Positions 1-64,000 of a stretch of DNA of 64,000 nucleotides are shown here, piece by piece. Below the pieces are notes generated by a model that worked only from the letters and a program-made list of their open reading frames with translations, searched no databases and had not been told where the DNA came from. The translations under genes and the position numbers were made by a program. The stretch's first letter is position 1. Each line of letters begins with the position of its first letter. This DNA is from Candidatus Poribacteria bacterium (GTDB lineage Bacteria; Poribacteria; WGA-4E; WGA-3G). The stretch is taken from assembly GCA_958295945.1 (NCBI GenBank), contig OY282386.1, positions 4,954,204-5,018,203 on the forward strand. Reading direction: 5' to 3'.

Positions 1-118
1 AAATTTTGCGAAAAATGAGTTATTCTCTATTGAAAACGGTGTTTGCATGGCCAAAAGTTTGTAGGTAGCAACTTGAGTTATAATAAATAGTACATCAGAA
101 TTTACTAAGGAGCATTAA

Positions 119-1372
119 ATGGCAAAAAGGATAAGAATAGGACTAATCGGTTGCGGCATGATATCCGGTTCACACGTCAACGGATATTTAGCACATCCAC
201 AACAGGCAGAAATCGTCGCAGTATGCGATACGGTGGATGCAAACGCACAACGTAGAGCTGCAGAGGTACTATCTGGGGCAGAAAGCCGTGCGAACTCGGC
301 AACAGAGGAAGCAAAAAAAGCAGATTCCGCAGAAGCCAAAGAACATTTGAAAGTGAACGCCGCACGTTGGGCAGAATATAAAGATAACAGTGTCAAAATA
401 TACAGTGACTTCAATGAGATGATAAAGGAGTGTGATTTAGACGCAGTCAGTCTTGCCACTCCCCCATTCGTTCATGAAGCACCCACAGTGGCAGCAGCCA
501 ACGCAGGTCTCCATGTCTTCTGTGAAAAACCGATGGCACGCACGGCAACAGAAGCAAGAAACATGCGCGATGCAACTGACAAAGCAGGTGTGAAACTCGC
601 CTATCAGAGCGGTGGCACATGTCTCAACAAAACGAGTTATGCAATCCGTAAGTATGTCACTTCTGGAAAAATCGGTGATGTCCACTACGGTAGACTTACC
701 AGTTACCGTCTCCGTGGCAGACCCAATGTTGACATGTTCGGTTTCGGCAAATGGTTCCTAAACTCAGCATACAGCGGTGGTGGAACTACCTATGACACAG
801 GTGTCTACGACATCAACCGTTCCATCTATCTCCTCGGTTCACCACAACCTGCCACAATCAGCGGCATCGCATATCGCGGCATGCCTCCAGAATATACTGG
901 CGAAGAGATTAACGATGTTGAGGAATTTGTATCTGTGTTTGTCCGATTTACAAACGGAATGTCCTTTACGTATGAACACGGTTGGTCATGTAATATGGCA
1001 CAACAACCCCAAGGCATCTTCATTTTCGGTTCTAAAGGGTCGTTCAGTGGAGATAAACTCTTCCTTGAAAAAGGAAAATGGGAAACTGATGATCAAGGGA
1101 ATCGTAGACGATACCAAGGTCACCTTGAAGAAACACCCTTAGAACTTCCTGATAGGAGCTTCCCCGACAAATTCCGTGACTTTCTTGATGCCTGCAACAG
1201 TGATGCACAACCCGTTAGCAATAGTGATGTCGGTCTGAAAACCACAGAGATTATGAGCGGCGCGCTCCTATCTGCAAAACTGAAACGTGAAATTAGTGTG
1301 GAAGAGTTGTATGAAATAGAAGCACTCCGTACCGAACCGACACCAGGGTGGCCTATCCCAGCGAATATGTGA
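119..1372 (+). CDS. Gfo/Idh/MocA family NAD(P)-dependent oxidoreductase
   Basis: A 417-residue oxidoreductase expected to interconvert a sugar or cyclitol hydroxyl and ketone with NAD(P). The N-terminus carries the Rossmann fingerprint GLIGCGMISGSH (about residues 8-19), and the family EKPMA motif, whose Lys is the usual catalytic residue, lies near residue 137. A charged Ala/Glu-rich stretch near residues 45-80 is longer than usual between the first Rossmann strands. The ATG is preceded by AAGGAG at 7-base spacing. It lies 190 bases upstream of a molybdenum hydroxylase operon on the same strand, but co-transcription is not shown. The substrate cannot be read from sequence. Confidence 0.93.
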   Translation: MAKRIRIGLIGCGMISGSHVNGYLAHPQQAEIVAVCDTVDANAQRRAAEVLSGAESRANSATEEAKKADSAEAKEHLKVNAARWAEYKDNSVKIYSDFNEMIKECDLDAVSLATPPFVHEAPTVAAANAGLHVFCEKPMARTATEARNMRDATDKAGVKLAYQSGGTCLNKTSYAIRKYVTSGKIGDVHYGRLTSYRLRGRPNVDMFGFGKWFLNSAYSGGGTTYDTGVYDINRSIYLLGSPQPATISGIAYRGMPPEYTGEEINDVEEFVSVFVRFTNGMSFTYEHGWSCNMAQQPQGIFIFGSKGSFSGDKLFLEKGKWETDDQGNRRRYQGHLEETPLELPDRSFPDKFRDFLDACNSDAQPVSNSDVGLKTTEIMSGALLSAKLKREISVEELYEIEALRTEPTPGWPIPANM

Positions 1373-1561
1373 TAGTTACAAGAGGATTCCACAAACCTAT
1401 TGTGCAATCAATATATCAAAGTAAAACGGAATCGGCAGTTCTCTTTTGTTGAATGCAGCACAGGATTTAGGTTGACAAATACGCTGTAATTGGGTATCCT
1501 TATAAGTAAGAAAACATTAGATCTATTGTCGTTAAATAATAAATGAAACGGAGGAACAGAT

Positions 1562-2410
1562 GTGAAAAGTTTTGAATATTTTGAACCGACCACCCTCGCG
1601 GAAGCATCTCGTCTTTTTGCAGAAGAACACGCACAACTCCTCGCTGGCGGGACAGACCTCGTTATCGGCATGAAGGCATATACCGAAACACCGCAATCCG
1701 TAATCAGTTTGCAGAAAATCCAAGGATTAGACACCATAACATCCGATTCTGATGGTAGTATAACTATCGGCGCGATGACAAAAGTGCGTGATGTTGAATT
1801 GTCCGATGATGTCCAAAAACACCACACAGCATTAGCAGAAGGCGCGTCGGAAATCGGATCCATTCAGATTCGCAATCTCGCAACTATCGGTGGAAACATC
1901 GCGCACGCATCCCCTGCAGCAGATACGGTTGCGGGTCTCCTCGTTGCTGATGCACGAGTTGACATCGCAAGTGCTGATGGAGGAAGATCAGTACCAATCA
2001 ATGAACTTTTCACAGGACCAGGACAAACAGTCCTAAAACCCGGTGAGATCATCACACAATTCCGTCTACCGAGTCCTGCATCTGGTTCCCACTATATCAA
2101 ACACAAAATTCGTGAAGTCATGGACTTAGCATTCATCGGTGTGGCATCCGCTGTCAATGTTGACAACGGAACGATTACGGATGCCAGAATTGGACTCGCC
2201 GCTGTGGCTCCCACTCCTATCCGAGCGACTGAAGCGGAAGATCTCCTAAAAGGGAAAGAAATCACATCTGAACTTCTGGAACAAGCAGGTGAAGCAGCTG
2301 CAGCTGCAACCAGTCCAATATCCGATCTACGTTGCTCCGCTGAACACCGCAAGGAAATGGTTAATGTCTTTACAAGACGAACCTTACAACTCGCTATAGA
2401 CAGAGCATAA
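1562..2410 (+). CDS. Molybdenum hydroxylase FAD-binding subunit (CoxM/XdhB type)
   Basis: This 282-residue protein is the medium, flavin-binding subunit of a xanthine dehydrogenase/CO dehydrogenase-type enzyme. It passes electrons from the 2Fe-2S subunit to FAD. Two family FAD motifs are visible, LLAGGTDLVIGMK (about residues 29-41) and TIGGNIAHASPAAD (about 110-123), followed by the CO_deh_flav_C region. Translation probably starts at GTG 1562, with GGAGG a few bases upstream. The 2Fe-2S subunit, a zinc-ribbon protein and the Mo subunit follow on the same strand with short gaps, so this is the first gene of a small operon. Length is normal for the family. Confidence 0.95.
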   Translation: MKSFEYFEPTTLAEASRLFAEEHAQLLAGGTDLVIGMKAYTETPQSVISLQKIQGLDTITSDSDGSITIGAMTKVRDVELSDDVQKHHTALAEGASEIGSIQIRNLATIGGNIAHASPAADTVAGLLVADARVDIASADGGRSVPINELFTGPGQTVLKPGEIITQFRLPSPASGSHYIKHKIREVMDLAFIGVASAVNVDNGTITDARIGLAAVAPTPIRATEAEDLLKGKEITSELLEQAGEAAAAATSPISDLRCSAEHRKEMVNVFTRRTLQLAIDRA

Positions 2411-2471
2411 GGAAATTGCATTTATATTTTAGTAAACTCTTTATATCGCAACTATGAAACAAGGAGAAAAA

Positions 2472-2987
2472 ATGTCACGTTCTAATACAAGTTTTGGCTT
2501 GCAAACTTCGCCAAAACACCCTGTCAGTCTAAAAGTTAATGGAGATGAACACGATTTGCTGATTGAACCACGCAAAACGCTACTTGCAGTGCTTCGTGAT
2601 ACAATCGGTTTGACAGGAACTAAAGAAGGATGTAGCACGGGAGACTGCGGTGCATGCACCGTCATCGTTGATGGAAAAGCGGTCACATCCTGTATGGTAC
2701 TTGGCGTTACCGCCTCTGGAAAAGAAATCACTACTATTGAAGGTTTAGCCAGCGAAGGTGAACTCCATCCTATTCAACAAGCATTTATTGATACCGGTGG
2801 TTACCAGTGCGGATTTTGCACACCGGGGTTTATCATGGCATCAAAAGCACTTGTAGACGAAAATCCAAATCGGACTGAAGAAGAATTCAGATTTGCACTT
2901 GGTGGCAACATCTGTCGGTGCACTGGATACACAAAAATTCTTGAAGCCGTTCTACAAGCAGCAGAAGAGATACATACTAACTCATAA
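2472..2987 (+). CDS. Molybdenum hydroxylase 2Fe-2S subunit (CoxS/XdhC type)
   Basis: Small iron-sulfur subunit of a Mo hydroxylase, 171 residues from the chosen start. The plant-type ferredoxin cluster motif GCSTGDCGACTV with a later Cys appears first, then the helical second-cluster motif CGFCTPG with GGNICRCTGY. All eight expected cluster cysteines are visible. An in-frame ATG at 2454 would add six residues, but AAGGAG at 2461-2466 ideally positions ribosomes at ATG 2472, so that start is preferred. It carries electrons between the Mo cofactor in the large subunit and FAD in the medium subunit. The gene lies 61 bases after the FAD subunit. Confidence 0.95.
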   Translation: MSRSNTSFGLQTSPKHPVSLKVNGDEHDLLIEPRKTLLAVLRDTIGLTGTKEGCSTGDCGACTVIVDGKAVTSCMVLGVTASGKEITTIEGLASEGELHPIQQAFIDTGGYQCGFCTPGFIMASKALVDENPNRTEEEFRFALGGNICRCTGYTKILEAVLQAAEEIHTNS

Positions 2988-3032
2988 AGAACAAGCAGAA
3001 TAAATCTGCCGAAATTGAAAAAGGAGAAAAAG

Positions 3033-3275
3033 ATGGCAAAAACACATCGTGGATCAGGAATCAGACACCTATACATCGATCCCAATGGCAATGTCCATGA
3101 AGGCATATACAACAACGGACGTGGAACATGTCCCGCTTGTGGACGGACAGGTGTAAAGGTGCTTTATTCACGCGAAGTGGATGAACAGACATTCAATGTT
3201 TGCAAGAGATGTAATACTGCCATTGGACGTGGGAAAATACAAATCCCCACTACCGCCAATGTTGCAGAAGCGTAG
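3033..3275 (+). CDS. Small zinc-ribbon protein inside the Mo-hydroxylase operon
   Basis: An 80-residue protein of unknown function. Two CxxC knuckles, CPACGRTG (about residues 33-40) and CKRCN (about 57-61), are 24 residues apart, the spacing of a zinc ribbon. The N-terminal half contains HLYIDPNGNVHEG and the C-terminus is short and probably disordered. AAGGAG lies 7 bases before ATG 3033. It sits between the 2Fe-2S and Mo subunit genes with gaps of 45 and 36 bases, all with good ribosome sites, so it should be co-translated with them. An assembly, metal-handling or electron-transfer accessory role is inference from position only. I do not recognise a named family. Confidence 0.85.
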   Translation: MAKTHRGSGIRHLYIDPNGNVHEGIYNNGRGTCPACGRTGVKVLYSREVDEQTFNVCKRCNTAIGRGKIQIPTTANVAEA

Positions 3276-3311
3276 TTATAAAGAGATTATAAACGGAGAA
3301 AGGAGAATTGC

Positions 3312-5615
3312 ATGTCAGATTATTCGGTTGTCGGTAAAAAACTACCGCGCGTGGATGCAGTTGAAAAAGTTACGGGTGCAGCACAATATGGTGCAGATAT
3401 TCATCCTGCTGGTATGCTCTATGGCAAAATCGTTCGTAGCAAACACGCGCACGCGAATATCCTCAGTATTGACACAAGTGAAGCAGAAAAACTCCCTGGA
3501 GTCAGGGCAATTGTCACACAAGACGATGTACCAAGCGGACGACGTGTCTTCGCTACGGATAAAGTGCTTTACTTGGGTGAACCCCTCGCTGCTGTTGCTG
3601 CTACAGACGCAGATGTTGCTAAAGAAGCCGCAGAACTCATCAAAATTGAATATGAAGTACTACCGGTTGTGCAGGATGTCATGGAATCGATAAAACCATC
3701 TGCTCCTCGTTTGCGCGGAGATGACACAAAAGATGGTCCAAACCGTCGAAACATCAACGCAAAAATAAAGGAACTGTCTGATGCTGATTCAGGTGGCAAT
3801 AACGATACAATTCGAAAACTTCAGGCAGAATTAGATAAATATTCTGATGAAATTTACTACAATATTTCTGCAGAAACGCACACAGAAGCTGGAGATGTTG
3901 AAAAAGGGTTTGCTGAATCTGATGTTGTCGTTGAAGATACTTATGTGATCCCTCGTGTCCATCAAACATACATGGAACCGCATGTCTCAGTAGCAAGTGC
4001 AGATTCTTCTGGTAAGGTCACGGTGTGGGCATCTACACAAGGTCCTTTTGCTATCCGATCAGGTATCGCTGGCACACTCGGTATTCCTCTCACACAAATC
4101 AACGTCATCGGAACTACGATGGGTGGCGGCTTTGGTGGACGTTTTGGCGTGATTATTACGCACGTTCCTGCTGTGCTGCTATCACAAAAAGCCGGACGAC
4201 CCGTACGTGTGCAAATGACGCGGGAAGAAGAATTCCTTGATGGTAGACCAGCACCCGGATGTGTAATCAAAATCAAAACAGGTGCAACAAAAGACGGTCA
4301 GATTCTTGCGCGACAAGCACTTGCATTTTGGGATTCCGGTTCTGTCTCTGGTGCCTCTATCGGAAGTACCATCAGAGTCCGCGGTGTCTACAAGATACCG
4401 AACATCAAAGTAGACGCTTACGGTGTGCATACAAACAAATCTGGAACTGCTGCATATAGAGCACCCGGTGCACCGCAAGCCATTTTCGCGGGTGAATCCC
4501 AACTTGACGATATTGCTGAAAAAATTGGTATGGATCCTGTCAAATTCCGTCTGATGAATATGCGTGAAGAAGGAGACGCTGTTCCAGCAGGTGGCAGTGA
4601 ACCCAAAGTCGGATACAAGGAAACTTTAGAAGCAGTTGCCGATGCAGCTGGTTGGTGGGATCGCGAAACAGACGATAACCAAGGATGGGGAGTCGCTGTC
4701 GGTGATTGGACAAATGGATGCGGTCCTGGTGGTGTTTATGTTTCTGTCCACGAAGATGGAAGTGCCCGGATCTTCCACGGTTCTATGGATATAACAGGTA
4801 CAGATACCGCAATCACACAGATTATCGCTGAAATCCTGACCGTTCCGTACGAAAGCGTAACAATCCGACGTGGAGATACAGACTCAGCACCTTATTCTAC
4901 AGGTTCAGGCGGTAGCGTGGTAACCTTCACAATGGGTAACACCGCAAAACTCGCGGCAGAAGATGCACGTAGACGCATTCTTGAACTCGCTGCTGAACGG
5001 CTAAACACAAACGAGGATAACCTTGAGTTGAAAGACGGTGGTGTTCATCTTATTACAGCAGACCCACCGAAATCCATCTCTTTAGGTGAACTTGCAGCAT
5101 ATAGTCTCTCAACGACAGGTGGTCCGATTGTCGGTAAAGGTTCCTTCGCACGGCAACCAAGCACACCCGCTCTCGCCGCTCAAATTGCTAAAGTTGAAGT
5201 GGATCCTGACACCGGCAGAACCAGAGTCCTCAAACTTGTTGCTTCTCAAGATGTAGGGTTTGCCATAAATCCGATGGCAGTTGAAGGGCAAATTGAAGGC
5301 GGTGTAGTACAAGGTTATGCTTGGGCAATGATGGAAGAAATGCAATACGGTGAAAACGGAAACGTCAATCCCGGATTCGTAGATTACCGTGTACCAACCT
5401 CTGCTGACCTACCCACTGTTGAATCTGTGATCGTAGAAGTTCCCGCACCGAATGGTCCTTATGGTGCCAAAGGTGTTGGTGAACCACCTATCACGCCAAC
5501 ATTGGCAACAATGGCAAATGCTGTCAAAAATGCTATCGGTATCCGTGTCACAGAGCTGCCAATTAAACCAGAAAAGGTTGTTGACGCGTTGAAGAATAAT
5601 GGACAGGGAGCGTAG
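3312..5615 (+). CDS. Molybdenum hydroxylase large subunit (molybdopterin-binding, CoxL/XdhA type)
   Basis: The 767-residue catalytic subunit binds the molybdopterin cofactor and hydroxylates an aldehyde or N-heterocycle. The first domain (about residues 1-125) has the aldehyde-oxidase a/b-hammerhead pattern. Mo-cofactor motifs GGGFGGRFG (about 274-282) and AYRAPGAPQ (about 381-389) follow, and the C-terminal GAKGVGEPP carries the expected catalytic Glu. It lacks the AYRCSFR loop of true CO dehydrogenase, so a CO substrate is unlikely. A hydrophilic insert of about 60 residues near positions 130-190 separates the first and second domains. AAAGGAG precedes the ATG. It is the last gene of the operon. 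Confidence 0.95.
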   Translation: MSDYSVVGKKLPRVDAVEKVTGAAQYGADIHPAGMLYGKIVRSKHAHANILSIDTSEAEKLPGVRAIVTQDDVPSGRRVFATDKVLYLGEPLAAVAATDADVAKEAAELIKIEYEVLPVVQDVMESIKPSAPRLRGDDTKDGPNRRNINAKIKELSDADSGGNNDTIRKLQAELDKYSDEIYYNISAETHTEAGDVEKGFAESDVVVEDTYVIPRVHQTYMEPHVSVASADSSGKVTVWASTQGPFAIRSGIAGTLGIPLTQINVIGTTMGGGFGGRFGVIITHVPAVLLSQKAGRPVRVQMTREEEFLDGRPAPGCVIKIKTGATKDGQILARQALAFWDSGSVSGASIGSTIRVRGVYKIPNIKVDAYGVHTNKSGTAAYRAPGAPQAIFAGESQLDDIAEKIGMDPVKFRLMNMREEGDAVPAGGSEPKVGYKETLEAVADAAGWWDRETDDNQGWGVAVGDWTNGCGPGGVYVSVHEDGSARIFHGSMDITGTDTAITQIIAEILTVPYESVTIRRGDTDSAPYSTGSGGSVVTFTMGNTAKLAAEDARRRILELAAERLNTNEDNLELKDGGVHLITADPPKSISLGELAAYSLSTTGGPIVGKGSFARQPSTPALAAQIAKVEVDPDTGRTRVLKLVASQDVGFAINPMAVEGQIEGGVVQGYAWAMMEEMQYGENGNVNPGFVDYRVPTSADLPTVESVIVEVPAPNGPYGAKGVGEPPITPTLATMANAVKNAIGIRVTELPIKPEKVVDALKNNGQGA

Positions 5616-5629
5616 TTTTTCTCAAAAAG

Positions 5630-5661
5630 GTATTTGCGAGGTATAAATACCTCGCAAATAC
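5630..5661 (+). repeat. Perfect 15-bp palindromic hairpin after the Mo-hydroxylase operon
   Basis: GTATTTGCGAGGTAT and its exact complement are separated by two bases, 14 bases after the large-subunit stop codon. No T tract follows on the plus strand, so classic intrinsic termination is uncertain. The GCGAGGT core recurs in the hairpins at 9980 and 18722, which suggests a dispersed palindromic repeat. Confidence 0.8.
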
Positions 5662-5685
5662 AAGACTTCACAGAAATATCATAGC

Positions 5686-6438
5686 ATGAAAAATTACGCG
5701 TCAATAAAACCACCAGTCTATGTTGAAACATCTGTCGTGAGTTATTTAACCTCACGACTGAGCGATAATGTTCTTAAACTATCTCGCCAACAAGCCATAC
5801 GACATTTATGGGGTGAGTATTCTGATTACTTTGAGTTTATTGTTTCAGATTTAGTTGTCCCTGAAATTGAACGGGGTGATGAAAGTGAAGTCCAACAAAG
5901 GATTAGGACTGTAGTCAATTTAACGACATTGCAAACAACATCAACGTCAAACAGACTTGCACAACTCTTGATAGATTTCGGTGCATTGCCAGAAAAAGCA
6001 TGGACAGATGCTCAACATATATCAATTGCAACAGTAAACAGTCTTGACTACCTAATTTCATGGAATTTTAAACATATTGTTAATGAAACAATGAGGGGAT
6101 ATATTGACAAAGTTTGTCGAAACGCAGGTTATTCACCTACAAACTTGTGTACACCTCTTACACTTATTGAGGATATCCAAATGAAAGAAAAACCTGACAC
6201 TCAGACTGATCCTATACTTGAAGAATATTATAGGATGAAAGAAGAATTCAATGCCCAATTCAACTCAATGGAGGAACTTTCTGAATATTTGAAAGAATTT
6301 AATAAGAAAGAGAAAGCACGCGGGAGGAAATACCGACCCACGCCGCCGCCTCCACCTGATTTTGAAAGAAACATAGAAAAAATGTATAAAGAACTTGCTA
6401 TCAAAAGGGAACAGGAAGATAAAATTTCTGATGAATAG
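5686..6438 (+). CDS. PIN-domain nuclease (VapC-like) with fused antitoxin-like C-terminus
   Basis: Residues 1 to about 160 form a PIN domain, a Mg-dependent RNase fold used by VapC toxins. The start VYVETSVVSYL carries the first acidic residue, PEIERGDE the middle one, and TDAQHISIA with the LISWNFKHI strand the last. From Met166 (ATG at 6181) the sequence becomes DPILEEYYRMKEEFNAQF with a charged helical tail and a PPPPP run. That looks like a separate small antitoxin normally encoded beside such PIN toxins. A weak ribosome site (GAGG) precedes ATG 6181, so internal initiation could also yield free antitoxin. No other antitoxin gene is adjacent. Toxicity is not demonstrated. Confidence 0.85.
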   Translation: MKNYASIKPPVYVETSVVSYLTSRLSDNVLKLSRQQAIRHLWGEYSDYFEFIVSDLVVPEIERGDESEVQQRIRTVVNLTTLQTTSTSNRLAQLLIDFGALPEKAWTDAQHISIATVNSLDYLISWNFKHIVNETMRGYIDKVCRNAGYSPTNLCTPLTLIEDIQMKEKPDTQTDPILEEYYRMKEEFNAQFNSMEELSEYLKEFNKKEKARGRKYRPTPPPPPDFERNIEKMYKELAIKREQEDKISDE

Positions 6439-6502
6439 TTGTGAATTTGTTAGTTATCACATTTTATTGATAAATTGTTCATATTAGGAAATATTATAAC
6501 TT

Positions 6503-7219
6503 ATGTTAGACAAAATAAGAAACAAGCACTACGAAAAACTGGATTGGACATACCACGAAGGAAAAGGCAACAGAATCGTAGTCATTGGACACGGTGTCAC
6601 TGGCAACAAAGATAGACCTGCACTCGTCTCTCTTGCAGAAGGACTTTCAGATGCTGGAATCTCTGCCTTACGCTTTTCATTCTCTGGCAACGGTGAATCT
6701 GATGGTAAATTCACAGACTCAACCATCACAAAAGAAGTAGCAGACCTCGGTAGCGTCCTTGATGTCCTAACGGACCGCAAAATTTGTTATGTCGGGCATA
6801 GTATGGGTGGGGCAGTCGGTGTACTACGTGCCGCTGTCGATGAACGAATTGAAGTTCTCGTCTCACTTGCAGGCATGGTGCATACCAATGATTTCGCTGT
6901 CAGAGAATTTGGAGAGGTTACTCCCGACCAAGGTTTTATGTGGAACGAACCGGATTGTCCGCTCTCACAACTATATATGGATGACATGGCAATGATTAAT
7001 AGTGTCGCAAAACATGCAAGTAAATTTGGTGGTCCATGGCTATTAGTTCACGGATCAGAAGACGACATCGTTCCAATCCAAGATAGTATTGATGTCCTTC
7101 AGTTTGCAAATGAACCCACAGAACTCCTTGAGCTTGAAGGTGCCGACCATGTTTTCTCTGGTGAATCAACGAACATCATGGTTGAAAACGTCGTGAAGTG
7201 GATTAATCAGAAGTTGTAG
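6503..7219 (+). CDS. Alpha/beta hydrolase, serine esterase/lipase type
   Basis: A 238-residue single-domain alpha/beta hydrolase. The oxyanion segment is GHGVTGNKDRP (about residues 29-39), the nucleophile elbow GHSMGG (about 98-103), and the acid and His fall in GSEDDIVP and ADHVFSG near the C-terminus, giving a complete Ser-Asp-His triad. There is no signal peptide, so it should be cytoplasmic. The size and lid-poor layout resemble small carboxylesterases that act on acylated metabolites, but the substrate is unknown. It is followed 37 bases later by a sugar isomerase gene on the same strand. Confidence 0.9.
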   Translation: MLDKIRNKHYEKLDWTYHEGKGNRIVVIGHGVTGNKDRPALVSLAEGLSDAGISALRFSFSGNGESDGKFTDSTITKEVADLGSVLDVLTDRKICYVGHSMGGAVGVLRAAVDERIEVLVSLAGMVHTNDFAVREFGEVTPDQGFMWNEPDCPLSQLYMDDMAMINSVAKHASKFGGPWLLVHGSEDDIVPIQDSIDVLQFANEPTELLELEGADHVFSGESTNIMVENVVKWINQKL

Positions 7220-7256
7220 ACACCATTTAGTCCCATTATTAATTTGGAGTTTTTTC

Positions 7257-8081
7257 ATGCCATCACCCCGCTTATCTGTCTCATCGTGGAGTTTACATCG
7301 CCAACTCGGAAAACCAGCATTTACCGGTTCCGGACATGACATGCACATTCCTATTGAAACTCACAATAACGGTCTTATTTCGCTCTTGGATTTGCCCATG
7401 CGCATTTTTGAATTTGGCATCAGGACCTTTGAACTTTGTCATTTCCACATGCCTTCAGTTGATAAATCATATCTGTCCGAACTCCGTGCCGCACTCCAAG
7501 ATGCTGACCTTGAACTTTTCTCATTATTAATAGACGATGGAGACATCACACATCCCACTGATGCAGAACGAGACATCGCATGGATTGAAAAATGGATTGA
7601 CATAGCAGGTGAACTTGGTGCAGAATGTGCCCGCGTCATCGGTGGAAAAGCGGAACCGTCAGAAGATACCTTAGCACAAAGCCAAAACGCACTTTCCCGA
7701 CTCACCGAACGAGCAGAAAATGCTGGTATACGTTTGATGACCGAAAACTGGTTCTCTATCTTTTCCACACCCGATAACGTTAAAACCATTTTAGATGGAT
7801 TAGATGATAAAGTCGGGTTATGTCTTGATTTCGGCAATTGGCGTGGTGAGACAAAATACGATGACTTAGCAGAAATTGCACCATTAGCTGAATCCTGTCA
7901 TACCAAAGCACATTTTGATGCCATCCGTGAAATTGACAAAGAAGATTACGTCCAATGCCTTGAACTTACGCAGAAAGCCGGTTTTGCTGGACCGCACACC
8001 CTTATCTACGACGGACCGGGTGATGACGAATGGGAAGGATTGGCTATTGAACGTGAAGTTGTGCGTCCATTCCTTAACTAA
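7257..8081 (+). CDS. Sugar phosphate isomerase/epimerase (xylose isomerase-like TIM barrel)
   Basis: A 274-residue protein of the AP-endonuclease-2/xylose isomerase-like TIM barrel family, which binds a divalent metal and isomerises or epimerises sugars. The opening LSVSSWSLHRQLGKP, the metal-ligand strand MTENWFS (about residues 161-167), GLCLDFGNW (about 187-195) and CHTKAHFD (about 215-222) supply the expected Glu, Asp and His ligands. GGAG lies 8 bases before the ATG. Two further members of this superfamily are in the window (23708 and 51466), consistent with varied sugar catabolism. Confidence 0.92.
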   Translation: MPSPRLSVSSWSLHRQLGKPAFTGSGHDMHIPIETHNNGLISLLDLPMRIFEFGIRTFELCHFHMPSVDKSYLSELRAALQDADLELFSLLIDDGDITHPTDAERDIAWIEKWIDIAGELGAECARVIGGKAEPSEDTLAQSQNALSRLTERAENAGIRLMTENWFSIFSTPDNVKTILDGLDDKVGLCLDFGNWRGETKYDDLAEIAPLAESCHTKAHFDAIREIDKEDYVQCLELTQKAGFAGPHTLIYDGPGDDEWEGLAIEREVVRPFLN

Positions 8082-8184
8082 GGTGGCGTTTTAGCGTTAG
8101 TATAATGGAAATTACAATCCTATAGCCTTAGTGAATCGCTTACCCGTAAGAAATCAGCGAGTTAGGAATTGAGGAGAAAATAAG

Positions 8185-8982
8185 ATGAATAACGAATTTA
8201 TCTCAATGATGACAGAACGCATCGTGCAAGAATATGACCCCTTGCAGATTATTCTCTTCGGTTCGCAAGCAAGAGGGAATGCAGATCAAAATAGTGACAT
8301 AGATCTTCTCGTAGTTTTTCCAGAACTCTCTGATAAACGGAAAACTGCCATTGATATTATGCATAATCTGTCCGACATACCCGTACCGAAGGACATCCTT
8401 GTCTCAACACCTGAAGAACTTGAACGCCACCGCACGCGGATCGGTTCGGTGCTGCGTTACGCCCAACAGGAAGGTAAAGTCCTTTGGAAAAGTTGGAATA
8501 CAGATGCAAGCAAATCTGATCCATCCTATGATATGTCTATCAAAGAGGAAAAATCAGATATGCAAACAGCAGATAGACTTGAAGATACCACCCGATGGCT
8601 GCGCTATGCTGAGGAAGATTTGACAACCGCTGAAATGCTTTTGAGTCAGCAGCAGATTCCGCCTCGTCAAGCGTGTTGGTTTGCACAACAAAGTGCTGAA
8701 AAGGCGTTAAAAGCAGCATTAATTTTCTTACAGATCGACTTTCATAGAACACATAACTTAAATGATCTGCGGGACATGGTGCCTGAGAGTTGGCAACTCA
8801 AAACCGCGTATCCAAACCTGTCGAATTTAACCCGTTGGGCAGTTGAGGCACGCTACCCAGAGACCATGCAAGAAGCCACGAACACAGAGGCATCTGAAGC
8901 AGTTAAACAAGCACGATCCATCTGGAATTCTGTATCTAATGCACTTGAAGAACACGGTTATACTATAGAACAAGACCTATGA
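8185..8982 (+). CDS. MNT-HEPN fusion protein (nucleotidyltransferase plus HEPN domain)
   Basis: Residues 1 to about 105 are a minimal nucleotidyltransferase with LFGSQARGNADQNSDIDLLV, which contains the GSx10DxD catalytic signature. Residues from about 130 onward are a HEPN domain, with WLRYAEEDL, a conserved AEKALKA helix and the RTHNLNDL motif. These two domains are usually separate adjacent genes forming a type VII toxin-antitoxin pair, in which MNT adenylylates HEPN and silences its RNase activity. Here one 265-residue chain carries both. GAGGAG precedes the ATG. A non-toxic nucleotide-modifying role remains possible. Confidence 0.9.
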   Translation: MNNEFISMMTERIVQEYDPLQIILFGSQARGNADQNSDIDLLVVFPELSDKRKTAIDIMHNLSDIPVPKDILVSTPEELERHRTRIGSVLRYAQQEGKVLWKSWNTDASKSDPSYDMSIKEEKSDMQTADRLEDTTRWLRYAEEDLTTAEMLLSQQQIPPRQACWFAQQSAEKALKAALIFLQIDFHRTHNLNDLRDMVPESWQLKTAYPNLSNLTRWAVEARYPETMQEATNTEASEAVKQARSIWNSVSNALEEHGYTIEQDL

Positions 8983-9018
8983 TTCGTTGAAAATGAAGAA
9001 TAGGCAAATGGATAAAGC

Positions 9019-9876
9019 ATGTTCTCAATATCACAATCAAAACACAGTCTATCTATCGCGTGGAATGATCAACAGGTCTTAGGATACCATTTTCCTGAAG
9101 ATGGAAACCGTCCTTTCTGCCATCCATTAAACCTACCCGGTGCCCCATCGCTAACAATGAACGAACCCGGCGACCACGTCCATCATCAAGGACTATGGGT
9201 TGCGTGGAAAAAGGTGAACGATGTCAATTTTTGGGAACAACCCGCAAAAGGGGCAGACCCTACCGGCTTCGGTAAAATCGTCCATCAACGGATTATTAGA
9301 CAAATGGCAGGTATCGCTGGCGCATATCTGGTTACTGAAAACGCATGGATAGATTGGCAAGGAATAAAACATCTTACTGAGCAACGAAAAATCACAATCC
9401 ACATTCCTCCCACAGCAGATTCAATAGATTCAATGAGTATAAACATTACGTTGACGTTCCGAACAAACGACCGTGATGTTGTGCTGGACTTACGGCGAGG
9501 TGAACCCGGCGCAGATGGAAGATATTACAGCGGTATGGCAATCCGTTTTGACAACATTATCACACCGGGAAAACTATTAGACGCAGATGGACGCACCGAG
9601 CCAATGGACATCTTCGGCAAACAGAGCAAATGGTGCAGCTTCGCTGCCACACACCCCGCTGACAATGAAACTTACGGAATAATAATCATCGATCATTCAG
9701 ACAATCCCCGTCATCCAACAACATGGTGGGTGCGCAATAGACAAAACTACGCCCTAATTCACCCCTCACCTGTCTATCATGAACCTATCCATCTCTCTCC
9801 TCCTTATGGTACATTGACGTTGAAGTATAACATTTACCTATATCGTGGTGAAGTAAAAAGCGTAATATTCGAGTAG
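9019..9876 (+). CDS. DUF6807 (PmoA-like) family protein
   Basis: This 285-residue protein belongs to the DUF6807/'PmoA' family. Visible family features are the H-rich stretch GDHVHHQGLW (about residues 53-62) followed by VNDVNFWEQ, and a C-terminal WWVRNRQNYALIHPSP. These proteins have a galactose-mutarotase-like beta-sandwich and typically occur with Gfo/Idh and sugar-isomerase genes, as here. The name PmoA comes from early annotation and does not imply methane oxidation. No signal peptide is seen. The ribosome site is weak. Function is unknown. Confidence 0.85.
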   Translation: MFSISQSKHSLSIAWNDQQVLGYHFPEDGNRPFCHPLNLPGAPSLTMNEPGDHVHHQGLWVAWKKVNDVNFWEQPAKGADPTGFGKIVHQRIIRQMAGIAGAYLVTENAWIDWQGIKHLTEQRKITIHIPPTADSIDSMSINITLTFRTNDRDVVLDLRRGEPGADGRYYSGMAIRFDNIITPGKLLDADGRTEPMDIFGKQSKWCSFAATHPADNETYGIIIIDHSDNPRHPTTWWVRNRQNYALIHPSPVYHEPIHLSPPYGTLTLKYNIYLYRGEVKSVIFE

Positions 9877-9979
9877 TGTGCCTGCTTATTGTTAATATGG
9901 TCTAAAAATAATTATTCCAAAAAGTGAAGGGGCTACTATATAGTGAATTATAAATATAAGTTGACACTTTCAACCCACG

Positions 9980-10007
9980 GTCGGCGAGGTTTCCTAACCT
10001 CGCCGAC
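9980..10007 (+). repeat. GC-rich hairpin with TCCT loop
   Basis: GTCGGCGAGGTT and its exact complement flank a four-base TCCT loop. It lies upstream of the small gene at 10063 and inside an in-frame extension of that gene, which argues against the longer reading. It shares the GAGGTT-TCCT-AACCTC core with the hairpin at 28521. Confidence 0.8.
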
Positions 10008-10062
10008 GCAGAGTGTTCAAATAATTTCAAGATCTACTATATATGTATATATGGAGGTAATA

Positions 10063-10431
10063 ATGAAAGTTAATTTTCAGGAGAAATTTGAAGAAGTTTT
10101 GAAAGAAGAATCAAAAGGCTTTGGTATAGATTGGCAATTAGTAGACATCAAATGCATACGCTATCAGTTTACATTAATGAGTGCCCTCCCCGTGACTCTT
10201 GATGAATACACAGTTAGAATGAGAGTGGTAGAAGATGAAATTTCTGAGATGGATACTGATAACTGGTTCAGATCTCATAAGTTCATTTATGGCATGATGT
10301 CAAAAAGTGTTAGGACTGACATGGAACAGACTGATATGCTAACATTTGATGTAGGAACTATTGAATCTATAGCTACGCGAATTCGTGATACATTCAAGAA
10401 TTTCCATCAGGACTTACGCAGTTTCTCTTAA
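10063..10431 (+). CDS. Hypothetical protein whose 3' end was rewritten by a MITE
   Basis: A 122-residue acidic protein of unknown family starts at ATG 10063 with GGAGG eight bases upstream; an extension reading back to 9943 runs through a palindromic repeat and is rejected. The last seven codons (QDLRSFS) and the stop codon lie inside the left end of a 133-bp MITE (10408-10540). Removing the MITE and one copy of its TCCAT duplication restores the reading FHKQ-stop, so the native protein was probably two residues past His. The insertion therefore likely leaves the fold intact. No domain is recognised. Confidence 0.65.
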   Translation: MKVNFQEKFEEVLKEESKGFGIDWQLVDIKCIRYQFTLMSALPVTLDEYTVRMRVVEDEISEMDTDNWFRSHKFIYGMMSKSVRTDMEQTDMLTFDVGTIESIATRIRDTFKNFHQDLRSFS

Positions 10432-10540
10432 AGTCTCCTTGATAAGGGGGATTTAGGGGGTTAAAAAGACCAAAAACACTGAAATATTGCACTATTTAAC
10501 CCCCCTACCCCCCTTATCAAGGGGGAATGCGTAAGTCCTG
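10408..10540. mobile_element. 133-bp MITE with 13-bp terminal inverted repeats and 5-bp target duplication
   Basis: The ends are CAGGACTTACGCA (10408-10420) and its exact complement (10528-10540). The direct repeat TCCAT flanks both sides (10403-10407 and 10541-10545), a 5-bp target-site duplication. A second inner inverted repeat (CTTGATAAGGGGG with its GGGGGTTAAA extension and complement) makes the whole element a long hairpin. It encodes nothing and must be moved by a transposase elsewhere. It inserted in the last codons of the 10063 gene. Confidence 0.9.
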
Positions 10541-10614
10541 TCCATAAACAGTAAATCTTCAGGTTTGATCGGAGTTGAAACTGGCAAGATTCTGCTAGTT
10601 GAGAGAATAATTTT

Positions 10615-11319
10615 ATGTCTAAAGATCTGAAAGGTATCGGACAACCTAAAGATAAAGATACTTTGTGGCGATATATGAGTTTTGAGAAGTTTGCCAATAT
10701 TCTATCAACAGAATCCTTGTTTTTTACAAGAGCCGATAAGTACGATGACAAGTTTGAAGGATACATTCCCGAATCAATAACGCTGTCTTATGAATCCTCG
10801 GGCAGCCAGATTGCTCCAAACTTCCGTCAATACATCATGTGTAACTGTTGGCATCACGGCGACGAGGAATCCATGGCAATGTGGGATAAATACCACCTGC
10901 GCAATAACGGTATAGCAATCAAAACAACTATCGGAAACTTGAAGAATAGTTTACCGGATGAACCCAATGTATTTATCGGTAAAATAGAGTACATTGAGGA
11001 TTACAATCAAATTGATATGGTTGAAGATGTACCTCCAGAGATCTGGCTGCATTATCCGTACTTCTATAAAAGAACACCTTTTAAGTACGAACAGGAAGTA
11101 CGGGCAATCATTGATGTGGTATCCTGTTTACAGGATGACCCCTATGAATTTGGCAGACCTCTTAAAATCAATGTTAGAACGCTAATTGGTAAGAATAGCA
11201 AGGTAATTGTATCACCATACGCTGATAAATGGGTTACAGATACGATTGCATTGATAGTTGAGCGGTGTGGATTCCAATTTCCCGTCAACCCATCAGAACT
11301 TTTAGATCTGCCAACTTGA
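10615..11319 (+). CDS. DUF2971 family protein
   Basis: A 234-residue DUF2971 protein. The family opening LWRYMSFEKFANIL is followed by FFTRADKYDDKFEG, the NCWHHGDEESMAMWDKY core near residues 80-96, and the FKYEQEVRAII segment. DUF2971 proteins are cytoplasmic, of unknown biochemistry, and often lie near restriction or abortive-infection genes. Here the next gene is a large methylase/nuclease-like protein, which is compatible with a defence role, but that is inference. The start is ATG 10615 with only a weak GAGAG upstream. Confidence 0.85.
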   Translation: MSKDLKGIGQPKDKDTLWRYMSFEKFANILSTESLFFTRADKYDDKFEGYIPESITLSYESSGSQIAPNFRQYIMCNCWHHGDEESMAMWDKYHLRNNGIAIKTTIGNLKNSLPDEPNVFIGKIEYIEDYNQIDMVEDVPPEIWLHYPYFYKRTPFKYEQEVRAIIDVVSCLQDDPYEFGRPLKINVRTLIGKNSKVIVSPYADKWVTDTIALIVERCGFQFPVNPSELLDLPT

Positions 11320-11452
11320 ATTTGGTGTAGTCGCGTCAATGCGAATTATGGGATCTAAACCTTGAACGCAATCAGTGTAGATGATACACATAGTCGTTTT
11401 GGAATAGTTTTTTTGAGTAGGAAATATTTCCAAATAATTCTTCTAAATAGTT

Positions 11453-14400
11453 ATGCCAAACAGTGAAAACACCATTACCAGTGCCTTTGTAAATGTACTA
11501 CGTCCCATGAGAGATGCATGGCGTGTTGATGAGCAAATCACAAAACCGTTTCTCAATGCCGTACAGAGACCTGATGTCATTGTCACCGAAACAGGGCGAA
11601 ACCCAATCGTCATTGAAGTAAAAATTGACAGCAAGACACCGAATCTTACCGGTATGACACAAGCAGAAGCACATTTTGGAATGCTGCTTGATCCCAGTGT
11701 TTTTTCTGGTCTCACTTACGATACCGTTGAGAATGTCCTGCGAATCCGGATGCCTGCACGATTCAAAACTATGCCACAAGGAAATATTGAATCCGAAATG
11801 CAAAAGGCAGAAGACATTGCATATATGCTGATCAACAGACTACAAACAGAAAACGATCCAGAATATGAGTCAGACTTATACACCTATGAAACTGAAGAAC
11901 AAGTCAAGAATAAACAAGTAGAACTTGAACGTTTCCCCAAAAAAGGTTGGTTGAAGGGCAGTGTTTCTGACATCGCAACTGCCATTCACGTCGGAGCAAC
12001 TCCCATCTCAAAAATAAACGCTGCCGCTGATTTGTTAGAGGCACGAATAGAAATTGCAGCAAAGCAACTTGAAGATGCAATTTCGGAACGTCCAAGTATT
12101 GGACAAGAAATTGAGGAAATTCTCTTTCAAAAATCAGGAAAACAAACTTCACGCATGGCTATGCTTATCATTACCAACGCATTTGTATTCCAAAGTGCTC
12201 TTGCCGGTAAACCTGAAATGAAGAATGTCCCATCTCTCAAAAGGATGCTATCAGACAACGCAAAACGTCTCCGCTTCGATCACGTAATTACTGGGTGGAA
12301 CATCATTCTCAAAGTAAACTATCGTCCCATATTCTATGTTGCAAAACGTCTCATAGAAGCAATCGCTACCGATGACGAACTGATTGATAGAGTCTTAGCT
12401 ACACTTTGTCGTGCCGCAAAAGAATTGGTTGATCAAAAACTCACACAGGTACACGAACTTGCTGGCACTGTTTTTCAACGGCTTATTGTTGATAGAAAGT
12501 ATATCGCAGCGAACTATACGCGTCCTGAATCCGTTTCTTTGTTGTCTGCGTTAGTCTTGCCAAAAACCCAAGAAAATGTCCGTGAATTGAAGGTAGCCGA
12601 CTTTGCATGCGGGACAGGTTCACTTCTCAACGGAGCATATCAACGTATCCTTGAACTCCACGAAAAAGCAGGCGGTAAAGGAAGTCTTATTCACACCGAG
12701 ATGGTAGAGAAAAACCTTGTTGGATGTGACATTATGCCAAATGCAAGTCACCTAACCGCTTCACTCCTAACAAGCACATATCCTGATTTGAAAATTGGAA
12801 ACACCCGAATCTATACAATGCCTTACGGAAAACAGATTGATGGGAGCTATGCACTCGGCTCACTTGATCTGTTTGATGGTCCTGAAGGGACTTTCCCTCT
12901 CCCAATGATGGGTACAGAGTTCAAACAGATCGGTGGAGAAGACGACATGACAGTGATTCCACAAAAAGAATTTCAGCACAAGGAATTTGATATTGTTGTC
13001 CTAAATCCACCGTTTACCCGCCCCGATTCTGATCCAAAAAGCAGTGTGCCAAAGGCGGTGTTCAAAGGAAGCAGCAGAAAAAAAGAGGAAGAACAGAAAA
13101 TGCGGCAAGCACGTAAACGAAAAAAGTGGCGAGTCGGCGATGGCAATGCAGGACTCGCTTCCGACTTTGTTGACCTTGCAGACAAGATGCTCAAGGAAAA
13201 TGGCAAAAGTAGAATGGGGTTCATTTTACCCATTACGTCTCTATCGGCATCTGATTGGGGAAAAGTACGAAATATATGGGCGACTGAATATCACGACGTG
13301 GTTGTCCTTACCATCGCGGATACTAAAGGGGAAAGCTGCGCATTTTCTGCAGATACAGCCATAGCAGAGTGCATAGTAGTGGGAACTAAGGGAAAGAAAA
13401 ATAACAATACAGGACGCGGCACGTTTATATCCCTTAACCATCGTCCTCGGAGTGTGTTAGAAGCCAGTATAATAGCAAATACTATTCATAGACATGATAG
13501 CATTCGTCGGTTAGAAGACGAACCAAGCGGTGGCGATCCACTTAAAATCGGGGATGATTCAATTGGACATGCCCTTAACTGTCCGCTTTGGGTAGACAAA
13601 GCGTGGGAGGCTGTTCGTATCAAGGAGATGGCGTTAATCCAATCCGTTTATCGTTTAGCAAACGGTGAGATGTGGCTACCAACACAAGTAGACTCAGTAA
13701 AGATTCCAATATGCAGAGTAGCCGATATCGCTGAGATTGGTGCAACGCATCGGGATATTTATGAAAAGAGTGATCGTGGCGCGTTTGATGTCGAAAAAGG
13801 TTACAACGATACCGATCTCTACCCAGGATTGTGGCATGTTAATGCGCCAGCACAAAGGGCAATGGTGGTAGCCCCCGATTGCCATCTCATGACGCGTGCC
13901 AACTGCCATGAAAAAGCACAAAAGATACTTGCACGCAATGGGCATGTGCATTTCAACCTGAACATGGGATTCAACGCTAACTCCCTCGGTGTACTCTTCA
14001 CTATAAAACCTACAATCGGTGTTGCTTTGATGCCTAATATTGCCTTTAAGGATAAAAGTCGTGAATATGATTATGCATGGACTCTCTGGGGCAATTCAAT
14101 ATTAGGGCTTATGTTACACTGGGCACATAGCGGGAAACAGCAGCCAGGTAGAGGCATGAGTGCGCGCAAGATGTTACTTCAAATGCCGACTTTGGATGTG
14201 CGATGCTTGTCAGAACAAGCATTGGCGAACGCAGAAAGCATCTTCCACGACTTGAAACATAAGCGCATGTTACCCTTCAATGAAGCGGACAATGATCCAG
14301 TCCGCCACGAACTTGATCGTCGTTTACTAAATGAAGTATTAGACATCACAAGTGAAGATGCACACAACGCTGTACATCGCCTCCGCGAATTGCTGTGTGC

Positions 14401-14473
14401 CGAACCAAGCATCCACGGTGGCAAAAAATCAAAGTGTAATCTTGAGAAGGAATGGGAAAAACTCAATAAATGA
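11453..14473 (+). CDS. Large class I DNA methyltransferase with N-terminal nuclease-like region (type IIG-like)
   Basis: A 1006-residue protein. Near residues 35-65, PDVIVTETGRNPIVIEVKID has the D..ExK shape of a PD-(D/E)xK nuclease. The adenine-N6 methylase core follows, with motif I ADFACGTGSLLNGAY (about 380-394) and motif IV VLNPPF (about 514-519). The C-terminal 300 residues are probably target recognition plus helices. One chain carrying nuclease-like and methylase parts with no separate S or R gene resembles type IIG restriction enzymes. A stand-alone modification enzyme is possible if the nuclease motif is dead. No strong ribosome site is visible. Confidence 0.8.
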   Translation: MPNSENTITSAFVNVLRPMRDAWRVDEQITKPFLNAVQRPDVIVTETGRNPIVIEVKIDSKTPNLTGMTQAEAHFGMLLDPSVFSGLTYDTVENVLRIRMPARFKTMPQGNIESEMQKAEDIAYMLINRLQTENDPEYESDLYTYETEEQVKNKQVELERFPKKGWLKGSVSDIATAIHVGATPISKINAAADLLEARIEIAAKQLEDAISERPSIGQEIEEILFQKSGKQTSRMAMLIITNAFVFQSALAGKPEMKNVPSLKRMLSDNAKRLRFDHVITGWNIILKVNYRPIFYVAKRLIEAIATDDELIDRVLATLCRAAKELVDQKLTQVHELAGTVFQRLIVDRKYIAANYTRPESVSLLSALVLPKTQENVRELKVADFACGTGSLLNGAYQRILELHEKAGGKGSLIHTEMVEKNLVGCDIMPNASHLTASLLTSTYPDLKIGNTRIYTMPYGKQIDGSYALGSLDLFDGPEGTFPLPMMGTEFKQIGGEDDMTVIPQKEFQHKEFDIVVLNPPFTRPDSDPKSSVPKAVFKGSSRKKEEEQKMRQARKRKKWRVGDGNAGLASDFVDLADKMLKENGKSRMGFILPITSLSASDWGKVRNIWATEYHDVVVLTIADTKGESCAFSADTAIAECIVVGTKGKKNNNTGRGTFISLNHRPRSVLEASIIANTIHRHDSIRRLEDEPSGGDPLKIGDDSIGHALNCPLWVDKAWEAVRIKEMALIQSVYRLANGEMWLPTQVDSVKIPICRVADIAEIGATHRDIYEKSDRGAFDVEKGYNDTDLYPGLWHVNAPAQRAMVVAPDCHLMTRANCHEKAQKILARNGHVHFNLNMGFNANSLGVLFTIKPTIGVALMPNIAFKDKSREYDYAWTLWGNSILGLMLHWAHSGKQQPGRGMSARKMLLQMPTLDVRCLSEQALANAESIFHDLKHKRMLPFNEADNDPVRHELDRRLLNEVLDITSEDAHNAVHRLRELLCAEPSIHGGKKSKCNLEKEWEKLNK

Positions 14474-14493
14474 AAGCAATCTGCTTAAGTTTA

Positions 14494-14522
14494 TTATACC
14501 ATTTCTAATAGAAATGGTATAA
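14494..14522 (+). terminator. Hairpin after the methylase gene, possible terminator
   Basis: TTATACCATTTCT and its exact complement flank a three-base loop, 20 bases after the stop codon. The stem is AT-rich and no T run follows, so it may stabilise the transcript end rather than terminate. Nothing coding is seen in the rest of the 14474-14958 gap apart from the repeat and promoter listed separately. Confidence 0.5.
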
Positions 14523-14724
14523 GATGACATTACTCAAGAGTTTAGCCAGGTTTGGTGCAAAATATGAAATTGACAAAGGTTTTACCGTGAAACCATCACG
14601 TAGTTGTCCGTCGAATAGGGCTTGCGAAATCCGCCAAATACCTTATGCGTATTCGACGTTGATTTGGATTGTCCTTTTTACCAACATCCGTGCAGCCAAT
14701 CTTACCAACGGCACTTTGAAACGT

Positions 14725-14776
14725 CAGACTCATAATCATGGAAATCTACTAATCCTGAAAATCCTGGTTCAGACAA
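14725..14776. repeat. 52-bp dispersed repeat, copy 1
   Basis: Fifty-two bases ending in CCTGAAAATCCTGGTTCAGA are identical to 55181-55232, and weaker similarity extends about 35 bases upstream in both places. Both copies lie in gene-free spacers. A 90-codon open frame over this copy is rejected as non-coding. Confidence 0.85.
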
Positions 14777-14862
14777 AAAGGAGGACAAACCCATAACAAA
14801 ATTAACGTTAGTGAATAAAATTGAACAAAAATCCTAAAACTACATAACCCTGACCTTAATCC

Positions 14863-14891
14863 TTTACATTTTTTAGAAAGTGAGATATACT
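14863..14891 (+). promoter_or_regulatory. Sigma-70-type promoter for the Rieske gene
   Basis: TTTACA and TATACT are separated by exactly 17 bases, 67 bases upstream of the Rieske ATG at 14959. The initiation point would fall near 14898. Confidence 0.6.
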
Positions 14892-14958
14892 GATAATCCA
14901 ATACATACGAATCATTATTACCCCGCCATAACAATCAACCTTCAAAAGGAGGCACACC

Positions 14959-16803
14959 ATGCAAACTCCAACTTCTGCTCTTGAAGAAACTGGCATCGGT
15001 TCCGTTACCGTTGAACCACTGCCACCAATAGAAATAGACGAATCCCAACTTGTATATCATCAACTCTGTCCCGCTGAAGATTTTGAAGAACTGGAAGGTA
15101 AACCTTTTCATGTCAACGGAACGCATCTCGCTGTATTCAAAAACAACGATCACTATTACGCTGTTGACAACCGCTGTCCACACATGGGTTATCCAATGTC
15201 CAAAGGCAGCATCCGTGATGGCGTGCTAATATGCCACTGGCACCACTGGGAATTTGACCTAAAATCAGGCGCATGCTTCTTAGCATCTGGTGATGACCTA
15301 AAAGCATTTCCTGTTGAGATGCGCGAAGACGGTTATTTATACGTCGGATTAGCAAAAGGTGAACGCGAAGCAGCAAAAAGACGAGTCATAGAAAACGGTA
15401 AACGTGCACTTGAACGTGGGCTCAAAGACCGCAGCACATTTTTTATCGCAAAAGCAGTTACCGCACTACGTGATGCGGGTGCCGATCCTGCAGAAATTAT
15501 ACAACAAGGACTCCACTACGGCGCACACAAAAGTAGTGACGGATGGTCTTCAGGTGTAGCAATACTCACACTTGCAGCAAACATGTGGGATGATGTTGAC
15601 CCAAATGACCATAACCTATTCCTCGTTCACGGATTGAGCCAAATTAGTCGAAGAACAACAGGAAGTGCACGTCCCTATCGTTCTCCATTCCCAAGAACAA
15701 AAGATGATCACGACCTTGTAACATTGAAACGATGGTTCCGTTATTTTGTGGATAAACGCCACAGAGGTGCTGCAGAACGTATCTTATTAACCCTAAATGA
15801 CCGAGACTACGACAAATCTGTCATCGCAGATTTCGTCTACACCGCAGCAACCGATTATTACTTCACAGGTGACGGACACGCACTTGATTTCGCTAATAAG
15901 ATGTTTGAAGCATTGGAATACGTCAACTGGGAAGGTTCACACGAAATTTTACGTCCTATCGTCGTTGATCTCGTCAGCAGAACACGTCATGAGGAAACAT
16001 CTCGATGGGCAGATTCCGTACCAGTCTTACAACCCATTTTCAAAAGACTCGATAGTATATGGGAAGACAACCAAACTAACGAAGCAGAACTTGATATATC
16101 CGAGTTTACACAGACACTGCTTGCAGATGAATTTGAACCCACTGTTGTTATTGTAGAGGAATACCTACGCAAGGGAGTTAAACCCACTGACATCTGCCGC
16201 GCAATGACCTACGCCTCAGCAATTCGCACTGCACGTTTCCATCTGAAAAATGAAGGTGACTGGCACGATGTAGCAAATATTTATTCCTATTCTCATGCCC
16301 TGTATCATGCTTTTCAGTATGCACCCAGTGCTACTTTACTACGCGGCATATTTCACGGTGTGGTCTACTTGGCATACTTACGTTGGTTGAACATGCCTGC
16401 CGCACGAATTCCTAAACCCGGACAACGGATACCTGATGAAACTTACGACTCTCCTAAAAAGATGTTAGAACGGCTACAAGAATTTGCTGACTTCCAAAAA
16501 GTTTTTGAGGCAGAGATACTGGTAAATCAATATCTTGAAGAAGGGCATGACATCAAAGCACTGAAACGAACGCTTGCACACATCCTGCTACGTGAAGACG
16601 CAGAACTACACATGTTCCAAGTGCTTGAAGTCGCATATCGGCATTACGACTTGTCGGACGACTTTGAAGAAAAACGGATGCACCTATTGGCAGCGACGCG
16701 CTACATCACAGCACAAAAACTGATGAAAAACATTCTGTGGTCTACGGAAAACGCAGAACGTCTTGCGCGAGGTGAATTACTTAGCGAACGCGACGATGAT
16801 TAA
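14959..16803 (+). CDS. Rieske 2Fe-2S protein with large uncharacterised C-terminal domain
   Basis: Residues about 30-115 form a Rieske ferredoxin domain; the cluster ligands are C73-P-H75 and C92-H-W-H95. The remaining 490 residues have no motif I recognise. They are helical-looking and His-rich (LHYGAHKSSDGW, LVHGLSQ, YHAFQYAP, GIFHGV). This is not the normal ring-hydroxylating oxygenase alpha subunit, since the 2-His-1-carboxylate iron motif at its usual place is not evident. AAGGAGG and a 17-spaced promoter lie upstream. A Tat-exported Mo enzyme and a phosphoesterase follow on the same strand, so electron transfer to or from the Mo enzyme is conceivable. No signal peptide is seen. Confidence 0.85.
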   Translation: MQTPTSALEETGIGSVTVEPLPPIEIDESQLVYHQLCPAEDFEELEGKPFHVNGTHLAVFKNNDHYYAVDNRCPHMGYPMSKGSIRDGVLICHWHHWEFDLKSGACFLASGDDLKAFPVEMREDGYLYVGLAKGEREAAKRRVIENGKRALERGLKDRSTFFIAKAVTALRDAGADPAEIIQQGLHYGAHKSSDGWSSGVAILTLAANMWDDVDPNDHNLFLVHGLSQISRRTTGSARPYRSPFPRTKDDHDLVTLKRWFRYFVDKRHRGAAERILLTLNDRDYDKSVIADFVYTAATDYYFTGDGHALDFANKMFEALEYVNWEGSHEILRPIVVDLVSRTRHEETSRWADSVPVLQPIFKRLDSIWEDNQTNEAELDISEFTQTLLADEFEPTVVIVEEYLRKGVKPTDICRAMTYASAIRTARFHLKNEGDWHDVANIYSYSHALYHAFQYAPSATLLRGIFHGVVYLAYLRWLNMPAARIPKPGQRIPDETYDSPKKMLERLQEFADFQKVFEAEILVNQYLEEGHDIKALKRTLAHILLREDAELHMFQVLEVAYRHYDLSDDFEEKRMHLLAATRYITAQKLMKNILWSTENAERLARGELLSERDDD

Positions 16804-16812
16804 CAACATTTG

Positions 16813-16891
16813 GACACACTCGTCATCTATATTGTAGGTCTGGGTCTCTGTCCCCCGACACACTCGTCCACATTGTAGGTCGGGGTCTCTG
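16813..16891 (+). repeat. Two direct copies of a TGTAGGTC-GGGTCTCTG repeat unit
   Basis: GACACACTCGTC recurs at 16813 and 16857, and ATTGTAGGTC(T/G)GGGTCTCTG at 16831 and 16872. The same core appears in palindromic form at 48244 and in degenerate form near 29500 and 55330. It fills most of the spacer before the Mo enzyme. Confidence 0.7.
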
Positions 16892-16941
16892 AACACCGGC
16901 ACAACACGTGACCATCAACATTTCAATACATTCCGTTTATC

Positions 16942-18195
16942 ATGCAACATTCATCACACGAAACCATACCAAACTCAAGACGAGATTTTCTTGCCAACAC
17001 AGGTAAAGTCGCATTACTCATGGGTATGGGAATGTTCGGTGCTGGTTGTGAAGCAGTCAACCAAGGTCTGTTAGGTCACGGTATGATACCAATTGCTTTG
17101 GATGACTTGCAGGCAGCTGGACTCCCAAAAACAGACATGCTCGTGCATTCGGAAAACCCATTTAACGGAGAGTTCGCACCGCATTTGCTTAACGACAATG
17201 TAACTCCAACGGAAAGACATTTCGTACGAAACAACAGCACCATTCCGAAACGTGCCATAGATAAAGATCTCAACGGATGGAAATTAGTCATTGATGGCGA
17301 GGTGCACAAAGATCTTGCGCTATCAATGGACGACCTGCAAAGTTTCCCACAAGTCACTTATGAAGTTATATTGGAATGTGCAGGGAATGGTAGGAGTCTG
17401 TTTGAGCCAAAGATAGATGGCACGCCATGGCAACTCGGGGCAGTTGCATGTAGTAAATGGACTGGTGTACGTCTGCGTGATGTCCTACAATCTGCGGGAT
17501 TAAAACCTTCTGCTATCTACACAGGTAACTATGGAGAAGATATCCCAACAGACGGAAGCGAACCATTTTCACGCGGCATCCCGATTGATAAAGCAATGGA
17601 TGAACGGACACTCATCGCATTAAAAATGAACGGTGAGACATTACCCGCCGCTCACGGATTTCCCGCAAGATTGATCGTCCCAGGATGGATAGGCAGTGCA
17701 ATGCAAAAATGGCTCAACCGCATCTGGGTAAGAGACCAAGTCCACGATTCTGAAAAAATGAGTGGATACTCCTATCGCATTCCAGCATATCAAGTTGAAC
17801 CGGGAAACAGACCACCCGTAGAGGATATGCTTATCGCAACTTCGTGGCGGGTAAAATCTCTCATCACGCAGCCCAAATCACATAAAAAATTACGTGCAGG
17901 AACACCTATAAGAATAAGAGGACATGCATGGGCAGGAGAAAATGAAATTGACAAAGTTCTTGTTTCGACGGATTTCGGTATCCAATGGCAAGAAACTCAA
18001 TTGACTTCACCATCAAATAAGTTTGCTTGGTCCCACTGGGAACTCGAACTAACCTTTGCGAACAAAGGTTATTATGAAATATGGGCACGCGCCTATGACG
18101 ATGCAGGTAACGCGCAACCTTTTACCCAACCGTGGAACCCAAAAGGGTATCTCGGTAATGTCATCCACAGATTACCAGTTTTTGTAGACACATAA
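16942..18195 (+). CDS. Tat-exported molybdopterin oxidoreductase, sulfite oxidase family
   Basis: This 417-residue protein starts with a Tat signal (SRRDFL at residues 12-17) and a hydrophobic stretch ending in the lipobox-like FGAGC (Cys36), so it is probably a folded, exported lipoprotein. The oxidoreductase molybdopterin-binding domain spans about residues 100-285. The single cofactor-binding Cys is Cys146, in ECAGNGRS, and the HGFPARLIVPG strand is typical of the family. The C-terminal 120 residues match the Mo-cofactor oxidoreductase dimerisation fold. Members oxidise sulfite or reduce S- and N-oxides, and the physiological substrate here is open. There is no good ribosome site at ATG 16942. 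Confidence 0.92.
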   Translation: MQHSSHETIPNSRRDFLANTGKVALLMGMGMFGAGCEAVNQGLLGHGMIPIALDDLQAAGLPKTDMLVHSENPFNGEFAPHLLNDNVTPTERHFVRNNSTIPKRAIDKDLNGWKLVIDGEVHKDLALSMDDLQSFPQVTYEVILECAGNGRSLFEPKIDGTPWQLGAVACSKWTGVRLRDVLQSAGLKPSAIYTGNYGEDIPTDGSEPFSRGIPIDKAMDERTLIALKMNGETLPAAHGFPARLIVPGWIGSAMQKWLNRIWVRDQVHDSEKMSGYSYRIPAYQVEPGNRPPVEDMLIATSWRVKSLITQPKSHKKLRAGTPIRIRGHAWAGENEIDKVLVSTDFGIQWQETQLTSPSNKFAWSHWELELTFANKGYYEIWARAYDDAGNAQPFTQPWNPKGYLGNVIHRLPVFVDT

Positions 18196-18210
18196 AAGGA
18201 AGGAATTAAT

Positions 18211-18693
18211 ATGAAACTTGGTGTTATGTCCGACAGTCACGACAACATTCCAAATGTCAAACGTGCAGTAGAATTATTCAACGATGTTGGTGTAGATTTA
18301 GTAGTCCATGCCGGGGATTTTATCGCACCTTTTGCCATTGACCCATTAGCAGATCTGAACTGCCGTGTTGTCGGTGTTTTTGGTAACAACGATGGAGAAC
18401 GTGTTGTCCTCGTCAAAAAGTTTGAAGCAATCGGTGAAGTACATCCAAACCTTGCAAGCACCTCGCTTGGTGACAAGTCCATTGCCGTCATGCACTATCC
18501 TGAACTTGCTATTCCGATTGCAAAAAGTGGAGAATATGACATCGTTGTCTATGGACACACGCACAAAATTGAAATTAGTAAGGAAAAAGCATTACTACTC
18601 AATCCCGGTGAAACAGGGGGTTGGACAACAGGCAAAGCAACAGTTGCAGTTGTGGATATTACAACACAGGATGCGAAAATATATGAAATTTGA
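18211..18693 (+). CDS. Metallophosphoesterase, YfcE/MJ0936 type
   Basis: A 160-residue calcineurin-fold phosphodiesterase. Metal-binding motifs are in order: MSDSHDN (D8, H10), HAGDFI, FGNNDGE, MHYPE and VYGHTHKIE. This complete set coordinates two metals and hydrolyses phosphodiester or phosphomonoester bonds in the cytoplasm. The size equals that of YfcE-type proteins. AAGGA precedes the ATG, 15 bases after the Mo enzyme stop, suggesting co-transcription, though no functional link is obvious. Confidence 0.93.
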   Translation: MKLGVMSDSHDNIPNVKRAVELFNDVGVDLVVHAGDFIAPFAIDPLADLNCRVVGVFGNNDGERVVLVKKFEAIGEVHPNLASTSLGDKSIAVMHYPELAIPIAKSGEYDIVVYGHTHKIEISKEKALLLNPGETGGWTTGKATVAVVDITTQDAKIYEI

Positions 18694-18697
18694 AGAA

Positions 18698-18785
18698 TAC
18701 CAAATTAACCCGATTTGTAGCGCGAGGTCTCCGTACCTCGCAATGTTGACTTAATCAAAAAAATAATAATCACGTCAATTTGGTA
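18698..18785. repeat. 88-bp MITE-like element with nested hairpin
   Basis: Outer ends TACCAAATTAAC and GTCAATTTGGTA are inverted with one mismatch. An inner GCGAGGT/ACCTCGC hairpin (18722-18741) shares its stem with the repeats at 5630 and 9980. It sits just after the phosphoesterase gene. Confidence 0.65.
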
Positions 18786-18830
18786 TCAGTTGATTGTTGG
18801 AGTATCGGATAAGCGAAACTTCCACAACAC

Positions 18831-19346
18831 CTAAGAAAAGATATGTTTTGCTGCGTTTAAACCCTTTAGGGAATCCGCAACCTCAACCATTCTATCCCAA
18901 TATCTGCTTTCTTGATTAGGTTCAGGAATTAATGTCTTATCCAATGCTTCAAAGCCGGTATTGCTACAATTCATCAATATTCTTCCATACTTGAGTTGAT
19001 CCGCTTCTAATTTCGTAGGCTCCTCTTCTCCAAAATGGAGATTAGCCCAGTGATTGCGCAATTCTTGCTGAATATCTGAATCTAACAACCGAATCTCTCG
19101 CAATGTTCCATCAGCGATCAGCATCCGCATCACTGAAATTTGTTTCGGATCAGGATATAAATCCAGAAACGGTGTCTTTTCTGATACATAAGTTATTTGT
19201 TCTGCTGATACAGAATATGCAAGACGAGAATCGATTTCTACAGCCGCAGCTCTCAAAACACCATCTGTATAAGCAATGCGATTCAAACGAACTGCCTCAA
19301 GTATATAAATGTCTTCATGTAAATCTACAAAATCATCTTTATCCAT
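18831..19346 (-). CDS. Hypothetical protein
   Basis: A 171-residue acidic protein of no family I recognise. The start at 19346 (MDKDDFVDLHEDIYIL) is preferred over an upstream ATG at 19469, because the extra 41 residues are Cys/Phe-rich and unlike the rest, and AGGA lies about 12 bases before 19346. The body is predicted to be mixed alpha/beta with no signal peptide or membrane segment. It diverges from the ASCH gene at 19472, sharing a roughly 125-base intergenic region. Confidence 0.6.
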   Translation of the reverse strand: MDKDDFVDLHEDIYILEAVRLNRIAYTDGVLRAAAVEIDSRLAYSVSAEQITYVSEKTPFLDLYPDPKQISVMRMLIADGTLREIRLLDSDIQQELRNHWANLHFGEEEPTKLEADQLKYGRILMNCSNTGFEALDKTLIPEPNQESRYWDRMVEVADSLKGLNAAKHIFS

Positions 19347-19471
19347 AGTAATACCATTCCTGTAAATATGCCGTTTGGAGTTGCGTAATTCAATGCGCCT
19401 ATTACATTCTATGACACAATAAAAAAAGAAACTTGTTATACAAAATAATCTATCGGATACGGAACACAATA

Positions 19472-19888
19472 ATGCAGTATCATCTCGCTATTTTCACACA
19501 ACCTTGGCTTGACCTTATCTTGGATGGCAAGAAAACTATTGACAGTAGACTTTCCAAAGTTCGGTGCGCCCCTTACGGAAAAATCAAGGCAAGAGATGTT
19601 GTCTACATGAAAGAAAGCGTTGGACTTGTCAAAGGGGAATTTATTGCTTCTAAAATAGAGACTTATGAAGACCTAACACCTGAAATACTATACGACATCA
19701 ACTCACATTATCATAACGAAATCTTTGTTGACGTGGGGTTTGAAGAATTCAGAGAAAAATGGACTGTTGCAAAGTACGCAACACTTATTCATATTACAAA
19801 TGTCCGTACATACAAAAAACCTTTTCCATTCCCTAAGAAAGACAGACGTTCTTGGATACTATTAGATAAATCTCTAATTGTTTCCTAA
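19472..19888 (+). CDS. ASCH domain-like small protein
   Basis: A 138-residue protein whose start HLAIFTQPWLDLILDGKKTIDSRL matches the opening of ASCH/PUA-like domains: a ligand-binding beta barrel with a GKKTIE/D-R motif. DVVYMKESVGLVKGEF continues the barrel. ASCH domains bind RNA or modified nucleosides, and some are amidohydrolases or coactivators. The ATG at 19472 is chosen because the protein fold begins there; an upstream start adds 13 unrelated residues. No partner gene is evident. Confidence 0.75.
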   Translation: MQYHLAIFTQPWLDLILDGKKTIDSRLSKVRCAPYGKIKARDVVYMKESVGLVKGEFIASKIETYEDLTPEILYDINSHYHNEIFVDVGFEEFREKWTVAKYATLIHITNVRTYKKPFPFPKKDRRSWILLDKSLIVS

Positions 19889-19908
19889 CTGCAGTTATAT
19901 TATTGAAC

Positions 19909-21174
19909 CTACTCAATATATCCTAAATTCCGCAATCTGCTCTCCAATATCTTCTTCTCCTCTGGTGTAGAGGCTTGTGCTTGCAAGTGCTGATAGTTAG
20001 AATTCATCAATATCTCGTCATAAGCATCGCGGAACCTTTCTGGATCTTCACAGGCAAGTTCTTCCCCGCTCATAACATGCCGATAAACATTATCTCCTGT
20101 CTGCTTATCTTCACGATACATATATTCACCGTCCGTTAGCGACCAAAGTCGCACACCTTCAGTATATCTGCTAATCTCCTCGTTGTCAACAGATGTCCGA
20201 GATGTAACCCGATGATGCGGCATCTCCAAGTTTTTCTTGCTAAGAAAACCAATTCCATACAGACTATCCAACTCTGATAACACCAATCGGTTATCATCAA
20301 ATGCCGATGGAGATAATAAATTTTGTCCATAACCATCATAGTCAGTATCAATACCCACAAGGTTTGTTATAGTTGGAAATAGGTCAATGGCAGAAATCGG
20401 AGCCTGGGGAAACTCTAACACGTCAATACCAGGAATATGTGCTAACAACGGCACATGCAGAACATTCTGATTTAGTGTGCTGCCGTGATCAATAAGCTCC
20501 TCACATATCCCTTCTCCGTGGTCTCCGAAGATAAAAACTGTCCACTCTGACAGGTCAAGCTGCTTCAAGATTTCAACGAGTTTGAACTCAAGAATATGCG
20601 TTGCAGCGGCGTAGTAAAATCGCAGTGCTTCATCTGTTCTTCCACGCTTTACAAGTGATCCGAGACTTGGTGCTCTAGGAATACCACTCATCCCATACCC
20701 ACCGTGTGTATACCAGAAGTGCAGAAAGCAGAACTGCGGTGTCTCTGAAGGTTGCTTCAAATGATGTATCATATCTTCCATAGAACCGAGTTGCTGTGCT
20801 TTCGCTTTCGGGTCAACAGGTGTGATGAAAGACTCATAATCAAGGAAACGAAATACTTCAGCACGTTCAGACCGTCCAGTGACATGATAACCTTCATCCG
20901 CAAATATTTGGAATAAGTTTAGAATGCCATCAAACATCTTCAGATAGGTCTGTCCATAGACGCCATGTTCAAACGGATAAAGTCCCGTAAAGTATGAAGT
21001 ATGAGAAGGACGCGTAGCAGGAGCTGCCACAAAGAACTTTTCTGCAAGTGAGAAATCTTTGGTCAACAGATCGAACTTCGGTGTATTGAAGAGAGCATTA
21101 GTCCGACTTAGCGCATCATAACGCCAAGCATCTATTGAGATGAGAAGAAACTTATTGATAGACTTTGTTGCCAT
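19909..21174 (-). CDS. Sulfatase-fold hydrolase with Thr at the nucleophile position
   Basis: A 421-residue alkaline phosphatase/sulfatase superfamily enzyme. Metal ligands are visible at Asp15 (LISIDAWRYDAL) and in FIFGDHGEG (about residue 218). In place of the sulfatase C/S-x-P-S-R signature, residues 54-58 read TRPSH, followed by TSYFTGLYP. Formylglycine formation needs Cys or Ser, so this cannot be a conventional sulfatase; Thr nucleophiles are used by phospho-transferring relatives. It lacks a signal peptide, so it should be cytoplasmic. The start is 4 bases from the stop of the FG-GAP gene upstream in the operon, suggesting coupling. Confidence 0.88.
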   Translation of the reverse strand: MATKSINKFLLISIDAWRYDALSRTNALFNTPKFDLLTKDFSLAEKFFVAAPATRPSHTSYFTGLYPFEHGVYGQTYLKMFDGILNLFQIFADEGYHVTGRSERAEVFRFLDYESFITPVDPKAKAQQLGSMEDMIHHLKQPSETPQFCFLHFWYTHGGYGMSGIPRAPSLGSLVKRGRTDEALRFYYAAATHILEFKLVEILKQLDLSEWTVFIFGDHGEGICEELIDHGSTLNQNVLHVPLLAHIPGIDVLEFPQAPISAIDLFPTITNLVGIDTDYDGYGQNLLSPSAFDDNRLVLSELDSLYGIGFLSKKNLEMPHHRVTSRTSVDNEEISRYTEGVRLWSLTDGEYMYREDKQTGDNVYRHVMSGEELACEDPERFRDAYDEILMNSNYQHLQAQASTPEEKKILESRLRNLGYIE

Positions 21175-21178
21175 AAAG

Positions 21179-22531
21179 TTAATCCATTAATCGTGCATTG
21201 TATTGTCGTGGAGTGTGTTTGTATCCATCAAATTGGTCAGGATGAAAAGGTTGCGGTGTCCAGATATAAACAGCATCACTATAGGGATCATAGAGGACCA
21301 CCTCTTCACGCGCATCTCCACAAACATCTGCTGGAAAGCAGTGATACCAACCCATTTTACCACCTGTCGGCAGTGGCAGATCGGGAAACGTAACAACTCT
21401 GTTTCCCTCACCGTTATAGAGTGCAGCAGGACTATAAATCAATTCCTGTTTACCGTCACCATGCCAACGTATTACCTCTAATCCCGTATTGTTAGGGGTT
21501 TCGTCCACACGAAATCGACTCTGAATCTGTCCACTGTTGTTAACTACAATTAAGTCAGGATGGTGACCGTTATATCGGATGACTAAATTAGGTTTTGCAT
21601 CAGACAGCAAGTTGCCACATCGGATCTCTTGTCCATGCGGCACCTCTTCAAAACCGAGTGATAGCAATGTGTTACCCTCACCATCAAGCACTTGTCCACC
21701 ACCAGAGAGAATGGCACGGGTTTGACCATCCCATTCCTGAACTAAGACAGAATCTATGTTGTCGCCGAGGAAGTTGTCCCAAAGCACCGATCCATCTGCA
21801 GCAAGACCAAAATTTCCCCCATTGACTTCATCAAGTCCATCTCCATTGAAGTCGCCGACAGCAGGAATATAGGCAGAGTGTTTCGGATAGCGATACCATC
21901 TGTCTGTATACTGCCAAAGCAGTTCAAGCTCGTGGTTAAACGCAAGGACATTCACACCGACTTTCACAATAAAATCTTGCGGTTGTGGATTTCCACAAAG
22001 GTTGGCAATCATCAAACGTTGATGGACATAATTGGGAATATGCAATTCACCATCAACATAAGCATCACATTGTCGTAACGCATCCGATACAACAGTATGT
22101 TTAATCTCTCCGGTTGCACCATCCAATATCATCAAATACACGGCAGACAAATCCCACTTACTCACCTCCGACACAGCGGTGTCTACCCAAAAACAGATCA
22201 CTTCCGACTGTCCATCCGCATCAATATCATAAATGGCAACGGGACCAGGTCTGTCAGGTGAAAGTGTCGTTAGAGAGGAATTCTTCACATCTGCGTCTTT
22301 GATTTCAAGGTGCTTATCACCGAGACACCACAACGGTTCTCCTTCAAGTGTAAATGCCCCGAGAAAACAAGGATGGATACCACCAAGTGACTTATAGACC
22401 AGAAAATCAACCGTTCCATTTCCAGTTAAGTCACCGATACGGATATCACCACCCCATAAACGTCCATGTGTCTCATTGAGAAAAACGTCTGGAATTGCAA
22501 CCCGTTTATAAAAATGTGCTGCTTTTTGCAT
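21179..22531 (-). CDS. FG-GAP/VCBS-type beta-propeller protein
   Basis: A 450-residue protein built from repeated D-x-N/D-G-D segments: IGDLTGNGTVDFLV, IYDIDADGQSEVIC, VGDFNGDGLDEV and WHGDGKQELIY. These are the calcium-binding loops of FG-GAP propellers, and the layout resembles rhamnogalacturonan lyase family 11. No signal peptide is seen, so secretion is unproven. The catalytic residues of lyases could not be confirmed. It sits tightly before the sulfatase-fold gene, which fits polysaccharide or glycoconjugate processing. Confidence 0.75.
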   Translation of the reverse strand: MQKAAHFYKRVAIPDVFLNETHGRLWGGDIRIGDLTGNGTVDFLVYKSLGGIHPCFLGAFTLEGEPLWCLGDKHLEIKDADVKNSSLTTLSPDRPGPVAIYDIDADGQSEVICFWVDTAVSEVSKWDLSAVYLMILDGATGEIKHTVVSDALRQCDAYVDGELHIPNYVHQRLMIANLCGNPQPQDFIVKVGVNVLAFNHELELLWQYTDRWYRYPKHSAYIPAVGDFNGDGLDEVNGGNFGLAADGSVLWDNFLGDNIDSVLVQEWDGQTRAILSGGGQVLDGEGNTLLSLGFEEVPHGQEIRCGNLLSDAKPNLVIRYNGHHPDLIVVNNSGQIQSRFRVDETPNNTGLEVIRWHGDGKQELIYSPAALYNGEGNRVVTFPDLPLPTGGKMGWYHCFPADVCGDAREEVVLYDPYSDAVYIWTPQPFHPDQFDGYKHTPRQYNARLMD

Positions 22532-22548
22532 ATTAATTTAGCCAAGGA

Positions 22549-23559
22549 CTATTTTGTATTCTCTGATTTGAGTTTTCCCCAAACCGTAGTTACTCTATTT
22601 TCAGGTTCAACCGAGTATGCTCTACTTGACCAATCATAAAGATAGTAGCTGTTAGACATACCATCCAATTTTTTAGGCACACCACCATTAAGGGGAACTG
22701 CAATGTTGCAATAAAGAGTAAGACCTCTATTGTCTCTACCCGTTATTTGGTAAATAATGGACTTTCCATTAGGTGACCATTTAAGTCCTAAAAACCACGA
22801 GTGCTCTTGAAGTTCTTTGAGGGTCAGCCAAGTACGCAGATTATGAAGTGAAATAATACGAATTTCATCTGCAATCTTTACGAAGCTATGCAAGCGCACT
22901 GAAGAAAAAGCAAGTTTTTTGCCATCCGGTGAGAAAACAGGCATGCTACCTACTTTGCTGATATGTAGAGTTTTTTCAGTTTTGATATCAAAGAGAAAAA
23001 CACCTTCAGCGGTGTCGTAAGCCATCTGCTTTCCATCCGGTGACCAAGCGACATTGGTCGCATTTACTTCCTTTAACAACGTAATTTTTGGTGAAGCTTT
23101 TTTCAATTCACGATGGGATATGAAATAGATACCTTTCTTTGGCAGGGGGTCTCTTTCGTGAATCAGACTGTTCACGAAAACGATATCGCCATTTGGTGAG
23201 ATGTCTATATCGTAGACATCCTCAACTCGATTATGTGTTAGTTTACGCGGTTTTGCCGGAACCTCAGTTGTATCAATAAGGTATCCTTCATGCTCAAACG
23301 GAGAGATTCCCCTTTCATGAACAGAGATGGCAATAAGAGGACCATTTCTTTGTACAGACAAATGCATAATATCAATAGGATCGTCACTTTCTAACTTTAA
23401 AAGCAGATGGGTAGTGTCTGTGTTGTTGATGCGAGTGATCCATAATTCGCTGGACCTAATGCCCGTATCCATTACATAGATGATTTCACTTGTAATTCTT
23501 GTGTTGCCTGTGAGTGGAATGAAAAAGATCAAACAGAGACATGAAAGAAGGGACTTCAT
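22549..23559 (-). CDS. Secreted TolB-like (PD40) propeller protein with VWGKLKS C-terminal tail
   Basis: A 336-residue exported protein. Residues 1-20 are a Sec signal. PD40/WD-like blades follow, with NVAWSPDGKQMAYD, MPVFSPDGKKLAF and GLKWSPNGKSIIYQ, typical of TolB-type periplasmic propellers. The last residues read ENRVTTVWGKLKSENTK, and the same VWGKLKS ending closes the unrelated secreted protein at 36144. GGAG lies 8 bases upstream of the ATG. It is upstream of the FG-GAP and sulfatase-fold genes and 17 bases from the former. Confidence 0.82.
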   Translation of the reverse strand: MKSLLSCLCLIFFIPLTGNTRITSEIIYVMDTGIRSSELWITRINNTDTTHLLLKLESDDPIDIMHLSVQRNGPLIAISVHERGISPFEHEGYLIDTTEVPAKPRKLTHNRVEDVYDIDISPNGDIVFVNSLIHERDPLPKKGIYFISHRELKKASPKITLLKEVNATNVAWSPDGKQMAYDTAEGVFLFDIKTEKTLHISKVGSMPVFSPDGKKLAFSSVRLHSFVKIADEIRIISLHNLRTWLTLKELQEHSWFLGLKWSPNGKSIIYQITGRDNRGLTLYCNIAVPLNGGVPKKLDGMSNSYYLYDWSSRAYSVEPENRVTTVWGKLKSENTK

Positions 23560-23707
23560 GAGAACTCCTATTGTTCTGGATCTATTTTCCTATGATTTTC
23601 CCTATTGATTGGGAATTCAGACGAGTCAAATACCTTTTCAGTGCATCCGGATGAAAGACCTATAAGAACATACAGACTACAATTTCCTATAATCTTGTTT
23701 TATTCAT

Positions 23708-24472
23708 TTATACAAACGCCTTGAAAAGCCCAACGTAGAGTGCTAACACCTTTTCGGTATCAGGTCCTGTATAAGCACATTCGTTGGATATGTAACCAGC
23801 AAAACCGATACGACTTAACCATTGAAACATCTGACGGTAGAGTTCAAATGTTTCTGGAGTTTCCACTTTATGTGTATGAACAGAAGTGATATGAGGAGCG
23901 ACGCGTGAAAAGAGAGGGTCAATACTTCCAGCATCGCAACCAACGAATTGGGAATTGAAGACCAAACCAACGTTAGACAGCTGGACACCTTCAATAACCT
24001 CCATTGCAGAATCCGGGTCTGTGAAGGAGCCGTGCATCTCAATTGAGACTGTAATGCCCTTTTCACCAGCATAGTTGCCGAGTGCTTTCAAACCTTCCGT
24101 CACATAACCCACAACAGCGTCCCGGTTTCCCTCTGAATATCGGTCGCCAAGCACGCGAACATGGTTACATTCCATGAATTCAGCCATGTCAATCACACGG
24201 GAAACGCGTCGGACAGTTTCTTCTCGATCAGCAGCATTTTCTGAATGGAAATTCTGGCAACTCGTGAGTGAAGAAATGACAACTCCACTTGAATCTACTT
24301 GCGACTTCAACCCATCCCAAGCATCTTCAGGTGTATCCCACTCAAATCCATGTTTCTGTTTGTAATCCATCAACAACTCAACACCGTGATAGCCGGTAGC
24401 CTCAGCGGTATCAAGGATCCGCTTGAGTTCCCAATCTTGACAAGTCTGATATGTATTTAACGCCCACTTCAT
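23708..24472 (-). CDS. Sugar phosphate isomerase/epimerase (TIM barrel)
   Basis: A 254-residue xylose-isomerase-like barrel protein. Key strands are YHGVELLMDY (about residues 28-37), VSIEMHGS (about 145-152, carrying the metal-binding Glu), GLVFNSQF and SVHTHKVE (the His ligands), then NECAYTGP near the end. The ribosome site AGGAG overlaps the stop region of the VWA gene immediately upstream (9-base gap), so translation is probably coupled. Substrate unknown. Confidence 0.9.
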   Translation of the reverse strand: MKWALNTYQTCQDWELKRILDTAEATGYHGVELLMDYKQKHGFEWDTPEDAWDGLKSQVDSSGVVISSLTSCQNFHSENAADREETVRRVSRVIDMAEFMECNHVRVLGDRYSEGNRDAVVGYVTEGLKALGNYAGEKGITVSIEMHGSFTDPDSAMEVIEGVQLSNVGLVFNSQFVGCDAGSIDPLFSRVAPHITSVHTHKVETPETFELYRQMFQWLSRIGFAGYISNECAYTGPDTEKVLALYVGLFKAFV

Positions 24473-24481
24473 AATAAATCT

Positions 24482-25552
24482 CTACTCCTGAATCGGTATC
24501 GGGTACCAGAGTCCACCTGTCTTAGTTGACAAAGCCCGATGTGTCGTATGATTAATACCGATGACATCAACTGTAATCTTATTCTGTTGACACTGACGTA
24601 GTACATCTAATAATTGAATAGATCCCTTACTTGCCTCATCTGTCACGAGCACAAAACGTCGATTAGCCTCTTCCCTAAATTTAACCCGTCGAATCGCTTT
24701 CATGATTGCATCATGAGCACGTTCATCACCTGCTGCAGCCACAACATGTGTCGTCAATAATCGTTTATATCTCTCTACATCCCATGTCGGTTGGTGAACG
24801 ATGGTGTCTCTATCAAGATACCTGAAAAGAACTATGCCAAGCCTAAAGTCTATACCTTTCTCTTCAAATACCGTAGCCATCTGGATTAGTTGTCTGCCAA
24901 CAGCACGGATATTATCTATCATACTCCCGCTTATGTCAAGCAGAAAAACGACATCTACAACCCGTTCTGTTCTACTATCAGCGACACTTTCTGCGATACC
25001 CTCTAACGCTTCGCCCATCTTTCCATCTCTGTCAATAGGCAGTGGCGTGTCTTCAGTCTGTTGTTGCATTGTTCCTGCTTGTTTTTGCACTTGTTCAGCC
25101 ATTGGTGTGATGGTTGGTGATTTTGCATTCTCAATCGCTATTGATTTCCATTCTGGGTTTTTAGATACAATTTCTCTTAACGTTGTCTCTTCCATCGGCA
25201 AATTTGCTTCCGTTCCGACTGCCATCAATGCTGTGCCGGTGTTTATAGGACGCGTAGAGTTAATCGGTTGGGCAGCATTTTGTTCGGTTATTTCCACTGC
25301 ATTTGAAGATATAGGACGCCGTTTCGGCATGGAACGTTTGCGTTCGCTACTCATGTGGAAACGTTTTGGTGTGGACACTAACACGGCATCCGATACTAAT
25401 GGGTCAGAAGTTAGTAACGGACGATACCAACGGACATAACTTATACTCACAAGCGCAATCATAACGCCATGCAATACCAACGACATAAGCAACGCGCGGC
25501 GCATTTTTATGCGTTTTTGATGAAGTTTTTCTGAATATATCTCAAAAAGCAT
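24482..25552 (-). CDS. Membrane-anchored VWA-domain protein
   Basis: A 356-residue protein from the chosen ATG (25552), which has GGAG 8 bases upstream; an earlier ATG at 25618 would overlap the preceding gene. One N-terminal membrane segment (residues about 20-45) is followed by a Pro/Thr-rich linker and, near the C-terminus, a von Willebrand A domain. The metal site begins VVFLLDISGSMIDN, a full DxSxS motif. The topology, one anchor and then a periplasmic VWA domain, matches other VWA partners of envelope or stress systems. It is upstream of the isomerase and downstream of the PEP-utilising enzyme. Confidence 0.85.
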   Translation of the reverse strand: MLFEIYSEKLHQKRIKMRRALLMSLVLHGVMIALVSISYVRWYRPLLTSDPLVSDAVLVSTPKRFHMSSERKRSMPKRRPISSNAVEITEQNAAQPINSTRPINTGTALMAVGTEANLPMEETTLREIVSKNPEWKSIAIENAKSPTITPMAEQVQKQAGTMQQQTEDTPLPIDRDGKMGEALEGIAESVADSRTERVVDVVFLLDISGSMIDNIRAVGRQLIQMATVFEEKGIDFRLGIVLFRYLDRDTIVHQPTWDVERYKRLLTTHVVAAAGDERAHDAIMKAIRRVKFREEANRRFVLVTDEASKGSIQLLDVLRQCQQNKITVDVIGINHTTHRALSTKTGGLWYPIPIQE

Positions 25553-25565
25553 GCTCATCTCTCCA

Positions 25566-28106
25566 CTAAGGTGTCTCCGAAAGTATAGAAACCGTCCCCA
25601 TGTTTCCATCAACCTCAATCATCTGTCCATCAACGATATTATCGGTGGCGTTTGGTATATTAGCAACTGCTGGCACACCATATTCTCTTGCCACTACCGC
25701 TCCATGAGATAATAATCCACCGCGTTCCATCACCAATCCTGCAGCATGCAAGAACAAAGGTGTCCATGCGGGGTCAGTTGATGGACATACAAGAATGTAA
25801 TCACGTTCATTAGGATGCATATCGGTAGGTTTCAAAAGCACCCGTGCATTTCCCTTGGCAACCCCTGCTGAAACACTTACACCTGCATAAGTATCCGACA
25901 CGTCAGTTGACAGCGATGTTCCGATATTATCCAATGAATCGCTAAAGATTACATCCGGCAGAGAAATCTGTAGCAAAAGTTCACGTTGCACCTTACGTTC
26001 AGCAATAACATCACCGAAATCTTTACCATTAATTAGTTGAGACAATTCATCTGGTACAAGATAGAAAATTCCATCGTTTAGTGCATAACGCCTATCCAAC
26101 TCCACCAAAGCACGCCGCATCTGTTCATATCCGAGCATAAGGTAAAATTTCGCTGATTCACGAAAAGGCATATATCGTCTTGTAAAATCCAACTCACTCT
26201 TTACCTGTTTACGTAATCCTGCCTTTTTATCTAATATCTCATTTAGTTCTTTTTCTGCTTTATCCCGTTGCTCAATTTGTCGTGTGTGATATTCTTCGTT
26301 GCCCATATCCGTTTGTTGTGAAAGAGACGAAGTTATCTGTTCTATATATCCTGTATCTTCTCGCCACCGTGGTTGTGCCAATTCAAACTCATTCACCGCA
26401 CGGTGTCCATAGTCATTCAGAAAATCAGCAAGCGATATATCACCAGTTCCTACCTCTTGTAGTCTCTCATTGGTCTCAACTGTGAGATTACCGGAACCAC
26501 CGCTAATCAGTCTACTGGCAAGGTTCTTTGCTGTTCTTTCATCAATACATTTTTGTAAGGCTGCTTCCAACCGTTGAAGTGAAAAAGCAGCAAGGACAGT
26601 TGCAATAAGTGCCTTCGGCGCGAAGTCGTCCAATGTTTTTCCGCACCACTCTCTAAACTTTGTGACCAATTCTTCATCTGAAAGTTTAGTATAATCCAGT
26701 TTTTGTTCTGTCTGTACATCTACTTGAAACTGTGGAAATATCTGCGTTGTCAATTCCTGATCAAAATTTGAACGAAACTTTCTCAAGCGTAACTCTGCCT
26801 TTGTCATACGGATGATGTAGAGAGGAAGTTTGAACCAAAACGCGGGAGTGCTATGCTTAATATTCAATGCTGCTTGTGCATACATCGCTGTTTGAGGGTG
26901 CTCCTTCAGTGCTGCAAAATCATGCACCAACGGACAACCTTCAAAGAAAAGTTCTGACTCACGGTTCAGGTTAACATAGATTCTACCGCAAATCAGGTCT
27001 AGTATTCCCGCTTTATCTACCCGTTTACTTGGATAAAAACCTAAGTCACGATATGCCCTACCTAACCCACCTATGCCCGACATAAAACGATTCATTATTT
27101 CCCATGTCATCGGCAATGGCGCGGGTAATACCTCAGCAAGATTATGATGACTCCAGATCGTTCCGTGAGGATCTGAGAGCGTTTTCAGCACCTGAATCTC
27201 AGACTCTTGGAGTTCCGCAATTTTTTCCTCACTGTTTTCTGTTGAAATCTGTTGCTGTGAATGTGTTGTGATTGACCTTGCTTGCAATAAAACAAACTGT
27301 CCATCTGAGAGTGCCCACTCTATATCCATCGGCTGTCCATAGAAGCGTTCAACCTGCATACCAAGTTGTGCCAGTTCTTCTATCTGTGAATCGTTTAGAC
27401 TTGGTATATCCTGCTGCTCAGTTGCCACTTCACTCACACCAGATGACGTTATCATCTCATGTTTTGTCGCGACAGTTCTCTGCAATATCTCACCAGTTTC
27501 CCGTGAGATTAGGAAACTGTCTGGTGTAATTTCTCCCGATACAACCGATTCTCCTAATCCCCAATTTGACTCAACAATACTGGCGTTTTCATTGAATGGA
27601 CTGACAGTGAAAAGCACACCGGATACATCCGCCTGACACATCTCTTGGATAACAACCGCCATCGCCAAACCCTCATCAGAAATGCCTTGTGTGCGACGGT
27701 AGGTGATGGCGCGTTCTGACCATAGGGATGCCCAACACCCCTTTATAGCGTCTAATAATTCGTCAGAGTGGACATTCAAAAAGGTGTCTTGTTGTCCGGC
27801 AAAACTTGCGGTTTCCAAGTCCTCAGCAGTCGCGCTGGAACGCACAGCAACAGTATCAGTTTGCAGTTCTTCTCGCGCTTGCAGAATGGATTCAACCAGA
27901 GCTATATCTAACACTATTTCTTCCCCACTACTTTCATTCTGTTCAGATAAGTTCTCAACAGAACAACGGTAAGCATCTGTCGTAATGCAGAAACCTGATG
28001 GAACTTGGAAGTCTGCCCTCGTCAATTTCCCAAGATTTAGCCCCTTACCACCGACAAGCAGTAAGTCATTTTCGTCAATCTCTGAGAAACGTTTGATAAA
28101 TTGCAT
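25566..28106 (-). CDS. PEP-utilising phosphotransferase (rifampin phosphotransferase/PEP synthase-like)
   Basis: An 846-residue enzyme. Residues about 1-320 are the ATP-grasp pyruvate-phosphate dikinase domain (GGKGLNLGKL, AVRSSATAEDLE). A helical middle region follows, and the phospho-His swivel domain (GGLLSHGAVVAREYGVPAV) lies at the extreme C-terminus. True PEP synthase has a PEP-binding TIM barrel after the His domain; its absence gives the domain order of rifampin phosphotransferases, which phosphorylate a small substrate using ATP. The start at 28106 is chosen because the upstream extension to 28253 is translated repeat sequence. The substrate is unknown; rifampin resistance is not implied. 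Confidence 0.88.
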   Translation of the reverse strand: MQFIKRFSEIDENDLLLVGGKGLNLGKLTRADFQVPSGFCITTDAYRCSVENLSEQNESSGEEIVLDIALVESILQAREELQTDTVAVRSSATAEDLETASFAGQQDTFLNVHSDELLDAIKGCWASLWSERAITYRRTQGISDEGLAMAVVIQEMCQADVSGVLFTVSPFNENASIVESNWGLGESVVSGEITPDSFLISRETGEILQRTVATKHEMITSSGVSEVATEQQDIPSLNDSQIEELAQLGMQVERFYGQPMDIEWALSDGQFVLLQARSITTHSQQQISTENSEEKIAELQESEIQVLKTLSDPHGTIWSHHNLAEVLPAPLPMTWEIMNRFMSGIGGLGRAYRDLGFYPSKRVDKAGILDLICGRIYVNLNRESELFFEGCPLVHDFAALKEHPQTAMYAQAALNIKHSTPAFWFKLPLYIIRMTKAELRLRKFRSNFDQELTTQIFPQFQVDVQTEQKLDYTKLSDEELVTKFREWCGKTLDDFAPKALIATVLAAFSLQRLEAALQKCIDERTAKNLASRLISGGSGNLTVETNERLQEVGTGDISLADFLNDYGHRAVNEFELAQPRWREDTGYIEQITSSLSQQTDMGNEEYHTRQIEQRDKAEKELNEILDKKAGLRKQVKSELDFTRRYMPFRESAKFYLMLGYEQMRRALVELDRRYALNDGIFYLVPDELSQLINGKDFGDVIAERKVQRELLLQISLPDVIFSDSLDNIGTSLSTDVSDTYAGVSVSAGVAKGNARVLLKPTDMHPNERDYILVCPSTDPAWTPLFLHAAGLVMERGGLLSHGAVVAREYGVPAVANIPNATDNIVDGQMIEVDGNMGTVSILSETP

Positions 28107-28192
28107 GTTTTTAGAATACTCACTAAAGATGGAAAGAAGTTGAATTAGTATAGCAGCGTCATTGTGATAGACGCAAGTGGGATTTGAAGAAT

Positions 28193-29609
28193 GGGTGTGT
28201 AAAGTTTTTGTCACTAACTTCTTACCAACCATAGGCGTCAATTTAGGAACCACAAAGTGCGCCTACGTATACTGAGCAATTTGAGCGTCAATTTAGCAAC
28301 CCCAACCCGCTGTAGGCGCACTTTGTAAGCGCGCTGACCATATCTGTGAAATGCAAGGTGATATTCTGAACCAACAAACATGCCTGTCAGTTAGTCAGTT
28401 ATGCCTCTACCATCCAGCGCGCTTACAAAGCGCCAAATCAACGGTATGAATGCCATTTGGCATTCCCCGCCTACAGATACTGAGTCGTTTGAGCGTAATT
28501 TCCCTCAAATTGACATCTATGGTACGGTTTCCTAACCGCACCAACCGTCTTGGGCATTTAGCATTTGTGAAAAAAACTCAACAAAAAACCGCAAACTAAA
28601 TAGCCCTGCCAATACTTGGGTGTGTAAAGTTTTTGTCACCGTAGACGTCTAAGCGCATTCATACCGTTGATTTTGCACTACAATGGATAATGAGGGACTT
28701 GTGCAACAACTTTACACACAGGCAAAAAATTTTTATGTTATGATTTCATTGTGCTGTTTGATTGACAGTAGCTGAAAGGTTCATGAATTCTGCGTGTCAT
28801 TTGATATTACATTCTCTGTGATTTCCTTCTAAATTTATGGAAATTTTGCTTGTCAAAACTGTACAGAAATTGTACATTATTTCGTACATCTGTACAGTTT
28901 TTTTAAGTGCTTTCAGAGCAGTTCCCATAAGGGATAACATAGGATTGATAAAAAAGCAAAAAAAAATATTTTGTACACTTTCACTTTTCGTCTTTTGTCG
29001 TGTGAAATCGGTTGACTTAGAATGACACTTGTCCAGCATTTTGCAAATGCAAGATAGAATGTTTCTAAATATCAAAAGAGAGGCGATGCATAAGGGGTTG
29101 ACGTTTATGTGAATGACATTCATATTGAATTTGTGTGAGTTCTCACTTATCTGTAATGTGTTTCTATATAATGAATAGATTGCTTGTTGGATAATCTTTA
29201 TCCTTTGATGCTTTGTATTCATTATTCTGTTTCTTATCTAACACGGTATATGTGACGTATAGTATAACACAATACAATTACTTAAGTCAAGTTAATATTT
29301 ACGAATGTGTGTGTAAAGTTTTTGGCACAGAGATATAAACTTCTGTTCTTTAGTCCCGTAGGGACGGAATGTTTATAGAAACGAACAGCCTCCAATTCTT
29401 TAGTCCCGTATGAAGATTAGGAAATAAATAGGGTAATTTGAGATCAAAGTCCAGCGCGCTTACAAAGCGCGCCTACGGGGTTTGGGGTGATTAAGATTCC
29501 CCGGGTCTCTGTGCCCCGACATTCCTTGTCCTGTAAGGCAACGGGCGGGCACAGAGACCCGCCCCTACAATTCATGGTGAGAAGTTAGTGACAAAATCTT
29601 TACACACCC
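28193..29609. repeat. Gene-free repeat island bounded by 35-bp inverted repeats
   Basis: The outer ends (28193-28227 and 29575-29609) read GGGTGTGTAAAGTTTTTGTC with a TAACTTCTTACCA continuation, inverted with about two mismatches. Partial direct copies lie at 28618 and 29306. Inside are CTACxxATACTGAG direct repeats (28262, 28470), an AGCGCGCTTACAAAGCGC family (28320, 28415, 29452), a TCCT-loop hairpin (28521-28542), two TTTAGTCCCGTA repeats (29350, 29400), and a GGGTCTCTGTGCCC palindrome (29503-29575). No credible gene is present; a 141-codon minus-strand frame at 28797 is low-complexity. The ends look like transposon termini, possibly IS256-like. Confidence 0.7.
28855..28901. promoter_or_regulatory. 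Nested GTAC hairpin, possible operator or terminator
   Basis: AAAACTGTACAGA and its complement flank two more TGTAC/GTACA half sites, so GTAC occurs four times in about 40 bases. The right arm runs into TTTTTTT, which would suit a plus-strand terminator. No neighbouring gene reads into it, so an operator or repeat remnant is equally possible. Confidence 0.45.
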
Positions 29610-29625
29610 CAATACTTTTGTAAAT

Positions 29626-29654
29626 TTGACATTTCTTTGAAATACGTGTATACT
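29626..29654 (+). promoter_or_regulatory. Consensus sigma-70 promoter of tRNA-Leu
   Basis: TTGACA and TATACT are separated by 17 bases. Transcription would start near 29661, 7 bases before the mature tRNA, as expected for a stable RNA promoter. Confidence 0.8.
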
Positions 29655-29667
29655 AATTCATCGTGAT

Positions 29668-29753
29668 GCCGGGATGCTGGAATTTGGTAGACAGGCTAGA
29701 TTCAGGTTCTAGTGTGCAAATTGCGCGTGAGGGTTCGAGTCCCTTTCCCGGCA
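29668..29753 (+). tRNA. tRNA-Leu (anticodon CAG)
   Basis: The acceptor stem GCCGGGA pairs with TCCCGGC, followed by discriminator A. The anticodon arm CTAGA-TTCAGGT-TCTAG gives anticodon CAG for codon CUG. A long variable arm (TGTGCAAATTGCGC) marks it as class II, and the T arm AGGG-TTCGAGT-CCCT is complete. The 3' CCA is not encoded. It is transcribed toward the 3' end of the MFS gene on the other strand. Confidence 0.95.
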
Positions 29754-29755
29754 TT

Positions 29756-30934
29756 TTATTCTTTTTGAAGTGTCTCTGGGACCAACCATAGAAAGATTCC
29801 AACTGCCAAGTAGCCGATTCCTCCTAAAGCAAATCCAGAATACCCCAATCCGAATAAGTCTGCGATATTGCCGACAACGACAGGTCCTGCCGAACCACCG
29901 AAGTCTCCAGTGAGTCGCCATAACCCAAGGAATTCTCCTGTTCCATCAGTTGGTGCTAAATCTGCCCCGAGTGTCATCATCGTACCTGATGCGATTCCGT
30001 TCCCGAACCGCATCAGAACTGCGGCGAGGAGAAGCCATGTAAAAGAGCCTGTAAACGGCATTAATAACATTCCTGTAGCAAAGAGAGATATTCCGGGTAC
30101 CGTTGCATATCGCCTGCCGAAGCGATCCATCATTGCACCTGCAACAGGAAACATTGACATATCCACTGCGGAAGAGATCATTTCCACCAAACGGACACCT
30201 TGTGTGTTTAAACCTACCACATCTTTAGCGTAAAGCTGGATGATAATATGACATCCGCGCCGTAGTGTCTGAACACAGATCTGTCCGACACCTGCCGTTG
30301 CGAGTAACTTATAGTGTTGTTTAGAGATGTGGATAAGCTGCTTTAGATAGGGTTGTGTATTTTGTTTATTATCCATTGGTTCTCGTTTTGTTTCCGATAT
30401 TGATAATATACAGATAATAAATGTCAGCACAGCAATTACTGCATAGACGAAAAATGGAAGTCGTAAATTTGCTCCGAGGAAGATAGCACCAAACTTTCCT
30501 GCGAAAGTTCCCATACGATTGACACCACCGAACAAGGCGATAGATCTACCACGCTTTACCAATGGAATAACATCAGTCATATATGCATGCCGAGAGAGCA
30601 TCCATAGTGCATTACCGACACCACCAATCAGTTGTGCAACAACCAAATGTGTAAGCTGCTGTGCTATCCCCATTCCGAGAGTTGACACTGCTATTAGGAA
30701 TAATCCGAGCAACATAGCGGATTTTCTGCCTATTCGTTCGACCAGAATTCCCGCTGGTATATTTCCAACAACACCGACGGCTATAACGATAGTGGTCAAG
30801 GTGTAGGAAATATCAAAGGATTTTATGTAGATTGCTTGTGTGGGAGAGATGATTCCCGCGCCTGTTGAAAGGAGAAACGCGGGTAGATAGATAGGCAGAA
30901 TTAGTGAGACACGACTAAATTTATTGGATGCCAA
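29756..30934 (-). CDS. MFS transporter
   Basis: A 392-residue major facilitator with about 12 hydrophobic segments. The signature loop between helices 2 and 3 reads GILVERIGRKSAML (about residues 61-74), and its half-repeat GAMMDRFGRRYAT lies in the second half, as expected for the family. It is an inner-membrane proton- or gradient-driven exporter or importer; the substrate is not evident. AAGGAG precedes the ATG. The stop codon lies 3 bases from the end of the convergent tRNA-Leu gene, so the two transcripts meet. Confidence 0.93.
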   Translation of the reverse strand: MASNKFSRVSLILPIYLPAFLLSTGAGIISPTQAIYIKSFDISYTLTTIVIAVGVVGNIPAGILVERIGRKSAMLLGLFLIAVSTLGMGIAQQLTHLVVAQLIGGVGNALWMLSRHAYMTDVIPLVKRGRSIALFGGVNRMGTFAGKFGAIFLGANLRLPFFVYAVIAVLTFIICILSISETKREPMDNKQNTQPYLKQLIHISKQHYKLLATAGVGQICVQTLRRGCHIIIQLYAKDVVGLNTQGVRLVEMISSAVDMSMFPVAGAMMDRFGRRYATVPGISLFATGMLLMPFTGSFTWLLLAAVLMRFGNGIASGTMMTLGADLAPTDGTGEFLGLWRLTGDFGGSAGPVVVGNIADLFGLGYSGFALGGIGYLAVGIFLWLVPETLQKE

Positions 30935-31039
30935 ATTGGGATTGACTCCTTAGAGTGTCGTATATTATCTATGGTAGATGTATGTTGTGAGAACTTCGGT
31001 AGGTATGGATAAAGTAACCACACCTACCGTAAAAACGAT

Positions 31040-32032
31040 CTATTCGTCAAGCCAACTCATCATACTGCGCAGATTTTTGCCAACTTCTTCAATTTGCTGT
31101 TCTGATTCCTGTCGGCGTAGTGCTTGTAGGACTGGTTGATTTGCTTGATTTTCCAGTACCCACTCACGTGCGAAGATACCGCCTTGCACGTCTTTAAGAA
31201 TCTGACGCATTTTTTCACGAACACTATCGTCAATGAGAACAGGACCACGCGTTAAATCACCATATTCTGCGGTGTTACTAATATCGTTTCGCATCTTGCT
31301 TAGTCCGCCTGCATAGAGAAGGTCAACAATGAGTTTCAATTCGTGTAGGCATTCAAAGTATGCCATTTCAGGTTGATAGCCTGCTTCAACGAGTGTATCA
31401 AATGCGGCTTTGATAAGGGCAGCAGTGCCGCCACATAGTACGGCTTGTTCACCGAATAGGTCGGTTTCGGTTTCTTCACGGAACGTGGTTTCAATCACCC
31501 CTGCGCGTGTGCCACCGATACCTCTTGCATAAGCGAGTGCGATATCTCGCGCAGTACCTGTTGTATCTTGATGTATTGCGATGAGACACGGCACGCCTCC
31601 ACCACCTTCAAACACTTCACGGACAAGTGACCCGGGTCCTTTTGGTGCAATCATGGTCACGTCAATATCGTTAGCAGGTACAATCTGACCGAAATGTACG
31701 CTGAATCCGTGTGAAACCATGAGCATGTTACCTGCTTGCATATTCGGTTCAATCTCATCTTGGTATACAGCAGAATGTTTTTCATCGGGGATGAGTATCT
31801 GAACAATATCTGCCATTGCTGATGCTTCTGCGACAGATTTGACGGTAATCCCTTCTGCTTCGGCGCGTGGTTTTGACCGACTACCTTCATATAATCCAAC
31901 AACGACGTTCGCGCCGCTATCTTGAAGGTTAAGTGCTTGTGCTCTGCCTTGTGCACCATAACCGATGATGGCGACGGTGCGTTCTTTTAGTAAATCAAAA
32001 TTGGCATCACTATCATAATATATTGTTGCCAT
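31040..32032 (-). CDS. ilvC: Ketol-acid reductoisomerase
   Basis: A 330-residue class I ketol-acid reductoisomerase catalysing the second common step of valine and isoleucine synthesis: Mg-dependent alkyl migration then NAD(P)H reduction. The Rossmann motif is [21 protein letters not shown] (residues about 19-39). The IIAPKGPG-type loop appears as MIAPKGPG and the knotted C-terminal domain has [12 protein letters not shown] and [18 protein letters not shown], with the Mg-binding acids. It is the last gene of a minus-strand run ilvB-ilvN-transporter-ilvC. The ribosome site is AGAGGA. Confidence 0.97.
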
Positions 32033-32109
32033 AAGTATGTTCCTCTCTTACGAATTTTCCTGATAAAGTTATATTCAATCAATGCTAACGTGAGTTCGGT
32101 ATAAGTGAT

Positions 32110-33021
32110 TCATTTTACTCTTTCAAGTTGCAGGTTCACCAGATAAATTCCTGCTGCTACTAATCCAGTTCCCACCAATAAGTTGAAAGACAGTTTATCT
32201 CCTAATAGCAAGCTGCTAAACAACACTCCCGACACTGGCATGAGAAAAGAAAAGACCACAAGTTTGCTTGCTTTGTACTTTCTTAGCACAGATGTCAAGG
32301 CTAAGAAGCAGAAACCTGTTATAACCCATCCTTGGTAGAGCAAACCCATACTGCTTTCAAAAGTCCACTTAATTGGTATCTCACGCTCAAAAAGATAACT
32401 TAAAACGAAAAAAAACGGAATGTTTAAACCTAATAACCAGACGAGTAGTCGATACGGATAAATCTCTTGAACAAACAGTTTTGTCAGGGTAATGCGAAAT
32501 GCCAACAAACAAGCCGATAGCGTTACAATCAAGTCGCCGATGAGATGCTCCACAACACCCATGCCTTGTAGATTCGGTGTGAGTGCTACAAACATACCGC
32601 CGAAGGCGGCGAGAATTCCGAATGACTTTGTGGGGGTAAGTCGATCATTCGGCAGCCAGAAATGACCGAACAGAACCACAAATACTGGATACAGTGTATG
32701 ACAGATAGTAGAATGCGAAGCCGTCGTGAATTGAGTGCCGACATTCATTGTAATTGTATGTAATGCCTGGAGTGCTGCCAGCAAGAGTAACCGGGGCAAT
32801 TCTGCCGAGCGCATTCGCATGGACACCCCATAGATGAATCCTATCCCGCCAACAGCGATCACACCTAATATACTGCGAAACAGTGCCATTTTTAGTGGTG
32901 GGAAGCCTTGCAAACCAATTTTTACAGATAATGATCCCGCGCCTAAAAGGGAAACAACAAGGAGTATGAGGACTATAATCTTACCAGGAGGGTCTTCATT
33001 TCTAAATTCTTTTTCAAGCAT
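32110..33021 (-). CDS. EamA/DMT superfamily transporter within the ilv cluster
   Basis: A 303-residue, ten-helix drug/metabolite transporter made of two EamA repeats, starting at Met (MLEKEFRNEDPPGK). An upstream ATG at 33072 adds 17 hydrophilic residues and is less likely. The protein lies between ilvN and ilvC on the same strand, with gaps of about 250 and 80 bases. DMT members include amino-acid exporters, so a role in branched-chain amino-acid or intermediate export is plausible but only inferred from location. Confidence 0.88.
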   Translation of the reverse strand: MLEKEFRNEDPPGKIIVLILLVVSLLGAGSLSVKIGLQGFPPLKMALFRSILGVIAVGGIGFIYGVSMRMRSAELPRLLLLAALQALHTITMNVGTQFTTASHSTICHTLYPVFVVLFGHFWLPNDRLTPTKSFGILAAFGGMFVALTPNLQGMGVVEHLIGDLIVTLSACLLAFRITLTKLFVQEIYPYRLLVWLLGLNIPFFFVLSYLFEREIPIKWTFESSMGLLYQGWVITGFCFLALTSVLRKYKASKLVVFSFLMPVSGVLFSSLLLGDKLSFNLLVGTGLVAAGIYLVNLQLERVK

Positions 33022-33268
33022 AAATACTTTCTTTCCCTTTGTTCCCTCGTTGAACTCCCATTGGTTCTTCAATAGATGAGGAAAGTATGTTTTCTGTTCT
33101 TCTGCGTGGCGTATTTATGTTGCAGTACAAAATACAAAACAAATCACAATCAAATTGCTTCGTTTCTAATATTACCTCCATTGTTGTGGTACAACTTATC
33201 TTTAGGAAGCGTTTGAATTCTATATTGAATAGGAATGTAGGAGAATTGAAAGGCTTCACTACCAAGTG

Positions 33269-33766
33269 TTAATTTGTGCCACCGCGCATCATTGCTATTT
33301 TGCCAGTACGCGCTAACTCAAGAATACCGTAGGTGTTAAAAATTTCTATTGCTGCTTCTAGCTTCCCTTCATCACCGGTAATTTCAAGCACGAGTGATGA
33401 GGGTTTTGTATCTATAACGCGTGCCCGGTACACCTCTGCGACTTGTAGAATCTCCGCACGTTTTCTCGGATCCTCCGTGCTAATCTTGAGAAGTAGGAGT
33501 TCTCGTTCTACATGAGTGCCTGTGGTGAGGTCTGTAACCTCAATGACATCAATAAGTCTATTAAGGTGTTGATAGATTTGATCAATTATCTGTGCATCCC
33601 CATGTGTAACTAGGGTAATCTGTGAGACGCTCTTGTCGTGTGTTTCCGCGACGTTAAGGCTGTCAATATTAAAACCGCGTCCACTAAAAAGACCTGCGAC
33701 GCGTGCCAGGACTCCGAATCGGTTCTCAACCATAACTGAGAAAATATGTCGTTCTTCTTTGCTCAT
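33269..33766 (-). CDS. ilvN: Acetolactate synthase small regulatory subunit
   Basis: A 165-residue regulatory subunit of acetolactate synthase. It starts HIFSVMVENRFGVLARVAGLF, the ACT domain (residues about 6-78) that binds valine and mediates feedback inhibition; IDSLNVAETHD follows. The C-terminal half (about 80-160) contains LLLKIS and the ALS_ss_C pattern ending in GILELARTGKIAM. It is 107 bases downstream of ilvB on the same strand, and presumably in the same T-box-controlled transcript. Confidence 0.96.
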   Translation of the reverse strand: MSKEERHIFSVMVENRFGVLARVAGLFSGRGFNIDSLNVAETHDKSVSQITLVTHGDAQIIDQIYQHLNRLIDVIEVTDLTTGTHVERELLLLKISTEDPRKRAEILQVAEVYRARVIDTKPSSLVLEITGDEGKLEAAIEIFNTYGILELARTGKIAMMRGGTN

Positions 33767-33873
33767 TTTATTTTAGTATTATTTCAATAGTTGTCAGTTG
33801 TTATGGTGCGCTTCCAAAGCACCAAATCAACGCTGAATGCACTTTCGGCATTCAGCGTCTACTGTTTTCAAGA

Positions 33874-35550
33874 TTAAGAAAGTCCGCGAATTACATCTCC
33901 AAGACCTGCGCCTGCGGGGACCATCGGAAATACGTTCTCCTCTTCATCAACGATGAAATCAATCACGACAGGACCATCATTTATGCCTTTTGCCTTTAGT
34001 AATGCAGGTTCAACATCTTCGGGGTGTTCCACTCGGAGACCAGTTGCCCCGAATGCCTGTGCCAGTAACGCGAAATCGGGATTGTCGTGATAATCAACAG
34101 CGGAATAGCGTTTGTCATGGAACAGTTCCTGCCATTGTCGGACCATGCCTAAATACATATTATTGATAATGAATATCTTAAGAGGGAGTTTCATTGTAAT
34201 CGCAGGCACTAACTCCTGAATGGTCATGATGTAGGATCCATCACCATTAATGTTAACAACGGTTTTATCAGGACATCCGAGTTGTGCACCGATTGCTGCA
34301 GGCAGACTGAACCCCATTGTGCCAAGTCCCCCTGAGTTTAACCAAGTTCTTGGGTCTGTAAATTTGAAGTATTGTGCAGCCCACATCTGATGCTGTCCAA
34401 CATCCGCCACGACTATAGCATCGCTATAATGCTCATAGATCTTTTCTATGACATATTGCGGCATAACTTTGTTGCCTTTCTGCTCGTATTCAAACGGATA
34501 TTTCTGTTTCCATTCCTGAATTTGATTACGCCAGGGGTCAATATCTGCTGTATCAACCAACTTGTTTAATTCTGTGAGAACATTCTTGGCATCCCCAACA
34601 ATAGGCACATCAACAGGTACATTTTTTCCGATACAGGATGGGTCAATATCAATGTGGATTTTTTTTGCTTTTGGTGCGAATTTGCCGAGGTCGCCTGTAA
34701 CCCTATCATCAAATCTTGCGCCGATAGCAACAACAAGATCAGCATCTGTAAATGCGTAATTTGCACAGCATGAACCGTGCATTCCAGGCATCTCCATCGC
34801 CAATGGATGTGTTTCTGGAAATGCCCCAAGTCCCATCAACGTGACAGTAATAGGTATCTGTGTATTGAGGGTCAATTTTCGAAGTTCCTCACTTGCATTT
34901 GCGAGAACTACCCCACCACCAGCATATAACATTGGACACTTCGCTTCTTTAATTAAAGCTGCCGCTTTCGCAATTTGTGCTGGGTCACCATTCACTTGGG
35001 GTTTATAACTTCGTATATCAACTGTATCGGGATGTTGAAATATAGTCTCTGCTCTTTGAGCATCCTTCGCTATGTCAATAATAACGGGACCTTGTTTCCC
35101 TGTCCTTGCCAGATGAAATGCTTCAGCGACAACATCTGCGACTTCATCACAACTTTTGACAAGGTAACTATGCTTACAGATTGGTCGGGTAACGCCGATA
35201 ACATCACATTCTTGGAATGCATCACTCCCGATAAATTCTGTCATTACCTGTCCAGTAATCGCAACCATAGGGATTGAATCCATATATGCAGTTGCAATTC
35301 CGGTAACAAGATTTGTTGCCCCGGGACCGGATGTTGCGAGTGCGACTCCAACTTTACCAGTGGCGCGTGCATATCCATCTGCGGCATGAGAAGCACCTTG
35401 CTCATGACGCATCGGGATCAATTTTACTTCTGTTTCATCGTAGAGGGCATCGAAAATCGGCATTGCCGCGCCACCGTTCACACCGAAGATATATTCGACA
35501 CCTTCACGTTTGAGACCATCAACCAGGATATGTGCTCCTGAAAGTTCCAT
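33874..35550 (-). CDS. ilvB: Acetolactate synthase large catalytic subunit
   Basis: A 558-residue ThDP-dependent enzyme that condenses two pyruvates, or pyruvate with 2-oxobutyrate, the first step of branched-chain amino-acid synthesis. The catalytic Glu is in MRHEQGASHAADGYAR (about residue 49), the FAD-linked central domain follows, and the ThDP motif is INGDGSYIMTIQEL (about 440-453). The start at 35550 has GAGGAAATTGAC upstream; a longer reading to 35805 runs through the T-box leader and is rejected. Expression is probably attenuated by the T-box 60 bases upstream. Confidence 0.97.
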   Translation of the reverse strand: MELSGAHILVDGLKREGVEYIFGVNGGAAMPIFDALYDETEVKLIPMRHEQGASHAADGYARATGKVGVALATSGPGATNLVTGIATAYMDSIPMVAITGQVMTEFIGSDAFQECDVIGVTRPICKHSYLVKSCDEVADVVAEAFHLARTGKQGPVIIDIAKDAQRAETIFQHPDTVDIRSYKPQVNGDPAQIAKAAALIKEAKCPMLYAGGGVVLANASEELRKLTLNTQIPITVTLMGLGAFPETHPLAMEMPGMHGSCCANYAFTDADLVVAIGARFDDRVTGDLGKFAPKAKKIHIDIDPSCIGKNVPVDVPIVGDAKNVLTELNKLVDTADIDPWRNQIQEWKQKYPFEYEQKGNKVMPQYVIEKIYEHYSDAIVVADVGQHQMWAAQYFKFTDPRTWLNSGGLGTMGFSLPAAIGAQLGCPDKTVVNINGDGSYIMTIQELVPAITMKLPLKIFIINNMYLGMVRQWQELFHDKRYSAVDYHDNPDFALLAQAFGATGLRVEHPEDVEPALLKAKGINDGPVVIDFIVDEEENVFPMVPAGAGLGDVIRGLS

Positions 35551-35609
35551 GTCAATTTCCTCATAGACGGTAGTAGACACATTCTTTTGTGCCGTAGGTT
35601 GTTGAAAGT

Positions 35610-35646
35610 AAAAAACCTTCTCGTTCCAACTTTGGAGACGAGAAGG
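35610..35646 (-). terminator. T-box-controlled intrinsic terminator
   Basis: The stem CCTTCTCGT(CTCC)/(GGA)ACGAGAAGG is followed by TTTTTT, 60 bases before the ilvB ATG. The GTCTCC on its 5' side is complementary to the GGAG of the T-box, giving the mutually exclusive antiterminator expected for this class. Confidence 0.9.
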
Positions 35647-35970
35647 ATGCGGCTTTAATAGCACGTTTCGGTTTACGTATATTACCGAAACCGACCTTAC
35701 CGTGGTACCACTCCAATTCCTTTCCTCGTTTACTATGGAAATAAGTCTTTTTGAACGACAAAAAACGAGGAAAAGCACTCTTTGGGATGTAATAACGGAC
35801 ATCACACCGACTAACCCTACTGATGTATAGCGATTGGGAAGTCGCTCCTACAGAATGTTCAGGTTAGCAGCTCCAGGACGACCTTCAGTCTTAGGAACTT
35901 GGGGTGACCTTTCAGCCTATGAGTCACCTTCTCTTACAAGTCCAGAGGACCTACTCCTCCCCTTCAACGC
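35610..35970 (-). promoter_or_regulatory. T-box riboswitch leader of ilvB
   Basis: The minus-strand leader shows, in order: GAGGAGTAG (35951-35959, the 5' loop-E/AGTA element of stem I), AGAGAAGGTGAC with the GGTCACC apical stem, TGAAGGTCG (a specifier-loop candidate), a CTGGAGCTGC element, and the hallmark T-box GGAGTGGTACCACGG (35700-35714) with the invariant TGGTACC. The terminator follows. The bulge TGGT would pair with an ACCA tRNA end, matching Leu, Ile or Val tRNAs with discriminator A. The specifier is probably GTC (Val, 35880-35882); CTG (Leu) is an alternative. Uncharged tRNA would favour ilvB transcription. Confidence 0.9.
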
Positions 35971-36051
35971 ATTTACTTAAATTCAATTTTTTATGTACAC
36001 CATTCTTTTGTATCTGTTAGGTGTTTGCGAAATCTTCTCTATACCGTTGTA

Positions 36052-36080
36052 ATTATAATACTTCTCAATGAAAAAGTCAA
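36052..36080 (-). promoter_or_regulatory. Consensus promoter of the ilv leader
   Basis: TTGACT (36075-36080) and TATAAT (36052-36057) have an exact 17-base spacer on the minus strand. Transcription from about 36045 gives a leader of about 495 bases, covering the T-box. Confidence 0.85.
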
Positions 36081-36143
36081 GAAAAATGCTAAACATCATC
36101 CGTAGTTTTAATCAACAGATTAGGACTGCATTTGATGGATTGA

Positions 36144-36959
36144 TTATCTCAGTGATTTAAGTTTTCCCCAGACAACGCTGACTTTACCTGTCGGATCTAC
36201 CGCTTGTGCTTCAGGTGCGAACCGATTTGCAATTAGTTCAGCATATTCTGTGGCAACTTGTTCATTTCCCGGGATAACAGTATCACAGCACGAAGTATGG
36301 AAATTGATAAACCAACCTTCCATATCATCTGTTCGGTATGCGATGGGATCGGCATCGTTTCCATTGTCTGCATAACTTTCAAATTCAAAATTGTTATTCT
36401 CAAGAACATTGAGACCTACTGGACGATTTGATGTCCACTTTCCGAGTGATGGCATGTACTCTTCTCCGAGATCTGTAGGTGCAACTGCTGCAGTATTAGC
36501 ATTCGTGACGGTAACTCCAAAAATCTTCTGCTGACCTACACCGGCTGCGGTAACTCGATTATTAGCATCAAAATCCCAATAGTAATGTAAAGGATAGTCT
36601 CCTATAAATCCTCCGATACCACCATCCCTCAGCCATGAATAAATAAGGTCGTCTTCGCCTTTGTTCTGGAATATTGTATCAGGTGTGTTTCCTTGTGTGA
36701 GAATAAAGATACCGTTCTGGTTTGCTTCCATATATTCTACTAATCCATCAGCATCAACGATTTCAGCATTAAGTTTTTCATCATTCAGTTTTTCTACAAT
36801 CATGTCTGCTAAGCCTTTAGCACCTGCAGCTCCACCAACAATACCTAAACCGCCGCCGTTTTCCATTTTTGCGTCGTACACTACAGCAACATCTTGTGCG
36901 AAACTGGCACTTGCGAAAGACAACGCAATAAATGATATAATACAGAATAACTTTTTCAC
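36144..36959 (-). CDS. Secreted ThuA/glutamine-amidotransferase-like protein with VWGKLKS tail
   Basis: A 271-residue exported protein starting at GTG 36959 with AGGAG upstream. Residues 1-22 are a Sec signal ending SFA-QD. The body begins DVAVVYDAKMENGG and alternates strands and helices (GIFILTQGNTPD, SWLRDGGIGGFIGDYPLHYYW, EGWFINFHTSCCDT). This suggests a class I amidotransferase-like or ThuA-type fold without an obvious catalytic Cys-His-Glu set. The last residues are KVSVVWGKLKSLR, matching the tail of the PD40 protein at 22549, including synonymous codon differences. The gene is divergent from the methyltransferase at 37149. Confidence 0.75.
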   Translation of the reverse strand: MKKLFCIISFIALSFASASFAQDVAVVYDAKMENGGGLGIVGGAAGAKGLADMIVEKLNDEKLNAEIVDADGLVEYMEANQNGIFILTQGNTPDTIFQNKGEDDLIYSWLRDGGIGGFIGDYPLHYYWDFDANNRVTAAGVGQQKIFGVTVTNANTAAVAPTDLGEEYMPSLGKWTSNRPVGLNVLENNNFEFESYADNGNDADPIAYRTDDMEGWFINFHTSCCDTVIPGNEQVATEYAELIANRFAPEAQAVDPTGKVSVVWGKLKSLR

Positions 36960-37068
36960 TGTCTTTTCTCCTAAGTTGAATGTCTAATTCGTATATTTAA
37001 GTCGTCATATCTTTGTATGAGACTGACTCAGTATAACAAATATAGAAAGGTAGATCAACAAAAATACT

Positions 37069-37097
37069 TTGACATAACTACCATAATATGATAGTAT
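37069..37097 (+). promoter_or_regulatory. Promoter of the twin methyltransferase
   Basis: TTGACA and TAGTAT are separated by 17 bases, 52 bases upstream of ATG 37149. Confidence 0.7.
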
Positions 37098-37148
37098 ATA
37101 CATGTGTTGATGATGATAAACCTAAAATTCAGAAATCGGAAAAAATAA

Positions 37149-39827
37149 ATGAAACAAAAATACAAATCAGTTTACTTTCCAGAGCATCCTGGGGAAACTT
37201 CTCAAAAGAAATCTTTAACTTTGGCATTTGGTAAGAAGACAGATGAAATATATGAGAGTATTAAAGGACTTTCAAGTGCTGAACTTCGACACCTATTGGG
37301 AGCTGACTATCAAACACTTGTAGATAACGCTGAAGCTGATGACTTACCGTTAAATACATATTGTCTTCGTCAATTAAGACAGTCGGTGAATGTTATTCAT
37401 GAGTCTGCGGTGCAGCTTAAATTACCGGGAATGGAGGATCAAACAGATTTGTTTGATCCGCTAACAGTAACTTTCAAAGCAGGTAGTAAAGAACCTTATG
37501 CTCGATGGTACAAGTATTTAGAAGGATATTCCCCACAATTTGTCGAATCAATAATAGAAAAATACGCTCCGAATGCACAGAGGATTTTAGATCCATTCGC
37601 TGGCACAGGAACGACTGCTTTTGCCGCAGCACAACTTGGCAAGACTGCGTATTTCTGTGAAATCAACCCATTGCTACAGTTTTTGAGTTTAACAAAAATA
37701 AGGGTTAGAAGATTAAAATCATCTCAACGGACTGCATTAGTTCAAAAACTGCAGGAAGCAAAAGAATCAGCGAAAGAACTTGATAAATATTCAAGAAACG
37801 ATTTTCTACACCAAACCTATACTGGGACTTTTGGTAATAGTATGTTCTTTGATGCATCAGTTTATGACATGGTTTTACGAGCACGCACTTGGATTGATGA
37901 AGTTGTTCTTGATGACCCCATCCTTGCGGACCTTATCACAGTTTCTGTCCTATCTACTCTTGTCCCTTCCTCTCGGATGAAACGGTCAGGTGATTTAAGG
38001 TACAAATCGGAAAGTGAGCTTGATCGTCAAACAGTCCCATTCATTGAAGGAATCTGTCATAATATCAATCAGATAATTCATGATATCCGTAATGATGATG
38101 GACTAAAAACTGAACCTCTGCTAATTTGTGAAAACGCTAGTTCTTTGTGCAACATAACCCCTATCGGAATTGACACCGTAATTACAAGTCCACCTTATGT
38201 AAACGGAACTAACTATTTTCGTAATACAAAGATAGAACTATGGTTTTTACAATGTTTAAGAGAAAAGAAAGACTTGACGAGATTTCGTGCTGCTTCCTTA
38301 ACAGCAGGCATTAACGATGTAACTGTCTCAAAAACACCTACTCAATCCCATCCTGATGTCCAAAAAATTGTTTTGAAATTGGAAAAACACGCGTATGATT
38401 CCCGTATACCACGGATGATTGCTTGTTATTTTAGTGAGATAGCAAGTATATTTGATGCAATTGCACCTCACTTAACTCCAGATGCTACAATTGCCATTGA
38501 TATCGGTGATTCTTGCTATGCGGGGGTTCATGTTCCAGTGGATAAGTTGTTGTCATCGTGTTTGCAGGGTCTTGGCTTGGAGCAAATTGATCAGGTTTTA
38601 CTCCGAAAACGTAAATCCAGAGGCGGTATGTTATTAGAACAATCATTACTTGTTTTTAAACAGAGTTTGGAGCAGAAAAAGGAACCCCACAGACAACCTT
38701 GTCCACGCTGGCGGACTGAATGGGATATCTTCAAACGCAATCTACCTCATCAGAAAACACCTTTTACGAAAAGGAATTGGGGCCATTCTCGACACTCTTT
38801 ATGTTCTTATCCCGGTAAACTCAAACCAGCAATTGCCCACCATTTGGTAAGGACATTTGTCCCTGAAAGTGGAAGAACTTTAGACCCCTTTGCCGGTGTT
38901 GGGACTATTCCATTTGAAGCAGCCCTTGATGGCAAACAGGGTTACGGTTTTGAGATAAGTCCTGCTGCATTTGTTATTGCTAGAGCGAAAGTTCAACAAC
39001 CCACAAGAGATGGTTGTACCGCGGTAATTGAAACATTAGCAGAATTTATTGACTTCCATTCAATCTCAAAAGAAGAGTTTACAGAAGCAAATAATTTGGG
39101 ATTCAATGGGAAAATTTCGGAATATTATGAGCAACAAACCTTAAGCGAAGTTCTATTAGCACGTCGCTATTTTCAGTTGCATTATCCCGAGAAACCTGAT
39201 GATCAGTTTGTTTTTTCCTCACTGCTTCATATTTTGCATGGCAATCGTCCGTATGCACTCAGCCGACGGTCACACCCTCTCACTCCTTACAAACCGACTG
39301 GTGCTTATGAATATCGTTCATTGATCTATCAACTACGCGCGAAAGTATTTCGGAGTCTGACTGAAGTTTTACCTGAAAATTTTAAACCTGGGAAGGTTTT
39401 TTTACAAGATGCCGTAGGTTGGTGGCCTAGAGAGGTAGATCAACTTGATGCTATTATTACATCACCGCCATTCTTTGATAGTACTCGTTTTTATTCTGCG
39501 AACTGGTTACGACTATGGTTTTCAGGTTGGTCTTATGAAGATTTCAAAACGTGTCCATCTGTTTTTGTTGATGAGAAACAGAAACACAGTTTTGATGTGT
39601 ATACGCCTATTTTCCGTCAAGCGAAAGAACGCCTTAAAACAGATGGTGTAGTAGTATTGCATTTGGGAAAAAGCGTTAAGTGTGATATGGCAGAGCATTT
39701 ACAAAAACTCGGTAAACAGTGGTTTCGCTCAGCAGACATTTTCAACGAAAGTGTCACTCACTGTGAATCTCACGGTATTCGTGACAAAGGTACAGTTACT
39801 TCTCATCAATACCTTATCCTATATTAA
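37149..39827 (+). CDS. Fused twin DNA methyltransferase (two N4/N6 methylase domains)
   Basis: An 892-residue modification enzyme with two complete methylase domains in one chain. Domain 1 has motif I LDPFAGTGTTAFAAA (about residues 143-157) and motif IV ITSPPYVNGTNY (about 344-355). Domain 2 repeats these as LDPFAGVGTIPFEAA (about 577-591) and IITSPPFFDSTRFY (about 768-781). SPPY/SPPF catalytic sites suggest amino-methylation of cytosine or adenine. Paired domains commonly modify the two strands of an asymmetric site. The stop overlaps the convergent HNH endonuclease by 14 bases, so this is a probable type II restriction-modification pair. Confidence 0.9.
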   Translation: MKQKYKSVYFPEHPGETSQKKSLTLAFGKKTDEIYESIKGLSSAELRHLLGADYQTLVDNAEADDLPLNTYCLRQLRQSVNVIHESAVQLKLPGMEDQTDLFDPLTVTFKAGSKEPYARWYKYLEGYSPQFVESIIEKYAPNAQRILDPFAGTGTTAFAAAQLGKTAYFCEINPLLQFLSLTKIRVRRLKSSQRTALVQKLQEAKESAKELDKYSRNDFLHQTYTGTFGNSMFFDASVYDMVLRARTWIDEVVLDDPILADLITVSVLSTLVPSSRMKRSGDLRYKSESELDRQTVPFIEGICHNINQIIHDIRNDDGLKTEPLLICENASSLCNITPIGIDTVITSPPYVNGTNYFRNTKIELWFLQCLREKKDLTRFRAASLTAGINDVTVSKTPTQSHPDVQKIVLKLEKHAYDSRIPRMIACYFSEIASIFDAIAPHLTPDATIAIDIGDSCYAGVHVPVDKLLSSCLQGLGLEQIDQVLLRKRKSRGGMLLEQSLLVFKQSLEQKKEPHRQPCPRWRTEWDIFKRNLPHQKTPFTKRNWGHSRHSLCSYPGKLKPAIAHHLVRTFVPESGRTLDPFAGVGTIPFEAALDGKQGYGFEISPAAFVIARAKVQQPTRDGCTAVIETLAEFIDFHSISKEEFTEANNLGFNGKISEYYEQQTLSEVLLARRYFQLHYPEKPDDQFVFSSLLHILHGNRPYALSRRSHPLTPYKPTGAYEYRSLIYQLRAKVFRSLTEVLPENFKPGKVFLQDAVGWWPREVDQLDAIITSPPFFDSTRFYSANWLRLWFSGWSYEDFKTCPSVFVDEKQKHSFDVYTPIFRQAKERLKTDGVVVLHLGKSVKCDMAEHLQKLGKQWFRSADIFNESVTHCESHGIRDKGTVTSHQYLILY

Positions 39828-40839
39828 CATCCTGTTCTTGATGAATTACTTGTTGGTACTTTTGATCTGCTTGGCGTACCCAAGCGGACGAAATAGTTGT
39901 AGAATACTTAAAGAAATCAATATTTTCGTACTGTAAAATGCGGTTTCGTAACTTTATTATTTCTTGTAGATACGCTGCATATTTTGCCAAAAGGTCATCT
40001 ACTTGTTCGGAGGACTTGAGACGTTCAATTGCCTCAGGATTATAGTGTGGTTGCCCAGTTAGTACTTCGTATTGTACACCAGTTAGAACAGCAAGTTTTT
40101 TTAATTCGTCATCTGAGTAATACTCTGAGGGCCATTTATCCGATTTTTCACTGTTATGTTCTCTGCATAATAGCGTTGCATTTTCAGTTGTCAAAGGCCA
40201 TAAAAAGACAGCAGGGAGTGTATGATCAAGGGGTCGCTCTTTAACGTCAACGTTACGTAGATCTTTTTTGCACTTAAAACAACAATAGCCAAAACGGTTG
40301 TAAATTTCCTCACTATTGATTTTAACACTTCCAGAGAGGTCCAAATACATCCTACGCTTTTGTGCCGCCTCACGGTGTTGATCTGTCAACCGTGTCTTAT
40401 TCTTAATTGAGTTGTAGATCTTTTTGCACAGTTTACACTCGCCCTGATGACCTGACTTTCGAGACTTATGTCGGTCAAACAAATAAAGTGGTTTTATCGT
40501 ATTACAGATAATGCAAAATTTATACTCTTGTGCTTCCTCTATATAATCATCATGCAGAATTGTAAATGTCCCTTCCTCAATTATGGAACTGTCTCTCTTA
40601 TCTTCCAGTTTGTACTCATAGAACTGGGTTTCATCGCCTGATAATATAACTTCCTCACAACTCGGACAGATGATCTCAAAATCACCGCCAATTTCAACCT
40701 TACGAATGAAAATAAATTCAAGACATTCACTGTTCAAACACTGAAAACCTTTAAAGACGACATCACCCATTCCAGAAACGTGTTCTGCACGAATCTGATT
40801 CATTTTTACAACCTTTGTATAGGGGCTACGCCTCGGCAT
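39814..40839 (-). CDS. HNH restriction endonuclease with zinc-binding segments
   Basis: A 341-residue endonuclease convergent with the methyltransferase. It has Cys pairs CPSCEE (about residues 57-62), CIICN and CKLCK (about 100-140), probably zinc-binding, then the HNH core: CCFKCKKDL, RPLDHTLP, ENATLLCREHN (about 180-230). These supply the Asp-His, Asn and His of the beta-beta-alpha metal motif. Two starts are possible: ATG 40839 (GAGG 5 bases upstream) or ATG 40803 (AAGG upstream, 329 residues). The first 8 codons of the longer form lie in a duplicated 78-bp unit. Cognate methylation by the twin methylase is inferred from pairing. Confidence 0.85.
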   Translation of the reverse strand: MPRRSPYTKVVKMNQIRAEHVSGMGDVVFKGFQCLNSECLEFIFIRKVEIGGDFEIICPSCEEVILSGDETQFYEYKLEDKRDSSIIEEGTFTILHDDYIEEAQEYKFCIICNTIKPLYLFDRHKSRKSGHQGECKLCKKIYNSIKNKTRLTDQHREAAQKRRMYLDLSGSVKINSEEIYNRFGYCCFKCKKDLRNVDVKERPLDHTLPAVFLWPLTTENATLLCREHNSEKSDKWPSEYYSDDELKKLAVLTGVQYEVLTGQPHYNPEAIERLKSSEQVDDLLAKYAAYLQEIIKLRNRILQYENIDFFKYSTTISSAWVRQADQKYQQVIHQEQDVNIG

Positions 40840-40971
40840 GCTATCCTCACAAGTTGTTGTCTTGAAATGCTAGATGTTTATCACCGTTTCCATTGTATAG
40901 GGGCTACGCCTCGGCATGCTATCCTCACAAGTTGTTGTCTTGAAATGCTAGATGTTTATCACCGTTTCCAT
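40816..40971. repeat. 78-bp perfect tandem duplication over the endonuclease start
   Basis: Copies 40816-40893 and 40894-40971 are identical. Each holds GAGGATAGC-ATG, that is, a ribosome site and start codon plus eight codons (minus strand). The distal copy therefore creates a short frame upstream of the real gene. With only two abutting units and no spacer, this is not a CRISPR array. Confidence 0.93.
40870..40917 (-). CDS. Possible 15-codon upstream ORF of the endonuclease
   Basis: The distal repeat copy starts MPRRSPYT like the nuclease, but after crossing into the proximal copy continues METVINI and stops at TAG (40870-40872), about 30 bases before the nuclease ATG. It has its own GAGG ribosome site. 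It could delay or attenuate nuclease translation, but this is not shown. Confidence 0.35.
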   Translation of the reverse strand: MPRRSPYTMETVINI

Positions 40972-41122
40972 TTGACAATATTTCTCAATCCTATTTTTGA
41001 ATCAATCAGCGATTTCTAAAAATGTCGTCCTATGTCAATGGCAGGTTTCAGTAGTTTGTGGATGTTGGATTGTTTGAAGAAATAGGGGTAGTTAAGACTA
41101 CCCCTAAAAGGTAGGTCAGGTT

Positions 41123-41734
41123 CTACGCGTTTGCCTCATATATTTCATTGACCTTTGACCAATTGACGACGTTTTTCCACGCATCAACATAATCTGGACG
41201 CCGGTTCTGATAGTTTAGATAATAGGCATGTTCCCATACATCAATACCGAGAAGCGGGGTATGTCCCTGCATAATTGGACTATCTTGATTTGCTGTAGAG
41301 TAAATCTCTAATCCACTATCACCGATAACGAGCCATGCCCAACCGGAACCGAATCGTTTTGTTGCAGCTGTAGTGAATTCTTCATTGGCAGCATCATGCG
41401 AGCCAAATGCAGATTTAATTGCATCAGCAAGTGCTCCATCGGGGTTACCACTATCGCCTTCGGGACACATGATAGACCAGAAGAGTGAATGGTTTGCATG
41501 TCCACCACCGTTGTTGATGACTGCTTGACGAATGTCTTCTGGAACTTGATCAATATTCTTAAGTAGTTCTTCAACATCTAATTTGGCAAGATCGGCATGA
41601 CCTTCTAAAGCAGCGTTCAGATTGTTGACATATCCTTGATGGTGTTTTCCGTGATGAATTTCCATCGTTTGTGTGTCAATAATTGGTTCTAAAGCACCGT
41701 GTGCATAAGGGAGTTCTGGTAATGTGTGTGCCAT
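41123..41734 (-). CDS. sodA: Superoxide dismutase (Mn/Fe family)
   Basis: A 203-residue Mn/Fe superoxide dismutase that converts superoxide to peroxide and oxygen. Metal ligands are His27 ([14 protein letters not shown]), a second His in the HANHSLFW segment, and Asp-x-x-x-His in [23 protein letters not shown] and [19 protein letters not shown] are standard C-terminal strands. Sequence alone does not firmly separate Mn from Fe use. AAGGAGG lies upstream of the ATG. It is cytoplasmic, since there is no signal peptide. The promoter carries a palindromic operator-like site. Confidence 0.96.
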
Positions 41735-41771
41735 TTAATAATAGCCTCCTTAAGTATTTTGGTTAGAGGAA

Positions 41772-41800
41772 AGTATAACAGAATTGCACAAAGTGTGCAA
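41772..41800 (-). promoter_or_regulatory. sodA promoter overlapped by a TTGCACA-CTT-TGTGCAA palindrome
   Basis: On the minus strand, -35 TTGCAC (41795-41800) and -10 TATACT (41772-41777) have a 17-base spacer. The perfect 7-3-7 palindrome TTGCACACTTTGTGCAA (41784-41800) covers the -35 box and most of the spacer, the usual place for a repressor site. The cognate regulator is not in the window. Confidence 0.7.
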
Positions 41801-41821
41801 GTTTTTTGCATTTATCCGGTG

Positions 41822-43281
41822 TTATTTATCAATACCTTCGCCAAAAAAATTGTTGAATAAATTGGGCAAATGTCCTAAAGTTATGCAAATATATTAATAA
41901 AATAACTTTGAAAGGACAATTGCCCATGCAAGTAATTATAGCACTTTTTGCAGTTTTTGCACCACATATATCTGCAACGACAGGACGCCAATTATCATGT
42001 GTTGTCCTCGCAGTGCTTGCGATGACAGGACGGGTCACCATGTTAAATATCTCTCGTTGGACATCAAAAGGCGGTAGCTACCGCACACTTCAACGCTTTT
42101 TCAACACGGTGCTGCCTTGGCCGACCCTCTTCTGGGTGTTTTTTCGCACACACCTGCTTGATCGTGAAAGCGAATATATCATCGTAGGAGACGAAACAAT
42201 CAAGCCCAAAACGGGTTCAAAGACTTTTGGTTTAGACCGTTTCTTTTCTTCAACACATGGCAAAGCGATCCCAAGTTTGTCATTCTTAGCCGTGTCCTTA
42301 GTGAGTGTCAATGAACGGCGTTCTTATCCAATGGCTATAGAACAAATCGTCCGAGATGACACATCATCGACTTCAGCTGCCAAACAAGATGCTACCCCAA
42401 AGGACCCCTTGAAACGCCCGCGTGGACGCCCAAAAGGGAGCAAAAACCGAGATAAAACCGATGTCGTGATTATCGGTGTTTTGAAACAACTTCAAATTAT
42501 GATCAAAACGCTACTGTCAAAAGTCGGCGGTGCGATCCAACTCCGGTATTTAGTGCTTGATGGATATTTTGGACATAATAACGGAGGACAAATGACAAGA
42601 CAATGTGATCTCCATCTCATCTCAAAACTTCGCTCGGATGCCGCACTGTTTTGGCAACCGACAGACGAAAAAGAAGGCCCCGGACGCCCACGGCTCTACG
42701 GGGAAAGGTTCAACCCACAACAGATTGATCCGAAATGTCGCATCTCTATCCAAACCGATGGAAATATCAGAACCGACATCTATCAAGGACACCTGCGAAA
42801 CCAAAAGTTCCCAGAACTTCTAAACGTCGTTTGCCTCCTCAAGACAAACTTGAAAACAAAAAAGCAATCACACATCCTATTGTTTAGTTCTGATTTAGCA
42901 TTAGACGCAGAAAAGATGATTGACTATTATTCCCTTCGTTTCCAAATCGAGTTCAACTTCCGGGATGCGAAACAATATTGGGGATTGCAAGATGCTATGA
43001 ATGTCAACAAAGAACCCGTGAACACTGCAGCAAATCTATCAATGTTTATGATCCATGTCAGTGCGAAACTCATGGAAAAGGACAGATGTCAGAATCCCGA
43101 ATATAGTGTATTAGATCTCAAATCGCGCTACCGAGGGCTGAAATATGTGCATGAAACATTAAAAATGCTTCCGCAAAAACCTGAACCAATTGTTATTCAG
43201 AAAATCACTGAACATCTGGGTTCAATCGGTGCTATTCATCACACACAACCCAGGATAATTGGCGAAGGTATTGATTTATAG
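41822..43281 (+). mobile_element. IS4-superfamily insertion sequence with matching terminal inverted repeats
   Basis: The left end TTATTTATCAATACCTTCGC and the complement of the right end, CTATAAATCAATACCTTCGC, match with three mismatches (three more matching bases, CAA, follow). The transposase stop codon lies in the right end. No target duplication was found; the right border was hit by the IS630 element directly after it. Confidence 0.85.
41926..43281 (+). CDS. IS4-family transposase
   Basis: A 451-residue DDE transposase starting at ATG 41926 with AAAGGA upstream. The first Asp lies in IIVGDETIKPK (about residues 80-90), the second in LVLDGYFGHN (about 207-216). The Y(2)R(3)E(6)K signature of the IS4 family is exact in YSLRFQIEFNFRDAK (about 326-340). 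The frame is intact, so the element may still be active. Its ribosome site lies inside the left end. Confidence 0.93.
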   Translation: MQVIIALFAVFAPHISATTGRQLSCVVLAVLAMTGRVTMLNISRWTSKGGSYRTLQRFFNTVLPWPTLFWVFFRTHLLDRESEYIIVGDETIKPKTGSKTFGLDRFFSSTHGKAIPSLSFLAVSLVSVNERRSYPMAIEQIVRDDTSSTSAAKQDATPKDPLKRPRGRPKGSKNRDKTDVVIIGVLKQLQIMIKTLLSKVGGAIQLRYLVLDGYFGHNNGGQMTRQCDLHLISKLRSDAALFWQPTDEKEGPGRPRLYGERFNPQQIDPKCRISIQTDGNIRTDIYQGHLRNQKFPELLNVVCLLKTNLKTKKQSHILLFSSDLALDAEKMIDYYSLRFQIEFNFRDAKQYWGLQDAMNVNKEPVNTAANLSMFMIHVSAKLMEKDRCQNPEYSVLDLKSRYRGLKYVHETLKMLPQKPEPIVIQKITEHLGSIGAIHHTQPRIIGEGIDL

Positions 43282-43325
43282 TGACATTTAGAATTATTGA
43301 TACATTTTTTGTTTTTTGTTAGAAT

Positions 43326-43739
43326 ATGTTTCCCATGGCACATTCACCAGATTTGCGAAAACGCATTTTAGATTTTGTTGAAGCTGGCGGGAAAAAATCT
43401 GAAGCTTCCCGTCTGTTTTCCGTTGCCCGCTCAACTATTGATAGATGGTTAGCAGCTGACGACCCGTTTGCCATTAGAAAAACGGGACCCAAAAAAATGA
43501 GAGTGATTGATGAGGAGGCACTCAGAAAACATGTCGCTGATTTCCCAGACTTGACACAAAAAGAGCGTGCTGCACACTTCGGTGTTTCAGAGTTTTGTAT
43601 CGGTTATGGACTCCGAAAACTCGGTATCACACGAAAAAAAGACACTCGGATACAAGGAGCGGTGCGACGAGAAACGACAAGTCTACCTTCAGGCACTCGC
43701 CGAGAAACACGACGCTGGGAAAAAGATAGTTTATGTTGA
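43326..43739 (+). CDS. IS630-family transposase, N-terminal DNA-binding part (frame A)
   Basis: The 137-residue frame is a helix-turn-helix plus winged-helix region (LRKRILDFVEAGGKKSEASRLF, RSTIDRWLA) that binds the element ends. It ends in a stop codon just after an A7 run at about 43634-43640. The homologous frame continues as TLGYKERCDEKRQ in the next frame. Joining frame A to frame B at ITRKK-TLGY restores an ordinary IS630 transposase. A sequencing or replication indel in A7 is an alternative to programmed slippage. Confidence 0.8.
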   Translation: MFPMAHSPDLRKRILDFVEAGGKKSEASRLFSVARSTIDRWLAADDPFAIRKTGPKKMRVIDEEALRKHVADFPDLTQKERAAHFGVSEFCIGYGLRKLGITRKKDTRIQGAVRRETTSLPSGTRRETRRWEKDSLC

Positions 43740-44172
43740 TGAATGCGGTTTTCGTGCTGAGAGTTATAGACGGCATGGGTATGCTCCGAAAGGTGAAGCT
43801 GTTTTAGATTTGATCTCAGGCACAAGAACACGAACAACGACGCTGGTCGCTGCGCGTATCGATCTCACTTTTGCGGCACCATGTTTGTTTGATGGTAGCT
43901 GCGATGCTGCGTGTTTCAATGCTTGGCTTGAAACCTATTTATGTCCAAGGTTGTCTGTCTCAGACGTGGTGGCTCTTGATAATGTCAAAATACACAAGAC
44001 GCATCGCACCCGTGAGTTGATAGAAGCATCGGGAGCAGAGGTATTGTTTTTGTCACCTTATTCACCTGAGGACAATCCGATTGAACATGACTTTGCCAAT
44101 ATCAAACGGCTTAGAGAGCACAAGGCAGATGGAACCATTGATGAAGTTATAAACATGTATCATAAAATATAA
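43567..44172 (+). CDS. IS630-family transposase, catalytic part (frame B)
   Basis: This frame carries the DDE domain, whose real entry is near 43640. The catalytic acids are YVDECGFRAES (first Asp), VVALDNVKIHKTH (second) and YSPEDNPIEHDFANIK (Glu in the canonical S-P-E-x-N-P-I-E pattern). Its apparent GTG start at 43567 is within frame A and is probably not used alone. The product is functional only if fused to frame A by frameshifting. Confidence 0.8.
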   Translation: MLHTSVFQSFVSVMDSENSVSHEKKTLGYKERCDEKRQVYLQALAEKHDAGKKIVYVDECGFRAESYRRHGYAPKGEAVLDLISGTRTRTTTLVAARIDLTFAAPCLFDGSCDAACFNAWLETYLCPRLSVSDVVALDNVKIHKTHRTRELIEASGAEVLFLSPYSPEDNPIEHDFANIKRLREHKADGTIDEVINMYHKI

Positions 44173-44276
44173 AGTTTACTATAGTTTGGACAGTTTTATT
44201 TTTTTTGAGTGACAAAAAGCAGAAAAGAGGGTATCCTTTTGATATATTTTTAGTGCATTTTGAAAGGAAGTTTCTA

Positions 44277-45203
44277 ATGAATCCTCTTCTCCGCTTTGAA
44301 CACATGTTATCAGATTATAGAAGTCTCTTCAAGCATAACAATTTCGATCATTTTCAAACTTTTATTCGTGGTTTGATAAGGATGCCACATCGTGGAACTA
44401 TGACACAAGTCCATTTATCAACAGAACAATCCGGGACCTATTGGTCGCTGCCGAAGTTTCTCTCTCGTAGCAAATGGTCTATTGATAAACTCACGTCTTT
44501 TTTGACACGCCAAGTGCAAAGGACTTTCAGTGAGGGTGTTTATGTCTATGATGAAACTGATTCTCCCACGCATGGCAAGAAACAATTTGGCACCCACTTT
44601 TACAGAAATACTCGGTATAACACACGGAACAAGAACCAACCCAAGTTCAAACACGGACACTAGTTCGGTGCTATCGGATGGCTCTGTCCAACACCACAAG
44701 GCGTTCGTCTGTTTCCATTGGCTGCCCGCGTGATGTGTCCGAATAAGAAACGAGACAACAGTTTTGCGGTGCTGAAACGCTTGTGTGTTACGATGCCACG
44801 TGGTCTTATCGTCTTTGACAGAGGCTTTAATAGGCGTGCGGTATTCACAGAACTCCTTTCGCAAAAGCACCACATTCTCTGCCGCACAAGGACAAATGCC
44901 GTGTTCTTTTATATACCGAAACAACCGAAGAAACAGAAACGGGGTAGACCCCGTCGTTATGGGAACCGTGTGCATATTCCATATCGGACATATAAAGATA
45001 TGGTTGTTGATAGTGAAACACTTTCAGTCGCAGATAAAATCGTCCGAACGAAGATGTGTCCGGTGGACGTGAGACTTGTTGTCAAGCGCACACGCAAGAA
45101 AAAATCTAAAAAATACCACTATTTTTGTTTATGGACTTCTGATTTAGATTGTCCCGTAATCGGTGCTATTCATTGTACGCAAACCGATCTAAGCCCAGGA
45201 TAA
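44277..45203 (+). pseudogene. Decayed IS4-type transposase with in-frame stop and internal deletion
   Basis: The reading starts MNPLLRFEHMLSDY with GAAAGGAAG upstream and reads YVYDETDSPTHGKK (first Asp region). At 44661 an in-frame TAG interrupts it, then the same frame continues FGAIGWLCPTPQG, ARVMCPNKKR and LIVFDRGFNRRA. Near 45140 the sequence jumps from WTSDLDC straight to the extreme C-terminal segment VIGAIH, deleting about 115 codons with the YREK box. The right end GGATAATTGGCGAAGGTATT matches the intact IS4-type copy. It cannot encode an active enzyme. Confidence 0.85.
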
Positions 45204-45217
45204 TTGGCGAAGGTATT

Positions 45218-46009
45218 GCTTGGGGGCAGAACATATTAGGCATCACGATCAAGAGTGGCGATATTGTTATTCCACTCAATACACGGTTTGTTTCAAAACA
45301 AGGGCGTGGTAGGACAAAGAAACCGGTTCTTTTTGTTGCCATGATGAAAGAAGTGTTAGATTTCTTTGATGCCCACAGTATTGATATCAGAAAATATCCG
45401 ATCACTTTCGATTCGTGGTATGGTAGCAAGAAACTGATCGACATCTTATTGAATTTAGGGTTTGTGTCCATATTGGTTCATGGTAAAAACAACTATGTGA
45501 TGACAATAAAGAACAAAAGATTGAAACTTTCGGTTCATAAGAAATCCGGACAACTGCAGCCAAAACAATGGGGTGCGATAAACCTGTCTGTCGTGTCCAA
45601 ACCACAAGTCCAACATTTGGTGAGTGTCCTGTGTTCTTCTTTTCAGATATGGGAAAGGGACGCACACTCTTAGTCTTTGGTAAACCCTTACGCACTTGTG
45701 AAGCACTCAGAATATGGTCTCAACACAACGGGATCGAACACTATTGGAGACAATTGAAATCCAGTCTGCACTTGTCCGATATGAGTTTAGAGAGCACGCA
45801 AGGCGCATGTGCGGGGCTCGGTATAAAAGTAATGAGTTACCTCATGTTGTTGCAGATAAGCATCTTAGAGCGTCGCACATTCCATCAAGGACAACTTCAA
45901 CTCACTGGACAAAGACAGATGTTACTTGAAATCATGGCGCATTTTCATGAACTAAACCCAAAAGAACCTTGATAATAACTGATATTCAACAACTTTTGAG
46001 AAATATCAG
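45218..46009 (+). pseudogene. 5'-truncated, frameshifted copy of the 53.5-kb IS
   Basis: From GGGGGCAGAACATATTA onward this copies the intact transposase at 53531, but lacks its first 130 codons. A one-base deletion at about 45575 (GGGGTGCGAT against GGGGATGTGAT) splits the frame, and the C-terminal part runs to GAACCTTGATAATAACTG. The element end GAGAAATATCAG is kept at 46009. Its 5' junction is fused directly to the end of the decayed IS4-type element, leaving a chimeric scar. Confidence 0.88.
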
Positions 46010-46032
46010 CTTTCAAATTTTTCCATATATGA

Positions 46033-46767
46033 TTATGATGATAGTGAATAACCATTTTCAACGATTGCTTCTTGTAAAAAATCAAAAGGTAATTTACAAG
46101 GTTGGTCCACCCGTTTCCAACGTTCAACTGCCTCTGGACGGACAATTATCCGCCCTAACGGCATATCTAAAAATTCTTCTAATTTTTCAAGTGTTTCATC
46201 TTGCTTTAACACAAAATCCTCAAAACGGATTTGAATAATATGTTGCGGTTTTGGTGTAGCTTTCATCAATTGGTATTGATAGTACCATGATATTGCGCGC
46301 CTTTTGAAGACATCGTCGGTATGTTCATACTCAATACCAAAGTCACGTAAATTATCTGTCTTATGGCTTCCCAATATACAATCTCTCGGATCCCGAATCC
46401 AGTGTATATATTTTATATCAGGAAACATCCGTAATATCCAAGGATATACTAATGTTGTCTCTGGAATCTTCCACCCTTTGTATGCTGATTTGTCTCTGAA
46501 CACATCCTCAAGATATGTGTTGATAAGTTGTTCAAACGCGGGGTCAATAGGCATTGTGAAAAGTGGATCGAAATTCCAAGATAACCCACCTTTCCATTTG
46601 ACATATTTTGCCATCACTCGACAAGCATCATACATTGCATGGGGCGGTATTTTATCACCTGAGGGATTTAGTTGACTTCCCATATAAACTCCGCTTGCAT
46701 ACAATGTATGTGAAATTGCACGCGTGCCAGAATGTCCGCGTCCAATCACTGTGATAACGGTTTCCAT
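46033..46767 (-). CDS. Sulfotransferase family protein
   Basis: A 244-residue PAPS-dependent sulfotransferase-like protein. The 5'-phosphosulfate loop is VIGRGHSGTRAISHTLYASG (residues about 7-26) and the 3'-phosphate loop IHWIRDPRDCILGSHK (about 143-158). Both hallmark motifs are present, so transfer of sulfate to a carbohydrate or small molecule is expected. It is a soluble protein without a signal. The end of the truncated IS lies 24 bases from its stop codon. Confidence 0.85.
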   Translation of the reverse strand: METVITVIGRGHSGTRAISHTLYASGVYMGSQLNPSGDKIPPHAMYDACRVMAKYVKWKGGLSWNFDPLFTMPIDPAFEQLINTYLEDVFRDKSAYKGWKIPETTLVYPWILRMFPDIKYIHWIRDPRDCILGSHKTDNLRDFGIEYEHTDDVFKRRAISWYYQYQLMKATPKPQHIIQIRFEDFVLKQDETLEKLEEFLDMPLGRIIVRPEAVERWKRVDQPCKLPFDFLQEAIVENGYSLSS

Positions 46768-46822
46768 AGATTTTTATTCAAACCAATAAACTAAGAAATA
46801 ACTTGCTTATTCATTCATTTAA

Positions 46823-46837
46823 TGATATTAATTATCA
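46823..46837. promoter_or_regulatory. Fur-box-like 7-1-7 palindrome
   Basis: TGATATTAATTATCA matches the Fur/PerR consensus TGATAATNATTATCA at all but one fixed position. It lies in the divergent intergenic region between the sulfotransferase and the ABC binding lipoprotein and could control either. Confidence 0.45.
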
Positions 46838-46987
46838 TTATTGTTTTGATTTAAACTATCCTCCCAATTAATCATTTTACTAAGAGACTGGAAAACTGTT
46901 AGGAGATTTTTTCTAATTTTAACAGAATTTTGATACAAAGAAAAGGTTTTTTTGAAAGTTGACTTTTCTCGTAGAAAGGAACTAAAT

Positions 46988-48142
46988 ATGCAGAAGTTAT
47001 TGGCAATATTGTTTTTTAGTTTAATTGTATTTTCATCCTTGAGTTGTGATAACGTAAAAAGGGTTCTGACACCTAAACCTGAACCGACTATAAAGATAGG
47101 TTTTATTGTTGCCGGTCAACGGGTGACTTATCCGAATGGTGCCGAGATGGCGGTAACGGAAATTAATCAGCAAGGTGGTCTATTTGGGATGCCTGTTGAA
47201 CTAATCGGTCATATTAACACAGAGGCTGTGTTGGATGATTCTGTCCAACTTGCAGAGGAACTAATTGTTGAAGATGGAATAGTTGCATTGATTGGTCCTA
47301 ATCGGTCTTCGCATGCTGCTGTAGTTGGACCGGTCGCACAGAAACATCGGATACCGATGGTGACAACAACTGCGACCAATCCTGCTGTTACTCAGGCGGG
47401 TGATTTTGTATTCATGGCATCCTTCACGGACAGTTTTCAAGGTGCTGTCATGGCACAATTTGCGAAAATGGAACTCGGTATTACGACTGCAGCTATCATA
47501 ACACGAAAAGGTGATCTCTATACCGAAGGAATCTCTGAGTTCTTCGCTACAAACTTTGATATGCTTGGAGGAACTGTGGCTATACATGAATTCTATGATG
47601 CTGACACAACAGACTTTACAGACCATCTAAACCGCATTTCAGATATGCAACCTGATGCTCTATTCGCTGCAGGCTTTGTTCAAGATATTGCATCCATTAC
47701 GCAACAAGCACGTGCAATTCCGATGCAGAATTCCGAGGGTGAACCGACAATTTTTCTTGGGGCAGATTCTTGGGACAGCATTCTGTTATTTGATGATGAA
47801 AATGCAGAGATTGAAGGTAGCTTCTTCAGTGGACACTTTTCACCTGATACAGATCAACCGAATGCACGTGCTTTTGTAGACACTTATGAATCAATTTATG
47901 AATCCACACCGACTGGTGGTGTTGCAGTAAGTTACGATGCAGTAAAATTGCTGTTTGAAGCAATAGAAAGAGCAGGAAGTCTTGATCCAGAAGCAATAAG
48001 GGATCAACTCGCTGCCACAGAGAATTATATTGGCGCAACAAACATCGCCAGTTATAACGAAAACCGTCATCCCACCAAGAGTGCGGTGATTTTCACCATC
48101 AAAGATGGAGAAAAGCAATTTTATAAGCAAATTGATCCGTAA
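46988..48142 (+). CDS. ABC transporter substrate-binding lipoprotein, LivK/branched-chain type
   Basis: A 384-residue periplasmic binding protein. The lipoprotein signal ends VFSSLSC (Cys at about residue 20), so it is a lipid-anchored receptor. The peripla_BP_6 fold is evident from IKIGFIVAGQRVTYPNGAEMA, NQQGGLFGMPVELIG, ALIGPNRSSHAAVVGPVAQK and PMVTTTATNPAVT, typical of binding proteins for branched-chain amino acids, amides or urea. AAAGGA is at ATG 46988. No permease or ATPase gene is adjacent, so it serves a transporter elsewhere or acts in sensing. Confidence 0.9.
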   Translation: MQKLLAILFFSLIVFSSLSCDNVKRVLTPKPEPTIKIGFIVAGQRVTYPNGAEMAVTEINQQGGLFGMPVELIGHINTEAVLDDSVQLAEELIVEDGIVALIGPNRSSHAAVVGPVAQKHRIPMVTTTATNPAVTQAGDFVFMASFTDSFQGAVMAQFAKMELGITTAAIITRKGDLYTEGISEFFATNFDMLGGTVAIHEFYDADTTDFTDHLNRISDMQPDALFAAGFVQDIASITQQARAIPMQNSEGEPTIFLGADSWDSILLFDDENAEIEGSFFSGHFSPDTDQPNARAFVDTYESIYESTPTGGVAVSYDAVKLLFEAIERAGSLDPEAIRDQLAATENYIGATNIASYNENRHPTKSAVIFTIKDGEKQFYKQIDP

Positions 48143-48243
48143 GGACAGTTATGTCTGTCTGAACCAAGATTAGTAATCTGAATAAATTTTACTTTCAGTG
48201 GACTTCATGAATCGTTTTACCATCTCCCCAAAGAAATCCAACA

Positions 48244-48310
48244 TCATTGTAGGTAGGGATCTCTGTTCTAATTCGTTATTTCGGAGCACAGAGACCCTCC
48301 CTACAAATGA
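48244..48310. repeat. Palindromic TGTAGGxAGGGxTCTCTGT repeat
   Basis: TCATTGTAGGTAGGGATCTC (48244) and its near complement (48291-48310) form a 23-bp inverted repeat with a 21-base loop. It is the complete palindromic version of the cores at 16831, 29503 and 55330. It lies between the binding lipoprotein and the glycosyltransferase and might fold as a terminator-like hairpin. Confidence 0.75.
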
Positions 48311-48357
48311 TTTATGAAATACGTTCTAAATTCTTCCGTGATAAGTAGACAAATTTA

Positions 48358-49476
48358 ATGCTACAGAATGCAGCCGAAATTCTCAGACTAATTGCTTCTT
48401 CACTCGTCCAGTGGATATTGTATAGTCAACGGTTGCCTAAAGACTTTTCACCCACCCGTATACTTGTAGTCAAACTTGATCATATCGGGGATGTTTTATT
48501 AGCAACACCCGTTTTATCTAATCTTAGGCAAGCATATCCGAATACCGAACTTCACGCTTTATGTGGAAAATGGAGTCGCGTTATTCTTGAAAACCATCCT
48601 GATGTAGATCAGGTAATTGAATATAATTCTCCTGCATTTTGTAGATCTGAAGCACCTACAACTTTAAAGCAGACAGGACAGCTCTTAAAGCACTTACGCC
48701 ATCAAAATTATGATTTGCTAATAGAACTTCGCGGAGATTTGCGAATTATCTGGTTTTCTATCTTAAAAGTCAGTCCAAAACGTCTATGCCGTGCTTCACT
48801 GCAAATAGCAAACAAGTTAGGTTTTCAAAAGTTTAGCAGTAGACATGAAGCAAGAAGAAATCTGGATGTCTTGAAACAGACTGACATTGCAACACCTATA
48901 CACAATACTACGTTTTCAATATCTGAAGAAAACGAAGCGTATGCATCCAAACTTCTTGGAGAACAACAAATAGAGCGTGAACTTCCTATAATCACAATCC
49001 ATCCAGGATCTCCAATATCTATAAAAAGGTGGAAACCAGAACGATTTGCCGAATTGGCGGATTGGTTGATTACCAAGAAACGTGCACAAATCTTGTTCGT
49101 CGGCGTACCAGATGAAGTCCAGATAATTACACAAATACAAGCGTTGATGAAGAACGAGTCAATTAATATCGCAGGAAAAACAACCATACCACAGTTGGCA
49201 TCCATTTTAAATATAAGTAGTATGTTTATTGGCAATGATAGTGGACCAATGCATCTTGCTGCAGCCGTAGGTATACCAACGATCGGTCTTTACGGTCCAG
49301 GAGATCCGAAAAAGTTCGGACCTGTTGGTGAGAAGTGCCACACTATTCAGAAAAAAACTGATTGTACTCCGTGTAAAGGTGATATATGTAAATTTGCCGA
49401 TGAAGGATGCATGGCAAAAATTCATGTAAAGGATGTAATTGAGACAGTTGAAAAAGTGGGTTACATTAAGAATTAG
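48358..49476 (+). CDS. Glycosyltransferase family 9 (heptosyltransferase-like)
   Basis: A 372-residue GT9 enzyme. The N-terminal sugar-nucleotide fold starts VVKLDHIGDVLLATPVLSNL (residues about 38-57), a family hallmark. The C-terminal nucleotide-binding part has FIGNDSGPMHLAAAVGIPTI (about 296-315) and YGPGDPKKFGP. GT9 members add heptose or similar sugars to LPS inner core, consistent with an outer membrane. A Cys-rich tail (CTPCKGDICKFADEGC) is common in this group. The ATG lacks a clear ribosome site. Confidence 0.92.
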   Translation: MLQNAAEILRLIASSLVQWILYSQRLPKDFSPTRILVVKLDHIGDVLLATPVLSNLRQAYPNTELHALCGKWSRVILENHPDVDQVIEYNSPAFCRSEAPTTLKQTGQLLKHLRHQNYDLLIELRGDLRIIWFSILKVSPKRLCRASLQIANKLGFQKFSSRHEARRNLDVLKQTDIATPIHNTTFSISEENEAYASKLLGEQQIERELPIITIHPGSPISIKRWKPERFAELADWLITKKRAQILFVGVPDEVQIITQIQALMKNESINIAGKTTIPQLASILNISSMFIGNDSGPMHLAAAVGIPTIGLYGPGDPKKFGPVGEKCHTIQKKTDCTPCKGDICKFADEGCMAKIHVKDVIETVEKVGYIKN

Positions 49477-49484
49477 AAAAATTG

Positions 49485-49513
49485 TTTACAAATTAAACTA
49501 AATCTGATATATT
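49485..49513 (+). promoter_or_regulatory. Promoter-like site and GCCCCATT repeats in the 49477-49798 gap
   Basis: TTTACA and TATATT with a 17-base spacer resemble a sigma-70 promoter, about 285 bases before the DUF4159 gene. Downstream, TGCCCCATTYTGTGCA is repeated at 49548 and 49579 (31-base period). No other gene or RNA is seen in this gap. Confidence 0.4.
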
Positions 49514-49798
49514 AAAATATACAATGTCGTGCTATAGGTAAGAAAGCTGCCCCATTTTGTGCAGCTTAAAAATCAAATTGCCCCATTCTGTGCATTATTC
49601 AATTGATAAAACAGCGTTTTACGGCATTTAGAACATAATTGTTATTGGCATACAAATTGCATAACGCCTGTATAGGTTTAGTTTATTTTTATTTATTAAG
49701 TATTAGTAGGTTGTAATAAAAACTTTTCGTATCAAATTTGTATTATTTGTAGGTTGTATCAAACTCTAACACGATACATTATTCTATGAGGTGAAATA

Positions 49799-51280
49799 AT
49801 GAGTGCAAAAAGAACATCAGCAGCATTAATGACTGCATTGCTGATTCACGGACTCCTTATTGCGATTGCAGGTCTCTATTTTGTGACGCAAACGCAGACA
49901 TATAAGGATATATTTGGGATTGAAACACTTGAAGCCCCAGACCCACCGAAACCTAAAGTGCGGAAACCGATCGTTGAAAAGATTGTTAAGCCGATAGTAC
50001 CGGTAGAAAGCACGGTAATTGTTGAACAGGTCCAAGTTCAACCGCGTTTAACAACAGCATTTTCGCCAAAAGTTACTGAAAATGTAACCCAAACATCCTT
50101 ACAGTTTTCTAACCAAGCTGTGAAGGTTGATGCACCCATCAATCCAAACGTGCCGAAGGTTGTTAATCCAAATGCTCCAATCCCTGAAGTAGTTACACAT
50201 ACGGACCTTCCAGTTTCAAATGCACCAAGTGCTTTAGCATTTGCTGGTCCTGCAGCAAGCGCACCTTCTGCTGGTCCCAGTAACATTGTTCGTGGAATCG
50301 CAGGAAGTCCTGTGCAGGTGAAAATGAAATTTAAGCGTCCAGCTGGATTGGCAATGGTTGAAAATGTCGGTGTCGCACGCGATGCTCTTGGTGATGTTGC
50401 TGAAAGTATCACGCTCGGTAATGTTGAAGTTCCACCATTACCCAAAGGCGAACCGGGTGGACGGGTCATCGGTAAAGGTCGTGACATTCGTGGCGTGCTT
50501 CGTTTCACGCGAATTCGTCATACACTTTCTGACTGGTGGGCAGATTCTTCATCATTGAACGCGCTTACCAAATGGCTCAACGAGAAAACCAAAATCAAAA
50601 CTGACATGAACGTTGAAGGTGGTTCTCTCAAACTGACAGACGCTAATCTATATAAAACACCCCTTGCATTTTTAACAGGTCATGACCCCGCAATGGTGCG
50701 TTCACGTAACCTCCTCGGAAAGCAGTATGGTGGTGGTAAAATGGATAGCAGATTTACCGAAGCTGAAGCCGCTGGTCTCCGCAAATACCTTGTTGAAAAA
50801 GGTGGATTCCTCGTCTTTGATGACTGCGGTGTGAATGCTCCCGCACAAGCAATGGTACGATTGTTCATTTCACAGATGCGTTATGTCATGCCTGAATATC
50901 AGATTGAACGTGTTGATAACCAACACGAGATCTATGATAACTTCTTTGAAATGGGCGGTCCTCCCGTTGGATTTGATATTTTCTGGTGGGGCACAAGACC
51001 TCCGAGACGGAATTATCTTGAAGGATTCTCAGTTGGAGATAAATTGTCAGTTCTCGTCGTGCGCCGTGATTATATGTGCGCAATGGAATCTGTCAGTCTG
51101 CCAACACGGAGTGTCCACTATTCACCTGGTGTCTATCGCTTTATGACAAACGTTGTTGTTTATGCATTGACACACGGTAAAATTGCCGATTATTCTGGAT
51201 ATGTTCCAGAAGACACTTTAGCACAGAAAGAACTTCCAACACGGGCACCGGAAGCAGCCAAAATTGGCGCAACTGAATAA
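49799..51280 (+). CDS. DUF4159 protein with N-terminal membrane anchor
   Basis: A 493-residue protein. Residues about 8-30 form one membrane helix (ALMTALLIHGLLIAIAGLYF), followed by a Pro/Val-rich periplasmic linker (TonB-like composition, about 48-75) and a low-complexity region. Residues about 225-480 are DUF4159: LYKTPLAFLTGHDP, LRKYLVEKGGFLVFDDCG and GFDIFWWGTRPPRRNYLEG. DUF4159 resembles class I amidotransferase-like folds and is often encoded near VWA and MoxR genes. GAGGTGA is at the ATG. A strong terminator follows. Confidence 0.88.
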   Translation: MSAKRTSAALMTALLIHGLLIAIAGLYFVTQTQTYKDIFGIETLEAPDPPKPKVRKPIVEKIVKPIVPVESTVIVEQVQVQPRLTTAFSPKVTENVTQTSLQFSNQAVKVDAPINPNVPKVVNPNAPIPEVVTHTDLPVSNAPSALAFAGPAASAPSAGPSNIVRGIAGSPVQVKMKFKRPAGLAMVENVGVARDALGDVAESITLGNVEVPPLPKGEPGGRVIGKGRDIRGVLRFTRIRHTLSDWWADSSSLNALTKWLNEKTKIKTDMNVEGGSLKLTDANLYKTPLAFLTGHDPAMVRSRNLLGKQYGGGKMDSRFTEAEAAGLRKYLVEKGGFLVFDDCGVNAPAQAMVRLFISQMRYVMPEYQIERVDNQHEIYDNFFEMGGPPVGFDIFWWGTRPPRRNYLEGFSVGDKLSVLVVRRDYMCAMESVSLPTRSVHYSPGVYRFMTNVVVYALTHGKIADYSGYVPEDTLAQKELPTRAPEAAKIGATE

Positions 51281-51320
51281 CGACTCACTTTCGTTATATT
51301 CAGTATTGAATTTTCTGATT

Positions 51321-51362
51321 ATCTCCCGATAAGGACATTTATGTCCTTATCGGGAGATTTTT
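51321..51362 (+). terminator. Strong intrinsic terminator after DUF4159
   Basis: ATCTCCCGATAAGGACAT and its exact complement form an 18-bp stem with a two-base loop and a TTTTT tail, 40 bases after the stop codon. Confidence 0.92.
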
Positions 51363-51465
51363 GTATGGAATTCAACAGTATTGAAGAATCAAAAAATCAT
51401 ATAGAGATTCAAGTAGCTTTCATGGTATTATATATCAACATAAATAAAAAGAGGTAAAACATAAA

Positions 51466-52290
51466 TTGAAACTCGGCGTATCTACTTATTCTTATTGGCA
51501 TTTCACACCTGAACGAGTCCCTATTGAACACGTTATTGAAGAAGCAGCTAGTCTTGAACTCGATGGCATTGAAATCTTACATCAACAGATGGAATCTGAA
51601 GCAACTCCATATCTACAGAAACTCAAACGACATGCATTTATTCACGGTCTTGATCTCTATGCCTTATCAATCCATCAAGGGTTCGTTTCACCAGACGAAC
51701 AAACACGCCAAAGAAACATTAATCATACTATACATTGCATACGTTTAGCGCATGAACTTGGTATACCTTCAATAAGACTGAATTCGGGACGGTGGGGAAC
51801 TATTAAATCATTCACTGACTTAATGAAAACTGAAGGACAAGAGCCATCACTTCCTGATCATACGGAAGATGAAGCGTTTGATTGGGTTATTGCATCAATT
51901 GAAAAATGTTTACCTGACGCAGAAAGATATGGTGTTATTCTTGGACTTGAAAATCATTGGGGATTGACTTGTACACCAGAAGGCGTTAATCGTATCGTTG
52001 CTGCGATAGATTCAGAATGGTTGAAAGTTACCATGGATTGTGGGAATTTCCTCTCAGACCCTTATGAAAAACTGGAACAGATTGCACCAGAAGCAGTACT
52101 TGTTCATGCAAAAACATACTATGGCGAAGGAGAGTGGTATACGCTTGATCTTGACTATGGTAAGATAGGTGAGATTCTGCGGAATGTTGGATTCAATGGC
52201 TATGTTTCCATTGAGTTTGAAGGGAAAGAGGATGCACACAACGGTGTTCCACAGAGTGTGGAGATGTTACGTAACACCCTCAAACTATAA
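51466..52290 (+). CDS. Sugar phosphate isomerase/epimerase (TIM barrel)
   Basis: A 274-residue xylose-isomerase-like protein. The start is TTG 51466, with AGAGGT upstream, giving LKLGVSTYSYWHF. Metal-site segments: LGLENHWGLT (Glu, about residues 162-171), MDCGNFLSDP (about 190-199), VHAKTYYGEG (His, about 211-220) and YVSIEFEGKED (Glu, about 245-255). It lies next to, and convergent with, a Gfo/Idh oxidoreductase, a common pairing for inositol or sugar oxidation routes. Confidence 0.92.
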   Translation: MKLGVSTYSYWHFTPERVPIEHVIEEAASLELDGIEILHQQMESEATPYLQKLKRHAFIHGLDLYALSIHQGFVSPDEQTRQRNINHTIHCIRLAHELGIPSIRLNSGRWGTIKSFTDLMKTEGQEPSLPDHTEDEAFDWVIASIEKCLPDAERYGVILGLENHWGLTCTPEGVNRIVAAIDSEWLKVTMDCGNFLSDPYEKLEQIAPEAVLVHAKTYYGEGEWYTLDLDYGKIGEILRNVGFNGYVSIEFEGKEDAHNGVPQSVEMLRNTLKL

Positions 52291-52338
52291 ACAGATTGAA
52301 ATCGTAAAGACGATTCTGTTACAGCTATGCATTTTTGT

Positions 52339-53451
52339 TTAACTGGTTTCCCAAGGGGCGATTTCGTCAACTTCTGGTGGTACTGGAAATCGGCTTGTAA
52401 CATCAACAGGTTTCCTTAAATCTGATGATTCTAGCACTCTTTCACATACTTCTATCACATGACGTGCTTGCGCGCCGTTGCACCTCGGATTACGGTCATT
52501 TCTTATAGCATCAGCAAAATCCACTACACCTTTCCCCCAATCCAGACCCGTATGTGATTTTGGCGGAGAAGGTTCATCTTGCCATCCAGACTGTGGTGTG
52601 AACTTTTTGATACCACGTCCGTCATCATGCGCTTGCAGAGAGAATCCACCTTTTGTCCCGTGGATCTCATAAGGTGGTATTTGTGATGTTACTGTAAAAC
52701 TGTGATAGATGAAACCTTGCGTTCCATCAGTTTGTGGAACATCAAACTCAAGCACAGCAAATCCGTGATCTTTCTCTTTCACCTCAAACTCAGTGCCTTG
52801 ACGTGGTCCTGTTGTTAAGACACGTTTCGGCACAGCAACCCTTGCAAATCCATGAACTGTTTTCACCGGACCAATCATTGTTGTCATTGCGGTTAATGGA
52901 TATGGAGCAACATCTCTGAATGGACCAGCATGCATCAAGAAAGCATCTGCACTTGGATGCCAATGTTCTAAAGGTCCACCGAAGTTACCCAGCGCAGAAA
53001 TAACATCTCCGATTTCTCCATCACGAATACGTTTCCAAACGTTCTGTTGCACATATCCGAGAATCGCAGAGGGCGCACATGCCAGTTTTAAACCCATATT
53101 CTCTGCTGTCTCCACAAGTTCATTTGCTTCATCTGTCGTAATTGAAATCGGTTTCTCTGAATAGACATGTTTTCCTGCTTTCAGAGCAGCCAAAGACACA
53201 GGATAATGTGATATATGGAGGGTTAGATTGACAATCGCTTCTACATTTGGATCATTGAATACTGCTTCAAGAGATGGATATACTTTACCACCCCCTCTTT
53301 CTGCAAGTGCTGAAGCGCGTCCTTCGTCCTGATCATAATAACCAACCAATTCAATATGATCGGGGTATGCTTGACAACGTGGTTGATATCCACCTGCTGA
53401 AATCATACCGCAACCGACAATCACTGTTCGCAATGGTGTAATGTTTGACAT
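52339..53451 (-). CDS. Gfo/Idh/MocA family oxidoreductase
   Basis: A 370-residue NAD(P)-dependent oxidoreductase. The Rossmann motif is TVIVGCGMISAGGYQP (residues about 9-24). EKPISITTDEA (about 99-109) bears the catalytic Lys, and the C-terminal beta-sheet domain has GFIYHSFTVTSQIPPYEIHG. It is convergent with the isomerase (48-base gap) and likely acts on the same class of sugar. The IS at 53494 begins about 40 bases upstream of its ATG, so the insertion may have altered its promoter. Confidence 0.93.
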   Translation of the reverse strand: MSNITPLRTVIVGCGMISAGGYQPRCQAYPDHIELVGYYDQDEGRASALAERGGGKVYPSLEAVFNDPNVEAIVNLTLHISHYPVSLAALKAGKHVYSEKPISITTDEANELVETAENMGLKLACAPSAILGYVQQNVWKRIRDGEIGDVISALGNFGGPLEHWHPSADAFLMHAGPFRDVAPYPLTAMTTMIGPVKTVHGFARVAVPKRVLTTGPRQGTEFEVKEKDHGFAVLEFDVPQTDGTQGFIYHSFTVTSQIPPYEIHGTKGGFSLQAHDDGRGIKKFTPQSGWQDEPSPPKSHTGLDWGKGVVDFADAIRNDRNPRCNGAQARHVIEVCERVLESSDLRKPVDVTSRFPVPPEVDEIAPWETS

Positions 53452-53493
53452 ATCATTCTCCTAGTATATTCTCATCCAGATATTATAATTTAG

Positions 53494-54851
53494 CTGATAT
53501 TTCTCAAAAGTTGTTGAATATCAGTTATTATCAAGGTTCTTTTGGGTTTAGTTCATGAAAATGCGCCATGATTTCAAGTAACATGTGTCTTTGTCCAGTG
53601 AGTTCAAGTTGTATTTGATGGAATGTGCGACGTTCTGAGATGCTTACCTGCAACAACATGAGGTAACTCATTACTTTTATACCGAGCCCCGCACATGCGC
53701 CTTGCGCACTTTCTAAACACATATCGGATAAATGCAGGTTGGATTTCAGTTGTCTCCAATAGAGTTCAATGCCGTTGTGTTGAGACCATATTCTGAGTGC
53801 TTCACAAGTGCGTAAGGGTTTACCAAAGACTAAGAGTGTGCGTCCCTTTCCCATATCTGAAAAGAAAAGCACAATACACTCACCAAATGTTGGACTTGTG
53901 GCTTGGACACGACAGACAGGTTTATCACATCCCCATTGCTCTGGCTGCAGTTGTCCGGATTTCTTATGAACCGAAAGTTTCACTTTTTTGTTGTTTATTG
54001 TCATCACATAGTTGTTTTTACCATGAACCAATATGGACACAAACCCTAAATCTGATAAGGTGTTGACTAGTTTCTTGCTACCATACCACGAATCGAAAGT
54101 GATCGGATATTTTCTGATATCAATGCTGTGGGCATCAAAGAAATCTAACACTTCTTTCATCATGGCAACAAAAAGAACCGGTTTCTTTGTCCTGCCACGC
54201 CCTTTTTTTGAAACAAGCCGTGTATTGAGTGGAATAACAATATCGCCAATCTTAATCGTGATGCCTAATATGTTCTGCCCCCAAGTGGTGTTATTCCGTT
54301 TTTTAGACCACCAGTTTGAGCAGTCCGATATTGTTTTTCCATATCGATCCACATTACTGTCATCTACACTGAGGGTAGGACACCGACGAGATTGTGTTGA
54401 AGCACTCTTAGATTCGGTATCTTTGATCAATTCTAGTGCCATAGCACATCCGAGCCGCACATTCAAACATTTCCAGTGATACTGGCTCAATGAGTGAAGA
54501 TCCCGATAAAGACCCGCTTTGGGAAGTGTCAACGCATCCGCAACTTGGTTCGGATTATAGAGACCAAATAGATGACAAACGGATAACAAAAGTCCAGTGT
54601 CAATGATTTGTGATCGAATACGGTGAAAACGAGAAAAAAGAAGATGTTGAAAAAACTTAGCAGATTTGATAATCTGATGACGCATGAGATGTCCTCCTAA
54701 AAATAATCAAATGATGTTATTTTTTATTATTAGGATGGCAACTCATGCGTCTAAAATCAAGTCAAATCTTCAAAATGGACGCATTTTCATTGCTCAAAAC
54801 CCTCAATATAGTGATATTTAGTGAATTCTCCGCTATTCTGATAAATGTCAG
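53494..54851 (-). mobile_element. Intact 1358-bp insertion sequence with 5-bp target duplication
   Basis: The ends CTGATATTTCTCAAAAG and the complement of the far end, CTGACATTTATCAGAAT, are imperfect inverted repeats. TTTAG flanks both sides (53489-53493 and 54852-54856). The element contains one intact transposase gene. A truncated relative lies at 45218. Confidence 0.85.
53531..54685 (-). CDS. DDE transposase of the 53.5-kb insertion sequence
   Basis: A 384-residue transposase with an uninterrupted frame and AGGAGG upstream of the ATG. The Asp residues are in CPTLSVDDSNVDRYG (about residues 103-117) and ITFDSWYGSKK (about 198-208), and a Glu lies in WSQHNGIELYWRQLK (about 305-319), typical of RNase H-fold IS4-like enzymes. 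Strong similarity to the broken copy at 45218 implies recent activity. Confidence 0.9.
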   Translation of the reverse strand: MRHQIIKSAKFFQHLLFSRFHRIRSQIIDTGLLLSVCHLFGLYNPNQVADALTLPKAGLYRDLHSLSQYHWKCLNVRLGCAMALELIKDTESKSASTQSRRCPTLSVDDSNVDRYGKTISDCSNWWSKKRNNTTWGQNILGITIKIGDIVIPLNTRLVSKKGRGRTKKPVLFVAMMKEVLDFFDAHSIDIRKYPITFDSWYGSKKLVNTLSDLGFVSILVHGKNNYVMTINNKKVKLSVHKKSGQLQPEQWGCDKPVCRVQATSPTFGECIVLFFSDMGKGRTLLVFGKPLRTCEALRIWSQHNGIELYWRQLKSNLHLSDMCLESAQGACAGLGIKVMSYLMLLQVSISERRTFHQIQLELTGQRHMLLEIMAHFHELNPKEP

Positions 54852-54899
54852 TTTAGCATATCAGATAATTCGTTTTATTCCAAACTGATTCTGTTTACT

Positions 54900-55441
54900 G
54901 AGTGTGTAATGTTTTTGGTAAAATATGATCACAGAACCTGTAGGAGCGATTTCCGAATTGCGACATATTGTTGACTAGAATCGGAGTACCTTCCTACATC
55001 TAACAGTGTCAAAAAAGTTAAAACCACGCAAAACAAACCACGAACTTTGAAATCATTTGCGACTCTTACATTGTTGGAGTGGTTTACAACCCCATATTAC
55101 GGGTCTTGACTCTAATCACCTGCATTACAAACGCTTACAACATCGGAGCAGCTTATCTTAACAATGGCACTTAGAAACATCAGACTCATAATCATGGAAA
55201 TCTACTAATCCTGAAAATCCTGGTTCAGACAAGAAAAAATGAATTGATGCCTATGTGTGTAGCAACAAAATATCAACCTATCGGTGAACACTCATGTTAA
55301 CACAATACGAAAAAAGAATAATAAATATATTGTAGGACGGGTTCTCCGTGTCCCACCAATATTGATGCATAGAAAGATGTCGTAGCACAGAGACCAAATC
55401 TACAATGATAAATGATATGAAGTGACAAGAACTTTACACAC
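54900..55441. repeat. Second copy of the GTGTGTAA-type inverted-repeat spacer
   Basis: GAGTGTGTAATGTTTTTGG (54900) and GTGACAAGAACTTTACACAC (55422) are inverted and resemble the ends of the 28193-29609 island. Inside are the 52-bp repeat (55181-55232) and a degenerate ATTGTAGGACGGG palindrome (about 55328-55408). No gene is visible in this roughly 540-base spacer. It appears to be a decayed element collecting other repeats. Confidence 0.6.
55181..55232. repeat. 52-bp dispersed repeat, copy 2
   Basis: Identical over all 52 bases to 14725-14776. It lies within the decayed spacer between the IS and the envelope operon. Confidence 0.85.
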
Positions 55442-55456
55442 TATTCGTCTTTTTCC

Positions 55457-55486
55457 TTGACATCTGAAACACATACAAGGTAAAAT
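55457..55486 (+). promoter_or_regulatory. Promoter-like site of the envelope operon
   Basis: TTGACA and TAAAAT are separated by 18 bases and lie 23 bases upstream of ATG 55509. Confidence 0.5.
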
Positions 55487-55508
55487 TGAATGTAAAGGAT
55501 GGACTACA

Positions 55509-55907
55509 ATGCGGTTAACTTATCAGATAATCCTCATAAAATTGTTATTCATATTTGCAACTTTTATTGGTTGTGGCTCCCATAACGCTGCCAGAGTTCA
55601 TGATTATAATCAGTTTGCTATAAAAACTGCACAGGCAGGCCTTTGGAATGAAGCAATATTCCGATGGAAACAGGTAATAACCATTGAACCTGATAACGCA
55701 GTAGCATATAACAACCTTGGAGTAGGATACGAGGCGATCGGGAAAATAGAAGAAGCAGAGGCTGCATATCAACGAGCCACTGAACTGGATCCCGATAGCA
55801 AATATTACCGTATTAATTACCGTAGATGCAGACTACATATACGTCGTAGTGGAACGGAAAGCAAAGAAACAGAACCTACATCCACCAATAATCCTGTAAA
55901 AGAATAG
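55509..55907 (+). CDS. TPR lipoprotein
   Basis: A 132-residue lipoprotein. The signal ends ATFIGC (Cys at about residue 22). Two to three TPR helices follow (LWNEAIFRWKQVITIEPDN, AVAYNNLGVGYEAIGKIEEA, AEAAYQRATELDPDS), a scaffold for protein-protein contacts on the periplasmic face. A charged tail ends the protein. AAGGA lies upstream of the ATG. Its gene is followed 11 bases later by a CsgG-like lipoprotein and then by an Omp85-type fusion, suggesting a common envelope function. Confidence 0.88.
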   Translation: MRLTYQIILIKLLFIFATFIGCGSHNAARVHDYNQFAIKTAQAGLWNEAIFRWKQVITIEPDNAVAYNNLGVGYEAIGKIEEAEAAYQRATELDPDSKYYRINYRRCRLHIRRSGTESKETEPTSTNNPVKE

Positions 55908-55918
55908 CCTTTGGTCCT

Positions 55919-56698
55919 ATGATGAACAAGAAAACACATAATCTCAAATTATATATTCATAAGTTCTGGACTGTAACGCAGCACTACGCCATTATTTGGG
56001 GTATTTTCATATTCACCTGTATGTTATGTTCCTGTGGAAACAAAGTTGCGCGCGTTCCAATACCGGTAAAAGTACAATCAGAAATTGACATCAACACATA
56101 TTCAAACTTTGCTGTACTTCCATTTGTCGCCCAAAATAGTTCATCAAAGATAGAAGATATACCAGTAGAAACAGGCAACGAAATTGCCCAAATCCTAAGA
56201 AGTCAATTGTCACGACAGAAGCAATTTAAGATCGTAGATAAGCAGGAAACAGAGCGATTAATGACAGGAGAGGAAATAGAAGAAGAAAAATGGTTGGAAG
56301 ATACTAAACGATTGAGTGAATTAGGAGAGTATTTTGAAGTGAAAGGTATTATCGTAGGAAGTTATCTATTTCACACAGATACCCGTCCAAGACGTTATTA
56401 TGGTGAGAGATATTCATACCAACAACAACGATATGTGATGGATTATCAGGATTATATGCAGAAGACATATCTGTTATCACTACGCGTCATGATACTTGAT
56501 GTTGACAATGGTAAAATCATCTGGGACGAATCTTATCTACAGAGAACAGCTGAAGCTCATTCTCTCGGTTCTTTAGTCTTTTCGCAGATGGCACCAAAGG
56601 AAGCTACGATGCGAGAGTTAAGCAAACGTGCGCTCGCTAAATTCACGCAAGATATATCACCCCACTATGAACAGGAAGATAGATTTTTGATTCGGTAA
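55919..56698 (+). CDS. CsgG/LpoB-like lipoprotein
   Basis: A 259-residue probable lipoprotein. A hydrophobic segment ends in CMLCSCGN, giving a lipobox Cys at about residue 38. The following domain, INTYSNFAVLPFVAQNS, with EIAQILRSQLSRQKQFKIVD and ELGEYFEVKGIIVGSYLF, matches the shared fold of CsgG, LpoB and DUF799-type periplasmic proteins. ATG 55919 or 55922 is used, 11 bases after the TPR gene. A role in envelope assembly or secretion with its neighbours is an inference. Confidence 0.8.
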   Translation: MMNKKTHNLKLYIHKFWTVTQHYAIIWGIFIFTCMLCSCGNKVARVPIPVKVQSEIDINTYSNFAVLPFVAQNSSSKIEDIPVETGNEIAQILRSQLSRQKQFKIVDKQETERLMTGEEIEEEKWLEDTKRLSELGEYFEVKGIIVGSYLFHTDTRPRRYYGERYSYQQQRYVMDYQDYMQKTYLLSLRVMILDVDNGKIIWDESYLQRTAEAHSLGSLVFSQMAPKEATMRELSKRALAKFTQDISPHYEQEDRFLIR

Positions 56699-56769
56699 TA
56701 CTTTAATACTGATATTGCGTTTAATCAACTAAATTTGCCCTATCATATTATACAATAATTAAACACACT

Positions 56770-59709
56770 ATGAGAATACTTTCATTGGGAAAACTCATGA
56801 ATAGAATACAAAAACACACATCAGGATACGACATTCATCATTACAGAATAGGGTTTCTATTTCTCTGCTTATGTTTCTGCACCCTCATATCATCAACCGT
56901 AATGGCGCAAGGTTTTGGAAAAAACAAGATTACAACAAAACGTTTTGATTGGCACATTCACCGAACGGAACACTTTGACATACATTACTATCCAAGTGAA
57001 GCGAAGCTTGTCCCAGTGATGGCAGCTATTGCAGAAGAAGCTTATGAAAAACACAGCGAAGACTTTGAACACGAATTAGAAAATAGAACTCCTCTAATTC
57101 TATACAAATCACATAAGGATTTTCAAGAGACTAATGTCATCCTACAAGAATTACATGAAGGTATCGGAGGATTCGCTGAACTCTTCAAACATCGCATTGT
57201 TATCCCATTCACAGGTTCACTTGAGGCGTTTCGTGAGGTGATTGTTCATGAACTCGTCCATATTTTTCAATTTGATATCCTCTATCAAAAACCTCATGCA
57301 AGTATTTATAGTGGAGAGTTTCTCTATGCTCCGCCTATCTGGTTTATAGAAGGTATGGCAGATTATTTTGCTGAGGATAACGATGCAATCGGTGAAATGG
57401 TGTTAAGAGACGCAAGTTTCAACGATAATGTATTACCATTGACAGAATTGCAGAACTTCAATCGTCTTAGCTCACCTTATATCGGGTATAAGATGGGGCA
57501 GTTAGCAGTGGGATACCTTGTTCAGACCTATGGGCGTGAAAAAATCGCTGAAATCTTGCGTGGACTCCGACAAAGCCGAACAAAGAATATAGATCAAGTC
57601 TTCAAAGATGTACTTGGTGTCAGTCTAAAGGAATTTGACTTAGGATACCGTCAGATGTTGCGGAAACGTTATTGGCCACTGATTGAAGACAAAGATTTAC
57701 CAAACATTGTTTCAAAAAAACTTACGGAAAACTCAAGATTCTCTCATAACATCAAACCAGTTTGGTCGCCAAGTGGTGATCTTATTGCATATATCACTGC
57801 GAATGATGGGTTTCTTGAAATCGTCCTGATGTCTGCAAAAACCGGTGAGAAACTGGATAGGATTACAAAACGCTTTTTCCGCAACAAATATGAAGAAATC
57901 AGGACTGATTCCAGTGGATATGATCAGAGTCTTGCTTGGTCACCTGATGGTGACCACATTGCTTTCATCGGTAAACACCGTGATGCGAATTATCTCATTG
58001 AAGTCAATATCCTGACACATAAACTAACACATTACATTCTGCTTGATTATGATAATGTGAATTCTCCAAATTATGATAGCAATGGTAAACGTATCGTTTT
58101 CTCAGCATTAAAGGAAGGACAAACAGACCTCTACATTTTAGAATTAGATTCTGAAACTATTAGCAGATTAACAATTGACCCATATAACGATACACATCCT
58201 TCATGGCATTCTACAGAGAATAAAATCATATATGCATCTGAACGCAACGGCAAGAATAGACTTGTTATAATTGACATTGATCAACAGACAGAAGAGATTA
58301 TTACCGACAACTCCACAAATGCCATCAGTCCTATTTGGATGTTTGACGGGGAGTCTGTGTTATTTTCTGCTGATCGTAAAGGGGTGTTTGATGCATACAA
58401 ACTCAATATCACGAATATGCAGATGACTCGCCTTACTAATCTGATTACGGGTTGTTTCAATCCAACCTTTTCTCCTGACCAAAAAAGGTTGCTGTTTAGT
58501 GCTTATGACAACGGGAAGTATGATATCTGTGTAATGGAATCTGAGAATATACTTGATGAAGAAGTCGAGATTCCACCCTATGAAACACAGACAGCTCCTA
58601 TCATATTGGAATCAGACATTCCTGAACCAAACTATAGGATTGCTAAACGCAAGTATAGCACAAGGTCTTCCTTCCGACTTGATGCAATTTTCCCAGAATT
58701 TAGTTATGGGGCTGATGGTTTGCTCCGTAGTCAAATTCAGTTGAGTGCAAGTGATATGCTGGGAAATCATCGGGTTGAAGTCAGCGTAATTAATCAGTCC
58801 AGCGGTTATCTTGTTCCAGATTTTATCGGACAGTATGGGTTCTTGACACATAGGGCAGATATTGGTGCGGTCGTGTACAACTATCATCAATACCACCTAC
58901 TCGGTTCCATACGCAATCAACGGGGTATTCTACAACGGATTACCGGTGCCGGTGGTTTTCTGAGTTATCCGTTTGACCGGTATCACAGATTAGACTTACA
59001 TTTTTCTTTATATTCAACACCATTTTCTTACAATTATCAAACACGTGATCCCTTTGATTATTATGACCGTGGCTTCCTATCTCTCGGTTCTATTGCGTTT
59101 GTAAGTGACAACACGATGTGGCGTGAGTATGCTCCATATAGTGGCACACGCTATCGTTTTCAAATTGAACGCTCGTTTCCTACACTTGGAAGTCAGTTAT
59201 CTCTTACCAATGCTATATTTGACTTCAGGAACTATTTCGGAATAGGTAGACGTACAACAATTGCTACAAGGTTATTACTTGGTGGCAGCTTCGGTCCTGA
59301 CAAATCACTCTTCTATTTGGGTGGCATTGATACCCTACGCGGTTATAATTACGAAGACATGTCTGGTTCTCGTCTTGGTCTATTCAACGTAGAGTTTCGC
59401 ATTCCATTCATTGATGTGTTATATTTCGGTTGGCCAGTGCGATGGTCAATCGGAGGTATAGGTGGAATCCTCTTTGCTGATATTGGTGGCACTTGGATAG
59501 ACTACGAATATGGACATGATAATCCTTATCAGCTGTTTCATCGTGATGGACTACGAATTCAACTTGAAGACCTAAAGGGTTCTGTCGGCATTGGATTAAG
59601 ACTTCGACTCGGTATATTCTCGTTAGATTTTGCTGCTGCACGACACACAGATTTGCGTAGCATAACACCAGGATTCAAATATCATTTCGGTTTAGGTCAA
59701 GCATTTTAG
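56770..59709 (+). CDS. Metallopeptidase-PD40-Omp85 fusion outer membrane protein
   Basis: A 979-residue protein with a signal peptide ending VMA-QG (about residue 46). Part 1 (about 55-310) contains a gluzincin-type zinc motif: EVIVHELVHIFQF (HExxH at about 160-164) with the Glu of WFIEGMADYF. Part 2 (about 320-600) is a TolB-like propeller: PVWSPSGDLIAYI, LAWSPDGDHIAFI, FSPDQKRLLFSAY. Part 3 (about 660-979) resembles a BamA/Omp85 beta barrel: GADGLLRSQIQLSA, GGSFGPDKSLFYLGGIDTLRGY, terminal Phe. A barrel carrying its own periplasmic protease would be unusual. It is preceded by two lipoprotein genes. Confidence 0.88.
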   Translation: MRILSLGKLMNRIQKHTSGYDIHHYRIGFLFLCLCFCTLISSTVMAQGFGKNKITTKRFDWHIHRTEHFDIHYYPSEAKLVPVMAAIAEEAYEKHSEDFEHELENRTPLILYKSHKDFQETNVILQELHEGIGGFAELFKHRIVIPFTGSLEAFREVIVHELVHIFQFDILYQKPHASIYSGEFLYAPPIWFIEGMADYFAEDNDAIGEMVLRDASFNDNVLPLTELQNFNRLSSPYIGYKMGQLAVGYLVQTYGREKIAEILRGLRQSRTKNIDQVFKDVLGVSLKEFDLGYRQMLRKRYWPLIEDKDLPNIVSKKLTENSRFSHNIKPVWSPSGDLIAYITANDGFLEIVLMSAKTGEKLDRITKRFFRNKYEEIRTDSSGYDQSLAWSPDGDHIAFIGKHRDANYLIEVNILTHKLTHYILLDYDNVNSPNYDSNGKRIVFSALKEGQTDLYILELDSETISRLTIDPYNDTHPSWHSTENKIIYASERNGKNRLVIIDIDQQTEEIITDNSTNAISPIWMFDGESVLFSADRKGVFDAYKLNITNMQMTRLTNLITGCFNPTFSPDQKRLLFSAYDNGKYDICVMESENILDEEVEIPPYETQTAPIILESDIPEPNYRIAKRKYSTRSSFRLDAIFPEFSYGADGLLRSQIQLSASDMLGNHRVEVSVINQSSGYLVPDFIGQYGFLTHRADIGAVVYNYHQYHLLGSIRNQRGILQRITGAGGFLSYPFDRYHRLDLHFSLYSTPFSYNYQTRDPFDYYDRGFLSLGSIAFVSDNTMWREYAPYSGTRYRFQIERSFPTLGSQLSLTNAIFDFRNYFGIGRRTTIATRLLLGGSFGPDKSLFYLGGIDTLRGYNYEDMSGSRLGLFNVEFRIPFIDVLYFGWPVRWSIGGIGGILFADIGGTWIDYEYGHDNPYQLFHRDGLRIQLEDLKGSVGIGLRLRLGIFSLDFAAARHTDLRSITPGFKYHFGLGQAF

Positions 59710-59788
59710 ACCGTAAGCCGACCATGTGTTCTAACATATTAAAAATTAAGAGAAGAAATAATTTATCATTTACAGCTTAGGAGAAACT

Positions 59789-62700
59789 ATGGAACAACGA
59801 CTAAAACGTTATGTAATCTCTATAGGAATTTTAGCGGTAATCGGTGGTGTAATTACTGCTTGGGTGAAAATATTCCCTGATTTGCTATGGTTTGATATGG
59901 TGCAATATCCAAGCATTTACATGAAAATACTCACCACAAAAATCTTCGTCGGTGTGATCGTTGGAATTGCCTACCTTATTATCCTTTTGGTAAATCTATA
60001 TATCATTTATCGGTTGACCCCAGCCCATCTCAGTCCCGCATTCCTTGGTGGAACAGAATTTACTGGCGGTGATAAAAGCACTCGTAAGATGATTTACGGT
60101 GGACTCACTGTTCTTGCTATTCTGTTCAGTATATTAATGGGATATTCTGCAACAGATCAATGGGAAATATTTTTAAGATATAGACACGCCGAGAATCTGA
60201 ATTTTCAATCCGCTACACCAATCATAACAGAAAACAATCACAATTCTACTGCAATTCCTGTTTCTGATTTAGAACTTCAGGCTAAAAGAATTCAGGTTGA
60301 TGACGCGTTAACTGTACATATTGGTGAGGACACTCAAACTGCAAAAGTCGTTGCTCTTCTTAATGCTACCAGAACACCTATAAATCTAAATAACTTAGAT
60401 TCACTTAATTCGAACGAGATTCCAATTACACGCGCCGATATAGAACAGAAGCAAATTCAAGTAGGAGATACGGTTAAAGTGGTTGTTGATGAACAGGTTC
60501 AGCACGCTAGGATCGTTGATATCCAAGATAACACAATGCGATTGGATACACAGGTACAAATTCAAAGGGATCAACAGGCTTACTTTACTACACCATCAGG
60601 TCTACGTTTAGATACTGAAGTCCAAATTGAAAACGGACAGAAAGCCTATTTCAAATCGCTTGCACGAGATCCAATATTTGATAAGAATGTTGCGTATTAT
60701 GTCTTCAAAATGCCGATGGAAAGATATATCATCGGTACATTGTTCGGTACTTTCCTATTGGTAACTGTATTTGCAGTTATAATCTACTTTTTCCATGGAT
60801 TAATCACTGGCGACACAAATCAATTTAAGTTTCAACCACCCGCAAGAGTGAAAACACACCTATTCATCTTAGTTGCATTGACACTCATCTTCCGGGCATT
60901 GAACTACCGTTTTGTAATGTTCGACCTTTTATATACATCAAATAATGTAGTGCGGGGTGGTGGTGGATATGCTGCAATCAACGCACGACTACCGATCTTG
61001 TGGATAATGTTGGTTATCACAGGTATTTGTGCTGCAATATTTGTTGTAAATATCTTCATGAAGCGTAATAGATATGCATTCACTGCACTCATAATATTCA
61101 TTGCCGCTGGATTCCTTGGTCAATTGTATCCTAAACTTATTCAGGTATGGCGTGTTGAACCCAATAAGCAGGTATTAGAAGAAAAATATATCAACTATAA
61201 CATTAAAGCAACACTGAATGCTTACGGTTTAGAGAATAATACTGTTACTGAGCAAGAATATCCCATTACAGAAACACTTTCTTACGCTGACATAACGAGT
61301 CCTGAAAACGAACCTGTTCTTAACAGCATTCGTCTGTGGGATTGGCGTCCATTACGCAGAACCTTCAGACAACTGCAAGAATTACGTTCGCAATACGATT
61401 TTTTTGATGTTGATATTGACAGATATTCAATAAACGACAACATACAGCAAGTGATGCTCTCTGCTCGTGAAATCAACATTAATGAACTGCCCGATGCTGT
61501 TAGAAATGATTGGTATAAACAGACCTATACATATACACACGGGTATGGGGCTGTCGTCAGTCCTGTGAATGAAATTGACGATGGAAGTCCTAACATGTAT
61601 ATCAAGGGTTTACCGCCGATTGAATATGAAGATGAATGGCCGCACAGGTTCAACGCAGAACCAGGTCCTCGTATTTACTACGGAGAACGGACCGATAGAT
61701 ATGTCATAGTGCATCCACAACGGACAGACACTCTACTTGAGTTTGACTATCCGCAAGTAGGTCAACAATACGCAGATTACGCTTATCAAGGCACTGGTGG
61801 CATTGAACTCTCATCATTCTGGCGTAAATTTGTCTATATGTTAAAGTTCAATAACGAAATCAAATTTGTACTCCCTGGTGAAATTGACTCTTCAAGTAAA
61901 GTGCTTTATGAACGTAACATCAAAAAGCGTATACACAAGATCGCGCCATTCTTACGTTATGATGGTGATCCGTATGCAGTCATACATGAGGGTAGACTTG
62001 TCTGGATGATTGATGCTTATACAATCACGCATCGCTATCCGTATTCGGTCTCAATGCAAGAATTCATTCAACGTAGAAGACAAGCAGGCTCTGTTACGCA
62101 ACGTGATGGGAAACCTTGGGGAAACTATATACGAAATTCTGTTAAGGTTGTTGTTGATGCATACCACGGTTCGGTTGATTTTTACTTGATTGATCAGTTA
62201 CAAGATCCGATCGTTGAATGTTATCGCAAAATATTCCCTAACCTTTTCAAGTCGTTTGACGATATGCCTGCAGACTTACAATCCCATATACGTTATCCCA
62301 CAACGATGTTCCTCATCCAATCCCGCGTCTATCAAGATTACCACATGAAAGACCCAATTACATTCTATGCAGGCGAAGACCAATGGGAAATTGGCACGGA
62401 AATGTATGACAATACGGACGCACAAACCCAACCGGTAACTACGCAGCAGCCTACCAGTCCACTTACGCCTCAAGTTAGAGTTGAGAGAAAATTGCCAAGT
62501 AATGTCCAACCTGTTGAGCCATACTATGTCATTCTCAAACTCCCTGGTGAAGAGAAGTCGGAGTTTATGTTGATGCTCCCATACACACCACGAAACAAAC
62601 CGAATCTCATTGCATGGCTCGGTGCAAGATGTGATTTACCACAATATGGGCAACTGCTTGTCTATAGATTTCCTAAACAAGCATTGGTTCCCGGTCCGAT

Positions 62701-63202
62701 GCAGGCTGAAATCTTTATTAGTCAACAACCAGAGATTTCACAGCAGATTAGTCTATGGAACACTCAAGGCACACGAGTTCTCCGCGGCAACTTATTGATC
62801 TTGCCGATGAATAACTCGCTCTTATATGTTGAGCCGATCTATATTCAATCAGATGATGAGGATACAGCAATACCAGAACTACGTCGTGTGGTTGTAGGTT
62901 ATAAGAAAATAGAAGACGACAATCCGCAAATCGTTTGGGGTGAAACACTTGATGATGCACTCAGAGAGATGTTCCTGAATAGAATCGGTTCACAAAACGA
63001 ACCTTCTACTGATGATGTAACATTAGACACAGCAGATGATCCACAAGTGTCAACATCAGTGCGCGGCATGATTCAACAGGCGAACAGTTATTTCAACAGT
63101 GCCCAGCAGGCATTACTTAGTGGCAATTGGGCAGAATATGGACGCAATCAACAACTCTTAGAGCAGGTCTTGGAACAACTTGAAAAGAGTGCTCAAGAAT
63201 AA
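59789..63202 (+). CDS. UPF0182 family membrane protein with duplicated insert
   Basis: A 1137-residue UPF0182 (COG1615) protein with several N-terminal helices (starting [19 protein letters not shown]), then a large soluble domain. Family marks: [17 protein letters not shown] (about residues 467-483), [27 protein letters not shown] and [24 protein letters not shown]. Residues about 142-292, between early helices, are extra and contain two related blocks: [20 protein letters not shown] and [20 protein letters not shown]. Usual members are about 900 residues. GGAG lies 8 bases before the ATG. The function of UPF0182 is unknown. Confidence 0.92.
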   Translation: [1137 protein letters not shown]

Positions 63203-63262
63203 TCAACTTATGGTAGTTTCTTGATATACTAAATTTCATAAACGATACTGGGAGATAACACG

Positions 63263-63928
63263 ATGCAGAAAAAAATACACGCTGCGCCGACAATAGTCTA
63301 TCCGGAATCAGATGGAGAACCTATGGCTGAAACCGATCAGCACCGGAAGTTAATGATGGATTTCATTCTAATGCTTGAAGGCCATTACAAATACGATAAA
63401 GATGTTTACGTATCGGGAAACATACTGATGTATTACGTTGAAGGTAACCCTAAAAAATGTCTGTCCCCTGATGTTTTCGTTACATTCGGTGTAGAAAAGA
63501 AACTAAGACGCACATTCTTGATATGGGAAGAAGCAAATACACCTGATTTTGTATTAGAAGTAGCAAGTCCAAAAACTGTATCAAAGGATATTGGAGAGAA
63601 GAAAGAACTTTATGCATCTGTCTTGTCGGTGAAAGAGTATTATATATACGATCCGTTGGGACAAATAATACCGAGTTTTGTTGGATATAGGCTAATTGAC
63701 GGTGAATATCAAGAAATTGCTGCAGTGAATGATCGTCTTCCTTCAGAAACTTTAGGATTGGAGTTAGGGGAATATAAAGGCATGTTACGGCTATATGATC
63801 CTAACCGTTCAGAATGGTTGCAACCACCACAAGAACGCGTAGATGCTGCTGAAGAACGTGCCGAAATTGCTGAGAAAAAGCTTGCTCATGCTTTAGCGGA
63901 GATTGAAAGACTACGCGCACAAACTTAA
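63263..63928 (+). CDS. Uma2 family (DUF820) PD-(D/E)xK protein
   Basis: A 221-residue Uma2-type protein. The nuclease-like core is SPDVFVTFG (about residues 78-86), DFVLEVASPKT (about 100-110, the E-x-x motif region) and KKELYASVLSVKEYYIYDP (about 117-135). The C-terminal coiled tail (AEERAEIAEKKLAHALAEIE) is typical. GGGAG precedes the ATG. These proteins are abundant in cyanobacteria-like and Poribacteria-like genomes and their role is unknown. It lies 60 bases after the UPF0182 gene. Confidence 0.88.
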   Translation: MQKKIHAAPTIVYPESDGEPMAETDQHRKLMMDFILMLEGHYKYDKDVYVSGNILMYYVEGNPKKCLSPDVFVTFGVEKKLRRTFLIWEEANTPDFVLEVASPKTVSKDIGEKKELYASVLSVKEYYIYDPLGQIIPSFVGYRLIDGEYQEIAAVNDRLPSETLGLELGEYKGMLRLYDPNRSEWLQPPQERVDAAEERAEIAEKKLAHALAEIERLRAQT

Positions 63929-63989
63929 AATGAACTTATACCCCATATAGTTTAGAGAACACCGACATTTCAAGAAGGAGGTGAAACAG

Positions 63990-64000
63990 ATGTCACTTGA
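63990..64000 (+). CDS. Start of a truncated gene at the window edge
   Basis: ATGTCACTTGA follows AAGGAGG at 8-base spacing, so a new gene probably begins here. Only M-S-L is visible; nothing more can be said. Confidence 0.6.

Follow-up and report, generated by a model that had tools for sequence, protein, structure and literature searches.

Does the minus-strand leader of about 500 bases that separates an open reading frame at 36959-36144 (without a Pfam match) from the ilvB start codon at 35550 hold a T-box riboswitch, which amino acid would it sense, and how did such an element come to lie in a diderm bacterium? The locus belongs to a stretch of 64,000 nucleotides from a Candidatus Poribacteria genome, referred to here as the window, for which a first-pass annotation had proposed a complete T-box with a consensus promoter at 35610-36080. 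All the elements named in that proposal were found on the minus strand, and the interval encloses them exactly, from the promoter to the T tail.

The T-box leader in the minus-strand segment 35976-35610 is complete and of class I (transcription-attenuating), as judged by its sequence, its match to the Rfam covariance model RF00230, its folds and its covariation. The model matched significantly on this strand (89.3 bits, E 4.3e-20), with a complete alignment (model positions 1-219) running end to end over 35976-35684. In a search of the whole 5.34 Mb genome, the ilvB leader ranked first (E 8.3e-20), ahead of a second T-box described below; other matches, with E values from 0.06 to 7, were taken as chance. 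As its score falls 3.7 bits short of the RF00230 gathering cut-off of 93, default Rfam annotation misses the ilvB leader, and the Rfam scan of the window at default thresholds left the T-box unreported. Both T-boxes of this genome lie below the cut-off, meaning that the default thresholds miss real T-boxes. The low score of the ilvB leader is probably due to a hairpin inserted in the A2 loop of the antiterminator, which makes Rfam misplace the 3′ half of this structure; at the 3′ end, the Rfam alignment wrongly pairs the inserted hairpin with the T-box helix.

Stem I spans 35970-35870 (−) and comprises the AGTA box (35955-35952), the AG bulge AGAGA (35934-35930), an apical stem-loop closed by GGTGAC/GTCACC (35928-35903), the specifier loop TGAAGGTCG and a CTGGAGC element, with GGAGC closing the stem. 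A custom stem I model (R1) scored the window stem I at 116 bits. Among 42 distinct ilv-type sequences, 94.8% of the cells were paired, against 37-51% when the partner was slid by 1-3 columns, and two-sided changes occurred at 18 of the 21 pairs, where the slid controls gave 3-8. Shuffles gave 13 cells with two-sided changes where the real alignment has 62, and none of the five measures was reached by them (0/500), but the shuffle tests, here and for the antiterminator, are inflated by the kinship of the sequences, and we rely mainly on the slid controls and on how large the difference is. Minimum free energy folding of the isolated stem I did not return the T-box shape, which is evidence neither way. 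Such a miss is usual for T-boxes, as the folding does not model their non-canonical loops and tertiary contacts. Hence, the stem I fold rests on homology and covariation.

Downstream of stem I, the RF00230 alignment and the fold place stem II at 35867-35811 (−; CTAACC...GGTTAG), and the alignment of the CCGUUA box places the stem IIA/B pseudoknot region at 35809-35786 (−), where the pairings CGG/CCG and GATGT/ACATC were read from the sequence by eye rather than computed. Stem III, TTTTCCTCGTTT...AAACGAGGAAA, occupies 35776-35719 (−), according to the minimum free energy fold and the RF00230 alignment.

The antiterminator follows at 35716-35632 (−). By eye it reads UUGGAG-(UGGUACC)-ACGG-U-AAGG...CCUU-C-UCGU-CUCCAA, where helix A1 joins TTGGAG (35716-35711) to CTCCAA (35637-35632) and helix A2 is made of ACGG/TCGT and AAGG/CCTT. 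The unconstrained fold of the same segment agrees (−24.0 kcal/mol) and leaves UGGUACC (35710-35704) as a 7-nt bulge, which is where the first-pass annotation had asked for it to be. Over 56 leaders, ilv and pheS together, 94.5% of the antiterminator cells were paired, against 49-59% in slid controls, and 71 cells carried two-sided changes against 20.7 in shuffles, while further pair types were not above shuffles (181/500). The inserted hairpin lies in the A2 loop (35694-35647), which is longer by about 35 bases in the window and in four relatives of the same genus (L151, L153, L154 and L155), and it leaves A1 and A2 both paired.

An intrinsic terminator hairpin (35646-35616, −) with a T6 tail (35615-35610) closes the leader; folding of 35650-35610 gave −18.3 kcal/mol (z −5.2). 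The strand 35646-35632 is both the 3′ strand of the antiterminator and the 5′ strand of the terminator, which renders the two structures mutually exclusive. A class II (translational) T-box was rejected, as the leader has this strong terminator with its T6 tract, the end of which lies some 60 nt ahead of the ilvB ATG.

The promoter is also where it had been proposed, with a −35 element TTGACT at 36080-36075 (−) and a −10 element TATAAT at 36057-36052 (−) separated by 17 nt. With at least 11 of the 12 consensus bases, a spacing of 16-18 and a position no more than 150 bases upstream of the leader as criteria, similar pairs precede 34 of the 44 ilv-type leaders, compared to 9 of 2200 shuffles.

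The gene directly downstream is the ilvB that the annotation had named as the target, coding for the large subunit of acetolactate synthase (35550-33874, −, ATG at 35550-35548; TIGR00118, 786 bits for a cut-off of 538, with TPP enzyme domains). It is followed on the same strand by ilvN, the small subunit (33766-33269; TIGR00119, 183.6 bits), an EamA-family transporter (33072-32110; PF00892) and ilvC, ketol-acid reductoisomerase (32032-31040; TIGR00465, 451 bits). By protein family, the identities of ilvB, ilvN and ilvC are certain. Their order and strand suggest that ilvB, ilvN, the EamA gene and ilvC would form one transcript, and if the logic of a T-box regulon holds, the transporter could handle branched-chain amino acids.

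Elsewhere in the window, a tRNA-Leu(CAG) at 29667-29754 (+) lies beside the 3′ end of a minus-strand MFS gene. By eye, a transposase-like open reading frame (41908-43281) and IS630-like overlapping open reading frames (43326-44172) were also recognised, and this group adjoins a superoxide dismutase-like gene.

The Rfam consensus places the specifier codon after GAA and one base, usually with a purine next. Read by this rule, from the RF00230 alignment and the comparison of leaders, the frame GAA-G-GUC-G gives the triplet GTC at 35880-35882 (−), that is GUC, valine, in preference to leucine or isoleucine, as the annotation had suggested. The same reading gave GUC in 43 of the 44 ilv-type leaders, 39 of them before ilvB, two before ilvD (genomes G002 and G004) and two without a gene match in the flanking sequence covered. 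The genome also encodes a tRNA-Val(GAC) (L166:1706-1779; RF00005 matches and ARAGORN), whose base 73 is an A and fits the UGGU of the T-box bulge.

The single exception is the leader of genome G026 (L143 1525-1781), which carries AUC (Ile) before ilvB, whereas G025 (L103), of the same genus, carries GUC (Val) at this place. This is a candidate natural specifier change, seen in one metagenome-assembled genome (MAG), in which a single-base error might produce the same reading. A pattern search for AUC specifiers gave six sites, of which that of G026 alone is a real leader; the five others were rejected, having no T-box sequence downstream in a leader context.

T-boxes for isoleucine and leucine are common at ilv genes. 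Together with the AUC of G026, this would favour a T-box of another specificity (Ile, Leu or Gly) with its specifier in another register, such as GGU or UCG, in the window. We regard such a reading as very improbable, since the same register, used as an internal control, yields UUC (Phe) in all 26 paralogous pheS leaders, in agreement with the gene, and since the base preceding the triplet varies in the alignment of ilv-type leaders whereas GUC is constant, with a purine (G) directly after the triplet in 44/44.

The annotation had also called a T-box uncommon in a diderm of this kind, a judgement that holds relative to other diderm phyla but fails within the Poribacteria. At E ≤ 0.01, RF00230 detected T-boxes in 79 of 85 Poribacteria genomes, and in 55 of the 56 of good quality. 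The usual number is two per genome, one for valine at ilvB or ilvD and one for phenylalanine at pheS. Orthologues of the ilvB T-box are spread over the phylum and their leaders align as one family, and in the deep lineages G004 (L124 204-441) and G002 (L125 2083-2339), the valine T-box stands before ilvD instead of ilvB. A third T-box in genome G045 (L156) was included among the leaders but not taken for a duplication, as this MAG may hold foreign contigs.

The second T-box of the genome studied here (C1:3963875-3964075, L002 1501-1701; RF00230 73 bits, E 1.3e-15) has a UUC (Phe) specifier and sits between rplT, recognised by eye, and pheS. It has neither stem II nor the IIA/B region, both of which are kept by deeper relatives in the phylum. 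As it follows rplT, the pheS leader may be transcribed from upstream.

Outside the Poribacteria, RF00230 (E ≤ 0.001) found no T-box in the 148 Bacteroidota and 40 Calditrichota genomes searched, the phyla of a Bacteroidetes MAG and of a Calditrichia MAG, but found them in 17 of 64 Latescibacterota, the phylum of a Latescibacterota MAG; the one leader read in the latter (L207 1501-1752) has the frame GAA-G-UUC, hence a UUC specifier. With a Poribacteria stem I model, weaker T-boxes, of which two carry GUC, were found close to ilvB in Paenibacillus, Syntrophomonadaceae and a deltaproteobacterium, so the valine T-box at ilv genes is not unique to the Poribacteria.

Could the T-box and ilvB have been acquired recently as a cassette from a Firmicute, by a local transfer into this genome? 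T-boxes are best known in Firmicutes, the phyla reported being Firmicutes, Actinobacteria, Chloroflexi, Deinococcus-Thermus and Geobacter-type Proteobacteria (PMC2494555, PMC3766115), and the GUC T-box of a Syntrophomonadaceae MAG (L052) lies upstream of an ilvB region. Contamination by a Firmicute contig is ruled out, as the genome is a single contig. The transfer itself deserves even less credence than a different specificity, given the presence of T-boxes across the phylum, the distant lineage G002 included, the alignment of the leaders as one family, and the ilvB protein, which among the matches listed is 92% identical to that of another Candidatus Poribacteria MAG and only ~50-57% to the others. 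We lean towards inheritance: the common ancestor of the Poribacteria would already have had its valine (ilvB or ilvD) and phenylalanine (pheS) genes under T-boxes, an arrangement inherited since, and the ilvB switch would have changed its amino acid at least once by one base, from the comparison of G026 (AUC) with G025 (GUC).

If this is true, the T-box regulon of this diderm phylum would be both ancestral and fixed. The 79 of 85 genomes with orthologous T-boxes at the same two targets make the phylum a usable data point, and a phylum-wide regulon of two targets with a candidate one-base specifier change from Val to Ile is what the present analysis adds. No report of a T-box in Poribacteria was found in the literature searched, where riboswitches and Poribacteria were jointly mentioned only in a Verrucomicrobia genome paper; TBDB, with its 23,535 T-boxes (PMC7778990), could hold entries, so that this absence is unproven.

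We are highly confident that the ilvB leader, as predicted from its sequence, acts as a class I T-box controlling ilvB-ilvN-(EamA)-ilvC by transcription attenuation in response to the valine supply. The mechanism is an ordinary one, that of a known kind of switch. RNA polymerase would start at the sigma70-type promoter and transcribe stem I, where the GUC specifier would pair with the GAC anticodon of tRNA-Val. With an uncharged tRNA, the ACCA end would pair with the UGGU of the T-box bulge and stabilise the antiterminator (UUGGAG...CUCCAA), which would block the terminator and allow ilvB to be transcribed when valine is short. With a charged tRNA, this end would be blocked, CCUUCUCGUCUCCAA would pair with UUGGAACGAGAAGG and transcription would stop at the U6 tract. 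We infer tRNA binding, the valine response and actual termination from this arrangement. The least probable alternative is a relic, a T-box-derived leader that no longer switches, with termination constitutive or lost: the score below the gathering cut-off and the A2-loop insertion in part of the genus would fit it, but the promoter, specifier, bulge, both exclusive hairpins and T tail are intact and conserved with compensatory changes, and the insertion, common to five leaders, spares the pairing of A1 and A2.

Among known or related systems, the pheS T-boxes of the Poribacteria (L002 and relatives) belong to the same class of element and are conserved in the same genomes; unlike the ilvB leader, they carry UUC and none of the 26 is preceded by a consensus promoter in the same search. 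The T-boxes of the Syntrophomonadaceae (L052) and the Deltaproteobacteria (L011) share GUC, the architecture of stem I and a position upstream of ilvB, but they lie 2-3 kb away from this gene rather than directly before it, and their stem I resembles that of the Poribacteria only weakly (34-56 bits with the model built on the latter). The Geobacter/Pelobacter leuA T-boxes (PMC2494555) likewise belong to a diderm and to a gene for branched-chain amino acids, but the gene and the lineage are different and their occurrence in that survey is sporadic, not phylum-wide. Finally, the class I leaders described by RF00230 (B. subtilis tyrS type) share with the ilvB leader stems I, II and III, the AGTA, specifier loop and AG/apical loops of stem I, the IIA/B region, and an antiterminator that carries the UGGUACC bulge and is exclusive with the terminator. 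The ilvB leader differs from them only in detail, by the A2-loop hairpin insert, which is confined to a subclade within the genus, and by its host, a diderm phylum.
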